From Rhizobium sp. R711 (lineage in GTDB: Bacteria; Pseudomonadota; Alphaproteobacteria; Rhizobiales; Rhizobiaceae): a stretch of DNA of 64,000 nucleotides. Under the pieces are notes generated by a model, which saw nothing but the letters and a program-made list of their open reading frames with translations, searched no databases and was not told the origin of the DNA. The position numbers were made by a program, and so were the translations under genes. Positions 1 to 64,000 of the stretch are shown in pieces (the stretch's first letter is position 1; every line of letters begins with the position of its first letter). The stretch lies in assembly GCF_002211365.1 (NCBI RefSeq), contig NZ_LOKZ01000023.1, positions 124,001-188,000 on the forward strand, read 5' to 3'.

Positions 1-15
1 TTTCTGGTTGATCAT
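1..15 (-). CDS. First codons of an unknown gene leaving the window
   Basis: Only the first five codons (MINQK) are in the window. The ATG overlaps the stop of the decayed permease upstream in an ATGA arrangement, and an AGGAG sits 7 bases before the ATG. This is typical coupling inside an ABC transporter operon, so the gene could be a second component (for example the ATPase), but nothing in five codons proves this. Confidence 0.4.
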
Positions 16-440
16 GCGACTTTCTCCTGACGAGACGAAGCGGAGGCAGCAAGGCCGGCAACGCGGTTTTCACGGCGCAGACGGCGCTCGCCCACAATGA
101 GTTGGAAGCCGGCGATGACGATGATCATCACGACGATCAGCATCGAGGAATTGGCGTTCGCCACGCCATATTCGCCATTCTCGACGAGGCCGACGATGTA
201 GGAGGTCGCCATGTTGTATTGCGCGCTGACGAGGAAGATGACGGAGCGGTAGAATGACCTTGCGGATTGTGCGGAAGCTGTTGGCGCGGAGCGTCAGCGA
301 GGCTCGTCCAGGCTCTTGTCGAGCTGACCGATCGCCGCAATACCACCGCGCACGCCGACCGGCATGTTGGGGAAGACGAAGCAGGCGAACAGGATGAGCG
401 CCGAGCCTCATTTCAAGCGGCGGCAGATTGAAGGCCATGA
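12..440 (-). pseudogene. Decayed AfuB/PotB-type ABC permease
   Basis: Three minus-strand frames together give pieces of one binding-protein-dependent permease. One frame (about 402-300) reads LILFACFVFPNMPVGVRGG, the next (about 305-250) reads ASLTLRANSFRTIRKVILP, the classic EAA-loop region, and the third (212-12) reads NMATSYIVGLVENGEYG and the C-terminus. Between VILPL and VIFLVSAQYNMATS roughly 20 residues that members of this family carry are missing, so there is an internal deletion as well as frameshifts. The wording resembles permeases of ferric-iron or putrescine-type transporters. The N-terminal half is absent. The gene cannot make a working permease. Confidence 0.7.
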
Positions 441-683
441 TGCAACTGACGCCGATGATCGAAGGACAAATGAGATGAAGTCAGGATGTTGTCGTCCTGC
501 TGAAGCTGATCAGCTTGCATGACCAGGAGCTGGAAAGAGCTCTGAATTAGCAAGACCGAAATTGTCCAATCCATCAAAAGAAGCGTCGCCTCCGGCATTG
601 CCAGAAAAGACAATGCCAAGACCGAGCCGCGACTACACCGACGCAATCTATTCAATTTCATCGTCAATGGGCTATGTCGGCTG

Positions 684-1415
684 ATCGGGGTCGCAATGGA
701 TCATGAAGGCCTTTTCGCCTCCGCACTCGACGAGGCTGCTTCGCTGTCGCCGATCGGTCGAAAGGCGATTTACGTGACGCCGACGATCCAAAACCCCACT
801 ACGAGTACTATGAGTTTGTCGCGGTGCCAAGATTTGTCGGCGACGCGACATCACCATCGTCGAGGACGACGTTTACAGGCTTGGCCCGAAGGCGTTGCTG
901 TCGCCCTTGGCTTTGCTCGCCCCCGAATGAACGCTGTACGTCAACAGCGTATCGAAAACCGTGAATCCTGCCTTGCGTATTGGGGAACTGATCGTTCCCA
1001 ATGCCCATCACACCGCAGTCGAAAACGTTCTGGCGTCGACGGCGCTGATGATTTCGCCGTTTACTTGCGCGGTCCTGGAGCAATGGCTCCTTGATGGGAT
1101 GGCCGAAACCATCAATAAAGCAGTCCAACAGGAAGCGCTTCGGGGATATGCCCTGGCCTGTCCGGCCCTTGGTTCCGCAATCCTCCTGTCGGACTATAGC
1201 GGATATCATGTGTGGCTTCCGATGCAACGCGGCGACGCTGTGCGTTTCGAGACCGAGGCACTTGCGAATGGGATCATTGTCACACCACCGCTGTCGACGT
1301 TAACGCCCCCGCGTCCGAGGAAGGCGGAATAAGGCTTTGTATCGGAGCTCCAACTACACTCGCGTTGAACTCTGGGTTGGGCGTCGTCAGCAAGCTTCTT
1401 GAAGGAAAGGAGTAA
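684..1415 (+). pseudogene. Decayed MocR-type aminotransferase regulator
   Basis: The plus strand holds the PLP-aminotransferase half of a MocR/PLP-GntR regulator broken into several frames. LIGVAMDHEGLFASALDEAA and KAIYVTPTIQNPTTSTMS lie at about 684-815. After a frameshift ITIVEDDVYRLGPKALLSPL follows. A further shift gives SVSKTVNPALRIGELIVPN (953 onward; the Ser-x-Ser-Lys element carries the PLP lysine). A last shift near 1310 gives the C-terminal GIRLCIGAPTTLAL to 1415. The N-terminal winged helix is missing. At least three frameshifts make this a clear remnant. Its target is unknown. Confidence 0.75.
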
Positions 1416-1769
1416 GACGAACGACGGTTTCGGGCCGTCAGCGCCGGTGAGCGAACTTTCTGAGTGCGACTGTAAGCTCTTCCACGCTTCAGGCTTCTCA
1501 TCCACCATGATCTCGATCGCTCGGGTCACCGAAAGCAAAGGCTTACACAGCTTTGATCGCGGGTAGTGCTGCTCGGCGCCACAGGTCGTCAGCCCTCCAT
1601 GCGTTGAAGGGATATGAACGGGCGACCCGCGAAGAGACTTGCATGGTCATAGCATTGGTTTATGGAACATACGTTGGGGCTGCCGCCCATCCCATGGAAT
1701 TGAATGGGCGGCCAAGGCAGAGGAGAAAAACGTGGGGGCAAGGCCCTCCTCCGCGTCGTTATACCGGCA
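1416..1769. other. Intergenic stretch, no gene recognised
   Basis: About 350 bases between the MocR remnant and the 3' end of the SDR gene. Short open frames exist on both strands but none resembles a known protein or has a convincing start. I see no repeat or RNA gene here. Confidence 0.5.
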
Positions 1770-2591
1770 CTAGGATAGTCTCCGCTTGCCGAAGCCGAAT
1801 GTTTTCCGCAGGCTGCTGTCGACTGCCTTTGCCGGCATGAATCTGCGCAACCGGCTTAGAAGCGCAGCGTTGCCGCCGGCCGGCTGACGCATGCGATACG
1901 AACCATTGATCGTAGCGAGGATCTTGTCCGCGACTGCCTGCGCTGACGGCGCCCGCTTGATCTGATCCACAACCGCTTCAATGGTCGCATGTACTTGGGC
2001 TTCATAGACCCCTAAAGGCGCCTCGGTATGTGCCGCATTTACATCGAGCTTCGTGTTCGTGAAAGTAGGTTCCAGCAGGACTACACGCACGTTGAACTCA
2101 CGAATCTCATGATCCAGGGACTCCGACAGCCCCTCGAGCGCGTGCTTGCTGCTGGCGTAAATTCCCATAAATGGTGCAGGCAAGAAGCCCAGGACCGAGC
2201 TTATATTGATAATAAGCCCACCGCGGGCAGCGCGCATCGAGGGCAAAGCAGCACGCATCATGCGCAAAGGGCCGAACACGTTGGTATCGAAGACTTTGTG
2301 GGCTTCCGACGTCGACGTGTTCTCGACAGGACCAACCAATGAAACGCCGGCATTATTGATCAGAATATCAATTCTCCCTGCTTCGGACAAAACCCATTCG
2401 ACGAAGTTCGAAACGGATGTTTCGTCGGTTACATCGACAGTCCCAAAGCGAACGCCAGCAATTGCGCTTGCACGGTCCAGGTTGCGTACGCCTCCAAAGA
2501 CCTGGAAGCCGTTTTGCGCAAGAAGACGCGCCGTGGCTTGTCCTATGCCAGAGGATGCTCCGGTGATAACGACAACTCTATTTTCAGCCAT
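1770..2591 (-). CDS. SDR family oxidoreductase
   Basis: A 273-residue classical short-chain dehydrogenase/reductase. The cofactor motif TGASSGIG is at residues 10-17, NNAG at 79-82, and the active site is Ser131/132, Tyr145 and Lys149 (YASSK). It should be a soluble NAD(P)(H)-dependent enzyme; the substrate cannot be read from sequence. The open frame extends upstream, but the start at 2591 is preferred because it places the Rossmann strand directly at the N-terminus. The earlier ATG lies inside the palindromic operator candidate at 2609-2639. That operator resembles the one before the RND efflux operon, which suggests shared TetR control and perhaps a role in handling a toxic compound. Confidence 0.88.
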   Translation of the reverse strand: MAENRVVVITGASSGIGQATARLLAQNGFQVFGGVRNLDRASAIAGVRFGTVDVTDETSVSNFVEWVLSEAGRIDILINNAGVSLVGPVENTSTSEAHKVFDTNVFGPLRMMRAALPSMRAARGGLIINISSVLGFLPAPFMGIYASSKHALEGLSESLDHEIREFNVRVVLLEPTFTNTKLDVNAAHTEAPLGVYEAQVHATIEAVVDQIKRAPSAQAVADKILATINGSYRMRQPAGGNAALLSRLRRFMPAKAVDSSLRKTFGFGKRRLS

Positions 2592-2608
2592 ATATGCTCC
2601 ATAAGATT

Positions 2609-2639
2609 TAGATCGACATCTAAATGACATTTAGATGTC
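2609..2639. promoter_or_regulatory. Palindromic operator candidate upstream of SDR gene
   Basis: Two overlapping inverted repeats. TAGAT-CGAC-ATCTA occupies 2609-2622, and arms GACATCTAAAT / ATTTAGATGTC (11 bases each, perfect, spacer 3) occupy 2615-2639. They lie 18-48 bases before the SDR start, where a repressor would block transcription. The TAGAT-N4-ATCTA form recurs at 8082-8095 before the efflux operon, so the same TetR-family protein may bind both. The palindromes are seen; the binding is inferred. Confidence 0.6.
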
Positions 2640-3149
2640 GACCGTAATAAAAATCAAGGATTTTTTCCACTAGAGGATTATTTTGAACACCGCATGGTGC
2701 AGCTGCGGTCTCTTCACGCCCCTAAATACCACGGCAGGCCATGGGCAATATCCCATGCTCTCAAGGTCACTGCTGGCTCTGCCCTCGCTTGCAGAGTTGA
2801 GTCGTCCGCTCCTTGTCACGCCCGTAAACAATCGAAAGCCTGCCTTAAGAGGATGCTCCGCGACGCTCCTGCACAACCAGCGAAAAAGATCCGGCGCTTG
2901 CCGCGCAATTACAGTACCGACTTCGCCGTCTGCGAGCCCACCCGAACGGCGCAAACTCCTCGGCGAGAGACGCGAACGGCCCACGCGCCAAGCCGGAATG
3001 CTTCATCAATCATGATACGTTTCAGAAGGAGCGGAATACGAGACATGACTCCTTTGCCGGCAAGCCAGCATGTGCGATGCGCTCGCGCATGCCCACCAGC
3101 ATCACCGCTCTTCATTGGAACCGATCCGCGTCGAGCCAGGTCGCTTCGG
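2640..3149. other. Intergenic stretch, no gene recognised
   Basis: About 510 bases between the SDR promoter and the 3' end of the TetR gene. Open frames of about 100 codons exist on both strands, but their translations are rich in Arg, Ser and Pro, lack recognisable motifs and have no good ribosome binding sites. It may be decayed coding sequence. Confidence 0.45.
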
Positions 3150-3755
3150 TTATTCCTCCAGCACCTCGAGCGCCCGCATAATAAAACGCACGTGAAGATC
3201 CAGATCCGCGTCGATATCTCCACCGTCGAAAACCCGTTGCTCGACAAGGACCGGGTGGAGGAAAGGGGTCATCGCCGTGATGATGCTTTGCGCAGTTTTT
3301 GATGGATCTGTCGCAGGAATCTCTGATGCCTTTTGGCCATCACAAATGACGGCCTCGAGATCAGCCCTGAGGTGCTCAAGATAGGAGCGCGTGACCCTCC
3401 AATTCTCGCCGGCAGCGGCAACGAACAAGGCATGGATATTTCTCTCCTCCGCCAGCTGCCGTCGGGTACGATGATGAAGGGTCTCTAAGATCGCGACGAG
3501 CTTGACCCGAGCCGGTGCAGTGCTTCGCGCGATGTCACGGATGGCCTCGAGCGCCTGTTCAGCAAACCGCGCATAGAGGCTATGGTCGATGGCCGCCCTT
3601 GTGGGGAAAAAACGGTAGACACTCGCCCGGCTCATGCCGAGCTCGTTGGCGATGTCAGCCACGTTCGTCTTCTGGTGGCCGACGTGGCGGACATGTTTCT
3701 CCGCGACATCCAGGATCCTTTCACGAACCTCAGCTCTTGTACTATTGTCCGCCAT
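3150..3755 (-). CDS. TetR family transcriptional regulator
   Basis: A 201-residue TetR-type repressor. The N-terminal helix-turn-helix reads TNVADIANELGMSRASVYRFFP (about residues 30-51), followed by a helical ligand-binding domain. The start at 3755 (MADNST) gives the usual N-terminal length; an upstream in-frame start at 3827 would overlap the end of the efflux pump gene and add 24 non-conserved residues. It lies 68 bases after the RND pump gene on the same strand, so it is probably the last gene of the efflux operon. A second TetR gene is divergent at the other end (8143), so it is unclear which protein controls the operon. Confidence 0.88.
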   Translation of the reverse strand: MADNSTRAEVRERILDVAEKHVRHVGHQKTNVADIANELGMSRASVYRFFPTRAAIDHSLYARFAEQALEAIRDIARSTAPARVKLVAILETLHHRTRRQLAEERNIHALFVAAAGENWRVTRSYLEHLRADLEAVICDGQKASEIPATDPSKTAQSIITAMTPFLHPVLVEQRVFDGGDIDADLDLHVRFIMRALEVLEE

Positions 3756-3823
3756 TTCCACTCGTTTGCAGTTCACTGAATCGGGGGAAGGCATCGAATG
3801 CCTCCCTCCCTTGTGTGAAGGAA

Positions 3824-6800
3824 TCACTCGGCAGCCAAACGCAATGGCGGTTTTGAATGGTCTGCCTTTTGATCCTCGTGTTGTCTGTCTTCTGTCGGCT
3901 TGATGCGGAACCAGGCGGCGTAGAGCGCTGGAAGGAAGAGCAGGATCATCACCGTGCCGACAGCCGTGCCACCAATCAGCGTGTAAGCCATCGACCCCCA
4001 GAAGACCGAGTGGGTCAATGGAATGAAGGCAAGAACAGCTGCCAACGCCGTCAAGATTACCGGTCGTGTTCGTTGCACGGTCGCTTCGATGACAGCGTGA
4101 TAATCATCAAGGCCGGCTCTTTGGTTTTCTTTGATCTGCTCGGTCAGAATGAGAGTGTTTCGCATAAGGATACCGGCGAGGCCAATCAGTCCCAGAATGG
4201 CGTTGAAGCCGAAAGGCTGGTTGAAGAGGAGCAATGTCGGCACCACGCCGGCGAGGCCAAGTGGCGCAGTCAGCATGACCATCATCATGGTCGACAGGCT
4301 GCGAACCTGGAGGACGATAACGATCAGCATCGCCGCAATCATGATCGGAAAGATTTTGACGAGTGCGACGTTTGCCTTGAGCGACTCCTCAATGTTGCCT
4401 CCCATTTCGATTCGGTAGCCGACCGGAAGCGAAGCGATCAATGGCTGCAGCGCCTTCATGACAGCTTGCGAGACTTCAGGCGGCTGCGTCGCCTCGTTGA
4501 TATCCGAACGGATAGTGATGACCGGCGTCCGATCACGGCGCTTCATGATCGGCTCTTCGAAGCTGACTTCGGAATGACCGATCTGATCAAGCGGGATTGC
4601 CCTTCCGTCCCTGCTGATCAGCGAAAAGTCCGCCAGTCTCGAGGGATCCAGACGGTTTTCGCCGCCGCTGCGCGCAACCACCGGGACGTTGCGAATGTTT
4701 TCACGGACCTGGGTGATCGGAACGCCGGTCAGCAGAAGCTGCAACTGTTGAGCTGCCTGTGCCGGCGAAAGGCCTATGAGTTTAAGCCTCTCCTGGTCCG
4801 GGATGAAGCGGACCACGGGTGTTCGGTTGCCCCAGTCGCGGTTGGCCTGGCGAACGTCCGGTACGGTTTTCATGATCGAGAGGGCTTCTTGCGAGATCTG
4901 ATAGAGCTTTTGCGGGTCAGGTCCCATGATTCGAAACTCAACGGGGAACGGCGTATAGGGACCAAACACAAGTTGGGTGACACGCACGGACGCTTCCGGA
5001 GCAAGACCCTCAGCAATGGCGGCGCGCAGGCGATGCTTGAGCGCTTCACGGGCCTCGGCATCGGCGGTTAATGCCACGATCTTGGCAAAAGATGGATCCG
5101 GCAGCTCAGGCGCCATCGCAAAGAAGAAGCGCGGCGCGCCTTGGCCGATATAGCTAGTGACGATCTCCGACTCGGGCTGCGCCTGCAGCCAGCCTTCGAG
5201 CTTTGCAACCGTCGATGTGGTCGTTTCGATGCTCGTGCCTTCCGGTAGTCGCACCTCGACCAGAACTTCGGGGCGGTCCGATGTCGGGAAGAACTGCTGC
5301 TTCACTCTGCCCATCCCCACGACGGAAACACCCATTGCGATGACGACCACGGCGCAGGTCATGAACTTGTGACGCACGGCAAACTTGATGACTCCGCGCA
5401 GGCGCTGATAGTTCGGGGTTCCATAAATTGCCTCGTGACCGCCGCCGACCGGTTTGATGTCGGGAAGCATCTTCACACCGAGATACGGCGTGAACACCAC
5501 TGCAATGATCCACGAGACGATCAGTGCAAACCCCACGACCCAGAAGATATTGCCTGCGTATTCGCCAGCCGTTGACCTCGCAAAGCCGACCGGCATCAGT
5601 CCGATGATCGTCACGAGCGTGCCGGAGAGCATCGGCGCGGCCGTATGGCTCCAGGCATAAGCCGCCGCCTTGATGCGATCCATCCCGTCTTCCATCTTCA
5701 CCACCATCACCTCGATGGCGATGATGGCATCGTCGACCAAAAGTCCGAGCGCGAGAATGAGAGCCCCGAGCGTGATGCGATCGAAGAAGCGCCCCGTCTC
5801 CAGCATGATGAGGAACACGACGGCAAGCGTCAGCGGAACCGCCAGGGCCACCACAATGCCGACACGCCAACCAAGGCTGACAAGGCTGACGAACAAGACG
5901 ACACCAAGCGCCATGGCGAATTTCAGCATGAACTCGCCGACGGCTTCCTGGATGTTGACAGCCTGATCGCTAACTTTCGCCAGCGTCATGCCGAGAGGCA
6001 GCGACTGGGCGATCGCGGCGGATCTCTCTTCGAGCGCCTTGCCGAGCTCAAGGCCGTTCCAGCCCGACTGCATCACCGCGGCAAGCATGATCGCAGGCTC
6101 GCCCTCATGACGGATCATGTAGGTGGCAGGATCTTCGTAGCCGCGGCGAATGTCCGCGAAATCGGAGAGCTTCAGCGTGCGGCCACCTGCCACGATCGGC
6201 GTGTCAGCAATTGCCTGGATATTGTTGTAGGCGCCGTTGAAGCGGATATAGACCTGCGGGCCGCGTGTATCTATCGAGCCGGCTGGTGTGACGTTGTTCT
6301 GATTTTGCAGGGCAGAGGCGATGTCCTGCGCTGATATGCCAAGCGTAGCAAGCTTGGCAAAGGAGAATTCGACAAAGATCTGTTCGGGGCGCTCGCCGAG
6401 GATGTTGATCTTCTTCACGCCGGGCACATGCAGAAGATCCTGCCGGATTGTTTCCGCCTGACGAACAAGATCACGCATCGGCATGCCCTTGGCTTTCAGC
6501 GCATAGAGGGCAAAGCTTACGTCCGAATACTCATCGTTGACGAAGGGTCCGAAGACACCGGGCGGCAGGTTTCTTGCCTCATCGCCGAGTTTCTTGCGTG
6601 CTTGGTAAAATTCTTCCTCGACTGCGTTAGCCGGTGTGCTGTCTTTAAGCGTTACCGTCAAAAATGCGTAGCCGGGGCGGGTCGTCGTCTCCACCCGGTC
6701 GTACCAGGTGAGCTCCTGAATGCGTTTTTCAAGTGGTTCGGCGACAAGGTCCTGCATTTCGCGCGCTGTTGCGCCCGGCCATACAGCCGTGACAGTCATC

Positions 6801-6937
6801 GTCTTGATGGTAAACGACGGGTCCTCCGCGCGTCCGAGCTTGACGAATGCGTAGACGCCGGCCGCGGCCAAAAGGATGATGAAGAACAGGGTAACAGCTC
6901 TCTCGCGAACCGCGAGTGCGGATAGATTGAAGGTCAT
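3824..6937 (-). CDS. RND efflux pump, inner-membrane permease
   Basis: A 1037-residue AcrB-type proton-driven pump of normal family length. The N-terminal segment ALAVRERAVTLFFIILLAAAG is TM1. TM4 carries the proton-relay pair in GLLVDDAI (AcrB Asp407/Asp408). In TM10 the segment GILMRNTLIL has Arg where AcrB has Lys940. Two large periplasmic loops and a 12-TM pattern are visible. With the adaptor next door it should form a tripartite pump with an outer-membrane channel encoded elsewhere; no TolC-type gene is in the window. The ATG shares a base with the adaptor stop (TGATG), so the two are translationally coupled. Substrate unknown. Confidence 0.93.
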   Translation of the reverse strand: MTFNLSALAVRERAVTLFFIILLAAAGVYAFVKLGRAEDPSFTIKTMTVTAVWPGATAREMQDLVAEPLEKRIQELTWYDRVETTTRPGYAFLTVTLKDSTPANAVEEEFYQARKKLGDEARNLPPGVFGPFVNDEYSDVSFALYALKAKGMPMRDLVRQAETIRQDLLHVPGVKKINILGERPEQIFVEFSFAKLATLGISAQDIASALQNQNNVTPAGSIDTRGPQVYIRFNGAYNNIQAIADTPIVAGGRTLKLSDFADIRRGYEDPATYMIRHEGEPAIMLAAVMQSGWNGLELGKALEERSAAIAQSLPLGMTLAKVSDQAVNIQEAVGEFMLKFAMALGVVLFVSLVSLGWRVGIVVALAVPLTLAVVFLIMLETGRFFDRITLGALILALGLLVDDAIIAIEVMVVKMEDGMDRIKAAAYAWSHTAAPMLSGTLVTIIGLMPVGFARSTAGEYAGNIFWVVGFALIVSWIIAVVFTPYLGVKMLPDIKPVGGGHEAIYGTPNYQRLRGVIKFAVRHKFMTCAVVVIAMGVSVVGMGRVKQQFFPTSDRPEVLVEVRLPEGTSIETTTSTVAKLEGWLQAQPESEIVTSYIGQGAPRFFFAMAPELPDPSFAKIVALTADAEAREALKHRLRAAIAEGLAPEASVRVTQLVFGPYTPFPVEFRIMGPDPQKLYQISQEALSIMKTVPDVRQANRDWGNRTPVVRFIPDQERLKLIGLSPAQAAQQLQLLLTGVPITQVRENIRNVPVVARSGGENRLDPSRLADFSLISRDGRAIPLDQIGHSEVSFEEPIMKRRDRTPVITIRSDINEATQPPEVSQAVMKALQPLIASLPVGYRIEMGGNIEESLKANVALVKIFPIMIAAMLIVIVLQVRSLSTMMMVMLTAPLGLAGVVPTLLLFNQPFGFNAILGLIGLAGILMRNTLILTEQIKENQRAGLDDYHAVIEATVQRTRPVILTALAAVLAFIPLTHSVFWGSMAYTLIGGTAVGTVMILLFLPALYAAWFRIKPTEDRQHEDQKADHSKPPLRLAAE

Positions 6938-8046
6938 CAGTTTGCCGCCTCTGCCTGTTCTGCCTTGCTGCGTACGCTCGCGCCGTCCTGCAGCAGATGG
7001 GCTCCAAGAGCGACGACGGGCTCGCCTGCCGTGACGCTTGAAACGATCGCCTCTTCTTCGCCGAGTTGTTCGACTTTCACTTCCCGGAAGTGAACGCTCG
7101 ACGATTTCTCGTCGAAGACCCAGACGCCCGTACGGCTGCCGTCGTCTATAAGAGCCCCCACCGGTACCTCGGAATGCGAACGGGCGTCCTTGTTCGGTAT
7201 TTTGATCGTGACGGTCGCGCCCAACGGCGCGGCAGCAGCCGTTCCCTCCAATACCCAGCGCGTCTCATATGTGCGTGTTTGAGGATCCGCTGCTGCGGAG
7301 AGCTGGCGAAGCACCGCCTTATTTTCCGCATCACGGCCGTAGATGACGGCTTGGGCTTCCGCCCCGATTTCCGGCCTAAGGTTTTCCGGCATCCAGACCA
7401 GGGCTTCACGCGGTCCCGCCTTCGCAAGCCTGATGACCGTCTGGCCAGCAGCAACAACCTGGCCAGGTTCGCTCAGCGTCTCAACGATGGTGCCATCAGC
7501 ATCTGCCAAGAGCAGGGTGTATGTTGCCTCGTTTTCAGCAACTCTCGCCTCTGCTTGAGCAGATGCAAGTTGCGCGGTGGCGGTGTCCAGCGCGGCTTTG
7601 GCCTTTTCGTACTGTTGAGTGGACGTTGCCAGGTTTTTAACCAGAGCGGCAAATCGCTTTTCATCGGCTTGAGCCTGAACGAAGACGGCCTGGGCTGCTG
7701 CCACGGCGTTGCGTTTGGCTGTTAGAGCCAGGCGAAGATCCGTTTCGTCGATCCGCATTAATGGCTGTCCTGCACGCACTTGGTCGCCGAGATTCACCAG
7801 CCGTTCAACGATCTTGCCGGGGACGCGGAAGCCGAGGTCACTCTGAACGCGCGCCGCGATGGTTCCGGTAAAGCTCCGGGAAACGGCATCGGGGGTCTTA
7901 GCCTGAACGATGCTCACGAGCGGAACGGCGCTTCGAGGATCAGCTGCGGCCGAAATCTTCTCTGTGGGCCAAAATACGAAAGCGGCTGCCGCAATGCCGG
8001 CACCGGCCAGCAGAGCCGCTGAGGAGAGGAGAAAGTTCTTTTTCAT
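6937..8046 (-). CDS. RND efflux periplasmic adaptor (MFP/HlyD type)
   Basis: A 369-residue membrane-fusion protein. The N-terminus MKKNFLLSSAALLAGAGIAA is a signal or membrane anchor without an obvious lipobox cysteine. The barrel-sandwich/lipoyl half reads RVPGKIVERLVNLGDQVRAG and RIDETDLRLALTA. An alpha-hairpin rich in Ala and Gln follows, then the second lipoyl half (DGTIVETLSEPGQVVAAGQ) and beta-barrel. It bridges the pump to the outer-membrane channel. The start at 8046 is chosen because it begins the signal peptide and follows GAAGGG; the open frame reaches 8109, through the operator region. First gene of the efflux operon. Confidence 0.92.
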   Translation of the reverse strand: MKKNFLLSSAALLAGAGIAAAAFVFWPTEKISAAADPRSAVPLVSIVQAKTPDAVSRSFTGTIAARVQSDLGFRVPGKIVERLVNLGDQVRAGQPLMRIDETDLRLALTAKRNAVAAAQAVFVQAQADEKRFAALVKNLATSTQQYEKAKAALDTATAQLASAQAEARVAENEATYTLLLADADGTIVETLSEPGQVVAAGQTVIRLAKAGPREALVWMPENLRPEIGAEAQAVIYGRDAENKAVLRQLSAAADPQTRTYETRWVLEGTAAAAPLGATVTIKIPNKDARSHSEVPVGALIDDGSRTGVWVFDEKSSSVHFREVKVEQLGEEEAIVSSVTAGEPVVALGAHLLQDGASVRSKAEQAEAAN

Positions 8047-8081
8047 ATGCTGACCCTTCTTGACGGTCGAGGTATTCGGAA

Positions 8082-8130
8082 TAGATTTCAATCTAACTCT
8101 AAAATGCATATAGATGTCAAATGAAATCTA
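8082..8130. promoter_or_regulatory. TetR-type operators in efflux/tetR intergenic region
   Basis: Between the divergent adaptor and tetR genes are TAGAT-TTCA-ATCTA (8082-8095) and a 20-base palindrome with two mismatched pairs, TAGATGTCAAATGAAATCTA (8111-8130). The second ends 12 bases before the tetR ATG. Their position suggests control of both directions by one repressor. The half-site TAGATGTC also occurs in the operator candidate before the SDR gene (2609-2639). Confidence 0.65.
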
Positions 8131-8142
8131 AAAGAGGCCGAA

Positions 8143-8726
8143 ATGAGAGCCAGTCGGGCCCAGGCCGGGGCCAACCGGGAAGCCGTGATCAATGCGGCGA
8201 GCAGGCTCTTCCGCGAGCACGGATTTGATGGCATCGGTCTCAAGGATCTGATGAAAGGGGCAGGCCTTACTCAAGGCGGCTTTTATAAGCAATTTGAATC
8301 CAAGGATGACCTAGCAGCGCTTGCCTCAAGACGCGCCATGGAGAATGCAATCCGCAGATGGAACTCCGTGGCAGCCTCCAGCTCCGAACCGCTTCGCGCG
8401 GTCGTCGATCTCCACCTCTCTGCCGGCCACCGCGAAGAGACCGGGGATGGATGCCCTCTTGTCGCGCTGGGCTCGGACGCTGCTCGCCAAGGCCATGTGG
8501 TTCGAACGCCTTTTCAGGATGGCATCAAGGCTCACCTGCAGGTGTTGGAGGAATTGATGCCGGAGAAAGGCGAGCCAGAAGCCGACGAGAAGGCCATGGT
8601 GGTTCTGTCGCTTATGGTCGGAGCCGTGACACTCGCCCGGATATGACGGATGCGGATATGTCGGAGCGACTTCTTCAGGCAGCAGCCAATCAAGTCAAGC
8701 GTCTCGCCCCTCTCCATGGAGAGTAG
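8143..8726 (+). pseudogene. TetR family regulator with late frameshift
   Basis: The reading frame from 8143 gives a TetR protein with an intact helix-turn-helix (IGLKDLMKGAGLTQGGFYKQF, about residues 27-47) and a ligand domain of the AcrR-like type. It stops at 8646 after 167 residues (VGAVTLARI). The shifted frame continues MTDADMSERLLQAAANQVKR to 8726, which is the expected C-terminal helix of this family. One base appears to be missing near 8640, so the last 27 or so residues are lost, or there is a sequence error. The DNA-binding domain and most of the ligand domain remain, so the truncated form might still bind DNA. It is divergent from the efflux operon and is its most likely regulator. 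Confidence 0.8.
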
Positions 8727-9363
8727 GACGGAGCCATCCCGCTCCCGCCAAACCAGAAATATGTGCAGTCGTCACGTGTCGTGAAGGCCTATCTCAGAAG
8801 AGGATCGCCTCCGAACGGCGACGATCATCGCTCGGGATTGGCGGCTTTCCTGCCATTACACAAGCGCGGCTCGGATCGTCGACCAGAAGGGCCGCGGCGC
8901 TTGTCGCCCTTTACCATTCCATCGTTTCTGGTCGATTCGCAGCGGATCAGGTCTCAATCCGGCATGGGTTCAAAGGCCCCTCGGAGCCTTCGACGGCATG
9001 TGCTGCGACTGCGGACCTCGAACTCCCTAAACTCGCTAGGCCGGCATCGTGGTTCCTGTGTGGGACCGACGATACGTGAATCGGATCGTTGCCCGAAACG
9101 ACGAGGTCGTCATTTGTCGTGAGGGGATCCCGTTGCTGTCGTCGTGGCCACTCCTAAGACGGACCAAGGCATGATCGATGACTTCTAGCATTGGCAGCCG
9201 AGGGTCGCTGAATTGGGGCAACCAGCCCCTGGTGCGTCCAGCTGGTCGGAGATCCGCTGCTGAGGCGCCCCGACCGGCCGTTCTTAAGCGCAGTTCTCCT
9301 GGCCTTGGGGACAAGGAGAAGCCAAAGTGCCCTACCAGATTGGATCTCGAGCGTCGCGAGCGA
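8727..9363. other. Intergenic stretch, no gene recognised
   Basis: About 640 bases between the tetR gene and the sugar ABC operon. A minus-strand frame at 9036-9314 and a plus-strand frame at 8763-9122 are open, but neither translation is recognisable. Possibly decayed DNA. Confidence 0.45.
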
Positions 9364-10386
9364 TCATCGCGTTTCCAGTATCCGCATCAATCGGCCGCGA
9401 TAGCTATCCAGGATAACCGCCAACACGATAACGGCACCGATGACGATCGGTTTGATGTTGTCGTCCGCCCCCAAAAGCTGCAATCCCGTTGACAGAACCT
9501 GCAGAATGCATGCACCCACCAGCGTGCCGATGATCGAGCCCTTTCCGCCCGCCAAACTGGTCCCCCCGATAATGACTGCAGCAATGGCATTCAGTTCGTA
9601 ACCAATACCGGCAACCGGACTGCCGACATTGAGGCGGAGCAAATAGACCATGGCCGCAACGCCTGCGGTCAGCCCGGAGATCGTAAATACGGCCATCTTG
9701 TATCTTTTAGGCTCGTGGCCCGACAAGCGGACTGCCTCCTCATTGGTGCCGATCGCAAAGACGAAGCGCCCGAACACGGTGTAGCGCAGTACAAACCAGC
9801 CGATAAGGACGACGACGATCGCAATCAGGAAGATCGAGGGAAAAATGCCCCAGAAAATCAGGTTCCCGAAGTCAACGAACGGCTGAGGCAGGCCGGTAAT
9901 CGTGGAATTGTCGCTGACCACACGCGCCAGTCCGCTTGCGACGTTCAGCATGCCGAGAGTGACGATGAAGGAAGGAAGCTTCCACTTCTCGCATATCCAT
10001 CCGTTGATGGCGCCAAGGACTGCGCCGGTGCCCATCGACGCAAGAGATGCGAGAACGATTGCCTGCCAAGGAGAGAACTGGGGATTGATCATGATCGTTG
10101 CGCCGATGACCGTGCAAAGCGCAAGCAGCGACCCGACCGAAAGATCAATGCCGCCGGTAAGAATGACGAAAGTCATGCCCGAAGCAAGCACGGTGTTGAT
10201 TGCGATCTGCACGAAGATCTTCAGAAAGTTCTCTGGCGTTGCGAAATAAGGCGCTGTCGCCGAGAAAAACACCAGAATGAGGACGAGCGCGATGGCGACG
10301 CCCGCTTCCTTCATCGAGATCCGAATGAGCTTGTCAAACAAGCTGGTTTCTTTCGCATCGGTCTGTTTTTCAATGCTGGCGGACAC
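9364..10386 (-). CDS. Sugar ABC transporter permease, RbsC type
   Basis: A 340-residue permease of the ribose/galactose (CUT2) class. Motifs typical of RbsC are GIDLSVGSLLALCTVIGA in the middle and NAIAAVIIGGTSLAGGKGSI toward the C-terminus; about ten hydrophobic segments are visible. Start: GTG at 10386, preceded at the right distance by AAGGAG, which lies inside the last codons of the ATPase gene. The permease start therefore overlaps the ATPase end by 17 bases, a coupled arrangement. An upstream ATG at 10467 would overlap further and has no site. It forms the channel with the ATPase and binding protein next to it. Confidence 0.92.
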   Translation of the reverse strand: MSASIEKQTDAKETSLFDKLIRISMKEAGVAIALVLILVFFSATAPYFATPENFLKIFVQIAINTVLASGMTFVILTGGIDLSVGSLLALCTVIGATIMINPQFSPWQAIVLASLASMGTGAVLGAINGWICEKWKLPSFIVTLGMLNVASGLARVVSDNSTITGLPQPFVDFGNLIFWGIFPSIFLIAIVVVLIGWFVLRYTVFGRFVFAIGTNEEAVRLSGHEPKRYKMAVFTISGLTAGVAAMVYLLRLNVGSPVAGIGYELNAIAAVIIGGTSLAGGKGSIIGTLVGACILQVLSTGLQLLGADDNIKPIVIGAVIVLAVILDSYRGRLMRILETR

Positions 10387-11896
10387 GGCTATACTCCTTA
10401 TAAGCGAGCGAAAGGATCCTGCTCTCGTCAAATTGCTCTCGAGGTATTTCGCCGGCGATCTTGCCATCGGAGAAAACGATGATGCGATGGCAAATGCCGA
10501 TCAGCTCGGGCAAATCCGAAGACACGACCAGAACACCTTTTCCTTCGGATGCGAATTTCCACAAAAGCTCGTAGATCTCGGCTTTGGCACCCACGTCGAT
10601 TCCACGGGTCGGCTCATCGAAAATCAAGACCTTCGGGCCGCGGAAGAGCCATTTCGCTATGACGACCTTTTGCTGATTGCCGCCGGAAAACGTTCTGACG
10701 GCCTGGTGGACGGAGGGTGTCTTTATGCGCAGCTCACGCACGAGGCGCTTCGCTTGGTCATCCTCCACCCTTCGGGCGAGCAAACCGTTGCGGGAGATCT
10801 TGCCGAGATCCGTTATGGTGGCGTTTTCAGCGCAGCTCATATCGAGCATCAAGCCCTGCATCTTGCGGTCTTCGGTTGCAAGGCACAGCCCCGCAGCAAC
10901 GGCATCCCTTGGCGAGTTGATCTTTATCGGTTCGCCATTCAAGCGAATTTCGCCGGCAGCCTTGGCGTCGGCGCCGAATATGGCGCGCACTGCCTCTGTG
11001 CGACCACTGCCGACAAGGCCTGCAATGCCGACGATTTCTCCCTTTGCCACCGAAAATGACAGTTCCGGGCTGTTGTGCGTCACCTTCAACCCGGAAATAC
11101 CGAGCGCCTCCCCGGACACGACGCTGTCGCTGTAAAAGACGCCGTGATCCGAAAGCTTGCGCCCGACCATCAGTTCGACGATATCGGGTATGGTCAATCC
11201 CGAGAGCGGGCGAGTGATCACATGCTGGCCGTCGCGCAGCACCGTCACATCGTCACCGACTTCGAATATCTCCTCCAGCCGATGAGAAATGTAGAGCGTG
11301 GTAACGCCACGCCTCTTCAGCCGCTTCAAGATTTCAAAGAGGCGATCGACCTCCTTGGAGGTCAGGGTTGCGGTCGGTTCGTCAAGAACCAGAAGCTTGC
11401 TTTCGTAGCAGAGCGCCTTGGCTATCTCGATCAACTGAAGCTGCGCGACGCTGAGGCGATTGGCAGGCGTCGTCGGCGCCACGTCAAGGCCAACCTCTTC
11501 CAACAGTTCGGCCGCCCTCTTGTTCATCTGCTTATAGTTCACCAACCCGTATCGGCGCGGCAGATGCTCGAAAAGCAGGTTTTCTGCCACCGTCAGATTG
11601 GAAAGGGGATGCAGTTCCTGATGAATGACACGAATGCCTGCCTTGAATGCCTCCAACGGCGAGGAGGGATCATAATGCTTGCCGTCAAACAGGACGTGGC
11701 CGTCATCCGGCTTGAAGACACCGCCCAGGAGATTGATCAGGGTCGACTTTCCCGCACCGTTCTCGCCTAGAAGAATGTGCCCCTTGCCGCGGCCGATGCG
11801 CATGGAAACATCTCTGAGCGCCACCACACCGGGGAAGCGCTTGCCGATCCCTTCCAGCTTCAGGATGTCGTCATCTGATACGTCTGACACGTCCAC
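10370..11896 (-). CDS. Sugar ABC transporter ATPase, RbsA type
   Basis: A 508-residue double-cassette ATPase of the CUT2 class. The first Walker A, GENGAGKST, is at residues 44-52. The second cassette has the degenerate P-loop GLVGSGRTEAV usual in RbsA-like proteins and an intact signature FSGGNQQK. Walker B of cassette one is LLVLDEPTATL. It powers sugar import through the neighbouring permease. It lies downstream of the binding-protein gene with a 155-base gap that contains a strong hairpin, and overlaps the permease start. The substrate is not fixed by sequence; ribose, xylose or similar monosaccharides or polyols are possible. Confidence 0.93.
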   Translation of the reverse strand: MDVSDVSDDDILKLEGIGKRFPGVVALRDVSMRIGRGKGHILLGENGAGKSTLINLLGGVFKPDDGHVLFDGKHYDPSSPLEAFKAGIRVIHQELHPLSNLTVAENLLFEHLPRRYGLVNYKQMNKRAAELLEEVGLDVAPTTPANRLSVAQLQLIEIAKALCYESKLLVLDEPTATLTSKEVDRLFEILKRLKRRGVTTLYISHRLEEIFEVGDDVTVLRDGQHVITRPLSGLTIPDIVELMVGRKLSDHGVFYSDSVVSGEALGISGLKVTHNSPELSFSVAKGEIVGIAGLVGSGRTEAVRAIFGADAKAAGEIRLNGEPIKINSPRDAVAAGLCLATEDRKMQGLMLDMSCAENATITDLGKISRNGLLARRVEDDQAKRLVRELRIKTPSVHQAVRTFSGGNQQKVVIAKWLFRGPKVLIFDEPTRGIDVGAKAEIYELLWKFASEGKGVLVVSSDLPELIGICHRIIVFSDGKIAGEIPREQFDESRILSLAYKEYSRVRQH

Positions 11897-12007
11897 CTCT
11901 TGTGTGGTCTATTTCAATGGGAGATGGCCGGCCTCCACGCAGCACCTATCCCGAGGTTCGAAAGCGACCTCGGTGACGTGATCAACACGGAAACCGGTTT
12001 GTGGTGA

Positions 12008-12028
12008 GCGCCGGCCTTCAGCCGGCGC
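12008..12028 (-). terminator. Strong hairpin between binding-protein and ATPase genes
   Basis: Perfect 8-base arms GCGCCGGC / GCCGGCGC with a 5-base loop. No T-run follows on the minus strand, so it is more likely an mRNA-stabilising or attenuating hairpin than a full terminator. Such elements between the binding-protein gene and the rest of an ABC operon usually make the binding protein more abundant. Confidence 0.6.
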
Positions 12029-12051
12029 CTCTCTTTTAGCCTTACAGTCGG

Positions 12052-13038
12052 CTATTTGAGGTCCTTGGCGGTGACGAGCTTGACATCCGTCTTCACCCAG
12101 CCTGTGAATTTTTCACCGGCAAGCTCACGCAGACCATAGTCGATGCCCATGACCGCCATCTGCGCACCGTATTGCTCGACGGTCGCAAGCATCTTGCCAT
12201 CCTTGATCAGCGGCTGAACCGGCGGGATATTGTCGAAGCCGACAACCTTGATCTTGCCGCTCTGGCCGGTCGCATCGAGAGCCTTGACGACACCCAGCGC
12301 CATGGAATCATTGGCTGCCATGACACCCTGAATGTCCTTATATTTCGTCAGGAAATTCGTCATGACGGTATTGGCTTCTTCCGTCTCCCAATGAGCGGTC
12401 TTGCTGTCGAGAAGCTGAAGCTTGCCGCCGTTAACGGCAGCCATGAAGCCTTCCTTGCGCTCCTTGGCGTTGTCGGCCTCGGGGTTGCCCTCCAGGATGA
12501 CAACCTTTGCGCCGGATCCCAGATCCTTGGCAAGCGCGTCACCCGCAAGTTTTGCCCCTTCCCGATTGTCAGGCCCGAAGAAGGCGAGGTCGATACCGGC
12601 TGCCTTCTTGGCATCGGCATCGAGCGGCACGTCGATGTTGATAACCTTGACACCGGCCTTTACGGCTTTCGCAAGGGGAGTGGCCATGGCCTTTGAATCG
12701 GCCGGCGCAACGACGATGATGTCGTATTTCTGTGTGACGAAGTTTTCGACGGCGTCGACCTGTGCGGCGAAGTCGCGTTCATCCTTCATGCCGACGGCCT
12801 TGAAATCGAACTTGTTCTTGTTTTCGGCCGCATATTTGTCGGCTCCCGCCTTCATCTGCTTGAAGAACTCGTTAGACAAGGACTTCATGATCAAGCCGAC
12901 CTTGGGCTTGCTCGTCGCAAAGGCGGGCGACACGCCACAGGACAAAGCCAGCATCACCGTGCCGGCAAGCCCAAGCTTTACCGCCGCACGACGCGACGCA
13001 CTGATCAAGACGGAATCACGCTTTATAGAATTGAACAT
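12052..13038 (-). CDS. Sugar ABC transporter periplasmic binding protein, RbsB type
   Basis: A 328-residue CUT2 binding protein. Residues 1-41 form a long signal peptide with a charged start and the hydrophobic core LGLAGTVMLALSCG, ending near AFA-TS. The mature part begins KPKVGLIMKSLSNEFFKQM, typical of type I periplasmic sugar-binding folds, and has VDAVENFVTQKYDIIVVAPADSKA and GFDNIPP further on. Start supported by GGAGG ten bases upstream. First gene of the minus-strand sugar operon and divergent from the LacI gene. The ligand is unknown; no sugar kinase or dehydrogenase gene lies next to it. Confidence 0.92.
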   Translation of the reverse strand: MFNSIKRDSVLISASRRAAVKLGLAGTVMLALSCGVSPAFATSKPKVGLIMKSLSNEFFKQMKAGADKYAAENKNKFDFKAVGMKDERDFAAQVDAVENFVTQKYDIIVVAPADSKAMATPLAKAVKAGVKVINIDVPLDADAKKAAGIDLAFFGPDNREGAKLAGDALAKDLGSGAKVVILEGNPEADNAKERKEGFMAAVNGGKLQLLDSKTAHWETEEANTVMTNFLTKYKDIQGVMAANDSMALGVVKALDATGQSGKIKVVGFDNIPPVQPLIKDGKMLATVEQYGAQMAVMGIDYGLRELAGEKFTGWVKTDVKLVTAKDLK

Positions 13039-13085
13039 TTTCTTTCCTCCCGAACGGTATCAGGCTCAGCTCCACGTTGCCGACG

Positions 13086-13099
13086 ATGAACCGTTTCCA
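13086..13099. promoter_or_regulatory. LacI-type operator candidate 1
   Basis: ATGAACCGTTTCCA, identical to 13202-13215. The core GAACCGTTTC is a near-palindrome around a central CG, the form expected of LacI/GalR operators. It lies 48 bases before the binding-protein start, in the promoter of the sugar operon. Confidence 0.65.
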
Positions 13100-13201
13100 A
13101 CGATTATTGGGTAACAGCGCCATCGAAGACTGTCAAGTCGTAAGGGTGGGCGTAAATCGGCATGAAACGAGCGCGAACACGTCTTTGTTGACGCCGAGCA
13201 T

Positions 13202-13215
13202 ATGAACCGTTTCCA
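13202..13215. promoter_or_regulatory. LacI-type operator candidate 2
   Basis: Second copy of the 14-base sequence, 116 bases from the first and in the same orientation, on the lacI-gene side of the intergenic region. Two spaced operators could permit looping and autoregulation by the LacI protein encoded at 13369. Confidence 0.65.
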
Positions 13216-13368
13216 TTGAACATCCGCAATGGCGATGCTATGACAGACCAGCGGTCAGAATTACGATGTAGCCTTTGACTAAGGCGTTGGAGACCATTAG
13301 CTGAAAGCGCGGATCAGGCGCCTTTGGATGTCCCCGAAGGCAAAGATGAAGGGACGTATGTTTCTGCT

Positions 13369-14379
13369 ATGCCAAAGGTTGGAATTCGAGACGTTGCCAG
13401 GCTCGCCGGAGTTTCTACCGGAACCGTCTCAAGAGTTTTGAACGATCATCCCTCTGTTACGGATGAATTAAGAGCACGCGTCAGAAGCACTATCGAAGAA
13501 CTGAACTACCTGCCCGATCCATCCGCCAGAAGCATGCGCAGCAAGGTCAGCCGCCTCATAGGAATTATCATTCCTGACCTGACCAATCCCTTCTTCTCGG
13601 AGCTCGTCCAGTCCGCCGAACAAGCGGCGGCAGACCATGGCTATGACATCATCGTCATGACATCCCTTGATAATGCGGTAAAGGAGGCTGATCGTATCGG
13701 ACAGCTGACAAGCCGGAAGGTGGACGGCATAATCCTCGTTCCCAGCAACGATTTCCATACGATCATGCCGCCGAAGGGATTGCCAATCATCGTTGTGGAC
13801 CGTCTCATGCCAGGATATTCTGGCATAGCCGCTGACCATCGCAACGGCGTGCGCCTGGGTGTTGAACACCTTCTGAAGCTTGGTCACCGCCGCATCGGCT
13901 TCATTTCAGGTCCAAAAGATTCCGTCCCGGCCAATGACCGCCTTATGGGCTACCTTGGCGCAATGGAGCAAATTCACGGTGACAGGCAAGCGGCCAGTCC
14001 ATCCCTTATAGCCGAGGCGGCCTTTGACTATGAGAGCGGCCGCCTCGCAGGAAACTATCTTCTTGCCCGTGCGCGCAACGAACGCCCGACTGCGATCTTC
14101 GCAAGCTCGGACCAGCAGGCAATCGGCTGCATGCGGGCGGCACACGATCTCGGAATTCCGGTACCGGCAGCGCTTTCGATCATGGGATTCGACGGCATCC
14201 CCCTCTCCAACATGACGACGCCGCGCCTGACGACAGTTAAGCAACCGATTCAAAAGATAGCCGCGGTTGCTGTGGCAATTCTGCTAAACAAGCAACCGGT
14301 GCCCGATCTCGACCATCCGATCCTGCTTGCTTGCGAGATTTTGGATGGCGAAACGACCTCGAAGCCACAACCCGACTGA
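13369..14379 (+). CDS. LacI family transcriptional regulator
   Basis: A 336-residue LacI/GalR repressor. The DNA-binding headpiece reads GIRDVARLAGVSTGTVSRVL at residues 4-23, and the hinge helix is near PSARSMRS. The effector domain starts LIGIIIPDLTNPFFSELVQ and contains SDQQAIGCMRAAHDLG and IMGFDGIPLS. The start at 13369 puts the headpiece at the very N-terminus; an earlier in-frame ATG at 13324 would add 15 residues. It is divergent from the CUT2 sugar operon and probably represses it in the absence of the transported sugar, acting at the twin 14-base sites. Confidence 0.92.
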   Translation: MPKVGIRDVARLAGVSTGTVSRVLNDHPSVTDELRARVRSTIEELNYLPDPSARSMRSKVSRLIGIIIPDLTNPFFSELVQSAEQAAADHGYDIIVMTSLDNAVKEADRIGQLTSRKVDGIILVPSNDFHTIMPPKGLPIIVVDRLMPGYSGIAADHRNGVRLGVEHLLKLGHRRIGFISGPKDSVPANDRLMGYLGAMEQIHGDRQAASPSLIAEAAFDYESGRLAGNYLLARARNERPTAIFASSDQQAIGCMRAAHDLGIPVPAALSIMGFDGIPLSNMTTPRLTTVKQPIQKIAAVAVAILLNKQPVPDLDHPILLACEILDGETTSKPQPD

Positions 14380-14450
14380 ACAGGAACGGTTGCCGGCCCC
14401 ACCGAACGCTCGTGTCGCAGGAAGATTGGACAACGGCCAACACCACAATT

Positions 14451-14494
14451 CAAAAAACCAAAGTAGCGGTGCGCCAGATTTCTGACGCACCGCT
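14451..14494 (-). terminator. Rho-independent terminator of the sulfone operon
   Basis: Arms AGCGGTGCG (14465-14473) and CGCACCGCT (14486-14494) pair perfectly. The pairing extends into the loop with one mismatch. On the minus strand the hairpin is followed by TTTGGTTTTTT. It lies right after the sfnB-like stop and between two convergent genes. Confidence 0.8.
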
Positions 14495-14500
14495 TCCCAA

Positions 14501-15748
14501 TCAGCTCCAAGCATGAAGAGGTGGATTTTCACCGTTGAGGAAATACTTGCCGAGGATGGCGTATTTCCACCGCACGGGATCGTGCAGTGTGTGGGTACGC
14601 GCATTGCGCCAATGCCGGTCGAGATGGTGTTCGGCCAGTGTGGAACGGGTGCCGGCTAGCTCGAACAACTTGTTGCTCGCTGCGATGGCGATTTCCGTCG
14701 ATAGGATTTTTGCCTCGGCGGTAACAATCTGGGCTTCGGCGACCGTCTCGGCATTGGGTTTTTCTACGGCGCGGTCGATAGCGTGGCCAGCCTTTTCCAA
14801 AAGGGCCTGCGCCGCATGGAGACGGAGCGTCAGGTCGCCGATGGCCTGGATCGTGTAAGGATCGTCCCAGGCATGCTCGAGACCACTGTCGACCCAGGCG
14901 CGGCTCTTGGTGCGCACGAAGGTCACAGTTTCGTCGATTGCCGCGCGGGCAATGCCGGTATCGACAGCCACCTGAATGATCTGGAAGATTGCACCGTCCG
15001 CCGTCGGCACCTCATAGCCCTTGTAGCCTGGCACCAGATGGGTCTTTGGCACCTTGACATTGTTGAGGATCACCGTGCCTGAAAGCGTCGTGCGCTGACC
15101 GAAGGAGGACCAGTCGTCAATAACGGTGAGACCAGGCGCATTGCGCTCAGCAATTGCATACCAGGCGCGGCCTTCCTCATCGAGCGCAACGATGGGCACG
15201 AGATGGGCAAGCAGCGCGCCAGAGGCGTAGAACTTCTGTCCATTGACGACGACGTGGTCGCCCGCGTCCGTAAACTTGGTTTCGAAATCCACCGCACGCT
15301 TGGAGCCGAATTCGGAGAAGGCATTGCCGAAACGTGTACCACGCAGCACCTCGGCAAAAAGCAGCTTTTGCTGCGCTTCATCGGAGACGGTGCGGATCGC
15401 AGCGACGACGCCGAGATGGTTCTGCGCGATCTGACCGATGGAGGAATCCGCCGCAGAAACGATCTCGATTACTTTGGCCAGCGTCGCGTAGGAGACGTCC
15501 GGTCCACCGAACGTCTTCGGCACGTTGATCGACCAGAGACCGCTTTGCGAGAAGGCATCAAGTTCCTTTACCGGCCAAATGCGGTCGCGGTCTCGGATCG
15601 CGGCGCCGGGCGCGATCTCGGATGCGACCCGCCTGGCAACAGCAATCGCCTCGGCATCGGTCTTGATGACGTGCGCCGGGTCGCTCGGTCGCGGCACTGC
15701 GGGAACCGCCTCGGCGGCATTGCTTGTATTGACGTTTGAAACAGTCAC
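14501..15748 (-). CDS. sfnB: SfnB-type acyl-CoA-dehydrogenase-like flavoprotein
   Basis: A 415-residue flavoprotein of the acyl-CoA dehydrogenase fold, in the branch with SfnB and DszC-type sulfur-acquisition oxidoreductases. An N-terminal helical part (DAFSQSGLWSINVPKTFGG), a middle beta domain (FGNAFSEFGSKRAVDFET, YASGALLAHLVPIVA) and a C-terminal helical bundle (EHHLDRHWRNARTHTLHDP) are seen; the last motif is characteristic of the DszC/SfnB branch. Start: GTG at 15748 with AAGGAG seven bases before it; an ATG at 15753 is out of frame. Last gene of the operon with sfnG- and msuE-like genes. Its role is probably a flavin-dependent oxygenation of an organosulfur compound; the exact substrate is inferred only from family. 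Confidence 0.85.
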   Translation of the reverse strand: MTVSNVNTSNAAEAVPAVPRPSDPAHVIKTDAEAIAVARRVASEIAPGAAIRDRDRIWPVKELDAFSQSGLWSINVPKTFGGPDVSYATLAKVIEIVSAADSSIGQIAQNHLGVVAAIRTVSDEAQQKLLFAEVLRGTRFGNAFSEFGSKRAVDFETKFTDAGDHVVVNGQKFYASGALLAHLVPIVALDEEGRAWYAIAERNAPGLTVIDDWSSFGQRTTLSGTVILNNVKVPKTHLVPGYKGYEVPTADGAIFQIIQVAVDTGIARAAIDETVTFVRTKSRAWVDSGLEHAWDDPYTIQAIGDLTLRLHAAQALLEKAGHAIDRAVEKPNAETVAEAQIVTAEAKILSTEIAIAASNKLFELAGTRSTLAEHHLDRHWRNARTHTLHDPVRWKYAILGKYFLNGENPPLHAWS

Positions 15749-15773
15749 GGCATGTCTCCTTTTTTGGGTTGGG

Positions 15774-16550
15774 TCAATTGGCAAGACGGGCGGCGGCGAC
15801 GGGTTTCTGGCCCAGATAAAAGGCCTTGATGTCGTCCCGCGCCTTGAGTTCTGCAGCACTGCCTGAAAGCACGCTGACGCCGTTCTCAAGGATGACGGCC
15901 CTGTCGGCATAACGAAGCGCGACTGCCGAGTTCTGCTCGGCGACGAGGATTGAGAGCCCCTCCTCTCGATTGAGGCGTCTGAGCGTGCGAAAAATATCCT
16001 CCACGACAAGCGGCGCGAGCCCCATGGACGGCTCGTCAAGGACGAGCAGCCGTGGGCGTGACATCAGCGCTCGTCCGATCGCCGTCATCTGCTGCTCGCC
16101 GCCCGAGGTCAGGCCTGAAAGTACCCGGCGCTTTTCGACAAGCCGAGGGAAATGGGCGTAGACCTTTTCAAGATCGGCGGCGATCTCGGCGCGCGAGGCG
16201 GAACGACCGAGGCCACCGCAAACAAGATTTTCTTCTACTGTAAGCGTCTTGAAGCAATGGCGTCCCTCCAGCACCTGGACCAGGCCGAGCCGAACGAGGC
16301 TTGCTGGTGTCACGCGCGTCACGTCATGGCCTTCAAACAGGATACGGCCCGCCAGCACCTGCCCACGCTCGGCCGGCAGGAGGTTCGAAACCGCCTTCAG
16401 CGTCGTCGTCTTGCCGGCGCCGTTGGCGCCGAGAATGGCGAGGACCTCTCCGCGCCCGAGCGAAAAGGTGACGCCGTGCAAGGCCGTAATCGAATGGTTG
16501 TAGGTCGCATGGAGGCCGTTCATGGTGAGCAGCCTGCTTTCCTCGGTCAT
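15774..16550 (-). CDS. Branched-chain-type ABC transporter ATPase, LivF-like
   Basis: A 258-residue ATPase. Walker A GANGAGKT at residues 41-48, signature TSGGEQQM (Thr-Ser in place of the usual Leu-Ser), Walker B LLVLDEPSMGLAP, the latter typical of LivF. Start 16550 follows AAGGAA; the open frame reaches 16604. It pairs with the LivG-like ATPase (19993-20922) in a HAAT-class importer. It is separated from its LivG partner by the permease and binding-protein genes and sits next to sfnB. Confidence 0.92.
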   Translation of the reverse strand: MTEESRLLTMNGLHATYNHSITALHGVTFSLGRGEVLAILGANGAGKTTTLKAVSNLLPAERGQVLAGRILFEGHDVTRVTPASLVRLGLVQVLEGRHCFKTLTVEENLVCGGLGRSASRAEIAADLEKVYAHFPRLVEKRRVLSGLTSGGEQQMTAIGRALMSRPRLLVLDEPSMGLAPLVVEDIFRTLRRLNREEGLSILVAEQNSAVALRYADRAVILENGVSVLSGSAAELKARDDIKAFYLGQKPVAAARLAN

Positions 16551-16620
16551 CTCGGTTTCCTTTAAGGGCGCTTTTAAACCAGGCGGGTCGGGAATGGCCC
16601 TCAATGCCCGGCTGCAGCTG

Positions 16621-17955
16621 TCAGTTTGTTACGACACCGGCATCCTCGGCCGTGCGAAGCTTGATCCCCTTTTCCGCCGCATAAGCTTCGGATGACTTCT
16701 CGATGATCGGACGCAGCAGGGCCCAATCCGGCGCGATCCAATCGGAGACCACCTTCCACTTCTTGCCGTCCCACTGCTGGAAGGTCACGTAGCCATTGCC
16801 CTCGTGATTGTCCCAGGTGACGTTGATAGAGTGGAAGAGGTCCTTGGCCCCGAGCGCCTCGACACGCGCCGGGTCGAGTTGCAGGTGCTCGAAGCCCCAG
16901 CGCACTTCGTCACCGGTCAAGGTGCGCTTTCCGAACTTCTCCTGGGCGATGCGCACTGCCTCGACGTTCAGGATGCCATTGACGATGCCGAGGTTATGAT
17001 AGACCGAGCCGATGCGGCTCCTGTCTTCGAGATTGCCCTTCCCGGCCTCGTAAAGGGTTCTCACGATCTCCTTGACGACCGGATACTCGGCGCCCGAAGC
17101 CTGGGTAGTAATTGCCGTATAGCCTTTGGCTGCGTCACCCGCCGGGATCACGTCCTCTTCCGAGTTCGACCAGACGTTGCCGATGATGTGGTCTACCGGG
17201 AAACCTGTCTTGGCAGCGGTCTTCAATGCGACCGGGTTCATCACGCCCCAGCCGCGCAGCACGACGTAATCCGGCTTGGCGCGGCGGATTGTCAGCCACT
17301 GCGACTGCTGCTCGTTACCAGGATGAGGAACTTCGATCTGCTGCAATTCGAAGCCGTACTTCTTGGCCAGAAGTTCGTAGATCGGGATCGTCTCCTTGCC
17401 ATAGGGCGAACCATGATAGAGTACGACGATCTTCTTGCCCTTGAGTGCTTCGAGACCGCCTTCTTTCGAGGCAATGTAGTTCACGATACCGGAGGTCTCG
17501 CTGTAAGGGTTCAGCAGCAGCGGGAAAACGTAGGGGAAAACGCGCCCGTCTGTGGAATCTGTGCGTCCGTGATTGATCGTAATCAGCGGCACCTTGTCCT
17601 GGGTGATGCGGTCGATCATGGCATAGGCGATGCCGACCGATAGCGGATTCCAGGCAGCGATGCCCGGATTGCTTTTCAGGCGCTCATAAGCCTCGACGCC
17701 GCGCTCGACCTCGTACTGGGTTTCGGCTTCCGACCAGGTCAGCTTGACGCCGTTGACGCCGCCGTCGCGGGTGTTGATGAGGTTGAGATAGTCGATGAAG
17801 CCGCCGAAAAAGCCGGTTCCACCGGCCGCATAGGGGCCGACGCGGTAGCTCTGCAGCGGGAAATGCTGCTCGTCGGCCTGTGCCTGGAAAGCGATGGCGG
17901 CGAGGCCGATGCCGGCGGCAAGAGCAGCTGCTCTGATCTTCGTATAAATGGTCAT
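16621..17955 (-). CDS. Branched-chain-type ABC transporter binding protein
   Basis: A 444-residue periplasmic binding protein of the LivJ/Peripla_BP_6 class. Signal peptide at residues 1-26 (hydrophobic AALAAGIGLAAIAF, cleavage near AQA-DE). The mature part has GFIDYLNLINTRDGGVNGVK and LKGKKIVVLYHGSPYGKETI, the usual lobes of this fold, and is longer than amino-acid-binding LivJ (about 370). Start 17955 begins the signal peptide. It should capture the substrate of the operon, which from its neighbours is probably a small organosulfur compound and not an amino acid; that is inference. Confidence 0.9.
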   Translation of the reverse strand: MTIYTKIRAAALAAGIGLAAIAFQAQADEQHFPLQSYRVGPYAAGGTGFFGGFIDYLNLINTRDGGVNGVKLTWSEAETQYEVERGVEAYERLKSNPGIAAWNPLSVGIAYAMIDRITQDKVPLITINHGRTDSTDGRVFPYVFPLLLNPYSETSGIVNYIASKEGGLEALKGKKIVVLYHGSPYGKETIPIYELLAKKYGFELQQIEVPHPGNEQQSQWLTIRRAKPDYVVLRGWGVMNPVALKTAAKTGFPVDHIIGNVWSNSEEDVIPAGDAAKGYTAITTQASGAEYPVVKEIVRTLYEAGKGNLEDRSRIGSVYHNLGIVNGILNVEAVRIAQEKFGKRTLTGDEVRWGFEHLQLDPARVEALGAKDLFHSINVTWDNHEGNGYVTFQQWDGKKWKVVSDWIAPDWALLRPIIEKSSEAYAAEKGIKLRTAEDAGVVTN

Positions 17956-18054
17956 ATCTGGACACACTCCGTCTTTTGGCTGGCGCTCGGCCACCCGCTC
18001 TGGTTTCAAATTTTCAATGGCTTTTGTTGTTGGAAGCGCTGGGCTTCGAGTATC

Positions 18055-19095
18055 TCACGCCTGCCTGACGGCAGATGCAATGCGCAACCTCAAGCGATCC
18101 CATAACGATACGAGGCCGTCGGGCTCGAGGATCAGGAAGAGGATGATGAAGGCACCGATGACGATGCGCTGCGTCATGTCGAGGACGCCGGAATCGAAGA
18201 TATCCCCCAAGAGGAAGGCGCCGAGCCGGGAAAGAACGAGCGGGAAAATGACGATCAGTGCGGCGCCGAAGAAGGCACCTCGGATCGACGCGAGCCCGCC
18301 GATGATGATGATGAAGAGGATCTGGAACGAGCGATCGAGATTGAAGCCGGCTGGCTCGACCGTGCGCAGATAGGCGAAAGCCCAGAGCACACCGGCAACC
18401 CCGATGATGAAGGACGAGATCGCGAAGGCGAGCAATTTTGTTTTGAGCACAGGCACCCCGATTATGCGTGCAGCTGTCTCGTTGTCACGCACGGCGATGA
18501 AATTTCGGCCGGTCTGCGACGACACAAGACGAAAGGCGAGAAGGGTGATGACCGCCACAACCGTCAGCGCGAAGAGATAGCGACCGACAGGCCCCTCGAA
18601 GGCAATGCCGGCGAGCGACAGCGGCGGCGCATCGATCACGCCCGAGGCGGAATTGTTGGAGAACCAGCTGAATTTCGTGAGCACCCACTGGACGAAGAAC
18701 TGCGCGGCGAGCGTAGATACAGCGAGGTAGAAGCCGCGCAGGCGAAGGCTCGGCAGACCGAAGACGACACCTATGACGGCAGCAGATAGTCCGCCGAGCA
18801 CAGTCGAGACGATCAGCGCAAGGCCGTCGATCCGAAGATTGAAATTGTAGGCGGCAAAGGCACCGACGGCCATGAAGGCGGACGAACCCAACGAAACCTG
18901 GCCCGCATAGCCAGTAAGAAGGTTCAAGCCCATTCCGGCAAGGCTGAGTGCGAGAAACGGCAGCAGGATTGCCTCAAAGAGATAGCTGGTACCAAAGAAC
19001 GGCACGAGGAGATAGGCAACGGCAAGTACTGCGGCTGTCGCGGCGTGACGGGACGGGGAAAGGGGCCAAAGGCGTTCGGTCGCGAAGGCGGACAT
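18055..19095 (-). CDS. Branched-chain-type ABC transporter permease, LivM-like
   Basis: A 346-residue inner-membrane protein with about nine hydrophobic segments. Family motifs: GMGLNLLTGYAGQVSLGSSA, GLPSLRLRGFYLAVSTLA and, near the C-terminus, the coupling loop AFFGAALIVIFPLVL. The start at 19095 lies directly after the stop of the LivH-like gene, so the two are coupled. It forms the channel with the LivH-like permease. Confidence 0.93.
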   Translation of the reverse strand: MSAFATERLWPLSPSRHAATAAVLAVAYLLVPFFGTSYLFEAILLPFLALSLAGMGLNLLTGYAGQVSLGSSAFMAVGAFAAYNFNLRIDGLALIVSTVLGGLSAAVIGVVFGLPSLRLRGFYLAVSTLAAQFFVQWVLTKFSWFSNNSASGVIDAPPLSLAGIAFEGPVGRYLFALTVVAVITLLAFRLVSSQTGRNFIAVRDNETAARIIGVPVLKTKLLAFAISSFIIGVAGVLWAFAYLRTVEPAGFNLDRSFQILFIIIIGGLASIRGAFFGAALIVIFPLVLSRLGAFLLGDIFDSGVLDMTQRIVIGAFIILFLILEPDGLVSLWDRLRLRIASAVRQA

Positions 19096-19096
19096 G

Positions 19097-19993
19097 TCAG
19101 ACCCTTTCCACGAGCTTCTGGCCGAACAGGCCGGAGGGGCGAACAAGCAGGAAGGCGAGCGCGACGACATAGGCAAACCAACCCTCAATGCCGCCGCCGA
19201 AGTAGTCGCCGATGTAGACCTCGGCGAGCTTTTCGGATGCGCCGATCAGAAGGCCACCGACGATCGCGCCGAGAATGGAATCGAAGCCGCCCAGAATGAG
19301 CACCGGCAACGCCTTCAGCACCACCAGCGACAGCGAGAACTGGACGCCGAGGCGCGCCCCCCACAGCAACCCGGCGACCAGCGCCACAAGACCGGCAGCT
19401 GCCCAGACGCTTGCCCAGATCAAGGGCAGCTTCAGGCCGACGGCAAGGGCGGCGAACTGGTCGTCGGCGACGGCGCGAAAACCGAGACCAATGCGAGTGT
19501 AGCGGAAGAAGACTGAAAGCAGCGCCACCATAGCGGAGGCAACAACAGCGGCAAAGATGTCGAACTGGCTGACGAACACGCCACCGACATCGAATGGAAT
19601 GTCTTCGATGCCGAGGTCAAGACCGTGAACCTGTGTGCCCCAGATCAGCTGTGCGCCACCTTCAATGATGTAGGAGAGGCCGAGCGTCGCCATGAAGAGC
19701 CTAATCGGCGCCTTGTTGGTGAGCGGCCGCAACACCGCGCGTTCGATCGCGATCCCGATGAGCCCCATGGCAGCGAAGGTGATGGCGAAGGCAACGGCGA
19801 AGGGCAAGCCCCGCTCGACAAGGCTGACAAAGGTCAGCGCGGCAAAAAGGAGGAGCGCGCCCTGCGAAAAGTTCAGCACGCCGGACGTTTTGTAGATCAG
19901 TACGAAGCCGAGCGCGACGAGCGAATACATGACGCCGGAGAGAAGTCCGCCAATCAACACCTCGGTGAAGAAAAGCCAGTCGAAGTCGGCCAT
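19097..19993 (-). CDS. Branched-chain-type ABC transporter permease, LivH-like
   Basis: A 298-residue permease with about eight membrane spans. LivH motifs: GGLLSGVMYSLVALGFVLIY at the N-terminus, GVLNFSQGAL, and the C-terminal coupling region ALPVLILGGFDSILGAIVGG. The start shares a base with the stop of the LivG-like gene. It forms the translocation path with the LivM-like protein. Confidence 0.93.
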   Translation of the reverse strand: MADFDWLFFTEVLIGGLLSGVMYSLVALGFVLIYKTSGVLNFSQGALLLFAALTFVSLVERGLPFAVAFAITFAAMGLIGIAIERAVLRPLTNKAPIRLFMATLGLSYIIEGGAQLIWGTQVHGLDLGIEDIPFDVGGVFVSQFDIFAAVVASAMVALLSVFFRYTRIGLGFRAVADDQFAALAVGLKLPLIWASVWAAAGLVALVAGLLWGARLGVQFSLSLVVLKALPVLILGGFDSILGAIVGGLLIGASEKLAEVYIGDYFGGGIEGWFAYVVALAFLLVRPSGLFGQKLVERV

Positions 19994-20922
19994 CAGATGC
20001 CCTCCCCGTCTTCGTTTTCCGGCGTGACGCCGAGATACGCATCGATCACGCGCTGGTCCGCAGCGATCTCCTGCGGCGTGCCGTCGGCGATCTTGCGGCC
20101 GTAATCGAGCACGGCGATCCTGTCGGAAAGGCCCATGACCACGCCGATATCGTGCTCGATCAGCACCACCGTGATCGCGTATTCGTCGCGCGCTAGACGG
20201 ACATAGTCGGAAAGCTCGTTCTTCTCGGTTGCCGTCATGCCGGCCATCGGCTCGTCGAGCAGCAGGATACGCGGTTCGGCGGCGAGCGCCCGGGCAAGTT
20301 CGACGCGCTTCTGCAGGCCGTAGGGCAGCGTGCCGGCAAGCCGGTCGGCATAGGGGCTCAAGTGCAGGAAGTCGATGGCACGGCTTGCCCGCTCGCGCGC
20401 ATCAGCCTGCTCGCGACGCGCAGATGGCAGACCGATCATCTGGCTCAGGAAATTTGTTTGCCCGACATAGGCCCGCCCCGCGGCAACGTTGTCGAGTACG
20501 CTCAGTCCCTTGAACAGAGCGAGGTTCTGGAAGGTGCGGGCAACGCCCAGACGAGCAAGCTGCTGCGTAGGGACCGGCTGGAAGGCGACACCGTTTATCG
20601 CGACAGATCCGTGGTCGGGACGATAAAGGCCGGAAATGACGTTGATCAGCGAGCTTTTGCCGGCGCCGTTCGGGCCGATGATCGCGCGGATTTCGCCCCG
20701 CTGCACAGCAAGATCGACATCCCTGAGGGCCACGAGCCCACCGAAGGAAAGGTTGATGCCATGCAGCTCCAGGGCGGGCGGCTCATCCGGACCCGGCGCG
20801 ACCCGGTCCGAGCCCGCAGAAGCGCCGCGAAGGGCGAACTGTTCCGCGATGCCCGGCTGCAGGGCCACGTCGCTGCCGAGGGCAACAAAAGGTAATTTCA
20901 GAGCCGACATAATTCGTCCCAT
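19993..20922 (-). CDS. Branched-chain-type ABC transporter ATPase, LivG-like
   Basis: A 309-residue ATPase, longer than usual LivG (about 255) because of roughly 50 extra N-terminal residues of low conservation before the cassette begins at LELHGINLSFGG. Walker A GPNGAGKS is at residues 83-90; Walker B ILLLDEPMAGM; the C-terminal LivG helix (AIDRVLDYG-like) reads RIAVLDYGRKIADGTPQ. Alternative start at 20910. The signature is LPYGLQKRVELARAL. First transporter gene after the sfnG-like gene, 102 bases downstream. Confidence 0.9.
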   Translation of the reverse strand: MGRIMSALKLPFVALGSDVALQPGIAEQFALRGASAGSDRVAPGPDEPPALELHGINLSFGGLVALRDVDLAVQRGEIRAIIGPNGAGKSSLINVISGLYRPDHGSVAINGVAFQPVPTQQLARLGVARTFQNLALFKGLSVLDNVAAGRAYVGQTNFLSQMIGLPSARREQADARERASRAIDFLHLSPYADRLAGTLPYGLQKRVELARALAAEPRILLLDEPMAGMTATEKNELSDYVRLARDEYAITVVLIEHDIGVVMGLSDRIAVLDYGRKIADGTPQEIAADQRVIDAYLGVTPENEDGEGI

Positions 20923-21024
20923 GCTTCGTCTCTATGGACACGAGGTTCAGATCGCGGGCGCGATGGCGCCCCGCGTTGTAGGAAGCGAAAGCGCCGCCGC
21001 CGCTCCCTCTCAATTTTCTTGGCC

Positions 21025-22128
21025 CTACTCGGCTGCGATCGCTGCGCTTGCTTCCAGCTCTTCCAACTCGCGCACGAGCGGAATGACGTGCTTGCCAAAA
21101 TACTCGACTTCTTCCTGGAAATGCAGGAAGCCGAGCAGAATGAGGTCGGCGCCGGCGCGTTTCAAGCGCAAGATGCGTTCGGCCACCTGTTTTGGCGTAC
21201 CGATCAGGTTGGAACGGAACCCGTCATTGTATTGGACAAGATCCTCAAAGCTGGACTTCGCCCAGTTGCCCTCGCCCTCCGGCGAAGCCTTGCCGGCATT
21301 TTTCACCTCGTGGCCGAAGGCATGAACCGCCTCTGGATTGGCTTTCTCGATAATCTCGGCAAGGACGGCCTTTGCCTCTTCCTCCGTCTCGCGGACGATG
21401 GCGAAGGCATTGACGCCGACCTTGACCGAATGGTTGTTCTCCTTGGCCTTGGCGCCGATGTCGTCGACCTGCCTGGCGATTTCCTCCGGCGTGTTGCCGT
21501 TGGTGAAGTACCAGTCGGAGACACGGGCGGCCATGTCGCGCGCCGCGCGTGAAGAGCCGCCCTGGAAGATTTCCGGCTGCGGCTCGAGCGGCTTCGGCTT
21601 CAGGGAATAGTTGTTGAACCGGTAGAAGTCGCCGCGGAAGGTGAAGTTGTCTTCCGTCCAGATGCCGCGCAGAGCCCGGATGAACTCTTCGGAACGACGG
21701 TAGCGCTCGTCGTGGTCGAGCCAAGGTTCGCCGATGGCGTGGAACTCGCCCCGAAACCAGCCGCTGACGATGTTGACCGCCACTCGGCCGTTCGTCAGGT
21801 GGTTGATCGTGGCGATCTGCTTTGCCGCGAGCGCCGGGTTCCACGGGCCTGGCAGAATGGCAGCGATGACCTTCAATGTCGTGGTCGCCTCGAGCAACGA
21901 ATGGCTGAAGGAAACGGATTCGTGCTGGAATTCCGCGCCGTAGCCGGCTGTGAAGCGGATCTGGCTGAGGGCGTAGTCAAAGCCGCTTTCTTCGGCGATT
22001 TTGGCGAGCTTGCGGTTATAGTCAATCGTCCAGCTGGTTCGTTGCTCGATGTTGGAGATCACCAGGCCGCCGGAGACGTTTGGCACCCAATAGGCGAATT
22101 TCACGCGTTCCCTGTTGCGCTCGGTCAT
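21025..22128 (-). CDS. sfnG: Dimethyl sulfone monooxygenase-type FMN oxygenase
   Basis: A 367-residue flavin-dependent monooxygenase of the luciferase-like (SsuD) superfamily. The N-terminus FAYWVPNVSGGLVIS, the segment LSQIRFTAGYGAEFQHES and NIVSGWFRGEFHAIGEPWLD agree strongly with the SfnG subgroup rather than SsuD or MsuD. SfnG uses reduced FMN and oxygen to convert dimethyl sulfone to methanesulfinate. FMNH2 would be supplied by the reductase encoded 24 bases upstream. Second gene of the operon. The family call is firm; activity on dimethyl sulfone itself is inferred from the subgroup. Confidence 0.88.
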   Translation of the reverse strand: MTERNRERVKFAYWVPNVSGGLVISNIEQRTSWTIDYNRKLAKIAEESGFDYALSQIRFTAGYGAEFQHESVSFSHSLLEATTTLKVIAAILPGPWNPALAAKQIATINHLTNGRVAVNIVSGWFRGEFHAIGEPWLDHDERYRRSEEFIRALRGIWTEDNFTFRGDFYRFNNYSLKPKPLEPQPEIFQGGSSRAARDMAARVSDWYFTNGNTPEEIARQVDDIGAKAKENNHSVKVGVNAFAIVRETEEEAKAVLAEIIEKANPEAVHAFGHEVKNAGKASPEGEGNWAKSSFEDLVQYNDGFRSNLIGTPKQVAERILRLKRAGADLILLGFLHFQEEVEYFGKHVIPLVRELEELEASAAIAAE

Positions 22129-22152
22129 GGATAAAGTCCTCTCTTCCTGATG

Positions 22153-22746
22153 TCAGTTGGCGGCCGTTTCGCGCAAGACGAGGCGGATGGCCGGATGGGC
22201 AAGATCGCCGCCGGCAGGGCTCGCGGCGGGCAAAAGGTCGAAGAGTTCGGCTACGGCGCGCTCGATGCGTGCTTCAACAGCCGGATTCGTCAGGGCGTAT
22301 TCGGTAAAGTCGCTCTCGAGCGCGTAAACCGTCGTCGGGATGGTGACGGCACCGAAGAACCCGAACAGCGGCCGGAACTGATGCTCCAGCATCAGGCCAT
22401 GAAGCGGCGTGCCGCCGGTGGCGGCAAGAACCACCCGTTTGCCTTCAAGCGCGCGGAAATCGACAAGATCAAAGAGATGCTTCAAAGCGCCGGTGTATGA
22501 CGCCCGATAGACGGGTGAACCAACGACCAATATGTCAGCACCTTCAACCGCCTCCACGATTGCGCGCCCGTTCTTGCCCAGCTGATCTGCTCTCAATGCT
22601 TGAAAGAGGATGGGTGCTGCCTCGGTCAATTCGACAACTTCTGTCGTGGCGGTCACACGCTGGGCGATACGAGCAAGTAGTTCTGCGACCAGCGTAGCGG
22701 TACGCGAAGGTTGTTTGACGCTGCCGTTTATGCCTAAAATTCTCAC
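22153..22746 (-). CDS. msuE: NAD(P)H-dependent FMN reductase, MsuE/SsuE type
   Basis: A 197-residue flavodoxin-fold reductase. The N-terminus VRILGINGSVKQPSRTATL is the FMN phosphate loop; GSPVYRASYTGALKHLFDLV and AATGGTPLHGLMLEHQFRPL are typical of SsuE/MsuE. It provides reduced FMN to the SfnG- and SfnB-type enzymes downstream. Start: GTG at 22746 with GGAG seven bases upstream; the open frame extends to 22782 but that ATG has no ribosome binding site. First gene of the eight-gene operon. Confidence 0.88.
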   Translation of the reverse strand: MRILGINGSVKQPSRTATLVAELLARIAQRVTATTEVVELTEAAPILFQALRADQLGKNGRAIVEAVEGADILVVGSPVYRASYTGALKHLFDLVDFRALEGKRVVLAATGGTPLHGLMLEHQFRPLFGFFGAVTIPTTVYALESDFTEYALTNPAVEARIERAVAELFDLLPAASPAGGDLAHPAIRLVLRETAAN

Positions 22747-22773
22747 GCTGGAGCTCCAACATCGTTTATACGT

Positions 22774-22812
22774 AATATCCATAGATTTTATAGATTATCA
22801 AACATGGATGTT
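22774..22812. promoter_or_regulatory. Inverted repeat upstream of sulfone operon
   Basis: Arms AATATCCAT (22774-22782) and ATGGATGTT (22804-22812) match at 8 of 9 positions across a 21-base AT-rich spacer that itself repeats ATAGATT. It lies about 30-65 bases before the msuE start, where an activator or repressor could act. I found no clear -24/-12 sigma-54 promoter of the kind that drives sfn genes in Pseudomonas. Confidence 0.35.
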
Positions 22813-23055
22813 CCAAAGTCGGCTCGATTTTTGGAATGCAATATTCACGCTGGGATTTCACGCGCAATTCAAATGAGATTGCTCACATTGCCCGACGCCG
22901 ATCCCGCCGAGGCCGCCCTGGTCGTTGCCTTGAGCCCCAGACACTATCCACGTGCGGATGGGCCTGCTGGTTCTATCTGCGGGCGTCGTGATTTTTAGGG
23001 TTGCCTTAAAGAAACTATGCCAGGATGCAGGCCTGTCCTTCTTACCGGCAAACTG

Positions 23056-25350
23056 ATGAAAAAAAATCGATCGCGCGGCTTCGCTAGCTCCGCAATAGGC
23101 CATACCAGCGCATTTGCTCCAGCATTGTTTGCAGCAACCATCGCAGTGATCGTCGTCTGTGCTGCAACGAACTGGCGGCGGGAACGATCACTGGCCGATG
23201 AACGCTCGATCGTTGCCGGCGAGCTTGCCATTATATCGTCCCGGCTTCAGACGAACCTGAACAGCAATGTGAAGCTGTTGCAAGGCCTTGCGGCGGGTAT
23301 CTCAGTCAATCCGGCGATGGACCAGAAGGCCTTTGCCAAGCTCGCAGCGCAAATCCTGCAGCCCGATTCACAATTGCGAAGCTTTGCCGCAGCGCCGGGA
23401 ATGGTGGTCAAGTGGGTTTATCCAGAAGAAGGCAACGAAAAGGCGATCGGACTGGACTACCGATCAAACCTGATGCAACGAGATGGCGCGATGCTGGCGC
23501 GCGACACCCACAATATCGTTGTGACCGGGCCGGTGAACCTCGTCCAAGGTGGAACGGCCTTCGTGGCGAGGTGCCCAATATATATCAATGACGGAAGAAG
23601 CCAGATCTTCTGGGGCCTTCTTTCGGGTATCATTGACATACCAAGGCTATATCAAGATAGCGGCCTGGGATCGTCCGACCTTGAGATCGCCATCAGCACT
23701 GTACCGGAGCCGAGCTCGCCCAAGCAGGTTTTCCTCGGGAGCCTGGAAACCTTTTCGAGGCAACCGGTCGTCGGATCCGTTGATATGATGTATGGCCGTT
23801 GGACCCTTATCGCTGTGCCAAGGGGCGGATGGGGTCAGAATAACGGCATAGCCTCGTTTGAGGTTTTTGCAGGCCTGTTGTCACTGTGTGTCGTTGCGCC
23901 GATTGTCTGGGTCGGCTTTCTGACCAAATCACGCCAAAGAACCATTGAAAAGCTCCGCTTTCACAAAAAAAAGCTCGTTCGGGCACGCCAAAGGCTGGAA
24001 CACCTGTCGTTGCATGACGCGCTGACGGGTCTTCCCAATCGACGTTTCGTAGACCAGATGATCACGCGACCACAGAGACCTGGCCCAACGGATTGCCTGA
24101 TACTCATTCATGTCGACCTGGATCGCTTCAAGGCGATCAACGATACGAAAGGACATGCGGGAGGCGACGCTGTGTTGCGGGCAACGGCTTCACGCCTCAG
24201 CAATTTGGCTGGTCCGCACGAGGTTGCAGCACGGATCGGTGGAGATGAGTTCATCTTCGCGAGTTGGAGTGCCACTCCCGAGCAAAGAGCAAACGAATTG
24301 GCCCAACAGATTGTCGCCGCGCTGGCGCAGAGCGTTTTCATTGACGGCTGGGAGTGCGTTGTCGGTGCAAGCGTCGGCGTTGCTTGGGAGAACGAGTGTG
24401 TGGACGCCCAGGGCCTTGGTCAATTGCTTCTAAATGCCGATCTGGCTCTATACGAGGCGAAGAAAGCTGGCCGCGGCCAAGCCGCCATTTTCACCGAAGA
24501 GCTTCGCAGCGCTGCAATCCAGTCGAAAGAATTGGCTGACGAATTCAACACTGCGCTCGACCGCGACGAGCTCGTCGCATTCTTCCAGCCGCAGTTTGAC
24601 GCAGACACATTGGACATCGCCGGCGTCGAAACCCTTGCCCGCTGGGATCACCCGCTGAAAGGTCTGCTCGGCCCGGACAAGTTTCTAGACGTCGCAGAAA
24701 GCCTTGGGCGTTCCGGTGACCTGGACAGACTGATCCTGCAAAAGGCCCTCTTCGAGCTTGCAAGATGGGACAGCCTGGGACTGCGCATCCCACGTGTCTC
24801 AGTCAATATTTCAGCCCGTAGGCTGGCGGATGCAAATCTGGTGGCCGAGCTGTCCAGGCTTCCCTTGGCGAGAGGTCGCCTGTGTTTCGAGCTTCTTGAG
24901 ACAATCTCCTTCGACGATCTTCAACCGGTTCTCAATGAAATAATACCCGCTGTCAAAGAACTGGGTATTGAAATCGAGATTGACGATTTTGGCACCGGAC
25001 ATGCCAGCATCCTCAGCCTCCTCAGATTCGAACCAAGAAGGCTCAAAATCGATCGGGAAATTATTAAGCCGATCGTCACGTCTCAGTCGCAACGCCGTCT
25101 GGTTTCCTCGATTATCGAAATCGGCCGGTCACAGAACATCGACATCGTTGCGGAGGGAGTGGAGACAATGGAGCATGCGACGATACTGAAAGATCTTGGT
25201 TGTCATCTGCTGCAAGGTTACGCTCTTGCACGGCCAATGGCCTCGAAGCGGTTGATCGAATTTTGCCGTGCGCGGGACAAAGGCGTTACGCAAGATGAAA
25301 AGCTCGCCTCGGCCCCGTACGCCGCCCATGCGGCGATCAATCACGCGTAA
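23056..25350 (+). CDS. Membrane GGDEF-EAL protein with CHASE-like sensor
   Basis: A 764-residue cyclic-di-GMP enzyme. A membrane span near residues 20-40 is followed by a periplasmic CHASE-like sensor (about 45-260, with AAGISVNPAMD and VVKWVYPEEGNEKAIGLDY) and a second span near 270-295. The GGDEF domain begins DALTGLPNRRF and has an intact GGDEF at 395-399, so synthase activity is possible. The EAL domain has ETL (525-527) for EAL but keeps the metal-binding Glu, and has DDFGTG and EGVET. It may make or degrade c-di-GMP. The start could be 23017, adding 13 residues; ATG 23056 (MKKNRS) gives a better membrane N-terminus. Confidence 0.9.
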   Translation: MKKNRSRGFASSAIGHTSAFAPALFAATIAVIVVCAATNWRRERSLADERSIVAGELAIISSRLQTNLNSNVKLLQGLAAGISVNPAMDQKAFAKLAAQILQPDSQLRSFAAAPGMVVKWVYPEEGNEKAIGLDYRSNLMQRDGAMLARDTHNIVVTGPVNLVQGGTAFVARCPIYINDGRSQIFWGLLSGIIDIPRLYQDSGLGSSDLEIAISTVPEPSSPKQVFLGSLETFSRQPVVGSVDMMYGRWTLIAVPRGGWGQNNGIASFEVFAGLLSLCVVAPIVWVGFLTKSRQRTIEKLRFHKKKLVRARQRLEHLSLHDALTGLPNRRFVDQMITRPQRPGPTDCLILIHVDLDRFKAINDTKGHAGGDAVLRATASRLSNLAGPHEVAARIGGDEFIFASWSATPEQRANELAQQIVAALAQSVFIDGWECVVGASVGVAWENECVDAQGLGQLLLNADLALYEAKKAGRGQAAIFTEELRSAAIQSKELADEFNTALDRDELVAFFQPQFDADTLDIAGVETLARWDHPLKGLLGPDKFLDVAESLGRSGDLDRLILQKALFELARWDSLGLRIPRVSVNISARRLADANLVAELSRLPLARGRLCFELLETISFDDLQPVLNEIIPAVKELGIEIEIDDFGTGHASILSLLRFEPRRLKIDREIIKPIVTSQSQRRLVSSIIEIGRSQNIDIVAEGVETMEHATILKDLGCHLLQGYALARPMASKRLIEFCRARDKGVTQDEKLASAPYAAHAAINHA

Positions 25351-25383
25351 CGCCGCAAAGGAGATTGATACGTCTTGTCGTTC

Positions 25384-25406
25384 CCCTGCCCAAGAGCCGG
25401 GCAGGG
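25384..25406. terminator. Hairpin after the GGDEF-EAL gene
   Basis: Perfect 8-base arms CCCTGCCC / GGGCAGGG with a 7-base loop, 33 bases after the stop. No T-run follows, so it could be a rho-dependent end, a pausing or an mRNA-stabilising element. Confidence 0.45.
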
Positions 25407-25492
25407 CCGATCTGTCTGATTTAAGGGAACATCGGCTATTCACCATCGTTTCAAAACAAGTTGCAATCAAGCAACGTCACATGGAGGATGTT

Positions 25493-25789
25493 ATGTCCCT
25501 GAAAATCATCGCGACCTCGCTGCTTGCCATTGGTCTTGCCAGCTCTGCCCTTGCACAGTCGAACCCAGCTCCGGCCGGATCCACGATGGACAAGAACCAC
25601 GGTAATGCCACGAGCACGACGAACGGCATGAAGATGAAAAAGATCGACAAGACGACCACCGGCAGCACGACTCACAATCTCAACAAGGAAAACTGCAAGT
25701 CGCTTAAGGGTAAGGGTTCGCTGCAGACCCAGGGCGGCAACAGCAACACCGAGAATACCGAGGACACCTGCGCCGACAACAATAACTGA
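25493..25789 (+). CDS. Small secreted Asn/Thr/Lys-rich protein
   Basis: A 98-residue protein of unknown function. The first 22 residues are a clear signal peptide (MSLKIIATSLLAIGLASSALA-Q). The mature part is polar and probably unfolded, rich in Asn, Thr, Lys and Gly, with two cysteines (NKENCKSL and EDTCADNNN) that could form one disulfide. GGAGG lies before the ATG. The frame is open farther upstream but the signal peptide fixes the start. Small exported proteins of this type are common in rhizobia; I do not know a function. Confidence 0.75.
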   Translation: MSLKIIATSLLAIGLASSALAQSNPAPAGSTMDKNHGNATSTTNGMKMKKIDKTTTGSTTHNLNKENCKSLKGKGSLQTQGGNSNTENTEDTCADNNN

Positions 25790-26064
25790 TCCGATGGACA
25801 GAGCGTGTCACGACGGCGTTGTGAGCAGCACCGCCGTCCTGACACTTTTCGGTTTTCCCGAGCTTGCGCAATTGTGGCGGTTTTCTTGAGGCGAGAACGC
25901 GCGAGGAAGGATCGGTCGCCGGTGGACTACCAGTGTCGGACGTTCGATCTTCGTCAGCTCGTCGGTGGTGCCGCCATAGCAACGACAATAGAGCATATGC
26001 GATCTCGTCGCGTCGACGACGCAATATGGGGCGAACACCGGAGAGGAGCGGCAAATATCGACCC

Positions 26065-26928
26065 CTATCGGGCAAATTTTCGGGCTGCCGCCACGCAGGC
26101 AACAACGGCGGCGGTGACGGCAAACATCGTCCACGTCACCGTTTCATGCAGCAACGTGGCCGCCAGGATGAGACCGAAGAAGGGTTGCAGCAACTGCAAC
26201 TGTCCAACGCTGGCAATGCCGCCTTGGGCAAGCCCACGATACCAGAACACGAAACCAATCAGCATGCTGAAGAGCGACACATAGGCCAGGCCTGCAAGCG
26301 CTGGCGCATCGATGTTTGCGAAGCTTGACGGCATGAACCAGATCGACGAGGCGATTGTTAGCGGGAGCGACAAGACGAGTGCCCAGGATATGACCTGCCA
26401 TCCCCCCAGCCTTCGCGAAAGCCTGGCCCCTTCGGCATAGCCGAGCCCACAGGCGACGATCGCCGCCATCATCAGCGCGTCTGCGACGGGCGCTGCACTC
26501 AGCCCCTGCGCCAAGGCGAAACCGCAAACCAATGCACTTCCCGTCACGGCAAACAGCCAGAAGACCGGTTTCGGGCGTTCTTCGCCACGGATGACGCCAA
26601 AGACAGCTGTCGCCAGAGGCAACAGCCCGACGAAGACGATCGAGTGCGCCGACGTCAGATGTTGCAGGGCGAGCGCGGTCAACAGCGGGAAGCCCACCAC
26701 CACGCCTGCGGCGACCACCGTCAACGACAAGACATCGCCTCCTGCTGGTCGCTTTTGCTTGAAGAAGAGCAGCAACAAAAGCGCCAGCGCACCCGCGATC
26801 CCTGCCCGCGCGACGGTCAAAAATACCGGATCAATCTGCATCACCGCCAAACGCGTGGCGGGCAGCGAGCCGGAGAAGATCACGACGCCGATCAGGCCGT
26901 TAAGCCATCCAGATGCTGTGCGGTCCAT
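26065..26928 (-). CDS. DMT family transporter (EamA domains)
   Basis: A 287-residue protein with ten predicted membrane helices in two EamA repeats: LNGLIGVVIFSGSLPATRLAV starts repeat one, and LMMAAIVACGLGYAEGARLS starts repeat two. The second ends with GQLQLLQPFFGLILAATLLHE, typical of the family. Such proteins export amino acids or other small metabolites. The start at 26928 is chosen so the first helix begins near the N-terminus. It is divergent from the MocR gene with 87 bases between them, so MocR is probably its regulator. Confidence 0.88.
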   Translation of the reverse strand: MDRTASGWLNGLIGVVIFSGSLPATRLAVMQIDPVFLTVARAGIAGALALLLLLFFKQKRPAGGDVLSLTVVAAGVVVGFPLLTALALQHLTSAHSIVFVGLLPLATAVFGVIRGEERPKPVFWLFAVTGSALVCGFALAQGLSAAPVADALMMAAIVACGLGYAEGARLSRRLGGWQVISWALVLSLPLTIASSIWFMPSSFANIDAPALAGLAYVSLFSMLIGFVFWYRGLAQGGIASVGQLQLLQPFFGLILAATLLHETVTWTMFAVTAAVVACVAAARKFAR

Positions 26929-26996
26929 ACGAATTGCCTTTCTCAACTGCCGTCCTTGTCGGACAAAAACCATGGCAACGCCAGCGACGGTCTGAT

Positions 26997-27014
26997 ACAG
27001 TTTGGAAAAACTGT
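26997..27014. promoter_or_regulatory. Palindrome in the MocR/DMT intergenic region
   Basis: ACAGTTT-GGAA-AAACTGT, perfect 7-base arms with a 4-base spacer, ending one base before the first possible mocR start codon (27016). It is a good candidate for the MocR operator or an autoregulatory site. If so, translation may start at the next in-frame ATG (27037). Confidence 0.5.
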
Positions 27015-27015
27015 T

Positions 27016-28431
27016 ATGCTAAAGGTTGCAATACAGATGGATCAAAAGGGGTCACACGCCGTCACCCGGGTGACGAGGGTCATGGCGACGATCCGGCAGC
27101 GGATTGCCGGCCGCAATTTGACGCCAGGCGCCAAGTTGCCTTCGGTTCGGGCAATGGCCGCAGCAGCGGGCGTATCCACATCGACGGTCGTCGACGCCTA
27201 TGAGCGCCTGGTCGCCGAAGGTGTGATCCTGTCTCGACCCGGCTCGGGTTTTTACGTCGCAGACCAGACCGCGCCCTTTTCGCTTGCCGACGTTGGCCCG
27301 AAACTTGACCGCGCCGTCGATCCGTTCTGGATATCGCGACAGTCGCTCGAGGCCGGGGAAAACGATCTGAAGCCAGGCTGCGGCTGGCTGCCGCCATCGT
27401 GGCTTCCGGAAGACAGCATCCGACGGGCGCTACGAACCCTTTCGCGGGCCGACAATACGGCACTTGCCGACTACGGGTCGCCGCTCGGATTGCCGCCGCT
27501 GCGCCAGCACATCGCCAGACGCATGGCGGAGCGAGGCGTGGAGGCCTCGCCGGATCAGATCATGCTGACGGAATCCGGCACGCAGGCAATCGATCTCCTC
27601 TGCCGCTTCCTCCTCGAACCGGACTCTGTCGTGCTGGTCGACGATCCCTGCTACTTCAATTTCCAAGCGCTGCTGCGGGCGCATCGAGCCAGAATCGTCA
27701 GTGTTGCCTACACCCCATCCGGCCCGGACGTCGAACTGTTCGCCGAGCGCGTCGCAGAACACCGGCCGCGCCTCTACATCACCAACTCGGCCATTCACAA
27801 TCCGACCGGCGCCACCCTTTCTCCCGTCGTCGCTCACCGGGTATTGAAGATTGCCGATCAATTCGATGTCACGATCCTCGAAGACGATATCTTTGCCGAC
27901 TTCGAGCATACGCCAGCGCCGCGCCTTGCGGCCTTCGACGGCCTGGACCGGGTCATCCATATCGGAAGCTTTTCGAAAACCCTGTCAGCCGCCGCCCGTT
28001 GCGGCTTCATTGCCGCCAGACGAGAATGGGTCGACGGGCTGATCGACCTCAAGATCGCGACCTCGTTTGGCGGCGGGCGGTTTTCGGCTGAGCTTGTCTA
28101 CAAGGTGCTCAGCGATGGTTCCCATCGCAAACACACCGAGGCGCTTCGCAGCCGGCTGTCGAAGGCGAGGTTCGAGGTTTCGGCCAGGCTGAAGGACATG
28201 GGAATAGTACCCTGGCTCGAACCTTCGGCAGGCATGTTCCTCTGGTGTCGCTTGCCTGGAGACAGCCGCGCCACCGATATCGCCCGCGCGGCATTGGAAA
28301 GGAAGATTGTGCTCGCGCCGGGCAATGCGTTCAGTCTTTCCCAGACGGCCACGAACTTCATGCGTTTTAACGTGTCCCAGATGCTTGATCCGCGGGTCTT
28401 CGATGTGCTGCGCGAGATCCTGAAGCACTGA
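27016..28431 (+). CDS. MocR/PdxR-type regulator with aminotransferase domain
   Basis: A 471-residue protein joining an N-terminal GntR winged helix (RQRIAGRNLTPGAKLPSVRA ... VSTSTVVDAYERLVAEGVI, residues about 20-90) to a fold-type I aminotransferase domain. PLP-lysine motif: HIGSFSKTLSAAARCGF. Other hallmarks: NPTGATLS and EDDIFADF. These regulators bind PLP plus an amino-acid-like effector. Divergent from the DMT transporter it probably controls. The second MocR-like sequence in this window (684-1415) is decayed. Start could be 27016 or 27037. Confidence 0.9.
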   Translation: MLKVAIQMDQKGSHAVTRVTRVMATIRQRIAGRNLTPGAKLPSVRAMAAAAGVSTSTVVDAYERLVAEGVILSRPGSGFYVADQTAPFSLADVGPKLDRAVDPFWISRQSLEAGENDLKPGCGWLPPSWLPEDSIRRALRTLSRADNTALADYGSPLGLPPLRQHIARRMAERGVEASPDQIMLTESGTQAIDLLCRFLLEPDSVVLVDDPCYFNFQALLRAHRARIVSVAYTPSGPDVELFAERVAEHRPRLYITNSAIHNPTGATLSPVVAHRVLKIADQFDVTILEDDIFADFEHTPAPRLAAFDGLDRVIHIGSFSKTLSAAARCGFIAARREWVDGLIDLKIATSFGGGRFSAELVYKVLSDGSHRKHTEALRSRLSKARFEVSARLKDMGIVPWLEPSAGMFLWCRLPGDSRATDIARAALERKIVLAPGNAFSLSQTATNFMRFNVSQMLDPRVFDVLREILKH

Positions 28432-28467
28432 ATGGAGGAGATGTCGCGCCGCCGGTTCCCTCCCCCC

Positions 28468-29244
28468 TCAGCGCTCAAACATGTCTTGCCATTGGCGCTC
28501 GCCGATCAAGCAGTCGGTTGCCGACTGATCAGCAATCTTGCCAATCGTCGGCGTAGGGGCAAGCCCGCTGACCTCAAGGACAAGCTTTCGGCGCACCGCC
28601 ACAGCGAAGTCCTCGATCCTGTAGACCGGCAGGACGAATGAACCCGGGCCACCGATGACGCAATCTGCATAATATTTGTCGAGCCCTCCTGGTGCGCCAG
28701 AGGGGCGCAACATCAGCGTCAGTCCATTGATGATGATACCAGCCTCTACCGCCTTGTCGCGGGTTGGTGCGACCGGATTGCCGGAATTGTTCGTACCGTC
28801 GCCTGAGACATCGATCACCTCCCGCAAGCCCGAATAGGGGCTGGAGACGATCATTGCAGCACCCTGGATAATCGCGGTGGAGATGGACGTGCGGCGCTCA
28901 GCGATGAGCGGTCGCTGTTCAAGCTTGTTGGCAAAGGCAACTGCATCCTGCTTTGTCTCGATCAAATGCCAGTCGATGACGGAATCCGGCACAACATAGC
29001 CGGCCCATTCAAAGTAGCTGATCGCGATGCGACCAGTGAGGCCGCCCCTCACCGCCTCGATGAATTCATTGTGCTTGAGCGCCTCGACATAACCCTCGCG
29101 CTGAATGCGAACCTCTTCCTGATCCATCGACCTGGAGGTGTCGACTGCCAGAACCAACTTCACATCAACGTCGCTCGTCCCAAGTTGCGCAGCAACCGGA
29201 ATCGTACCGGAGAGGCTTACGATCATCGCAATGGCTGCAAACAT
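28468..29244 (-). CDS. Exported DUF1194 / VWA-like protein
   Basis: A 258-residue protein of the DUF1194 family. Signal peptide at residues 1-20 (FAAIAMIVSLSGTIPVAAQ). A von Willebrand A-type metal site begins LVLAVDTSRSMD, with the DxSxS motif at Asp35-Ser39, and DVSGDGTNNSG follows later. Five or so cysteine-poor strands fit a VWA fold. Periplasmic or surface location expected; function unknown. ATG 29244 is preferred over the GTG at 29286, because it begins the signal peptide. Divergent from the HtrA-like protease gene. Confidence 0.8.
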   Translation of the reverse strand: MFAAIAMIVSLSGTIPVAAQLGTSDVDVKLVLAVDTSRSMDQEEVRIQREGYVEALKHNEFIEAVRGGLTGRIAISYFEWAGYVVPDSVIDWHLIETKQDAVAFANKLEQRPLIAERRTSISTAIIQGAAMIVSSPYSGLREVIDVSGDGTNNSGNPVAPTRDKAVEAGIIINGLTLMLRPSGAPGGLDKYYADCVIGGPGSFVLPVYRIEDFAVAVRRKLVLEVSGLAPTPTIGKIADQSATDCLIGERQWQDMFER

Positions 29245-29508
29245 TTGCGTCCAGTCCCGCTTATGTGACGCGTGAAAATGTAACACAGTCTGCAGGCGAC
29301 GTCCCTTGCGCGCGTTACGTCAACTTTCGGTGATCACATGGCGCGGCATCGACCGGCGAGCGAACAACACACCTGGGCTTCACTTGATTTGAGTTGTGCG
29401 CAATCTCATCTGAATAGGACTGTTTCAACCTGTCGAACCGACAGCCCCTCGCCTCTGCAGCCGCTGCCGCTTCCCAATGCGACGCTTGCCCGTCGGAAAG
29501 GGTTATTC

Positions 29509-30474
29509 ATGGGATTCTTAGATCGTGATATCCAGCCGTCTCAGGACGCCAGCTTGCTGGATGCCTATTCCCATTCCGTATCGAACGCGGTTGACCTCGT
29601 TGGCCCCGCCGTCAGCCGCATTGAACGGGCAGGTGGTCGCGCCGGGCATGGTTCCGGATTTGCGATTTCGCCTGATGGCCTGGTCGTTACCAACAACCAC
29701 GTTGTCGACGATGCCAGGACTGTGCGGATCAAAACGCCCGATGGTATGGTGATCGAAGGCAAGGTGCTGGGCCGCGATCCGGACAGCGACCTTGCGCTCA
29801 TTCGTGCCAACGACTGGTCGGGCACCTGGGCCAAGCTTGGAGATTCCAAGATGCTGAAGCGCGGGCACATCGCAATCGCGATCGGCAATCCTCTCGGTTT
29901 CGAATGGACGGTAACGGCCGGCATCATATCGGCACTCGGCCGATCGATGCGGGCTGCCAGCGGACGCCTGATGGATGACATCATCCAGACCGATGCTGCG
30001 CTCAATCCGGGAAATTCCGGCGGCCCGCTTGTCTCCTCGGCTGGTGAGGTCATCGGCGTCAACACGGCCGTCATTCAAGGCGCACAAAGCATTGCTTTTT
30101 CCGTCGCGTCCAACACGGCCAAACATGTCGTGTCGGAACTTCTGCGCTTCGGCCACGTGCGGCGCGCCTATATCGGCGTTTCGGCCGATACAGTGGAACT
30201 GCATCGTCGCGTGGCGCTGGAAGCCGGCCTCGTTCAGACAACGGCCGTGCGCCTGCGCCGGGTAGACGCCGAAAGCCCGGCAGCGCGAGGTGGACTTCAG
30301 GAAGGAGACTATTTGCTGGCAATAGACGGCGAGCCTACTTCGGGTGTCGACGACGTGGTCAGGCTTATGGATGGCGACAAGATCGACGCGGATGTCGAGG
30401 TATTGATCTTTTCGGTTGCCGGTCGGGTCGAACGTCATACGGTGCGCCCAACGCATCGACCTACGTCGCCTTAG
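29509..30474 (+). CDS. HtrA/DegP-like serine protease with PDZ domain, no signal peptide
   Basis: A 321-residue trypsin-like protease with catalytic His64 (TNNHVV), Asp94 (DSDLAL) and Ser170 (NPGNSGGPL). It is followed by one PDZ domain (about 225-310: VDAESPAARGGLQEGDYLLAIDG). HtrA relatives usually have a signal peptide or membrane anchor, but here the N-terminus MGFLDRDIQPSQDASLLDAY is polar. The upstream extension to 29338 also has no hydrophobic segment. The protein may therefore be cytoplasmic. Start 29509 follows GAAAGGG. Divergent from the exported DUF1194 gene. Confidence 0.88.
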   Translation: MGFLDRDIQPSQDASLLDAYSHSVSNAVDLVGPAVSRIERAGGRAGHGSGFAISPDGLVVTNNHVVDDARTVRIKTPDGMVIEGKVLGRDPDSDLALIRANDWSGTWAKLGDSKMLKRGHIAIAIGNPLGFEWTVTAGIISALGRSMRAASGRLMDDIIQTDAALNPGNSGGPLVSSAGEVIGVNTAVIQGAQSIAFSVASNTAKHVVSELLRFGHVRRAYIGVSADTVELHRRVALEAGLVQTTAVRLRRVDAESPAARGGLQEGDYLLAIDGEPTSGVDDVVRLMDGDKIDADVEVLIFSVAGRVERHTVRPTHRPTSP

Positions 30475-30609
30475 CCGACCGAGGATACTGTTTTGCGAAG
30501 TGATCGCTGATCGGGCTGCGGGCCGAAGACCCTTCGAGTTGGCGACACCGCAGGTGTGGCCGATTTCCTGCGTCCTGCAGATGGGCGAGGACAAAAAGCA
30601 GTCACAGCA

Positions 30610-31464
30610 TCATCTGCTTGCCTTGAGCGCCGGCCCTCCCGTTTTGGCCGCCGCGACGAAGGATAATGCCGCCACCGTGATTTCGGCGGCGGCCAATGTC
30701 GCAATGACGGTGGGACGCTTGTCCTTGATTGCAGTGCCGCCGATCGGGCAGACGAGCCGATCGAGAAGATCTGGCCGTGCAACCTCACGTAAGAGCCATT
30801 TCTTGAAGGTCGCACGCTTTGTCTTCGAGCCGATCATGCCGACATAAGCGGCATCGTCCCGACGCAGAGCTTCCGCGGCAATCAAAAAGTCGAGCGCGTG
30901 GTCGTGGGTGAGGATGACAAAGGCGCTCCCCGCGGGCGCATGGCGCACGATCGCCTCGGGCATCGCGGTCAGGCACGTTTCGATGCCCGACGCTTTCGAC
31001 GCGGCAAGTTCGTCTTCCCGGGTATCGATCAGCACCGTGCGCAGTGGCGCCAGCGACAGCGACGCGGCTAATGCATCACCGACATGACCGGCACCAAAGA
31101 TATAGACATGCGGACGCCGGGCAATTTCGGCATCGGTGAGCAAAATCAATTCATCGGCCAGTTCGCGCGTTACTGCTGAGAAGGAAAGCCCGACCCGACC
31201 GCCGCAACATTGACCGATATCCGGTCCGAGAGGAATGCTCATTGTTGCGATCGGCTGGGAGTGGCGAAGCGCCCGTCGCGCCTGGTCAATTGCCATATAC
31301 TCCAGTTGCCCGCCGCCGATGGTTGAAAAGGAGCGGTTTTTGGAAACCAGCATCCATGCATCGGTATCACGCGGCGTCGAGCCGACTGCTCCGGTCACCT
31401 CGACGAGGATACAATCGCGCTCGTCGCGCAGGAAGTCCCGCAAATCGTCGTGACGGGCAGGCAT
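30610..31464 (-). CDS. xdhC: XdhC family molybdenum cofactor protein
   Basis: A 284-residue XdhC/CoxI protein. The N-terminal XdhC domain has GSTPRDTDAWMLV and IGGGQLEY; the middle shows GQCCGGRVGLSFS. A Rossmann-like domain begins HVYIFGAGHVGDALAASL and continues to GMIGSKTKRATF. XdhC binds molybdenum cofactor, protects its sulfurated form and inserts it into xanthine dehydrogenase. xdhA and xdhB are normally adjacent but are absent here. ATG 31464 follows AAAGGAAAGG; a TTG at 31473 is less likely. Confidence 0.9.
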   Translation of the reverse strand: MPARHDDLRDFLRDERDCILVEVTGAVGSTPRDTDAWMLVSKNRSFSTIGGGQLEYMAIDQARRALRHSQPIATMSIPLGPDIGQCCGGRVGLSFSAVTRELADELILLTDAEIARRPHVYIFGAGHVGDALAASLSLAPLRTVLIDTREDELAASKASGIETCLTAMPEAIVRHAPAGSAFVILTHDHALDFLIAAEALRRDDAAYVGMIGSKTKRATFKKWLLREVARPDLLDRLVCPIGGTAIKDKRPTVIATLAAAEITVAALSFVAAAKTGGPALKASR

Positions 31465-31983
31465 GGCGTTCAACCTTTCCTTTCAACAACTCGCATGCGT
31501 TCGCCAGCCCTCGACGCGCGCTCCGGTGTGAGGGCTGAGAGATGGAGGCAGGAGCATGATAGTCCGCAACGCGCGCGTCCGCCATCGCGATTGCCTCGAT
31601 CGGCGAGCTGGCGCGCGTCATCGGTGGCATGCCGACGGCCTGCGCGCAACGAACGATCTGCCCGTTCACTGATCAACAACGCGACCGTTGACCATACCTG
31701 GCCGATCCCACGGTCGTCGTGCCGGGAACCGGCAAGCCGGTCGATCTCGATGTGCCGCCGCATCGGCGCGTTTCACCGTTCCTCCAGCGGCCCGGCGACT
31801 GGCGGTTCGCAAACACCATCTCTGGCGACCCTTGATTGACAGCAACCGTCTCGACCGAAAAAGGAGATCGGGCTTCATCCTGAAGATCATCGCCGTCTTA
31901 TACTCGTGAGGACAACAGTGCGCCGTTTGGAATACCATCGCCGCCGGTGAATTTCCACGCCGCCTGCGGCGCTTATGTCCACT
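31465..31983. other. Intergenic stretch, possible decayed gene
   Basis: About 520 bases between xdhC and the AraC-type gene. A minus-strand frame near 31630-31540 reads PMTRASSPIEAIAMADARVADYH and looks protein-like, but it shares no motif I can assign and it has no complete gene around it. xdhA or xdhB sequence was not recognised here. Confidence 0.4.
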
Positions 31984-32991
31984 CTACTCCGAGATCACGC
32001 GGCCTTCACGCCGAAACGCGTCGGGGCTCTTCGACATCCATTTGCGAAACGCACGGAAGAAGGCGCTCGGCTCTGAATAACCAAGCTGGGCAGCGATATC
32101 GCCTGTCGTCTTGGATGTCTTGAGCAGCAGATCGACGGCAAGATCACGGCGTATGTCGTCCTTGATGCCGGCGTAGCTTTGCCCCTCGTCACGCAACCGG
32201 TGACGCAAGGTCGAAGGCGGCATGCGCATCTCTGCGGCCAGATTCGAGAAGGTTTTCCATGCGGCGGGAGGCATTTTGTCCAGCCGTCGCCTGACACTGG
32301 AGGCAAGCCCTGCATCGTAGCGGTAGCGAACAAGAATATTGGCCGGCGCCCCGCGTAAAAACTGCTTCAAGGCCTGCTGCGTGCGCATGACCGGCAGATC
32401 AAGCATCGCACTGTCGAAACCAAGGCGACTTGCGGGCTGCGCGAATCTGACCGGCGCGCCGAAGAACAGCCTATAGTCTGCCTCCTGTTTGGGTTCGGCG
32501 CAGCGGAAATCGACAAGCCGGATGGGAATGCGCCTGCCAACCAGCCAGCAGGTTATCCCATGGATGAGGATCCAGTAAGTACGATAGGCGAAAGCTGAAC
32601 GCGGTGGACCTGCATCGGCCAGCTCGATTTGGGCAAGCCCATCTTTGACGACAAGCTGGCCGAGCGGATCGTCCAATACGGCATTGAGGAACCGCAAAGC
32701 CCGGCGTAGCGCATGCCCAAGTGTGGGCGCATGCAGGACGCAATGGCAAAGCAAGGTGAAGCTACCTCTGCGCATCGGACGCCCGCCCATCCCGAAAAAT
32801 TCGTCGTCGAGCTCGTTGGCAATCGCAAGCCAGAGTGCGCCATAGCTCTCGGCCGACACAGGTTGATCGACGATGGCCGGCAGCCCGATCGACGACAGCA
32901 GCGGCGCTGTCGGTCGTCCGATACGTCTTAGACTGTCCAGCGCCTCCTCAACGAAGGCCGGCGCGATCATGCGCCTTTCTATGTCGGCCAC
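31984..32991 (-). CDS. AraC family regulator (ArgR/OruR-like N-terminal domain)
   Basis: A 335-residue regulator with a C-terminal AraC helix-turn-helix pair: NLAAEMRMPPSTLRHRLRDEG and GDIAAQLGYSEPSAFFRAFRKW. The N-terminal ligand domain is of the type with GMGGRPMRRGSFTLLCHCVL and FRCAEPKQEADYRLFFG, as in OruR/ArgR-like activators. Start: GTG at 32991 with AGGAGGAG upstream. It is divergent from the branched-chain amino acid degradation operon (33142-41252), 150 bases away, so it probably activates that operon; this is inferred from position. Confidence 0.88.
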   Translation of the reverse strand: MADIERRMIAPAFVEEALDSLRRIGRPTAPLLSSIGLPAIVDQPVSAESYGALWLAIANELDDEFFGMGGRPMRRGSFTLLCHCVLHAPTLGHALRRALRFLNAVLDDPLGQLVVKDGLAQIELADAGPPRSAFAYRTYWILIHGITCWLVGRRIPIRLVDFRCAEPKQEADYRLFFGAPVRFAQPASRLGFDSAMLDLPVMRTQQALKQFLRGAPANILVRYRYDAGLASSVRRRLDKMPPAAWKTFSNLAAEMRMPPSTLRHRLRDEGQSYAGIKDDIRRDLAVDLLLKTSKTTGDIAAQLGYSEPSAFFRAFRKWMSKSPDAFRREGRVISE

Positions 32992-33141
32992 CAGCTCCTC
33001 CTATGGCAAAACTGTCCGAAACAATGCAGCACTTTCGTCATCGCTTGCAATATGGCGACGGAATAGAATCGATCGGCTTGGTCGTGCCTTGAGAAGGCCG
33101 CGCTTCCCAAGCGACGATCGCAAGGTGATGGGAGCGAACCG

Positions 33142-33909
33142 ATGCTGATCCGTGGAGGAACCTTTATCGTCACCGGCGGTGGGTCGGGCCTCGGAGCAGC
33201 GACGGCGCGCATGCTGATCGAAAAGAGCGCACGCGTTGTCATTGCCGACCTCAACGAGGTAGCCGGGGAAGTGCTCGCCGCAGATCTCGGTGCGAATGCC
33301 CGCTTTGTCAAAGCCGATGTGACAAGCGCAGAGGACGGCGCTGCTGTGATTGCAACGGCGCTGGAGTCTTTCGGCAGCCTGAGTGGACTGGTGAACTGCG
33401 CCGGCGTCGCACCGGGCGAGAAGATCATCGGTCGTGACGGCCCACACGGTCTTGACAGCTTCGTGCGGACAATCGGCATCAATCTTGTCGGCACATTCAA
33501 CATGATCCGCCTTGCCGCCTCAGCCATCCAGCATCAGCAACCCGATGGCGAAGGCGAGCGTGGCGTCATCGTCAACACCGCTTCGATCGCTGCCTTCGAT
33601 GGACAGGTCGGGCAGGCCGCCTATGCCGCCTCCAAGGGAGGCATTGCCTCGATGACGCTTCCGATCGCACGCGAGCTGGCCCGTCACGGCATTCGCGTCG
33701 TGTCGATTGCCCCTGGAGTTTTCGAGACACCGATGATGGCGGGTATGCCGCACGAGGTGCAGCAAGCGCTTGGCAAGAGCGTACCGTTCCCACCCCGCCT
33801 CGGCAGGCCGGCGGAATTTGCAGCACTCGTGCACCATATATGTGAAAACAGCATGCTGAACGGCGAGGTCATACGCCTCGATGGCGCACTGCGAATGAGC
33901 GTGCGCTAG
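33142..33909 (+). CDS. SDR, 3-hydroxyacyl-CoA dehydrogenase type II-like
   Basis: A 255-residue SDR of the HSD17B10-like group. TGGGSGLG at residues 11-18, NCAGV near 85-90, active-site Tyr161 and Lys165. This group oxidises 2-methyl-3-hydroxybutyryl-CoA to 2-methylacetoacetyl-CoA in isoleucine breakdown. Next to a thiolase, an acyl-CoA dehydrogenase and the branched-chain keto-acid dehydrogenase genes, this role is very likely. First gene of the operon. Confidence 0.88.
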
Positions 33910-33934
33910 AGCATTCGGCATAGGAGGTTTGAAC

Positions 33935-35122
33935 ATGGTTTTGAAAGACCCAGTCGTCATTGTCGCAGCAGCGCGCACCCCGATCGGCGGTTTCCAAGGT
34001 GAACTCAAGGAGGCAAAGGCGCCCGAACTTGGAGCGGCTGCCATCCGCGCAGCACTTCAACGTGGGAAGGTGGCCCCGGATGCCATCGACGAGGTCGTCT
34101 TCGGCTGCGTGCTTCCGGCCGGTCAGGGACAAGCGCCCGCCCGGCAGGCGGCAATTGGCGCAGGTTTGCCGTTTTCCACGGGGGCGACCACGGTCAACAA
34201 GATGTGCGGTTCCGGCATGAAGGCAGTGATGCTGACCCATGACCTCCTTTCCGCCGGAAGCGCCACCGTCGGCGTCGCCGGCGGCATGGAAAGCATGACC
34301 AACGCGCCCTATCTTCTTGATCGTGCCCGTGGCGGTTACAGGCTCGGCCACGGACGCGTCATCGATCATATGTTCCTCGACGGGCTGGAGGATGCTTATG
34401 ACAAGGGACGTTTGATGGGCACCTTCGCGGAGGACTGTGCTGAAGCTTACCAGTTCACGCGCGAGGCGCAGGATCGTTACGCAATAACCTCGCTCACCCG
34501 CGCTCAAAAGGCCATCGACGCCGGTCACTTCGATGCCGAGATTGTGCCGGTCACACTGGCCGAGGGAAGGGCTGAGCAGACGGTGAGGCGGGATGAACAG
34601 CCAGGCAAGGCGAAGATCGACAAGATCCCCCTCCTCAGGCCAGCCTTTCGTGACGGCGGTACCGTAACAGCTGCCAATTCCAGCTCGATTTCCGACGGCG
34701 CAGCCGCCCTCGTGCTCATGCGTCGTTCCGAAGCCGATCGCCGCGGATTGCAACCCCTTGCGACGATCACCGGCCACGCCACGCATTCGCAGGCGCCCAG
34801 TCTTTTTGCCACAGCTCCGATCGGTGCCTTGCAGACACTCTCAGATCGCACTGGCTGGCCGCTTGACACCGTCGATCTCTTCGAAATCAACGAGGCATTT
34901 GCCGTTGTCGCCATGGCTGCAATGCGCGACCTGCGGCTTCCGGAAGAAAAGGTAAACGTCCATGGTGGGGCCTGCGCGCTTGGCCACCCGATCGGCGCCT
35001 CGGGCGCGCGCATTCTCGTCACGCTGCTTGCCGCGCTAAAGCGCTACGATCTTAAACGCGGCATGGCAGCTTTGTGCATCGGCGGTGGCGAGGCAACAGC
35101 CCTGGCGATCGAGCGTCACTAG
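33935..35122 (+). CDS. Acetyl-CoA acetyltransferase (thiolase II)
   Basis: A 395-residue thiolase with the complete active site: Cys91 (NKMCGSGMKA), His351 (GHPIGASG) and Cys381 (ALCIGGGEA). In this operon it probably cleaves 2-methylacetoacetyl-CoA to acetyl-CoA and propionyl-CoA. The start at 33935 follows TAGGAGG; an in-frame TTG lies six bases upstream. Gap to the SDR gene 25 bases. Confidence 0.92.
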   Translation: MVLKDPVVIVAAARTPIGGFQGELKEAKAPELGAAAIRAALQRGKVAPDAIDEVVFGCVLPAGQGQAPARQAAIGAGLPFSTGATTVNKMCGSGMKAVMLTHDLLSAGSATVGVAGGMESMTNAPYLLDRARGGYRLGHGRVIDHMFLDGLEDAYDKGRLMGTFAEDCAEAYQFTREAQDRYAITSLTRAQKAIDAGHFDAEIVPVTLAEGRAEQTVRRDEQPGKAKIDKIPLLRPAFRDGGTVTAANSSSISDGAAALVLMRRSEADRRGLQPLATITGHATHSQAPSLFATAPIGALQTLSDRTGWPLDTVDLFEINEAFAVVAMAAMRDLRLPEEKVNVHGGACALGHPIGASGARILVTLLAALKRYDLKRGMAALCIGGGEATALAIERH

Positions 35123-35143
35123 GAAGGGCCGGGAGAGACCAAC

Positions 35144-37574
<2,431 letters not shown>

Positions 37575-37575
37575 G

Positions 37576-38589
37576 ATGGCCAGAATGACGATGATTGAAG
37601 CGGTGCGCAGCGCCATGGACGTCTCGATGGGCCGCGACGACAACGTCGTCGTGTTCGGCGAGGATGTCGGATATTTCGGGGGCGTCTTTCGCTGTACCCA
37701 GGGGCTGCAGGCGAAGTATGGCAAGACACGCTGCTTCGACACGCCGATTAGCGAATCCGGAATTGTCGGGACCGCCATCGGCATGGCCGCCTATGGGCTC
37801 AAGCCTTGCGTTGAAATCCAGTTCGCCGATTACATGTATCCGGCCTACGACCAGATCACACAGGAGGCGGCACGCATCCGCTATCGCTCGAACGGCGACT
37901 TCACATGCCCGATCGTGCTGCGCATGCCGACGGGGGGCGGCATCTTCGGCGGCCAGACGCACAGCCAGAGTCCAGAGGCGCTGTTTACGCATGTCTGCGG
38001 CTTGAAGGTCGTCGTTCCCTCCAATCCTTATGACGCGAAGGGACTGTTGATCGCGGCGATTGAGGATCCGGACCCGGTGATGTTCCTGGAGCCCAAACGG
38101 CTCTATAATGGGCCGTTCGATGGCCATCATGAGCGGCCTGTGACACCTTGGTCGAAGCATGAACTCGGCGAGGTGCCTGAGGGACACTACGCCATTGCTA
38201 TCGGCAAGGCGGACGTGCGCCGATCGGGTTCGGCCGTGACGGTGATCACTTACGGCACGATGGTGCACGTCGCGCTGGCCGCTGCCGAAGACACGGGCAT
38301 CGACGCCGAAGTGATCGACCTGCGCAGCCTGCTGCCGCTCGACCTCGATGCGATCGTGCAATCGGTCAACAAGACCGGACGTTGCGTGGTCGTTCACGAA
38401 GCGACCCTGACTTCGGGGTTCGGCGCGGAGATCGTTTCCCTCGTGCAGGAGCATTGCTTCTACCATCTCGAGGCACCGGTCGTGCGCGTTGCCGGTTGGG
38501 ATACACCTTATCCGCACGCCCAGGAATGGGACTACTTTCCCGGTCCCGGGCGGGTCGGACGCGCCCTTGCCGAAGTCATGGAGGCCTGA
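37576..38589 (+). CDS. bkdA2: Branched-chain 2-oxoacid dehydrogenase E1 beta
   Basis: A 337-residue E1 beta subunit. VFGEDVGYFGGVFRCTQGLQ, the region FADYMYPAYDQITQEAARIR and LEAPVVRVAGWDTPYPHAQE are characteristic. It binds the pyrimidine half of ThDP with E1 alpha. The start lies immediately after the E1 alpha stop (TGAGATG), so the two subunits are coupled. The open frame extends back to 37477. Confidence 0.93.
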   Translation: MARMTMIEAVRSAMDVSMGRDDNVVVFGEDVGYFGGVFRCTQGLQAKYGKTRCFDTPISESGIVGTAIGMAAYGLKPCVEIQFADYMYPAYDQITQEAARIRYRSNGDFTCPIVLRMPTGGGIFGGQTHSQSPEALFTHVCGLKVVVPSNPYDAKGLLIAAIEDPDPVMFLEPKRLYNGPFDGHHERPVTPWSKHELGEVPEGHYAIAIGKADVRRSGSAVTVITYGTMVHVALAAAEDTGIDAEVIDLRSLLPLDLDAIVQSVNKTGRCVVVHEATLTSGFGAEIVSLVQEHCFYHLEAPVVRVAGWDTPYPHAQEWDYFPGPGRVGRALAEVMEA

Positions 38590-38592
38590 CGC

Positions 38593-39849
38593 ATGGGCGA
38601 GTTTGTCATCAAGATGCCCGATGTCGGCGAAGGCGTGGCCGAGGCCGAGCTTGTGGAATGGCACGTCAAGGCGGGTGACCCGGTCAAGGAGGATATGGTC
38701 ATCGCTGCCGTCATGACCGACAAGGCGACGGTCGAGATCCCATCGCCGGTCAGCGGAACCGTCGTCTGGCTTGGTGCTGAAATCGGCGACAGGATTGCCG
38801 TCAAGGCTCCGCTGGTCAGGATCGAGACGGGTGGCGGCGAGGCGAGCGACCGCGTCGAAACGCGCCCTGGCGAAATTCCCGCCAAGGCGGCCGCAAGCCC
38901 ACCCCCGGCTATTGCGCCAGCCCCCCCACCTGCGCCGATGGCCGAAAGTGCGCGACGCCCCGAGGCTGAGGCTCCGGTAGAAAAACCGCTGGCATCACCA
39001 TCGGTGCGGCTGTTTGCCAGGGAAAGCGGCGTCGACCTGCGCCAACTCAAGGGATCGGGTCCCGCCGGGCGCATCCTTCGCGAGGACGTCGAACAATTCG
39101 TTGCGCGTGGCGAGCCGTCTTCCATTCAGCCAGCCATGGCGAAGAAGATATCGACCGAAGAGGTCAAGCTCACTGGCCTCAGGCGCCGGATCGCCGAGAA
39201 AATGTCGCTGTCGACCTCCCGCATTCCTCACATCACCTATGTTGAGGAAGTCGACATGACCGCGCTTGAGGAGTTGCGAGCGACGATGAACCGCGACCGC
39301 AAGCGCGAGCAGCCGAAGCTCACGGTGCTGCCCTTCTTGATGCGGGCTATCGTAAAAGCGGTCGCCGAGCAACCGAACGTCAACGCCACTTTCGACGACG
39401 AGAGGGGCATTCTGATCCGCCATGGTGCTGTCAATATCGGTATTGCCGCGCAGACACCTGCCGGGCTTGTTGTCCCGGTGGTGAAGAATGCCGAGGCACG
39501 CGGCATCTGGGATTGCGCCAGTGAGATGGGCCGACTGGCGGAAGCTGCACGCGCCGGCACTGCGACCCGCGACGAACTTTTCGGCTCGACCATCACCATC
39601 AGTTCGCTCGGGGCGCTCGGCGGCATCGTCTCGACGCCTGTCATCAACCATCCGGAAGTCGCGATCGTCGGGGTAAACAAGATCGCGGTGCGACCGGCGT
39701 GGGATGGAACGCAGTTTGTCCCGCGCAAGATGATGAACCTGTCCTCGAGCTTCGACCATCGCATCATCGACGGATGGGATGCAGCCACCTTCGTCCAACG
39801 TGTCCGGGTTCTTCTTGAAACCCCCGCCCTTATCTTCATTGAAGGCTAG
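38593..39849 (+). CDS. bkdB: Branched-chain 2-oxoacid dehydrogenase E2
   Basis: A 418-residue dihydrolipoyl transacylase. One lipoyl domain at residues 1-80 with the lipoylated Lys44 (MTDKATVEI). An Ala/Pro-rich linker follows, then a peripheral-subunit-binding domain near 135-175 (RLFARESGVDLRQLKGSGP), and the catalytic domain with His389 and Asp393 in HRIIDG. It transfers the acyl group from E1 to CoA. Three bases after the E1 beta stop. Confidence 0.93.
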   Translation: MGEFVIKMPDVGEGVAEAELVEWHVKAGDPVKEDMVIAAVMTDKATVEIPSPVSGTVVWLGAEIGDRIAVKAPLVRIETGGGEASDRVETRPGEIPAKAAASPPPAIAPAPPPAPMAESARRPEAEAPVEKPLASPSVRLFARESGVDLRQLKGSGPAGRILREDVEQFVARGEPSSIQPAMAKKISTEEVKLTGLRRRIAEKMSLSTSRIPHITYVEEVDMTALEELRATMNRDRKREQPKLTVLPFLMRAIVKAVAEQPNVNATFDDERGILIRHGAVNIGIAAQTPAGLVVPVVKNAEARGIWDCASEMGRLAEAARAGTATRDELFGSTITISSLGALGGIVSTPVINHPEVAIVGVNKIAVRPAWDGTQFVPRKMMNLSSSFDHRIIDGWDAATFVQRVRVLLETPALIFIEG

Positions 39850-39854
39850 GATCC

Positions 39855-41252
39855 ATGAAAGAGATCGTCTGCAAGCTTCTCGTCGTCGGCGCCGGACCGG
39901 GCGGCTATGTCTGTGCTATCAGGGCCGGACAACTCGGCCTCGACACCGTAATCGTTGAAGCCGACAAACCCGGCGGCACCTGCCTGAATGTCGGCTGCAT
40001 TCCCTCAAAGGCCATCATTCACGCAGCCGAAGAGTTTGGGGCCACAAGACAAATGCTGGCCGGCAGGAACGCCATGGGCATTCGTGTCGAGGCTGCGTCG
40101 ATCGACCTTGCAAAGACCATGGCCTGGAAAGACGGTATCGTTGGCCGGTTGAATGGAGGCGTCTCTGCCCTCCTGCAGAAGGCAAGGGTCAAGATCGTTC
40201 ACGGCCAGGCGGCCTTCCGTGACGGCAAAACGGTGGAGGTCGAGACCGAAGTGGGCCTGCAGGTCATTCGCGCCGAGACGGTGGTGATTGCGACAGGGTC
40301 CGAACCTGTCGAACTTGCTGCCCTGCCCTTCGCAGGTCGGGTTATTTCGTCCACGGAGGCGCTTTCGCTCGCCGAATTGCCAAGGCAGCTCGTTGTCGTG
40401 GGTGGAGGCTATATCGGCCTCGAGCTTGGCACGGCATTCGCCAAGCTGGGCTCGGATGTAACAGTCGTTGAAGCCATGCAGCAGATCCTGCCGCAATATG
40501 ATGCCGATCTCGTACGGCCGGTTGCACGACGCCTCGGCGAGCTTGGTGTTCGCGTCCTGACAGGCGCACAAGCGAAGGGCCTGTCGGACAATGGCGATGC
40601 GCTGGCCGTCGTAATTTCGGACGGCCAGCAACAATTGCTTCCTGCCGATCGCATACTGGTGACCGTTGGTCGCCGGCCCAAGATCGCCGGATCCCGGATC
40701 GACGAGCTCGATCTCGATCGTACCGGACCGTACCTGCGCATCGACGATCGTTGCCGCACCTCGATGCGGGGCGTCTACGCGATCGGCGATATTGCCGGTG
40801 AACCGATGCTCGCTCATCGTGCCATGGCACAGGGGGAAATGGTCGCAGAGATCGTTGCCGGAAAGAAGCGCGCCTGGGACAAACGCTGCATCCCGGCAAT
40901 TTGCTTTACTGATCCGGAGATCGTAACGGCGGGGCTTTCACCGGATGAGGCTCGTGCGCAAGGCTATGCGATCCGTGTCGGGCAATTTCCGTTCAGCGCA
41001 AATGGCCGCGCAATGACGATGCTGTCCGAGGAAGGTTTCGTGCGGGTCGTTGCGCGTGCCGATACCGGTCTTGTTCTTGGCCTGCAGGCCGTCGGTGCCG
41101 GCGTATCCGAACTTTCGGCTGACTTTGCGCTGGCAATCGAGATGGGCTCGCGGCTGGAAGACCTCGCGGGCACGATCCATGCGCATCCGACGCGCAGCGA
41201 GGCTATCCAGGAAGCAGCGTTGAAGGCGCTGGGGCATGCGTTGCACATCTGA
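39855..41252 (+). CDS. lpdV: Dihydrolipoamide dehydrogenase E3
   Basis: A 465-residue flavoprotein. FAD motif GAGPGGYVCAIRAGQLG, redox disulfide Cys43/Cys48 in GGTCLNVGCIPSK, NAD motif GGGYIGLELGTAF, and the C-terminal catalytic His/Glu in HAHPTRSE. It reoxidises the E2 lipoyl arm. Fourth gene of the bkd block, five bases after E2. Confidence 0.94.
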   Translation: MKEIVCKLLVVGAGPGGYVCAIRAGQLGLDTVIVEADKPGGTCLNVGCIPSKAIIHAAEEFGATRQMLAGRNAMGIRVEAASIDLAKTMAWKDGIVGRLNGGVSALLQKARVKIVHGQAAFRDGKTVEVETEVGLQVIRAETVVIATGSEPVELAALPFAGRVISSTEALSLAELPRQLVVVGGGYIGLELGTAFAKLGSDVTVVEAMQQILPQYDADLVRPVARRLGELGVRVLTGAQAKGLSDNGDALAVVISDGQQQLLPADRILVTVGRRPKIAGSRIDELDLDRTGPYLRIDDRCRTSMRGVYAIGDIAGEPMLAHRAMAQGEMVAEIVAGKKRAWDKRCIPAICFTDPEIVTAGLSPDEARAQGYAIRVGQFPFSANGRAMTMLSEEGFVRVVARADTGLVLGLQAVGAGVSELSADFALAIEMGSRLEDLAGTIHAHPTRSEAIQEAALKALGHALHI

Positions 41253-41346
41253 ACGCCGTTTTGGCGCACTGGAAGCACGACAGCTGTTTGGACATGCCGC
41301 GTTTTTCTGTTAGCTAGCGCTCCAATCAAGACCGGAGCAATTGGGA

Positions 41347-41874
41347 ATGTCCGTCGCATTCTACCGAGACTACGTCGCTGACTTGAAAGCCAGGATCGAC
41401 GACCTTCACGCCAACACAGATCGCTATCAGACCTATGAGCTGACGATGGAACTCCTGGCACAGAAGAACCTCGTTTCCTACACCGAGAAGAAGGCGAAGG
41501 GGCAGACAGAGGGCTTGTCTTACCGTCGCGACTTCACGACGGGCCAGGCGGTCCAGATGCAGCAGCAAAACGCCTATGCCCTGTTCAGCGGTTTTTTCAA
41601 TCTCGGCCAGTTTCTGGCCTTCACGGGACAGGGACGCCAGCCGGACGCGAAGCAGTTTGCCGAGCTTTTGACCGATAACTGGCGGTATCCGACTTGCGCC
41701 GTATATTTGACTTTCCGCCAAAAGGGACAGCCAAAGACACCCTCGATGAGGATGCACTTCGTCGGGTTGAACGGACAAGCCGACGCAGCAGCCTACGAGC
41801 GGAAGGCGGATCGAGCAGACAACCTGGTGGCGCAGCGGCCATTTTCATCTGCTGTGTTCTGGGAATGGAAGTAA
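41347..41874 (+). CDS. Uncharacterised 175-residue protein
   Basis: No family recognised. It is a soluble, charged protein without signal peptide or membrane span, beginning MSVAFYRDYVADLKARIDDL (helical), then a Gln/Phe-rich middle (QMQQQNAYALFSGFFNLGQF) and ending SSAVFWEWK. It could be an enzyme fragment or a regulatory protein. The ATG at 41347 has weak Shine-Dalgarno support (GGGA). Ninety-four bases after lpdV and on the same strand; it could be read with the bkd operon but is not obviously part of it. Confidence 0.6.
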   Translation: MSVAFYRDYVADLKARIDDLHANTDRYQTYELTMELLAQKNLVSYTEKKAKGQTEGLSYRRDFTTGQAVQMQQQNAYALFSGFFNLGQFLAFTGQGRQPDAKQFAELLTDNWRYPTCAVYLTFRQKGQPKTPSMRMHFVGLNGQADAAAYERKADRADNLVAQRPFSSAVFWEWK

Positions 41875-41924
41875 CCGTGGGCCTCGAGGTCGGTTCGAAT
41901 GCGTCACAGTTGCGCCATCAAGAT

Positions 41925-43685
41925 CTAATGAAGGGCTGCTAACGCCGGATCCGTGAATATGCGTTGGGCGAAATAGATGGCCCCTGGCTTTGTCAGGTGG
42001 ACCCGGTCCTGCGAAAGGAAATGGCCGTTTTCATCGAACACTGGCAGCGTCGTGCCATCCCTGCCGACAAGGTGCAGCAGATCGACGAACTTGCCGCCCG
42101 GCGGAAGCGTCGCGCGCTGGATATTGTTCTCATCAACGACGGACGGAAGCACCTTGGCTCGCGCGGCCGCGCGTTCATCAGACGGGATTCGCAGGAAGGG
42201 ATTGAGGTTGTAGCCGAAATGTTTCGGCCCAACAACGATCAGCTTCTTTGCGTTCCCAGGGCCGATATCCGCGACCAGTTGGCCGGCGCAAGGGGCGGCG
42301 ATATAGACGATAATGAAGAGGTCGGCCTCGTCGAAAAGCCGGGTGAGTTTGGGGGAAGGCGGTGCCTTGCTTGGGCATTCATAGTCGTCCCGATAGATCA
42401 GGTTATAGTCTCTTTGTCGCCTGGCTTCCTCGATGATGTTGACGAAATCGCGCCCCGTGCTGTCGCCCATCACCAGCACGTTTCGTCTTCCGTTTTTCGG
42501 AAACTCGTCCTCCTTGAAGCGGAAGACAGCCGCATTGTAAGCGATGAACATCCCACGCTCGTCGGTGCCGTTGAAGACACGACCGGGGAAGCCGTGGCTG
42601 AAGTGCGCCCCGAGGCCGACTGAAAGCAGGACTGTCGCAACCGTAGCGAGCGCTGGCGCAAAGAGCCGGATGGGCGTAACGGATCGATCTCGAAACGGAG
42701 TCTCGACAAACTTCCAAGTTAACCAGGCCAATATCAAGGTTGCTGCGACGAGGGCGGACATGATGGCGGGGCTGAGGGGATCGAGGCTGTAGGTCCGCGC
42801 AAAGGCAAACAGCGGCTGGTGCCAGAGATAGACGCTATAGCTGATCAGCCCAATGCCAATCAGCGGCGGCAGTGAAAGCATGCGGCAAGCGATAGTCCCT
42901 TGACGCGCAAACAGCAGTACCAGCGCAGTGCCGACGACCGGCACGACCGTGAAAAGCGAGGGAAAGGGAACGTTCTTATCGTAGAGGAAAATCGAGAGGG
43001 TTATCAGAAGCAGGCCGGCAGCTGAGAGCACTTCATTGCTTCTCCTCGATAGATGCAAGCCGACGAAGGCACAGATCGAGCCGACGAGGATTTCCCATGC
43101 GCGCGAGGTCGTCAGATAGAAATTGAGTTGCGGGGAGAGATGGCCGCCGATCTCACAGATTGTGAAACTTGTCAGCAGGATGACCGCCGTGACTACCAGA
43201 GCGGATTTGCGTCCCCAGCGCCACAGGATCAGCAGTAGCAAGGGGAAAAGTACATAATATTGCTCCTCGACGCCGAGGCTCCAGGTATGCAGAAGCGGCT
43301 TGAACTCCGCTTCCAGATCCCAGTAGCCGCTCGTCTTGGCAAGCAGCAGGTTGTTGGCAAAGAGCAAGGTTGCGACAACGCTTTGCCCGAAGTTCTCCAA
43401 CATGTCCGGCAGCATCCAGTACCATGCGAAGGGGACGCACGCCACGACAACGACGAAAAGTGCCGGAAGGATGCGCCGGGCGCGGCGTTCGTAGAACCGC
43501 GTAAGCGAGAAGCGTCCTTCATCAAGTTCGTGAATAATGATTCCCGTGATAAGAAATCCCGAGATGACGAAGAAGATGTCGACGCCGACAAACCCTCCGC
43601 TGAAAGGAGCAAAACCGGCGTGCCACAGAACGACCGGCACCACGGCAACAGCGCGAAGCCCATCAATCTCCCGGCGATGTTCCAT
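41925..43685 (-). CDS. OafA/YrhL-type membrane acyltransferase with SGNH domain
   Basis: A 586-residue protein. Residues about 1-350 form an acyltransferase-3 membrane domain of ten or so helices, beginning EIDGLRAVAVVPVVLWHAGF and containing GGFVGVDIFFVISGF and LLHTWSLGVEEQYYV. The C-terminal 220 residues are an SGNH hydrolase domain with VLVMGDSTGRDF and the catalytic Asp/His in DRVHLTKPG. Proteins of this architecture O-acetylate lipopolysaccharide, exopolysaccharide or Nod factors. Starts with ATG at 43685. Convergent with the unknown gene before it. Confidence 0.92.
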   Translation of the reverse strand: MEHRREIDGLRAVAVVPVVLWHAGFAPFSGGFVGVDIFFVISGFLITGIIIHELDEGRFSLTRFYERRARRILPALFVVVVACVPFAWYWMLPDMLENFGQSVVATLLFANNLLLAKTSGYWDLEAEFKPLLHTWSLGVEEQYYVLFPLLLLILWRWGRKSALVVTAVILLTSFTICEIGGHLSPQLNFYLTTSRAWEILVGSICAFVGLHLSRRSNEVLSAAGLLLITLSIFLYDKNVPFPSLFTVVPVVGTALVLLFARQGTIACRMLSLPPLIGIGLISYSVYLWHQPLFAFARTYSLDPLSPAIMSALVAATLILAWLTWKFVETPFRDRSVTPIRLFAPALATVATVLLSVGLGAHFSHGFPGRVFNGTDERGMFIAYNAAVFRFKEDEFPKNGRRNVLVMGDSTGRDFVNIIEEARRQRDYNLIYRDDYECPSKAPPSPKLTRLFDEADLFIIVYIAAPCAGQLVADIGPGNAKKLIVVGPKHFGYNLNPFLRIPSDERAAARAKVLPSVVDENNIQRATLPPGGKFVDLLHLVGRDGTTLPVFDENGHFLSQDRVHLTKPGAIYFAQRIFTDPALAALH

Positions 43686-43997
43686 AGACTTGGCCCTACC
43701 CGCAAATCTTTTGCCTACGCCCCGGACTGCCTCGGTACGCGGCGAACTATTGCCGACGCCGGCGGGCCTGTCCGCGCCTACGCAAAATTCGTATCACGGG
43801 CACGTCCGGCGGATAATTTGAACAAATGGCGTACGGGCACGATCGGCCGCTGTCGAACGCGGTAGCGGCGGACGGCCGCATACGCCAGCGAGCTAAATTT
43901 TGTTGGGAAGCCTTGCCGCTAAAAGCTTTTCTAGGAAGAGTGGGGAGCGCTTGTCCATCGGCACAACAGCTAGCGTTTCAGAGCAAAGTGGAAACTT
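43686..43997. other. Intergenic stretch, nothing recognised
   Basis: About 310 bases between the acyltransferase start and the end of the LacI-type gene. No open frame with recognisable features. It must contain the promoter of the acyltransferase gene. Confidence 0.5.
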
Positions 43998-45014
43998 CTA
44001 GCCACCTCGAATCGACCCACGCCAAACCAGTTCGGCATGAAGTCCGATCGACTGTCCGTGAATGGCGTCATCGTTCTCCGCCCGCGGACGTGAAAGCCAG
44101 TCGACCGTTTTGAAAGCGATTGCCGAAACCGGCTGGGCGAAAGTCGTCAGGTTATACGAAGACCATGACGCCTGCTCAATATCATCGAAACCTGCAATGC
44201 ATAGCTGGTCGGGTACCGACATTGAAAACTGATGGCGGGCAGCGTCCATAAATCCGCAAGCAAGGAGGTCGGTCGCGCAGAAGACGGCGTCCGGTCGCTG
44301 CGTGTGCGTCAACATTCGCTGTGCCAGGACCTTGCCCGCGTCGTAACCCGTCCAGCCATAACGTTCGACGGAAACCTCCATTCCGAGCGCATTCGCCGCT
44401 GCGACGAACCCTCGCTCACGCGCCATCAGACTCGGCGTTCCCACTTCCGAGTTGGCAAAGGCCAGCTTTCGGCATCCTGCTCGGACAAAGGCGGTGACCA
44501 CACGTCCGGCCGCCTCGTAATCGTCGAGGTTGATCCGCAAAGGACCGGGCTGTTCATCGTCGCGATTGATGAGAACAAGCCGCTGTCCGCTACGCAGGCA
44601 GAGTTGCGCAATCGACCTGTCCGGCATGCCTGAAAGAATGATCGATGCATCGGCGCGGTAGCGGATCGCCTGGCGAAGTGCACGATCAACGCTGCCGTCC
44701 GAGCGATCCGTATTGATTAGCATCGCGACCTTGCCGGCCTTCTGCAGCAGCAAGGTCAATTCGCGCAGCAGCGCAGACCGGTAAGGTGTCGCGACATCGG
44801 AAACGATCAGACAGACGATGCCGCTCTCATTGCGCATGAGACCGCGCGCAAGCTCATTGACATGGTAGCCAAGCGCTTCGGCAGCTTCGAGAACCCGCCG
44901 TCGCGTCTCTGCTGAAACGCTGGCACCCGGCGTGAACGTCCGCGACACGGCAGATCTGGAAACGCCTGCCCTGTCGGCGACCTCCTTTGCGCTCACAAAT
45001 ACCTTTTCTGACAC
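43998..45014 (-). CDS. LacI family transcriptional regulator
   Basis: A 338-residue LacI/GalR regulator. Headpiece VSAKEVADRAGVSRSAVSRTF at about residues 6-26, hinge near LARGLMRNESG, and an effector domain with LIVSDVATPYRSALLRELTLL and GFDDIEQASWSSYNL. Start: GTG at 45014 with CGGAG nine bases before it; the frame is open to 45080. Its target is not clear: the neighbours are an acyltransferase and the paa cluster, neither usually under LacI control. Confidence 0.88.
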   Translation of the reverse strand: MSEKVFVSAKEVADRAGVSRSAVSRTFTPGASVSAETRRRVLEAAEALGYHVNELARGLMRNESGIVCLIVSDVATPYRSALLRELTLLLQKAGKVAMLINTDRSDGSVDRALRQAIRYRADASIILSGMPDRSIAQLCLRSGQRLVLINRDDEQPGPLRINLDDYEAAGRVVTAFVRAGCRKLAFANSEVGTPSLMARERGFVAAANALGMEVSVERYGWTGYDAGKVLAQRMLTHTQRPDAVFCATDLLACGFMDAARHQFSMSVPDQLCIAGFDDIEQASWSSYNLTTFAQPVSAIAFKTVDWLSRPRAENDDAIHGQSIGLHAELVWRGSIRGG

Positions 45015-45455
45015 GCGGTTCAATCTCCGTTTGCAGCGACTCTGCACATTGCTGCAAAAGTGTGCAAGCACATGCATCAAGGCGGATGCGTGAAACTTTT
45101 ATGAACAAGAGCACTGACGCGACAAATGACGTGGCTTGCAACTGCACACGAGTGCAACAAAAGCATCGTTGTCACGTGCGGCGATCGGAGCTCGGACCAA
45201 CCTGTGCGACTGCTTCCTGGCATCCGCATCAGCCGAGATCATGGTCGGTCATCGCACTGTCATATCGTTTCCTCTATCGACCTTCGAGGACTGGATAGCT
45301 GCGATCCGGGAACCGTGATGGGACGGCGACCAGATCGGCGGCTTTCGAAAAAAACCTTTACCGCGATTTCCGCCAAAGGCATCCTCATCTCGTGGTGGGG
45401 TGCTGCGGCGTGCCTAATATGATAGATCGCACCGCCACTATCGAAGGAGGAGCCG
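45015..45455. other. LacI/PaaX intergenic region with TGCA palindromes
   Basis: About 440 bases without a gene. Contains TTTGCAGC (45030-45037) and GCTGCAAA (45051-45058), perfect arms with a 13-base spacer, and TGCAC-ACGA-GTGCA (45143-45156) inside TTGCA/TGCAA arms (45136-45157). These lie upstream of the GTG of the LacI-type gene and are candidate operators for it. PaaX's own promoter should also be here. Confidence 0.5.
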
Positions 45456-46349
45456 GTGACGGCAGCGACCAATCGGGCAGATGCCGGGGCTAGCGAACTG
45501 ATCCGACGGATTCTTGCCGAAAGCCCGCTTAAGGCAGCCGGTTTTATCGTGACGATCTACGGCGACGTCGTCGAGCCGCGTGGCGGCATCGCATGGATTG
45601 GCAACCTGATCGAGACATGCGCAGACGTTGGCATCAGCGAGACGCTCGTGCGCACTGCCGTGTCACGGCTCGTTGCTGCAGGCCAGCTTTGCGGTGAGAG
45701 ACAGGGCCGGCGCAGCTATTACCGACTGTCGCGCTCGGCCGGCAGCGAGTTTGCCGCTGCAGCGCGCGTGCTGTTTGGCACTCCTGAGGAGGGCAGTTGG
45801 CAGTTCGTCCATGTTTTTGGGCCCTCCGTCGAAGAGGCCATGCAAACGCTCAAGCGCAAAGGTCATGCCCGTATTGCCTACCGCCTGGCGGTCGGGCCTG
45901 AAAGACGTTCGGCCGAAGCAATTCCCGGCTTGGTATTTCGCGCAGACGCCCCGCTGGATCACGACGCCCTTCAGGCCTTTGCCCTGGAAAATTGGGATCT
46001 GGCGGCCCATGCGCGCGCTTATGAAACATTTCTGGAGCAGTTCGGCTCGATGTCCGATCCGGCCGAGGCTGTTGGGATTTCACCGGCGACGGCGCTTATT
46101 ATCCGGCTTCTCCTGGTGCATCGGTTTCGCACCGTTCACCTTCACGATCCAAGGCTGCCAAGCGCTGCCCTGCCCGGCGACTGGCCAGGCAAAGCGGCGC
46201 GACAGCTATTTTCTCAAGTCTATCGACGTTTCTCGCCCGCGGCCGATGCGTTCATCGCCCGAACATTCCTGACGGCCTCCGGCCCGCTTCCAGCCTCAAC
46301 GCCGACAACCAATCGTCGCCTTGAGACACTTACCAGCGAAGCCGGTTAA
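45456..46349 (+). CDS. paaX: PaaX family transcriptional regulator
   Basis: A 297-residue regulator of the PaaX family. The N-terminal winged-helix segment reads FIVTIYGDVVEPRGGIAWIG and SETLVRTAVSRLVAAGQL; the central PaaX domain begins SWQFVHVFG. In enterobacteria PaaX represses paa genes and is released by phenylacetyl-CoA. Start: GTG at 45456 with AAGGAGG upstream. It precedes the paa enzyme genes by about 190 bases on the same strand. A TetR-type PaaR is also present at the right end of the window, so this region may have two paa regulators. Confidence 0.9.
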   Translation: MTAATNRADAGASELIRRILAESPLKAAGFIVTIYGDVVEPRGGIAWIGNLIETCADVGISETLVRTAVSRLVAAGQLCGERQGRRSYYRLSRSAGSEFAAAARVLFGTPEEGSWQFVHVFGPSVEEAMQTLKRKGHARIAYRLAVGPERRSAEAIPGLVFRADAPLDHDALQAFALENWDLAAHARAYETFLEQFGSMSDPAEAVGISPATALIIRLLLVHRFRTVHLHDPRLPSAALPGDWPGKAARQLFSQVYRRFSPAADAFIARTFLTASGPLPASTPTTNRRLETLTSEAG

Positions 46350-46476
46350 CTCGAGCTTTCCCATGCTTTTCAGGCCGGTGTGCTGCTTTTGTGCTAGAAT
46401 ATTCCAAAGGACATTAAACATCACACATCTACGAGAAAAATCGATTGATCTGTGACATTTCGCATGATAAATACAT

Positions 46477-46492
46477 AACCGATCGGTCGGTT
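46477..46492. promoter_or_regulatory. PaaR-type operator upstream of paa genes
   Basis: AACCGATCGGTCGGTT, perfect 6-base arms around TCGG. It matches the core ACCG-NN-CG-NN-CGGT of the PaaR binding motif described for Corynebacterium. It lies 8 bases before a possible ATG and 45 before the thiolase remnant, in front of the paa operon. A PaaR-like TetR protein is encoded at 63086-63682. The operator role is inferred. Confidence 0.65.
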
Positions 46493-46536
46493 AATTAATG
46501 CGGCTCGATGAGCCCTCGGAGCAGAGGAAGTTGCGC

Positions 46537-46827
46537 ATGTTGGAAGCGTTCATCTGTGATGCCGTTCGTACACCCATCGGCCGGTATGGCGGTATGTTGG
46601 CAACGACGCGCATAGACGATCTGGCAGCCCTGCCGCTGCCGGACGATGCGCCCCATGTCAATCCGAATGGGGGCGCCATCGCGATGGGCCATCCGCTGGG
46701 CATGAGCGGCGCCCGACTATTCACGACGGCAAGGTATCAATCGCACCGCCAGGGCGGTCGCTATGCGCTTTGCACCAGGTGCGCTGGCGTCGGTCAAGGC
46801 ATCGCAATCATCCTCGAGCGCGTCTGA
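46537..46827 (+). pseudogene. Thiolase (3-oxoadipyl-CoA type) with internal deletion
   Basis: An open frame of 96 codons joins the two ends of a PaaJ/PcaF-type thiolase. The N-terminal [19 protein letters not shown] is followed after about 20 codons by [19 protein letters not shown] and a C-terminal [20 protein letters not shown]. The middle (about 300 residues, including the N-terminal-domain catalytic Cys and the dimer core) is absent. The frame stays open, so this is an in-frame deletion. It cannot be an active thiolase. It sits where an intact thiolase gene would begin the paa operon. Confidence 0.85.
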
Positions 46828-46852
46828 CGCGCGAAGGCCAAGGAGACGAACC

Positions 46853-47857
46853 ATGTACGCGCAGATGGTCAGGACCGACAGCGCCCGCGTCAAGACGCTC
46901 GATGAGATGGATCCGGTCGAACGTGCCTTCCAGGAGCGCATCGACGCTGGCCAGAAGATCGAACCGAAGGAATGGATGCCGGAAGGATACCGCAAGGCGC
47001 TGATACGCCAGATCAGCCAGCATGCGCATTCCGAAATCGTCGGCCAACTGCCGGAGGGCAACTGGATCACCCGCGCCCCGACGCTCGAGCGCAAGGCAAT
47101 ATTACTCGCCAAGGTGCAGGACGAGGCCGGTCACGGTCTCTACCTCTATTGCGCTGCAGAGACGCTCGGCATCAGCCGGGACGAGATGTACGAACAGCTG
47201 CACAGCGGCAAGGCGAAATACTCCTCGATCTTCAACTATCCGACGCTGAGCTGGGCCGATATCGGCGCCATCGGCTGGCTGGTCGATGGTGCGGCGATCA
47301 TGAACCAGGTGCCGCTTCAACGCTGTTCCTACGGGCCTTACGCCCGCGCCATGGTTCGCATCTGCAAGGAAGAAAGCTTCCATCAGCGACAGGGCTTCGA
47401 CATCCTGATCAAGATGGTCAGGGGCACACCCGCCCAGAAGGAAATGGTCCAGGACGCATTGAACCGCTGGTGGTGGCCGTCGCTGATGATGTTTGGCCCC
47501 TCCGACGACGCATCGGTGCACTCGGCCCAGTCGATGTCGTGGAAGATCAAGCAGAACTCGAACGACGAGCTGCGCCAGAAGTTCGTCGACCAGACAGTCC
47601 CACAAGCTGAATATCTCGGCCTGACGGTGCCCGATCCTGATTTGAAGTGGAACGAGGAAAAGGGCGGCTACGACTTCGGCGAACCCGATTGGACCGAGTT
47701 CTTCGCCGTCATCGCGGGCAACGGCCCGTGCAATGCCGAGCGCCTCGGTGCCCGCCAGAAGGCGTGGAACGACGGCGAGTGGTTCCGCGATGGTCTCGTT
47801 GCCCATGCCGAAAAGATGAAATCTCGAGGCTCTACCGCGTCGATGTCGGCCGAATAA
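46853..47857 (+). CDS. paaA: Phenylacetyl-CoA epoxidase subunit PaaA
   Basis: A 334-residue catalytic alpha subunit of the phenylacetyl-CoA epoxidase. Ferritin-like di-iron ligands are in [11 protein letters not shown] and [11 protein letters not shown] (two ExxH motifs). [20 protein letters not shown] and [21 protein letters not shown] are diagnostic. The complex with PaaBCDE epoxidises the ring of phenylacetyl-CoA. Start 46853 with AAGGAG upstream; the frame is open back to 46763 through the thiolase remnant. First intact gene of the operon. Confidence 0.95.
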
Positions 47858-47913
47858 ACAGCATGGCGTCAGAGGGCGCCGCTCTAATCAGTTGCAAGCA
47901 GGGAGAAACACCG

Positions 47914-48198
47914 ATGTCCAGCGAATGGCCCCTCTGGGAAGTCTTCATCCGCGGCCAGCACGGCCTCAATCACCGGCATGTTGGCAGCCTTCACGCACCC
48001 GATGCCGAGATGGCTGTCAACAACGCCCGCGACGTCTACACCCGTCGAAACGAGGGGGTGAGCATCTGGGTGGTTCGTTCCAGCGACATCACGGCCAGCG
48101 CGCCCTCGCAAAAGGGTCCGCTGTTCGATCCGTCGAATTCGAAGGTCTATCGCCACCCGACGTTCTTCGACATTCCCGAAGAAGTGGGGCATATGTGA
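47914..48198 (+). CDS. paaB: Phenylacetyl-CoA epoxidase subunit PaaB
   Basis: A 94-residue protein of normal PaaB size, with the conserved N-terminus WPLWEVFIRGQHGLNHRHVGSLHA-type segment and C-terminal VYRHPTFFDIPEEVGHM. It is a structural bridge in the epoxidase complex. Its stop overlaps the start of paaC (ATGTGATG, TGATG). Upstream GGGAG. Confidence 0.94.
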   Translation: MSSEWPLWEVFIRGQHGLNHRHVGSLHAPDAEMAVNNARDVYTRRNEGVSIWVVRSSDITASAPSQKGPLFDPSNSKVYRHPTFFDIPEEVGHM

Positions 48199-48977
48199 TG
48201 AGTGCGATCTCCAATGTGTCGGTCAGCGACGCGGCGCTTTTTGAGTTCCTGACCCGCCTCGGCGACAATGCCCTGATCCTCGGCCATCGCGTCTCCGAAT
48301 GGTGCGGGCATTCGCCAGCACTTGAAGAGGACATTGCGCTTTCCAACACGGCCCTTGACCTGATCGGTCAGACCCAGCTGTGGCTCGGCCTTGCCGGCGC
48401 GATCGAAGGTCGGGGTCGAAGCGCCGACGATCTCGCCTATCTGCGCGATGCCCGCAACTTCCACAACGTCCTGCTCGTCGAACGTCCGAACGGCGATTTC
48501 GGCAAGACGCTGATGCGTCAGTTCCTGTTCGACGCCTGGCATTTCCTGCTGTTGAAGGCACTGTCGTCATCGACAGACAAACGCATCGCCGACATCGCAC
48601 AAAAGGCCTTCAAGGAAGTGGCCTACCATCTTGATCGCAGCCGCGATCTGATCATCCGTCTTGGTGATGGCACCGCCGACAGCCATCGGCGAATGCAGGA
48701 GGCACTTGACGAGCTATGGGCCTATACCGGCGAATTCTTCATCGGCGACGCGATCGATGCCGAGCTTTCTTCAGCAGGCATCGCACCACGGCCTGAAAGT
48801 CTGAAAGTAGAATGGGACGAGCTGGTCGGCGAGGCCCTGAGCGAAGCGACGCTCAAAAAGCCAGCCGATGGTTTCATGCACAAGGGCGGCAAGCGCGGTG
48901 TACACACCGAACACATGGGTTTCATTCTGGCTGACCTGCAGTTTCTGCAGCGGGCCTATCCGGGCGCGACCTGGTAA
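48198..48977 (+). CDS. paaC: Phenylacetyl-CoA epoxidase subunit PaaC
   Basis: A 259-residue ferritin-like beta subunit. Conserved segments: LGDNALILGHRVSEWCGHSP, YLRDARNFHNVLLVERPNGD, AFKEVAYHLDRSRDLIIRLG and GKRGVHTEHMGFILADLQ. It pairs with PaaA but lacks a working di-iron site in known enzymes. Start overlaps the paaB stop, so translation is coupled. Confidence 0.94.
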   Translation: MSAISNVSVSDAALFEFLTRLGDNALILGHRVSEWCGHSPALEEDIALSNTALDLIGQTQLWLGLAGAIEGRGRSADDLAYLRDARNFHNVLLVERPNGDFGKTLMRQFLFDAWHFLLLKALSSSTDKRIADIAQKAFKEVAYHLDRSRDLIIRLGDGTADSHRRMQEALDELWAYTGEFFIGDAIDAELSSAGIAPRPESLKVEWDELVGEALSEATLKKPADGFMHKGGKRGVHTEHMGFILADLQFLQRAYPGATW

Positions 48978-48992
48978 CGGAAGGAGGCGGTT

Positions 48993-49517
48993 ATGACGAC
49001 CGCAACTTTGCCATCCACGGCCGATATCTGGCAGTGGCTCGGGGAGGTTCCGGATCCCGAAATTCCGGTGATCTCGCTGGTCGATCTCGGCATTATTCGC
49101 GATGTCGCATTTGAGGACGACACATTGGTCGTGACGGTAACACCCACCTATTCCGGCTGTCCGGCAACGGCAATCATCAACCTCGATATCGAGCAGGCGC
49201 TGAAAGAAAAAGGGATCGAAAAGCTGCTGCTGCGGCGCCAGCTTTCGCCCGCCTGGACGACGGACTGGATCAGCACGGACGGTCGCGACAGGCTGCGCGA
49301 CTACGGCATTGCCCCGCCGGTCGCCGGCAGCGCGACAGACGGCATCCTCAACCAGCGCATTAACCGTCTGTCCGGCCGCTCCAATCTGACAATCGCCTGT
49401 CCGCGTTGCGGATCGACGAACACGGAAAAGATCAGCCAGTTCGGCTCGACCCCCTGCAAGGCGAGCTATCGCTGTGCCGACTGTCTTGAACCATTCGATT
49501 ATTTCAAGTGCATCTGA
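48993..49517 (+). CDS. paaD: Phenylacetate degradation protein PaaD
   Basis: A 174-residue protein with an N-terminal MIP18-type domain (EVPDPEIPVISLVDLGIIRDV and VTPTYSGCPATAIINLDIE). The C-terminal zinc-ribbon-like segment has two Cys pairs: CPRCGST and YRCADCLE. Required for the epoxidase, probably in assembling the iron-sulfur cluster of PaaE. Ends 26 bases before paaE. Confidence 0.93.
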   Translation: MTTATLPSTADIWQWLGEVPDPEIPVISLVDLGIIRDVAFEDDTLVVTVTPTYSGCPATAIINLDIEQALKEKGIEKLLLRRQLSPAWTTDWISTDGRDRLRDYGIAPPVAGSATDGILNQRINRLSGRSNLTIACPRCGSTNTEKISQFGSTPCKASYRCADCLEPFDYFKCI

Positions 49518-49543
49518 CCCTTTGCTTGAGTGAGGTCCGCAAT

Positions 49544-50620
49544 ATGGCACGTTTTCATTCTCTTCAGGTCACTGACGTCAGGCGCGAAACGCGCGATGCC
49601 GTGGTCGTCACCCTTGCTCCGCCGGACGAGGACCGTGGTGCGTTCGATTTCACGCAGGGCCAGTACCTGACGTTCCGCCGCAAGTTCGACGGCGAGGAGC
49701 TGCGCCGATCTTATTCGATCTGTGCCGGGCGCAACGAAAGTGTTTTGAGGGTCGGCATCAAGCGGGTGGATGGCGGCTGTTTTTCGACCTGGGCAAATGA
49801 AGAGTTGCGGGTCGGTGATACGCTGGAAGCGATGCCGCCGATGGGTGCATTCTTCACCGCGATCGAACCTGAGGTTTCCAAGAGCTATCTCGGATTTGCC
49901 GGCGGCAGCGGCATCACGCCGGTGCTGTCCATCATCAAGACCACGCTTGCGCACGAGCCCCGTTCACGCTTCACCCTCGTCTACGCAAACCGTCAGATCA
50001 GCTCGATCATGTTCCGTGAGGAACTGGACGACCTGAAGAATACCTATCTTGGCCGCCTGTCGATTCTGCATGTGCTGGAAAGCGAAGCCCAGGATATCGA
50101 CCTTTTCACCGGCCGGATCGACGCGCAGAAGTGCAAGGCGCTCTTCAAGCACTGGATCGATCCGAAGTCGGTCGATACCGCCTTCATCTGCGGTCCAGAA
50201 CCGATGATGCTGACGATCGCCGCCGCCCTTCGCGATCACGGCATGCGCGACGAACAGATCAAATTCGAGCTCTTCGCCTCCTCCCAGCCCGGCCGCGCAC
50301 GCCAAAGGATCGAAAGCGTTTCTGCTTCCGACAGAGAGACCGCGTGCGAGGCGACTGTAACGCTCGACGGCGCCACCCGTGTCTTCAAGATGCCGAAGCA
50401 GGGTCAGACGCTGCTGGAAGCGGCTCTCGAAAACAGCATGGACGCCCCCTATGCCTGCAAGGCAGGCGTCTGTTCGACTTGCCGGGCCAAGGTGATCGAA
50501 GGCGAGACCGAGATGGAGGTCAACCATGCTCTCGAGGACTATGAGGTCCGGCAGGGCTACGTCTTGACTTGCCAGTGCTATCCGCTGAGCGACCGTGTCG
50601 TGGTCAGCTATGATCAATAG
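49544..50620 (+). CDS. paaE: Phenylacetyl-CoA epoxidase reductase PaaE
   Basis: A 358-residue reductase. The N-terminal FAD domain has RRSYSICAG, the NADPH part AGGSGITPVLSIIKTTL, and the C-terminal plant-type ferredoxin domain has four cluster ligands Cys305, Cys310, Cys313 and Cys343 (YACKAGVCSTC and LTCQC). It transfers electrons from NADPH to the PaaA di-iron site. The start at 49544 is the expected conserved N-terminus; a frame upstream is open to 49508. Confidence 0.94.
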   Translation: MARFHSLQVTDVRRETRDAVVVTLAPPDEDRGAFDFTQGQYLTFRRKFDGEELRRSYSICAGRNESVLRVGIKRVDGGCFSTWANEELRVGDTLEAMPPMGAFFTAIEPEVSKSYLGFAGGSGITPVLSIIKTTLAHEPRSRFTLVYANRQISSIMFREELDDLKNTYLGRLSILHVLESEAQDIDLFTGRIDAQKCKALFKHWIDPKSVDTAFICGPEPMMLTIAAALRDHGMRDEQIKFELFASSQPGRARQRIESVSASDRETACEATVTLDGATRVFKMPKQGQTLLEAALENSMDAPYACKAGVCSTCRAKVIEGETEMEVNHALEDYEVRQGYVLTCQCYPLSDRVVVSYDQ

Positions 50621-50645
50621 TCCGCGATAGAACGGAGACCAATCA

Positions 50646-51401
50646 ATGTCCGATACGATGCCGATCGAGGAATATCTGCTCAAAGGGGGCGTGCTGACGT
50701 CGCCCGACAATGCGCCTCCTCGTTATCGCGGCGAGCTTCTGCGCCTGATGGCGAGTTTCGTCGACAGCGAGCTTGCCGGCGCTGCCGGCTTTGCCGACAC
50801 GATCAACGATGCGCCCGGGATCAAGGAGCGCATCGCGTCTGCCAAGATCGTGCTCGAAAAGACCGATCATGCGGGTCGCGTGCTGGAGATCATGGGAAGC
50901 TTCGGCGCCGATACCGGCCGTTATGCGATACATCATCCGTGGGATGCGCGCCTGGCACGCGATGCCGACATCGGTGCTGCGCGTCAGGGCGGCGACATGC
51001 GCCTTTCGGTTTTTCACTATCCGCTGCAGGGCTGGATCGACGCGGTCGTCATGAACGTGCTGATGGGCACTGCAAGCACTTTCCAGCTGCGCGAACTCAC
51101 ACACGTTTCCTATCAGCCACTTGCCGACGTGTTCCGCGCGATCCTGCCGCGGGAGGCCCATCACACCGACCTTGGCATCGAAGCGCTGAACCGGATTGCT
51201 GAAAGTGAAAATGGCGCGAGGGCGGCGCGTGAGGCGATCGCCTATTGGCGCCCGCGCGTTGCCGCAAGCTTCGGGCTATCTGCCTCGGCCCGATTTGAAA
51301 CGCTGGCTCGCTTTGGCCTTCGCCACACACCCAACGAGGCGCTGATGTCTGAATGGCGAGCGGCCATTGATGCGCGGCTTGCTGCGTGCAATCTGAACTG
51401 A
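50646..51401 (+). CDS. Paa-type ferritin-like protein, extra paralogue
   Basis: A 251-residue protein of the phenylacetic acid catabolic protein family (PF05138 fold), distinct from the paaA and paaC products. The second metal motif is present as REAHHTDLG (ExxH). In the first, the DEAGH of PaaA is replaced by TDHAGR, so a standard di-iron site is doubtful. It is encoded between paaE and paaZ, 25 bases after paaE. It could be a structural or regulatory partner of the epoxidase, or act on another substrate. The family is clear; the function is not known to me. Confidence 0.8.
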   Translation: MSDTMPIEEYLLKGGVLTSPDNAPPRYRGELLRLMASFVDSELAGAAGFADTINDAPGIKERIASAKIVLEKTDHAGRVLEIMGSFGADTGRYAIHHPWDARLARDADIGAARQGGDMRLSVFHYPLQGWIDAVVMNVLMGTASTFQLRELTHVSYQPLADVFRAILPREAHHTDLGIEALNRIAESENGARAAREAIAYWRPRVAASFGLSASARFETLARFGLRHTPNEALMSEWRAAIDARLAACNLN

Positions 51402-51414
51402 CCGGAAGGATAAA

Positions 51415-53475
51415 ATGATGGACGTTCTGGTAAACCCGCCGCGTCGCCTCGAAAGCTACGTCTATGGCCGCTGGGTTCGCGGCACCAGGGATGGCGCCGA
51501 ACTGCGCGACGCCTCCACGGGCGTACCGGTGGCATGGATTGATTCGACCGGCGTGGACTTTGCTGCGTCTCTCTCCTATGGCCGCCAAAGCGCGGGCCCG
51601 ACGCTGCGCCGCATGTCGTTTCACGAACGTGCCGCCATGCTGAAGGCGCTTGGCCAGGCGCTGATGGAGCGCAAGGAGGAGTTCTACCTCCTTTCGTCGG
51701 CAACCGGTGCGACGAAGGCAGACAGCTGGATCGATATCGACGGTGGTATCGGCACGTTGCTGTCCTATGCCTCAAAAGGCCGGCGCGAGCTGCCCAATAC
51801 CCGTGTGCTCATCGATGGCGACGTGGAAACGCTGTCGCGCGATGGCACGTTCGCGGCGCGGCACATCCTGTCGCCGCTGCAGGGTGTCGCAGTTCACATC
51901 AATGCCTTCAATTTTCCGGTCTGGGGCATGTTGGAGAAGCTGGCGCCGACCCTGCTTGCCGGCATGCCGGCGATCGTCAAGCCGGCAAGCCAGACGGCCT
52001 ATCTTACCGAGCTGGTTGTCCGCCGTATGGTCGAAACCGGTCTTTTGCCCGAAGGCGCCGTGCAACTTGTCTGCGGTTCTGTCGGCGACCTCCTGGACCA
52101 CGTCGACGGACAGGATGTTGTCACGTTTACGGGTTCGGCGCGGACCGGCCGCAAACTGAAAACGCATCCGGCGATCATCGACAATTCCGTGCGCTTCACC
52201 ATGGAGGCAGACAGCCTCAATGCCTCAGTCCTCGGCCTTGACGCCGGACCTGGCACCGTGGAATTCGACCTTTTCGTCAAGGAAGTCTCCCGTGAAATGA
52301 CGGCAAAGGCCGGCCAGAAGTGCACCGCGATCCGCCGTATCATCGCACCCCGCGTTTATTGCGACGCGCTGATCTCCGCCCTTGAGGAACGCCTTGGCAA
52401 GACAGCACTTGGCAACGCGGCCGATGACAACGTCCGCATGGGTCCGCTTGCAAGCCTTGCCCAGCGCGACGAGGTCCGTGCCCGCATTGGCGATCTGCTT
52501 GCCGACGCCGAAATCGTCGCCGGCGACCCTGACAATCCGTGTATCGTGTCGGGTGACGCCGATGCCGGCGCCTTCCTCAATCCGGTTCTCCTTTATTGCG
52601 ACAAGCCATGGGAAGCCAAGGCCGTTCACGACGTCGAGGCCTTCGGCCCCGTTAGCACGGTGATGCCCTATGAGAGCGCTGAAGAGGCCGTCGACCTTGC
52701 CCGTCGTGGCAAGGGAAGCCTGGTATCGTCGGTCTTCACGAACGATCCAGCCTTTGCCGAAGACGTCGTCCTTGGCATGGCGCCGTTCCACGGTCGCGTG
52801 CTGATCGGCAACCGCGTGAGTGCAAGGACGTCGACTGGACACGGCTCTCCGTTACCGGGCCTGGTGCATGGTGGCCCCGGACGCGCCGGCGGCGGCGAGG
52901 AGCTCGGTGGACTGCGCGGGGTAAAGCACTACATGCAGCGAACCGCCGTGCAGGCTTCGCCCACACTTTTGTCGGCTGTCACCGGCCGCTGGGTTGCGGA
53001 TGCCGAGGTGCGCAAGGATGGCGAACATCCGTTCCGCAAGTCGCTGGCCGAATTGCGCGTCGGCGACCAGCTCGTCACCGGCACGCGCGTGGTCACGCTC
53101 GAGGATATCGAGCATTTTGCCAACTTCACCGGTGACACCTTTTACGCCCACATGGACGAGGAAGCCGCCCGCGCCAATCCCTTCTTTGACGGGCGTGTTG
53201 CCCACGGCTATCTGATCGTCTCCTTCGCTGCTGGCCTGTTTGTCGACCCAGCTCCCGGTCCGGTCCTTGCTAATTATGGCATCGACAACTTGCGTTTCCT
53301 CACGCCGGTCAATTCGGGGGACACCTTGCAGGTGCAACTGACCTGCAAGGAAATCAATCCGCGCATCGGCGCTGAGCATGGTGAGGTGCGCTGGGATTGC
53401 AGGGTGACCAACCAGAACGGTGCGACGGTCGCGCAATACGACGTGTTGACGATGGTCGCCAGGACAAGGAACTGA
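51415..53475 (+). CDS. paaZ: PaaZ bifunctional hydrolase/dehydrogenase
   Basis: A 686-residue fusion. Residues 1-530 are an aldehyde dehydrogenase with catalytic Cys303 ([11 protein letters not shown]); the C-terminal 130 residues are a MaoC-type hotdog hydratase with [15 protein letters not shown] and [14 protein letters not shown]. PaaZ opens oxepin-CoA and oxidises the resulting semialdehyde to 3-oxo-5,6-dehydrosuberyl-CoA. Normal length for the family. The start is at the first of two ATGs (51415 or 51418), after GGAAGGA. Confidence 0.94.
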
Positions 53476-53480
53476 ACGAG

Positions 53481-54095
53481 ATGGCGCAGGTCTACTCCTA
53501 TGACGGCGTCGTGCCCGTCATCCATCCGACGGCCTTCATTCATCCAGCAGCGGTTGTGATCGGCGATGTCATCATCGGCCCCGCCTGCTATGTCGGCCCC
53601 TGTGCCGTGCTGCGAGGTGATTTCGGACGGATCGTCATGGAACGCGGCTCAAACGTCCAGGAGACCTGCGTTGTTCACAGCTTTCCCGACGTCGAGGTGG
53701 TGATTGGCGAAGGCGGCCATATCGGCCACGGAGCGGTTCTGCACGGCTGCCGGATTGGTCGCAATGCCATGGTCGGGATGAACGCGGTCGTCATGGACGA
53801 AGCGGTAATCGGCGAAAATTCGATCGTTGCAGCCATGGCTTTCGTCAAGGCCGGGGCCGATATCCCCCCAAACAGCCTTGCGGTCGGATCGCCAGTCAGG
53901 GTCATTCGCGAGCTCAGCGAAAAAGAGATCGCCTGGAAGCGCCAGGGAACCGGAATCTATCAGCGCCTTGCCCTGGAGGCCAAAGATAAGCTTCGACCCG
54001 TTGAGCCGCTGAACGAACCGGAGGCAGACCGTCAGCGGATCGAGGCTCCGAAATATGATCCGTTGATCCTGGAGCGGCTTAAATTCGTTGACTGA
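53481..54095 (+). CDS. paaY: PaaY gamma-carbonic-anhydrase-like protein
   Basis: A 204-residue left-handed beta-helix protein with hexapeptide repeats ([35 protein letters not shown]). Metal-ligand histidines are in TCVVHSFP and [10 protein letters not shown]. In other bacteria PaaY is a thioesterase that removes dead-end CoA adducts. The start five bases after paaZ gives the conserved N-terminus. It closes the paa operon; no paaF, G, H or I follows. Confidence 0.92.
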
Positions 54096-54378
54096 GCCGA
54101 TCCTGTTCCACCAGCAAGCGAGATCTGATCGATCGCGATTTAGCGCCGAGCGCGTCGCTACCGCATTGTTTCGACAGCATTAATATACGACAAGAGACCG
54201 GGAACTAGGTAGATCCTGTGAGGAAGGTGAATAGCGGCCGGCGCTCCGGATCGGTGCGCTGAGATAGGCATGCTTGCCTCCGAGGTGGGGTGTTTGTGGT
54301 GGTGAAGCACCTCGCCCTGCCACAGGGCTGGTCGCTATAGCCTCCTCATAGGATCCAACCAATTCCGCAAAGCCACGG

Positions 54379-55386
54379 TCAGCGAGCAGATACACGCGTC
54401 AAGACGTGAAGGTTGCCGCCCAGCTCGGAAACGACGATCCGCCGTTCATCCCAGACAAGCACAGACACTGGGCGGGTCAGGCCCTCGAGAATAGTCTTCC
54501 GTTCCCGCCCCACTTTATCGAACTTGAGCAATCTTCCGCTCGCCTTGCGAAAACCATCCTTCTGGTCGTAGGTGCCGTGTTCGAGAACAAGCATTTCTCC
54601 ACCCTTGTCGAAAGCAACACTTACCGGCGCATTGAGAGCTTCTACCTCAATCTGCGGCGTTGACTGATCGCCAGCTTCGGGAAGCGAAACGATCTTTCCA
54701 CCTCCGGCAAGGAAAGGAAAGCCGCCGAACAGCGCTATGTAGAGGCGCCCTTCGTGAAGGGCGATACCAGTCGGCACAGAATCGGTTTCGTAACTGTTGC
54801 CTTCGGCGAACTCCGTCGGGGAAAGGCTGCGGAGCGCCGTTGGCGCCTGGCTCATGCGGCGGAATGTCAAAAGCGTGCTTTTCCGGCCGTCGGGCCGTAT
54901 GCGCTCGAGACTGTTTCGTGCGGAGTCGACTACGTAGTAGCTTCCGCTCGCTGCAATGAAGTCGAACGGATTCCAGAAATCACTGCTGATGACATGGACC
55001 TGACCGGCGGCGTCGATCGAAACGAGCGCGTGGTCGAATGGCCCCTCCTTGGAGCCGACCGGCGTCCATCCCTGGGCGACGACAACGCCATCGCCGGTAC
55101 GGACCACACGATAGGGACCCGTCGGGTCGCCGATCACGTCGAGGCCATGGGGAAATACCGGACCGAATGCGACAAGCTTGCCGTCCGCGCCGCGCCGGTA
55201 GAGCCGGCCGCTGGCGAGATCGCTGACGAGCAAGCCTCCGGCATCGCGAGACAGGCCGGCGAAGGCGGCACCAGGCGTGTTGAAGGTCTCGAGCGTGTAG
55301 CCGGCCGACGCCGTCGGCACGGCACCGGCGCCAGCGGCTAGGAGTAGAAAAGCGGCTACGACAATCAAGGTGCAGAACGCACGCAT
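54379..55386 (-). CDS. Secreted ScyD/ScyE-type beta-propeller protein
   Basis: A 335-residue exported protein. Signal peptide at 1-29 (VVAAFLLLAAGAGAVPTASA). The mature part has a ScyD/ScyE-type arrangement of propeller blades: GLLVSDLASGRLYRRGADGKL, SIDAAGQVHVISS, YYVVDSARNSLERIRPDG and VALHEGRLYIALFGG-like. Such proteins bind or act on small molecules; in cyanobacteria two members belong to the scytonemin cluster. Here it is the last gene of a sugar-ABC operon and overlaps the end of the FGE-like gene by 22 bases. Periplasmic location fits; the function is unknown. Confidence 0.75.
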   Translation of the reverse strand: MRAFCTLIVVAAFLLLAAGAGAVPTASAGYTLETFNTPGAAFAGLSRDAGGLLVSDLASGRLYRRGADGKLVAFGPVFPHGLDVIGDPTGPYRVVRTGDGVVVAQGWTPVGSKEGPFDHALVSIDAAGQVHVISSDFWNPFDFIAASGSYYVVDSARNSLERIRPDGRKSTLLTFRRMSQAPTALRSLSPTEFAEGNSYETDSVPTGIALHEGRLYIALFGGFPFLAGGGKIVSLPEAGDQSTPQIEVEALNAPVSVAFDKGGEMLVLEHGTYDQKDGFRKASGRLLKFDKVGRERKTILEGLTRPVSVLVWDERRIVVSELGGNLHVLTRVSAR

Positions 55387-56153
55387 CTGAAACCACCATT
55401 GGCTGAGAACCGGAATTCAGGCTCATAGGCGAGGCGATATGTCGTTGTCAGGTGGCTTGGATCGCTGTTCCAGGAGCCACCACGAAGCACGCGGTATACC
55501 CCGGTGTTCTTCGCCGCGGTCCCACCTTCATACGGGGCGTAGACATCGCGAGTCCACTCCCAGACATTGCCGACAAGATTGAGGACGCCCTCCTTGCTTG
55601 CGCCATCGGCAAAGGACGCCGCCGGTGCGGTCATCGGATACCCATCGCGCGCGTCTGCGGAACAACAGACATCGGCTCCGGCATTTGTCCGCGCAATGCC
55701 TGGTGGGACCTCGCCCCATGGAAACGCGCCGCCCTTCGTTCCTCGCGCCGCCCGTTCGTACTGTCGTTCCGATGGAAGATCCAACCCGTAGTGACGGCAA
55801 AATGCATCGGCATCTCCCCAACTGACCCCGACGACCGGTCGGTCGTCCAATCCGAGGATTGGGTGATTGGCATAGAAGGCCGCACGATGGCCGGTCTCCT
55901 TGACGAAGAGCTCATATTGCTGGTTTGTAATCTCGGTGCGATTGATCGCAAACGCCTGCCCCTCCAGTTCCAGCCGCGGGCGTTCGTTTTCAGGGCCGTC
56001 GTCGCGGCCGAAGATGAACGTCCCGGCAGGAATTTCAATCAGCGGATTTTCAGCGGTGAAGCGGCCATCGGCAGCACTCGCACCAAATGCCAGGGTGATC
56101 ACCATCGCCGCCGTCCAAAGGCTAGAAGTCAACACGGTCGTTAGTCCGGCCAT
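55365..56153 (-). CDS. Exported SUMF1/FGE-like protein, Cys pair missing
   Basis: A 262-residue protein of the formylglycine-generating-enzyme fold. The signal peptide is at 1-28 (MAGLTTVLTSSLWTAAMVIT, cleaved near ASAADG). Family motifs: IPAGTFIFGRDD, EITNQQYELFVKETGH, PVVGVSWGDADAFCRHYGLDLPS, LVGNVWEWTRDV and LRGGSW. The C-terminus GGFRCV is typical, but between GGSW and GFRC no cysteine is present where active FGE has its copper-binding pair, so this is not a canonical sulfatase activator. Overlaps the ABC ATPase end by 32 bases and the ScyD-type start. Its place in a sugar transport operon is unusual. Confidence 0.8.
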   Translation of the reverse strand: MAGLTTVLTSSLWTAAMVITLAFGASAADGRFTAENPLIEIPAGTFIFGRDDGPENERPRLELEGQAFAINRTEITNQQYELFVKETGHRAAFYANHPILGLDDRPVVGVSWGDADAFCRHYGLDLPSERQYERAARGTKGGAFPWGEVPPGIARTNAGADVCCSADARDGYPMTAPAASFADGASKEGVLNLVGNVWEWTRDVYAPYEGGTAAKNTGVYRVLRGGSWNSDPSHLTTTYRLAYEPEFRFSANGGFRCVRSAP

Positions 56154-57183
56154 CGAACAGAAAGACGCGATCCGTCGCGACCTTGACGCCGATCTGCTGG
56201 TCGATCTGACCCGTGAAATTCTTGTCGGCACGCAAGGTGACGAGTTGACCTCCCAACCGCAGGCTCACAAGCGTATTCTCGCCGGTGAGTTCCGCCGAAT
56301 AGATCGGCGCCATCAGATTGACGTCTGCATCGCCGGCATCAGTGGGGTGGACGTCCTCCGGGCGGACGCCGAGGACCGCTGAAGAGACGTTTGCCCGGCC
56401 GATACCGGTAACCCTGAGGCCGGAACTGGCGAACACACCGTCTCTCACTTCTCCCGGAATGAGGTTCATCGGCGGCGAGCCGACAAAGCCGGCAACGAAG
56501 AGTGTGCGGGGATCGTTATAGATTTCCCGCGGCGTCCCAAGCTGCTCGACGACGCCATTATTCATCACGGCCACTCGATGGGCCAGCGTCATCGCTTCTA
56601 TCTGGTCATGGGTGACATAGATCGTCGTGACCTTAAGCTCATGCTGCAGATGCTTCAGCTCGGCGCGCATCTGCGTGCGAAGCTTGGCGTCGAGATTGGA
56701 CAGCGGCTCGTCCATCAAAAATACGCGTGGCGTGCGTACGATAGCGCGGGCAAGTGCCACGCGCTGGCGCTGACCGCCGGAAAGCTCCTTCGGCAGCCGC
56801 GACAACATCGGTTCGAGTTCCACGCGCCGTGCGACTTCGGCTATTCGTCGCTTGCATTCAGCCGGCGGAACTTTGCGGATCTTTAGCGGGTAGCCGATAT
56901 TGTCTTCGACGGTGAGGTGTGGATACAAAGCATATGACTGGAATACCATGGCGACGTCGCGATACTTGGGAAGGACACCATTGACGCGGTCCTCGTCGAT
57001 GTAGATGTCGCCGAGTGTCGCTTCCTCCAGCCCCGCAACCATCCGCATGGTCGTTGTTTTGCCGCAACCGGAAGGTCCGAGCAAAACGAGAAACTCGTTG
57101 TCCCTGATCTCGAGGTTGAAATCACGAACGGCAACGAATTCACCGAACTTCTTGCAAACGTTGTTGAATGTGACGGATGCCAT
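56122..57183 (-). CDS. Sugar ABC transporter ATPase, UgpC/MalK type
   Basis: A 353-residue ATPase of the CUT1 class. Walker A GPSGCGKT at residues 36-43; signature LSGGQRQRVALARAI; Walker B VFLMDEPLSNLD; the C-terminal TOBE part has LGVRPEDVHPTD. It drives import with the two permeases upstream. Start 57183 begins the conserved MASVTFNNV; the frame is open to 57270. Five bases after the second permease. Confidence 0.93.
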   Translation of the reverse strand: MASVTFNNVCKKFGEFVAVRDFNLEIRDNEFLVLLGPSGCGKTTTMRMVAGLEEATLGDIYIDEDRVNGVLPKYRDVAMVFQSYALYPHLTVEDNIGYPLKIRKVPPAECKRRIAEVARRVELEPMLSRLPKELSGGQRQRVALARAIVRTPRVFLMDEPLSNLDAKLRTQMRAELKHLQHELKVTTIYVTHDQIEAMTLAHRVAVMNNGVVEQLGTPREIYNDPRTLFVAGFVGSPPMNLIPGEVRDGVFASSGLRVTGIGRANVSSAVLGVRPEDVHPTDAGDADVNLMAPIYSAELTGENTLVSLRLGGQLVTLRADKNFTGQIDQQIGVKVATDRVFLFDGRTNDRVDF

Positions 57184-57188
57184 AGGCC

Positions 57189-58064
57189 TCAACCTTTGAC
57201 GGCGCCCAGGGACAATCCCCGGACGAGATGCTTCTGGACGATGAAGGCGAAGATGACGATTGGCACGCATGCCATGAACCCCGCCGCGCTGATTTCACCC
57301 CAATATGTATTGTACTGCGTTACTCGCCCGGCAATGCCAATGGGCAGCGTCTGCGACTGCTCGGTGAGCGTGATGATGAGGGAAAGTAGAAACTCGTTCC
57401 ACGAAATGATCACGCAGAAGATCGCGGTGGCTGCAAGCCCGGGCCGGGCAAGAGGCAGCGCCACATGCAGGAATGCACCCCACCGTGTGTCGCCGTCGAC
57501 GATCGCCGCCTCCTCCAGCTCGACCGGAAGATCTTGGAAGTAGCTCTTCATCATCCAAGTCGCGAAGGGGAGATTGAAGGCGGTGTAGGCGACGATGAGA
57601 GCCGACTTCGTGTTGAGCATGTCGAAGTAGTTGAAGAACAAGTAGAGCGGAATGATGCTGACGATGGGCGGCATCATGCGCGTTGACAGGATCCAGAACG
57701 AAATCTGCTTCCGCCACTGCCAGGGATAGCTGAACCGGGCCAAGGCATAGCCGGCCATTGTGCCGAAGGTTACCGAAACGGTCGTCGTTCCTACGGCGAC
57801 GAGCAAGCTGTTTAGCGCGTAGCGCAGGAACGGACGCTGGATAAACGCTTCATTGTAGTGTTTTAGGGTGGGGTTGCGGGGCAGCCATTCAGGCGGTACT
57901 GCGAAAATGTCGATATCATATTTGAACGAGTTGGTCGCAATCCAGTAGATCGGAAAAAGTGTGACGACCAGCGCGACAACGATCGTCAGATAGGCCAGCA
58001 GGCGGATGAGAACCTCCTTGGTCCGGCTGCGCGCGTATATGGTTTTTGGCAGTGTCATGGTCAT
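57189..58064 (-). CDS. Sugar ABC transporter permease, MalG type
   Basis: A 291-residue CUT1 permease with six membrane spans. The first span reads LLAYLTIVVALVVTLFPIYW, and the EAA coupling loop is EEAAIVDGDTRWGAFLHVALPLARP. The start overlaps the MalF-type stop (AATGACC), so the two are coupled. Confidence 0.93.
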   Translation of the reverse strand: MTMTLPKTIYARSRTKEVLIRLLAYLTIVVALVVTLFPIYWIATNSFKYDIDIFAVPPEWLPRNPTLKHYNEAFIQRPFLRYALNSLLVAVGTTTVSVTFGTMAGYALARFSYPWQWRKQISFWILSTRMMPPIVSIIPLYLFFNYFDMLNTKSALIVAYTAFNLPFATWMMKSYFQDLPVELEEAAIVDGDTRWGAFLHVALPLARPGLAATAIFCVIISWNEFLLSLIITLTEQSQTLPIGIAGRVTQYNTYWGEISAAGFMACVPIVIFAFIVQKHLVRGLSLGAVKG

Positions 58065-58984
58065 TCCGCCAACCGCATGCGTTTCATGAACCAGCTGCTT
58101 AAGATGATCGTTACGAACAGCACGAAAAGCGACATCGCGGCCGCGTAGCCTGGATCGGCGAAGCGGTAGGCGACCTGATAAATATAAAGGCTCAAGACCT
58201 TGGTCCGGTCAGCCGGGCCCCCTCCCGTCAGTATGAAGACCAGATCGAAAAGACGCAGTGCATCCATGACACGCAGGAGAAGCGCAATGGCGATGACCGG
58301 CTTGAGGAACGGCAGCGTCAGGTCCCGGAACTGCTGCCAGGACGATGCTCCGTCGAGCGCAGCGGCCTCATAGGGCTCGACTGGCAAGCTTGCCAACCCC
58401 GCCAGCATTAGAAGAAATATGAAGGGTGTCCATTGCCAGACATCGGCAACGATGATCGAGAACATCGCAAGGTTGACGTCGCCCGCCCATGCCTGCAATG
58501 GCAGGCCAAGGCGGAACATGATTTCGTTGAGGACGCCGAACTGAGGTTCATAGATCAGCTTCCACGTGATCGCGACCGCGATCGGCGGCAGCATCATCGG
58601 GATCATCAGGACGGTCTTCAAAAAGGTCAGCTTGCGGATGAATTTATTGAGGAGCAGGGCCAGGCCGAGACCGAGGACGAATTCCGCCGTTACCGCCACG
58701 ACTGCAAATATGGTGGTATTCCAGAGCGCCACGTGAAATTGCGTGTCGGACAAAAGCCGCGCAAAATTATCAGCACCGACGAAGGTCCAGGGCAGATCGG
58801 GATTCGGGCTGATTTTGTGAACCGCTGCATAGAACATGTAGACGCTGGGAAAGATCGTCAGGCTTAGAAGCATAAGGACTGTCGGCGCAAGCATGAGGAA
58901 ACGCAAATGCCGCTCCACCCATTGCTCCAGACCGGCGCCCACTCGAGGCGGCGCGGCCAAGCTTTGACTTTGCGACGTCAACAT
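58061..58984 (-). CDS. Sugar ABC transporter permease, MalF type
   Basis: A 307-residue CUT1 permease, six or seven membrane spans. It begins with a short cytoplasmic segment and then RFLMLAPTVLMLLSLTIFPS. The EAA loop is YEAAALDGASSWQQFRDLTLPF. GGPADRTKVLSLYIYQVAYRF is the conserved C-terminal loop of this class. Lies 122 bases after the binding-protein gene. Confidence 0.93.
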   Translation of the reverse strand: MLTSQSQSLAAPPRVGAGLEQWVERHLRFLMLAPTVLMLLSLTIFPSVYMFYAAVHKISPNPDLPWTFVGADNFARLLSDTQFHVALWNTTIFAVVAVTAEFVLGLGLALLLNKFIRKLTFLKTVLMIPMMLPPIAVAITWKLIYEPQFGVLNEIMFRLGLPLQAWAGDVNLAMFSIIVADVWQWTPFIFLLMLAGLASLPVEPYEAAALDGASSWQQFRDLTLPFLKPVIAIALLLRVMDALRLFDLVFILTGGGPADRTKVLSLYIYQVAYRFADPGYAAAMSLFVLFVTIILSSWFMKRMRLAE

Positions 58985-59106
58985 TGACCTCTCCCGTAAG
59001 CCCTGCCACGGCGCGCCTGAATTCTCGGGTTACCGGCACATCGGACGCGGTTGCCGGCGCAGTCAAGGGAGCGGCGTTTGAAAACCCCGCTCCGAACGGC
59101 TGTCGC

Positions 59107-60366
59107 CTAGTAAAGGTTCGTAATCCGTGAGACCGCCTCCTGCGAGTTCTTCAGAGCTTCTTGCGGCGTGATCGTGCCTGCGACCACCTTGGAAAGCTCG
59201 ATGCCGAAGGCATTCTCGATCTCTGGCCACTTCGGGTGACGCGGGCGGGGGGTCGAGGCCTGGATTGCCTGCATCAACACCGGATAGTGCCGGAACTTCT
59301 CCTGCGAGGTCAGTTCCGGGTCGGTGAAGACCGAGGTCCGGACCGGCGGATTGCCACGTAGCGCCGAAATCTTCATCTGTTCGGGCGAGGTTGCCCACAT
59401 CATGAAGTCGAATGCTTCCTGCTTATTCTTGGAAGCCGACATGATGCCCATGGTCCAATGGCCGATTTCCGAGCTGCCCGGTTTCGTTCCGGCGGGAATG
59501 GGACTGTAGGAAATCTTGCCGACCATCTTCGATTGCGTCGGATCCTCAAAGGTCGCAACCCAGTTCGGCCAGTTGATCGATGAAGCAGCGGTACCGGCGG
59601 CGAGCGCGGTGCCAACCTCGTTGGCGTTGTAGCTCTCCACGCCCTTCGGCGAGACATCGCGTAGCGCAATGAATGTCTTCATCGCAGCCGCCCCTTCTGG
59701 CGTATCGATCGTTACCTTCGTTCGGTCAGCGTTGAACATATCAGCGCCATAGGACCAGAAGATTGGCATGAAATCGGCAACCACCGGATTTCCTTGCCCG
59801 CCTCGGAAGACGTAACCGAAATAGCGGCCACCTCCGCCTTCTGTCAGCTTCTTGCTCGCCTTCAACACGTCATCCCATGTCTTTGGAGCATCGACGCCGG
59901 CTTCCTTGTACTTGGCGGCGTCATAGAAGAACATCTGCGCGTTCCCCACATAGGGTAGACATACGTAGGGTCCCGTATTGTAGGGATTGCGGCAGACCGC
60001 CAGGGACTTCGAAAGGAAGTCACTGTCCGGCCCTTCCATTCCGGCCTTCTTGAAGTAAGCGGTCAAATCCTCCAGATGTCCGTTCTCGGCGAAAAACGGA
60101 ATCCACGGATCGTCCATGAGGATAATGTCGAACACACCGGACTTGGTCGCACCCGCATTGGCGCCTTGCTCGAAGACGTTGGCATAAGGCGCCTGTACGG
60201 CCTCCACCTTCGTGCCCTTCAACTTTGCGTAGTCCCCGGCAGCGGCCCTCAGACCGTCGCCCTCGCTGCCCGACGGCACGAGGATCGTGATATCGGCCCA
60301 TGCGGCTCCATTGATTGCGAGTGCGGACGTCGCAATAGCCAGGGTGAGAAACAATCTGCGAAGCAT
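59107..60366 (-). CDS. Sugar ABC transporter binding protein (CUT1)
   Basis: A 419-residue extracellular solute-binding protein (family 1). Signal peptide 1-24 (FLTLAIATSALAINGAAWA). The mature part has VFDIILMDDPWIPFFAENGH and GVESYNANEVGTALAAGTAA, and ends near SQEAVSRITNLY. Start: ATG 60366 with GGAGGTG before it. First gene of a six-gene minus-strand operon: binding protein, two permeases, ATPase, FGE-like protein and ScyD-type protein. The ligand is unknown; a sugar, polyol or sugar-acid is usual for the class. Confidence 0.92.
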   Translation of the reverse strand: MLRRLFLTLAIATSALAINGAAWADITILVPSGSEGDGLRAAAGDYAKLKGTKVEAVQAPYANVFEQGANAGATKSGVFDIILMDDPWIPFFAENGHLEDLTAYFKKAGMEGPDSDFLSKSLAVCRNPYNTGPYVCLPYVGNAQMFFYDAAKYKEAGVDAPKTWDDVLKASKKLTEGGGGRYFGYVFRGGQGNPVVADFMPIFWSYGADMFNADRTKVTIDTPEGAAAMKTFIALRDVSPKGVESYNANEVGTALAAGTAASSINWPNWVATFEDPTQSKMVGKISYSPIPAGTKPGSSEIGHWTMGIMSASKNKQEAFDFMMWATSPEQMKISALRGNPPVRTSVFTDPELTSQEKFRHYPVLMQAIQASTPRPRHPKWPEIENAFGIELSKVVAGTITPQEALKNSQEAVSRITNLY

Positions 60367-60804
60367 TGTACACCTCCCATTCCGAGATGTTATCGCGAGG
60401 CCCCGGAGAGGGGCTTCACCTTTCCGGCATAGCGGAAACGCCGCCTTGGCACCCCGGCAAACCGCTTTGCGAAAAGTCGAAACATCGCCCGGCATCTCAT
60501 CCTCGAGCGAGTTGCAAATTTTATCACATCGGGGGTTTTATTTAGAGTGTCTGTATCCGCATTTTTTTTGATTTTTCACCGGTTCTCGCGCAGTTCCGGC
60601 GGCGGCTTTGCGCTTGCGAAGCTGTCTGATGAAGGGATAGCGGCAACAAGCGACATTGCCCTCAAACGTCCATCTGAGACTTGAGCCGTCACGCTCGCAA
60701 GCTAAGCTGACCTCGAGCGAAAGCTTGAGCTTTACGTCCGTCTTTGGGGCACGCACCTGCGGGGCTTCCTTTCTCTTTGGGATTTCTGACATATATTAGA
60801 AATC
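60367..60804. other. Divergent promoter region, no certain gene
   Basis: About 440 bases between the binding-protein gene and nfeD. An 84-codon minus-strand frame (60538-60792) is open but has no ribosome binding site and starts only 12 bases before the nfeD start, so I do not call it. Promoters of both operons should lie here. Confidence 0.5.
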
Positions 60805-62208
60805 ATGAGCGTTCCGGAGGTGGTAGCGCTGAGTTTAAGGTGTTGGCGATGGCTATCGCCAATGCTGATCTTGTTGTTCACGCTGTTCTCAACTCCTAGC
60901 ATCTTCACACTATCAGCGTCGCAAACCAACCGCGCTGCGGTCGTCCTCAAGGTGAGCGGCGCCATTGGGCCTGCAACAGCAGACTATGTGACACGGGGCA
61001 TTCAGCGGGCTGGCGGAGCGGGCCTGATTATCCTTGAGATGGACACGCCCGGCGGCCTTGACACCTCCATGCGGGTCATCATTCGCGCGATCCTTGCCTC
61101 GCCCGTGCCAGTCGCCGGCTTCGTCGCACCGAGCGGTGCGCGGGCTGCGAGCGCCGGCACCTATATTGTCTATGCATGCCACATTGCGGCGATGGCGCCA
61201 GGCACCAACTTGGGAGCAGCGACACCGATCGCGATCGGCGTAAATCCTTTTGGCGGTGATACGAAACCCGAAAAGGAACCGGGCAAACAAAACGACAAGC
61301 CAGCCGAGGCTCCAGGCAGCGCCAGCGACAAAAAACTCATCAACGACGCGGTAGCCTATATTCGCGGGCTTGCGGAACTGCGCAATCGCAACGCCGACTG
61401 GGCAGAGCGTGCCGTGCGGGAAGGCGCGAGCCTTTCATCGACTGCAGCCGTGCGCGAACATGTCATTGATTTCACAGCGGTTGATGTCAACAATCTGCTT
61501 GCGCAGGCACAAGCGCGCATCGTGCAGGTCGGCCAGACCGACATCCAAATAGATACCACCGGTTTAGCTGTCCAGGAATTCGAACCGGACTGGCGCACGC
61601 GACTGCTTTCGGTAATTACCGATCCGAACATTGCAATCATCCTGATGATGGTCGGCATCTACGGTCTGATCTTCGAATTTCTTGCGCCGGGGACGATGCT
61701 TCCCGGCACGATCGGCGGCATCTGCCTCCTTCTCGGTCTTTATGCCTTGGCACTGCTTCCGGTAAGTTTTGCCGGCATTGGGCTTATCGTCCTCGGCGTG
61801 GGATTGACGGTTGCCGAGATCCATTCGCCAAGCTTCGGCGCCTTTGGCATTGGCGGCGGGATTGCCGTGATCCTGGGCGCAACCATTCTGTTCGATACGG
61901 ATATGCCGGGCCTTCAGGTTTCGCGTCCTTTACTTGGCACAATCGCTCTTGCATGCCTTGCTTTCAGCCTTCTCGTTGCTCGCCTGGCATTTACCTCGCG
62001 GCGGCGCGACGTCGCGACGGGCGCAGAGCAGATGATCGGCATTTCGGGCAAGGTCGAGAGTTGGGCTGGAGCGACGGGTTACGTCATCGCGCATGGCGAG
62101 CGCTGGAAGGCTATTTCCGCCGATGCGCTTACCGCAGGGGACCCTGTCAGCGTAATTGCCCGCAACGGGCTGATGCTTAAGGTCGAAAGGCGCATCAACG
62201 AGACTTAG
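60805..62208 (+). CDS. nfeD: Long NfeD-type membrane serine protease
   Basis: A 467-residue NfeD/ClpP-class protein. The N-terminus has a signal or membrane segment (residues 19-36). A ClpP-like protease domain follows, with [14 protein letters not shown], nucleophile Ser116 ([10 protein letters not shown]) and candidate Lys176/Lys177 as in archaeal 1510-N. An inserted charged linker ([18 protein letters not shown]) lies between them. Four or five membrane spans (about 270-400) and a C-terminal OB-type NfeD domain complete it. Such proteins process partner slipins, one of which is encoded next. Alternative start at 60862. Confidence 0.9.
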
Positions 62209-62233
62209 CGGCTTGAAGGCAGGAGAAGACGTC

Positions 62234-62995
62234 ATGGCTATGTTTGCAGATCTTGCGTTTTATCTTGTGGCGATCCTGATTTTGCTCGTCATCATTGCAT
62301 CCGCGGTCAAGATCCTGCGGGAATACGAACGCGGCGTCGTTTTCACATTTGGCCGCTTTACCGGCGTCAAGGGACCCGGGTTGATACTCCTTGTGCCCTA
62401 CGTCCAGCAGATGATACGGGTCGACTTGCGCACGCGCGTACTCGATGTCCCCAGCCAGGACGTTATCTCGCACGATAATGTATCGGTGCGCGTCAGCGCC
62501 GTGATCTACTTCAGGGTCATCGATCCCGAGAAGTCGACGATACAGGTCGAAGACTTCATGATGGCCACAAGTCAGCTTGCCCAGACGACATTGCGCTCTG
62601 TCCTTGGCAAGCACGACCTCGACGAGATGCTGGCAGAGCGCGACAGGCTCAACCTGGACATTCAAGAAATCCTTGACACGCAAACGGATGCCTGGGGCAT
62701 CAAAGTTGCCACGGTCGAGATCAAACATGTCGATATCAACGAATCGATGATCCGTGCAATAGCGCGCCAAGCGGAAGCCGAACGCGAGCGCCGGGCAAAG
62801 GTCATCAATGCCGAAGGTGAGCAGCAGGCGGCTGCAAAGCTCCTCGAAGCGGCCGAAATACTCGCCAAGCAGCCGGAGGCCATGCAACTTCGCTACTTAA
62901 GCACCCTGAACGTCATCGCCAGCGAGAAGAACTCAACCGTCTTGTTCCCGTTTCCGATGGAACTCGGCAACCTCATGTCCGGCAAACCGAAATAA
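62234..62995 (+). CDS. Slipin (SPFH/band 7 membrane protein)
   Basis: A 253-residue slipin. One N-terminal membrane segment ([20 protein letters not shown]), then the SPFH domain with [20 protein letters not shown] and [20 protein letters not shown], and a coiled-coil ([20 protein letters not shown]). Slipins form membrane scaffolds and are cut by NfeD-type proteases. Starts 25 bases after nfeD with AGGAG, so a two-gene operon. Confidence 0.93.
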
Positions 62996-63085
62996 TCAAT
63001 CGTTCAGGCGCGCCACTTATCATCCTCTGTGACGGTGATCTGCCGATAGCGTGCCGTCGAAATCAAGTGTGATAGTACGATGCGC

Positions 63086-63682
63086 TTAGCGGACCGCCTT
63101 GACGCCCTCGAGGATAAGGGTGGTGGCGATGTCGGCATATTCGTCGCGGCTGACCGGACCGCCTGGACGAAACCACATATAGACCCAGTTCATCATGCCG
63201 AAGAGCGACATGGTCACCGGCATCAGCAGCGGCTTGTTCGCATTGAGATCCGGGTTGATCTCGATGATGGTATTCGAAAACCGCTTGACGATCCGCCTTT
63301 CGATTTCCCGCAGCTCGTCGAGTTGTTCGCGGGAAAGCGCGCTGGTACCGTTCAGTTGCACCTTGTGCTCGTTGTCGGCGCCGCGATAATTTTCCAATAC
63401 CTGACGGACGAGGAGCCGCAATCTCTCCTGAGGAGAGACTGCGGGTTGATCTGCGGCAGCAACGGCAGCTTCCAACTCCTCGAGATGGTTGCGAATGATA
63501 TCGAAGATCAGGGCATCCTTGCTCGGATAATAATGATAAAGCAGGGCTTTAGAAACATTGCTGCGCGAGGCGATGTGAGCCATGGAGGCTTTCTCCATTC
63601 CCATCTCGGCAAAAACGGCAGCAGCGCTGCTGAGGAGGCTGCGTTGTTTCTCTTCAAAGTCGATCGCGCGCGTTCGTGCCAT
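63086..63682 (-). CDS. paaR: TetR family regulator, PaaR-like
   Basis: A 198-residue TetR repressor. The helix-turn-helix reads MAHIASRSNVSKALLYHYYP (about residues 34-53), followed by a ligand domain with WVYMWFRPGGPVSRDEYADI, typical of PaaR. PaaR proteins repress phenylacetate genes and are released by phenylacetyl-CoA. It lies 107 bases downstream of paaK on the same strand. A matching operator is found before the paa epoxidase operon (46477-46492). Confidence 0.82.
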   Translation of the reverse strand: MARTRAIDFEEKQRSLLSSAAAVFAEMGMEKASMAHIASRSNVSKALLYHYYPSKDALIFDIIRNHLEELEAAVAAADQPAVSPQERLRLLVRQVLENYRGADNEHKVQLNGTSALSREQLDELREIERRIVKRFSNTIIEINPDLNANKPLLMPVTMSLFGMMNWVYMWFRPGGPVSRDEYADIATTLILEGVKAVR

Positions 63683-63789
63683 ATGATCCTATGTTCCTGT
63701 TCTTCCTGCGCGCCCTCCACGCGACGAGATTGTGACAACATTTGAATAGGTGCTTCCCGGAATGATCGTCACGCCGGAACGAACCGCTT

Positions 63790-64000
63790 TTATTCCTTTG
63801 GTCGGTTGTCGACGACCCGTTTTGCCTTGCCTTCGGAGCGTGCGACTCCACCCGGATCGCGAATCTCGACCTTTGTGGTAACACCAACGACGCTCTTGAT
63901 GTAGTGGGCAAGGGATTTTGCCGAGGAGGCGCGCGCAATTTCGTCGGCTGCCTCAGACGTACATTCGACATGGACAGTCATCTGGTCCATGCGGCCGGAC
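63790..64000 (-). CDS. paaK: Phenylacetate-CoA ligase PaaK, C-terminal end only
   Basis: The last 70 codons of PaaK; the gene begins outside the window. MDQMTVHVECTSEA, LAHYIKSVVGVTTKVEI and the C-terminus GVARSEGKAKRVVDNRPKE match the conserved end of phenylacetate-CoA ligases. PaaK activates phenylacetate to phenylacetyl-CoA, the first step of the pathway whose second step is encoded at 46853-50620. Confidence 0.85.
   Translation of the reverse strand, partial: SGRMDQMTVHVECTSEAADEIARASSAKSLAHYIKSVVGVTTKVEIRDPGGVARSEGKAKRVVDNRPKE

Follow-up and report, generated by a model that had tools for sequence, protein, structure and literature searches.

A conserved six-gene operon joins a predicted CUT1 importer to an FGE-fold protein and a ScyD/ScyE-family beta-propeller in Rhizobium and its relatives

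A six-gene operon on the minus strand of a 64,000-nucleotide stretch of DNA from Rhizobium sp. R711 (the whole stretch is termed the window) is a real, conserved and unusual unit in which a CUT1 importer is extended by two constant companions, an FGE-fold protein and a beta-propeller. The composition and order of the genes are fixed, the propeller and the solute-binding protein (SBP) match in presence and absence, neighbouring genes overlap, the two added genes are under purifying selection, a block upstream is conserved, and half of the operon has been exchanged. The two added proteins may be obligate partners of the one importer, a reading with an inferred mechanism to which we give slightly less than an even chance.

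Operon layout and gene families

The genes, in transcription order SBP, PermA, PermB, ATPase, FGE-fold protein and propeller, occupy positions 54379-60366. All six minus-strand open reading frames are present in the window, and each matches its named family in Pfam and NCBIfam profile scans. The features, beginning upstream, are:

60518..60547, minus strand: promoter-like block CTCTAAATA ... TGTGATAAAAT, extended -10-like with no clear -35, conserved in 33 aligned upstream regions
59107..60366, minus strand: SBP, solute-binding protein of family SBP_bac_1, 419 aa (Pfam, 180.4 bits)
58985..59106, minus strand: SBP-PermA gap, 122 bp (coordinates; folding z -0.02 against shuffled sequences)
58061..58984, minus strand: PermA, CUT1 permease, UgpA-like (BPD_transp_1, 72.8 bits)
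57189..58064, minus strand: PermB, CUT1 permease, MalG/UgpE/GlcU-like (BPD_transp_1, 71.4 bits; NCBIfam matches below cut-offs)
56122..57183, minus strand: ATPase, UgpC/MalK-like (NF008653, 442 bits; cut-off, 432)
55365..56135, minus strand: FGE-fold protein of the SUMF1/EgtB/PvdO superfamily, GTG start likely (PF03781, 158.8 bits; start conservation; cysteine columns)
54379..55386, minus strand: ScyD/ScyE-family beta-propeller (NF033206, 99.4 bits; cut-off, 80; model pLDDT 87.0; propeller structure matches)

By domain content, the operon encodes a CUT1-type ABC importer predicted to transport a sugar or polyol. The SBP matches PF01547 (180.4 bits; cut-off, 26), both permeases match PF00528, and the ATPase carries ABC_tran (108.7 bits), OB_MalK (29.6 bits; cut-off, 27) and TOBE_2 (21.8 bits; cut-off, 21) domains and passes the UgpC cut-off. 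The best NCBIfam match of PermA, UgpA, scores 116.4 bits, below the cut-off of 335. The N-terminus of the SBP appears, as judged by eye, to be of the export type, and the protein is 86–97% identical to 16 orthologues in alignment A3. Alignments were built from the window and relatives among the 32 loci described below: A1 from the window and 27 loci (omitting L023, L028, L031, L034 and L035), A2 from the window and 29 loci (30 rows; omitting L027, L028 and L032), and A3, for the SBP, from 16 loci.

The preliminary description had recognized six tightly packed minus-strand genes in which a ScyD-type propeller and an FGE-like protein are coupled to a CUT1 importer, and the packing, the propeller and the coupling all stand. 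Only the gap between the SBP and PermA is long (122 bp), and its RNA folding is no better than that of shuffled sequences (z -0.02). The remaining junctions are either 5 bp or overlaps (PermA/PermB overlap, 4 bp; PermB-ATPase gap, 5 bp; FGE/propeller overlap, 22 bp), with the ATPase likely beginning as MASV at 57183, 5 bp past the PermB stop. Two overlaps of 32 and 22 bases had been described, and the latter is found in 31 of the 32 loci (25 bp in L018), but the former is probably 14 bp. The ATPase/FGE overlap measures 32 bp from an ATG at 56153 and 14 bp from a GTG at 56135, and the GTG is the likelier start because 31 of 32 relatives have it or an equivalent (same distance, 25; shifted, 6), compared to 19 of 32 for the ATG. 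Nine Sinorhizobium/Ensifer loci (L023, L029 and L031-L037) have a longer frame ahead of the FGE domain, with an uncertain start.

The 'FGE-like' label holds for the family and fails at the copper site. The FGE-sulfatase domain (PF03781, 158.8 bits; cut-off, 23.3) is the only Pfam domain matched, and PDB sequence matches of the FGE profile (from E 8e-30) extend to PvdO, EgtB and PorK structures. A cysteine is absent from both copper-cysteine columns in 28 of 28 rows. With the columns defined by the CAPNYC motif of a paralogue, L001, in a MAFFT alignment, the first is serine in 28 of 28 rows and the second is threonine (n = 27) or alanine (n = 1), while a HMMER alignment to human FGE places leucine at the second position. 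The paralogue, a further PF03781 copy in the same genome, retains the motif. Judged by these residues, the protein is not a canonical formylglycine-generating enzyme. Its scores are below the equivalog cut-offs for EgtB (93.2 bits; cut-off, 360), SenA (98.7 bits; cut-off, 420) and PvdO (53.4 bits; cut-off, 500), and likewise far under that for GldK. The invariant residues include a cysteine pair at 157-158. The structure prediction was poor (pLDDT 43.7) and was not used, so the assignment of the fold rests on sequence. The protein is probably exported, though with some uncertainty, since in the window copy the N-terminus that begins at the GTG is free of positive charge.

The propeller passes the curated NF033206 cut-off for ScyD/ScyE with a match spanning residues 139-322 of 335, and 30 of 30 rows in A2 match the same family at E 0.001. 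No Pfam family was matched at E 0.001. The model (pLDDT 87.0, pTM 0.85) matches six-bladed NHL, SMP-30-like and Cj1041c structures, with, among the matches listed, Z values of 25–28 across ~240 residues (maximum, 28.4) at 13–23% identity. The predicted model settles the fold; function is not implied by so common a fold, and the resemblance to SMP-30/gluconolactonase is one of fold match alone. The invariant polar residues include N139, N252, E269, H270 and R305. From its sequence, the propeller is probably exported as well.

Distribution and upstream region

A scan of genomes with the propeller as query recovered 32 distinct loci spanning Rhizobium, Sinorhizobium/Ensifer, Pararhizobium, Phyllobacterium and one Rhizobiales bacterium. 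All 32 keep the six genes on one strand and in one order, with flanking genes that differ between loci. In a crude ORF clustering of the fetched flanks, no additional gene family exceeded 10 of the 32 loci, bar an antisense frame, so the operon has no constant catabolic or regulatory neighbour; this clustering split the permease and ATPase genes, all of which are present by tblastn. The antisense frame overlaps the ATPase and FGE genes and occurs in 13 of the 32 loci. Among regulator genes to which a name could be given, none exceeded 4 of the 32 loci (the maximum being a LysR family).

In a sample of 394 genomes of the family, 16 matched the propeller profile (E 1e-5), and the same 16 matched the SBP profile (E 1e-50). 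The FGE gene lies directly before the propeller in 14 of these (L045-L058), and the remaining two are the window's own genome and G029 (taken as L011). In G715, the SBP and propeller are on separate contigs, each close to a contig end. The propeller was present in 2 of 398 phylum-wide genomes, both of the window's own genus, and in 5 of 60 genomes of that genus (own genome counted; a weak match in G058, 30% over part of the protein, omitted). Plasmid records with the propeller (n = 22) are those with an SBP of ≥60% identity, out of 27 with an SBP; the 5 further records carry distant SBPs (<60% identity) and no propeller. Absences in the genome searches rest on the few first-look candidates scored per genome (mostly ≤5 for A2, 4 for A3), and the counts do not represent independent events, given the overlap between genome sets and plasmid records and the relatedness of the species. 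It had been proposed that the FGE-like protein and propeller be sought beside CUT1 transporters in other genomes, and these loci bear out the association; nor was an account of this gene composition found in the open-licence literature, among the matches listed, in keeping with the preliminary description, which knew of no such system.

Upstream of the SBP, conservation across the 33 aligned regions includes, in addition to the promoter-like block, a dyad and a ribosome-binding region nearer the start. The block has a single match in its own genome at ≤3 mismatches. A regulon operating through the block was considered and set aside, as the genome search found this one site only. A separate promoter for the FGE and propeller genes, named in the preliminary description as a finding that would speak against coupling, was not found in a simple consensus scan inside the operon, a weak scan that fails to detect even the conserved block upstream of the SBP. 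Nothing is drawn from the counts of the consensus promoter scan (1 site; 2.2 expected) or the terminator scan (11 sites; 6.6 expected), and folding of the leader RNA was not notable (z -1.64; 11 of 200 shuffles as good).

In Sinorhizobium fredii NGR234, the operon is carried by pNGR234b, ~0.76 kb from a gene that we take to be glnII. A sugar importer induced in NGR234 bacteroids, NGR_b20230-20260, was considered as a possible counterpart and is probably not this operon, as GlnII is NGR_b20670 in the available part of the same paper (PMC3732241). The available parts of two further papers (PMC5789663, PMC10970691) contain nothing attributable to the operon.

Exchange of the SBP-permease half

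The FGE and propeller genes are constrained, though less than the SBP (dN/dS over five pairs: SBP, 0.03–0.07; FGE, 0.17–0.24; propeller, 0.17–0.29), and this purifying selection marks both as real genes. They also evolve faster than the importer genes, with a mean pairwise identity over 33 rows of 0.77 for the FGE-like protein and 0.70 for the propeller, compared to 0.88–0.91 for the SBP, permeases and ATPase.

A second form of SBP-PermA-PermB (type II) is common to Sinorhizobium shofinae (L030), G820 (L047, L074) and Rhizobium jaguaris (L087). The type II SBPs are 90–94% identical among these three lineages, and the two mature SBP types are separated by 27 fixed differences. PermA of S. shofinae is 92–93% and PermB 85–89% identical to the copies of G820 (PermB a partial sequence in this comparison) and R. 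jaguaris, compared to ≤80% for the other rows. The ATPase, FGE-like protein and propeller of the three lineages do not group together. Those of S. shofinae are nearest to S. fredii-type rows (84–96%), those of R. jaguaris to R. freirei, R. miluonense or R. sullae (ATPase, 89%; FGE, 81%; propeller, 76%), and those of G820 to other Rhizobium/Ensifer rows (ATPase, 88%; FGE, 77%; propeller, 77%). Since type II SBP-PermA-PermB sits beside such unlike backgrounds, the recognition half has been transferred as one piece, leaving the ATPase-FGE-propeller half in place. In S. shofinae, sliding-window change points fall near the signal-peptide region of the SBP and around the PermB/ATPase junction. The edge of the exchange may differ in R. 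jaguaris, as its megablast match to the window extends into PermB.

A deep split between importer and accessory genes was considered from their low distance correlation (r = 0.23–0.38) and rejected, as the low values are largely due to the mosaic S. shofinae locus. With this locus removed, correlations rise to 0.52–0.68 between the halves (ATPase, FGE-like protein and propeller amongst themselves, 0.77–0.85; SBP and permeases, 0.58–0.74), so there is no strong split beyond the swap. This natural swap of the SBP-permease half reveals which genes of such an operon move jointly and which remain behind.

Sister importers and the role of the added proteins

The closest importer kin found outside of the clade occur on three Burkholderia plasmids and in Paraburkholderia sprentiae, Paracoccus seriniphilus and G870, with SBPs 33–38% identical to that of the window. 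The sister SBP-PermA-PermB loci on Burkholderia, Paraburkholderia and Paracoccus plasmids (L083, L089, L093, L084 and L085) have permeases 35–43% identical to the window's. No homologue of the FGE-like protein or propeller was detected at E 0.01 in 14 sister stretches. A PI-PLC-X homologue lies ~1–2 kb from the importer in all three Burkholderia loci (by Pfam scan in L083, by tblastn in the others) and directly downstream in P. sprentiae. The gene that follows in Paracoccus encodes an inositol monophosphatase family protein, for which the best NCBIfam match is histidinol phosphatase, below cut-off; the contig of G870 ends within PermB, placing the downstream neighbourhood outside its sequence. 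The PI-PLC-X protein of P. sprentiae and the Paracoccus monophosphatase have no obvious export signal by eye, so these accessory proteins are not functional equivalents of the rhizobial pair.

Rhizobial and Burkholderia/Paracoccus clades group in the SBP tree, with support of only 82/85, and 32 type I, 3 type II and 4 sister SBPs have 71 invariant positions in common. These positions, including D85, D86, W88, N142, R188, N193, W204, W266, W304 and R343, would be compatible with a common pocket. Given the PI-PLC-X or inositol monophosphatase genes beside the closest sister importers, the ligand could tentatively be a polyol or a cyclitol, perhaps a phosphate or phosphodiester of inositol, an analogy that we think likelier to mislead than to hold; at 33–38% SBP identity, the rhizobial ligand may differ from that of the sisters. 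With this inositol lead in mind, a beta-propeller phytase was considered, and none was present among the matches listed. Haloarchaeal kin (SBPs 29–32% identical) offer a hint only of an inositol-type ligand: a Gfo/Idh/MocA oxidoreductase is annotated nearby in 7 of 8 loci fetched and a methylmalonate-semialdehyde dehydrogenase is in view in 3 of 8 (neither enzyme in L094), and in the two loci scanned (L090 and L099) IolG scored 103 bits (cut-off, 355) and IolE 66.5 and 77 bits (cut-off, 290).

Periplasmic ligand handling by the FGE-like protein and propeller is the best reading, one that fits the data and is unproven; the preliminary description had likewise supposed that the pair may process, modify or bind the ligand there. 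Both proteins would be exported to the periplasm, as their N-termini suggest by eye, where they would bind the ligand, chemically prepare it or pass it to the SBP, after which the ATPase would drive import. Non-enzymatic FGE-fold proteins and binding propellers are known, and along with the missing copper cysteines these make the best-placed alternative, though still an unlikely one, a non-catalytic scaffold or receptor capturing the ligand or serving as a dock for the SBP; against this, an active site would account just as well for the invariant polar residues seen in the propeller. Less probable again is that the two proteins perform some other envelope task, such as maturation, redox or PvdO-like cofactor work, and merely share the operon. 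The reach of the FGE profile to PvdO, EgtB and PorK structures, and a link to the ligand made by inference, speak for such a task; presence and absence identical to those of the importer, and the overlapping genes, speak against it. Membership of PF03781 would allow a canonical formylglycine-generating enzyme activating a sulfatase that frees a sugar, but this is very improbable given the substituted copper cysteines, the separate CAPNYC copy elsewhere in the genome, and a sulfatase gene being absent from the operon and from the flanking families scanned. That unrelated genes merely happen to be neighbours in a single strain has a negligible probability and is refuted by the six genes recurring at every locus beside differing flanks.

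Within the reading of periplasmic ligand handling, a more specific and decidedly speculative model, improbable in its full detail, is of a two-protein ligand-conditioning unit, at least one member of which would be catalytic without the FGE copper site, forming the obligate first stage of an importer of inositol phosphates, inositol phosphodiesters or related cyclitols, with the mature SBP-PermA-PermB cassette exchanged before a constant ATPase-FGE-propeller half. The operon links two families to a single importer, the ScyD/ScyE propellers and the FGE-fold proteins that lack the copper site, and the gene order and shared presence make the roles of both families testable through an uptake phenotype.

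Compared to CUT1 importers of the Mal and Ugp type, the operon has the same SBP_bac_1 protein, two permeases and UgpC-like ATPase, but adds two fixed, probably exported proteins. With the FGE/SUMF1 superfamily (EgtB, SenA, PvdO and PorK/GldK) it has the PF03781 domain in common, without the copper cysteine pair. The ScyD/ScyE family takes its name from cyanobacterial scytonemin genes; the propeller passes the family score, but its gene neighbourhood differs. Cj1041c, NHL domains and SMP-30/gluconolactonase have a six-bladed fold like that of the propeller, though at only 13–23% identity among the matches listed. The Burkholderia, Paraburkholderia and Paracoccus importers are the closest importer kin found, but in the stretches covered they have a PI-PLC-X or inositol monophosphatase gene and no FGE or propeller homologue at E 0.01.

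Genes flanking the operon

Downstream of the propeller gene, the window carries a phenylacetate-type catabolic set that includes a PaaA/PaaC-like protein, an Aldedh-MaoC fusion like PaaZ and a hexapeptide protein like PaaY. The set and the propeller gene are convergent, with 283 bp between their ends, and a further pair of genes and a regulator lie upstream of the operon.

46763-54095, plus strand: phenylacetate-type catabolic genes, the majority named by eye and three by Pfam
60805-62995, plus strand: NfeD-like and SPFH-like pair, named by eye and from a homologue's plasmid annotation
63086-63682, minus strand: TetR regulator, named by Pfam

In Sinorhizobium fredii NGR234 (L086 16665-17696) and six of the 32 loci with the six-gene operon (L023, L030, L031, L033, L035 and L036), a gene that we take to encode a GlnII-type glutamine synthetase occurs ~0.7-1.6 kb downstream of the propeller.

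Variation within the operon

In three loci with longer FGE frames (L023, L034 and L035), the region between the ATPase and the FGE domain encodes almost the same peptide close to the N-terminus, which suggests an inserted repeat. A second form of SBP-PermA-PermB is common to three lineages (L030, L047/L074 and L087); the adjacent ATPase-FGE-propeller genes have no common grouping.

FGE paralogue and haloarchaeal kin

The source genome encodes an FGE paralogue with the CAPNYC motif on another contig. The next gene there specifies a HAD-like protein whose N-terminus, judged by eye, is of the export type; no sulfatase was recognised in the surrounding 3.9-kb stretch. In two haloarchaeal loci with kin of the importer, a sulfatase-like gene sits between the permease and ATPase genes.

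L001 1447-2421 (contig C37): FGE paralogue
L091 9387-10958 and L101 9387-10946: haloarchaeal sulfatase-like gene
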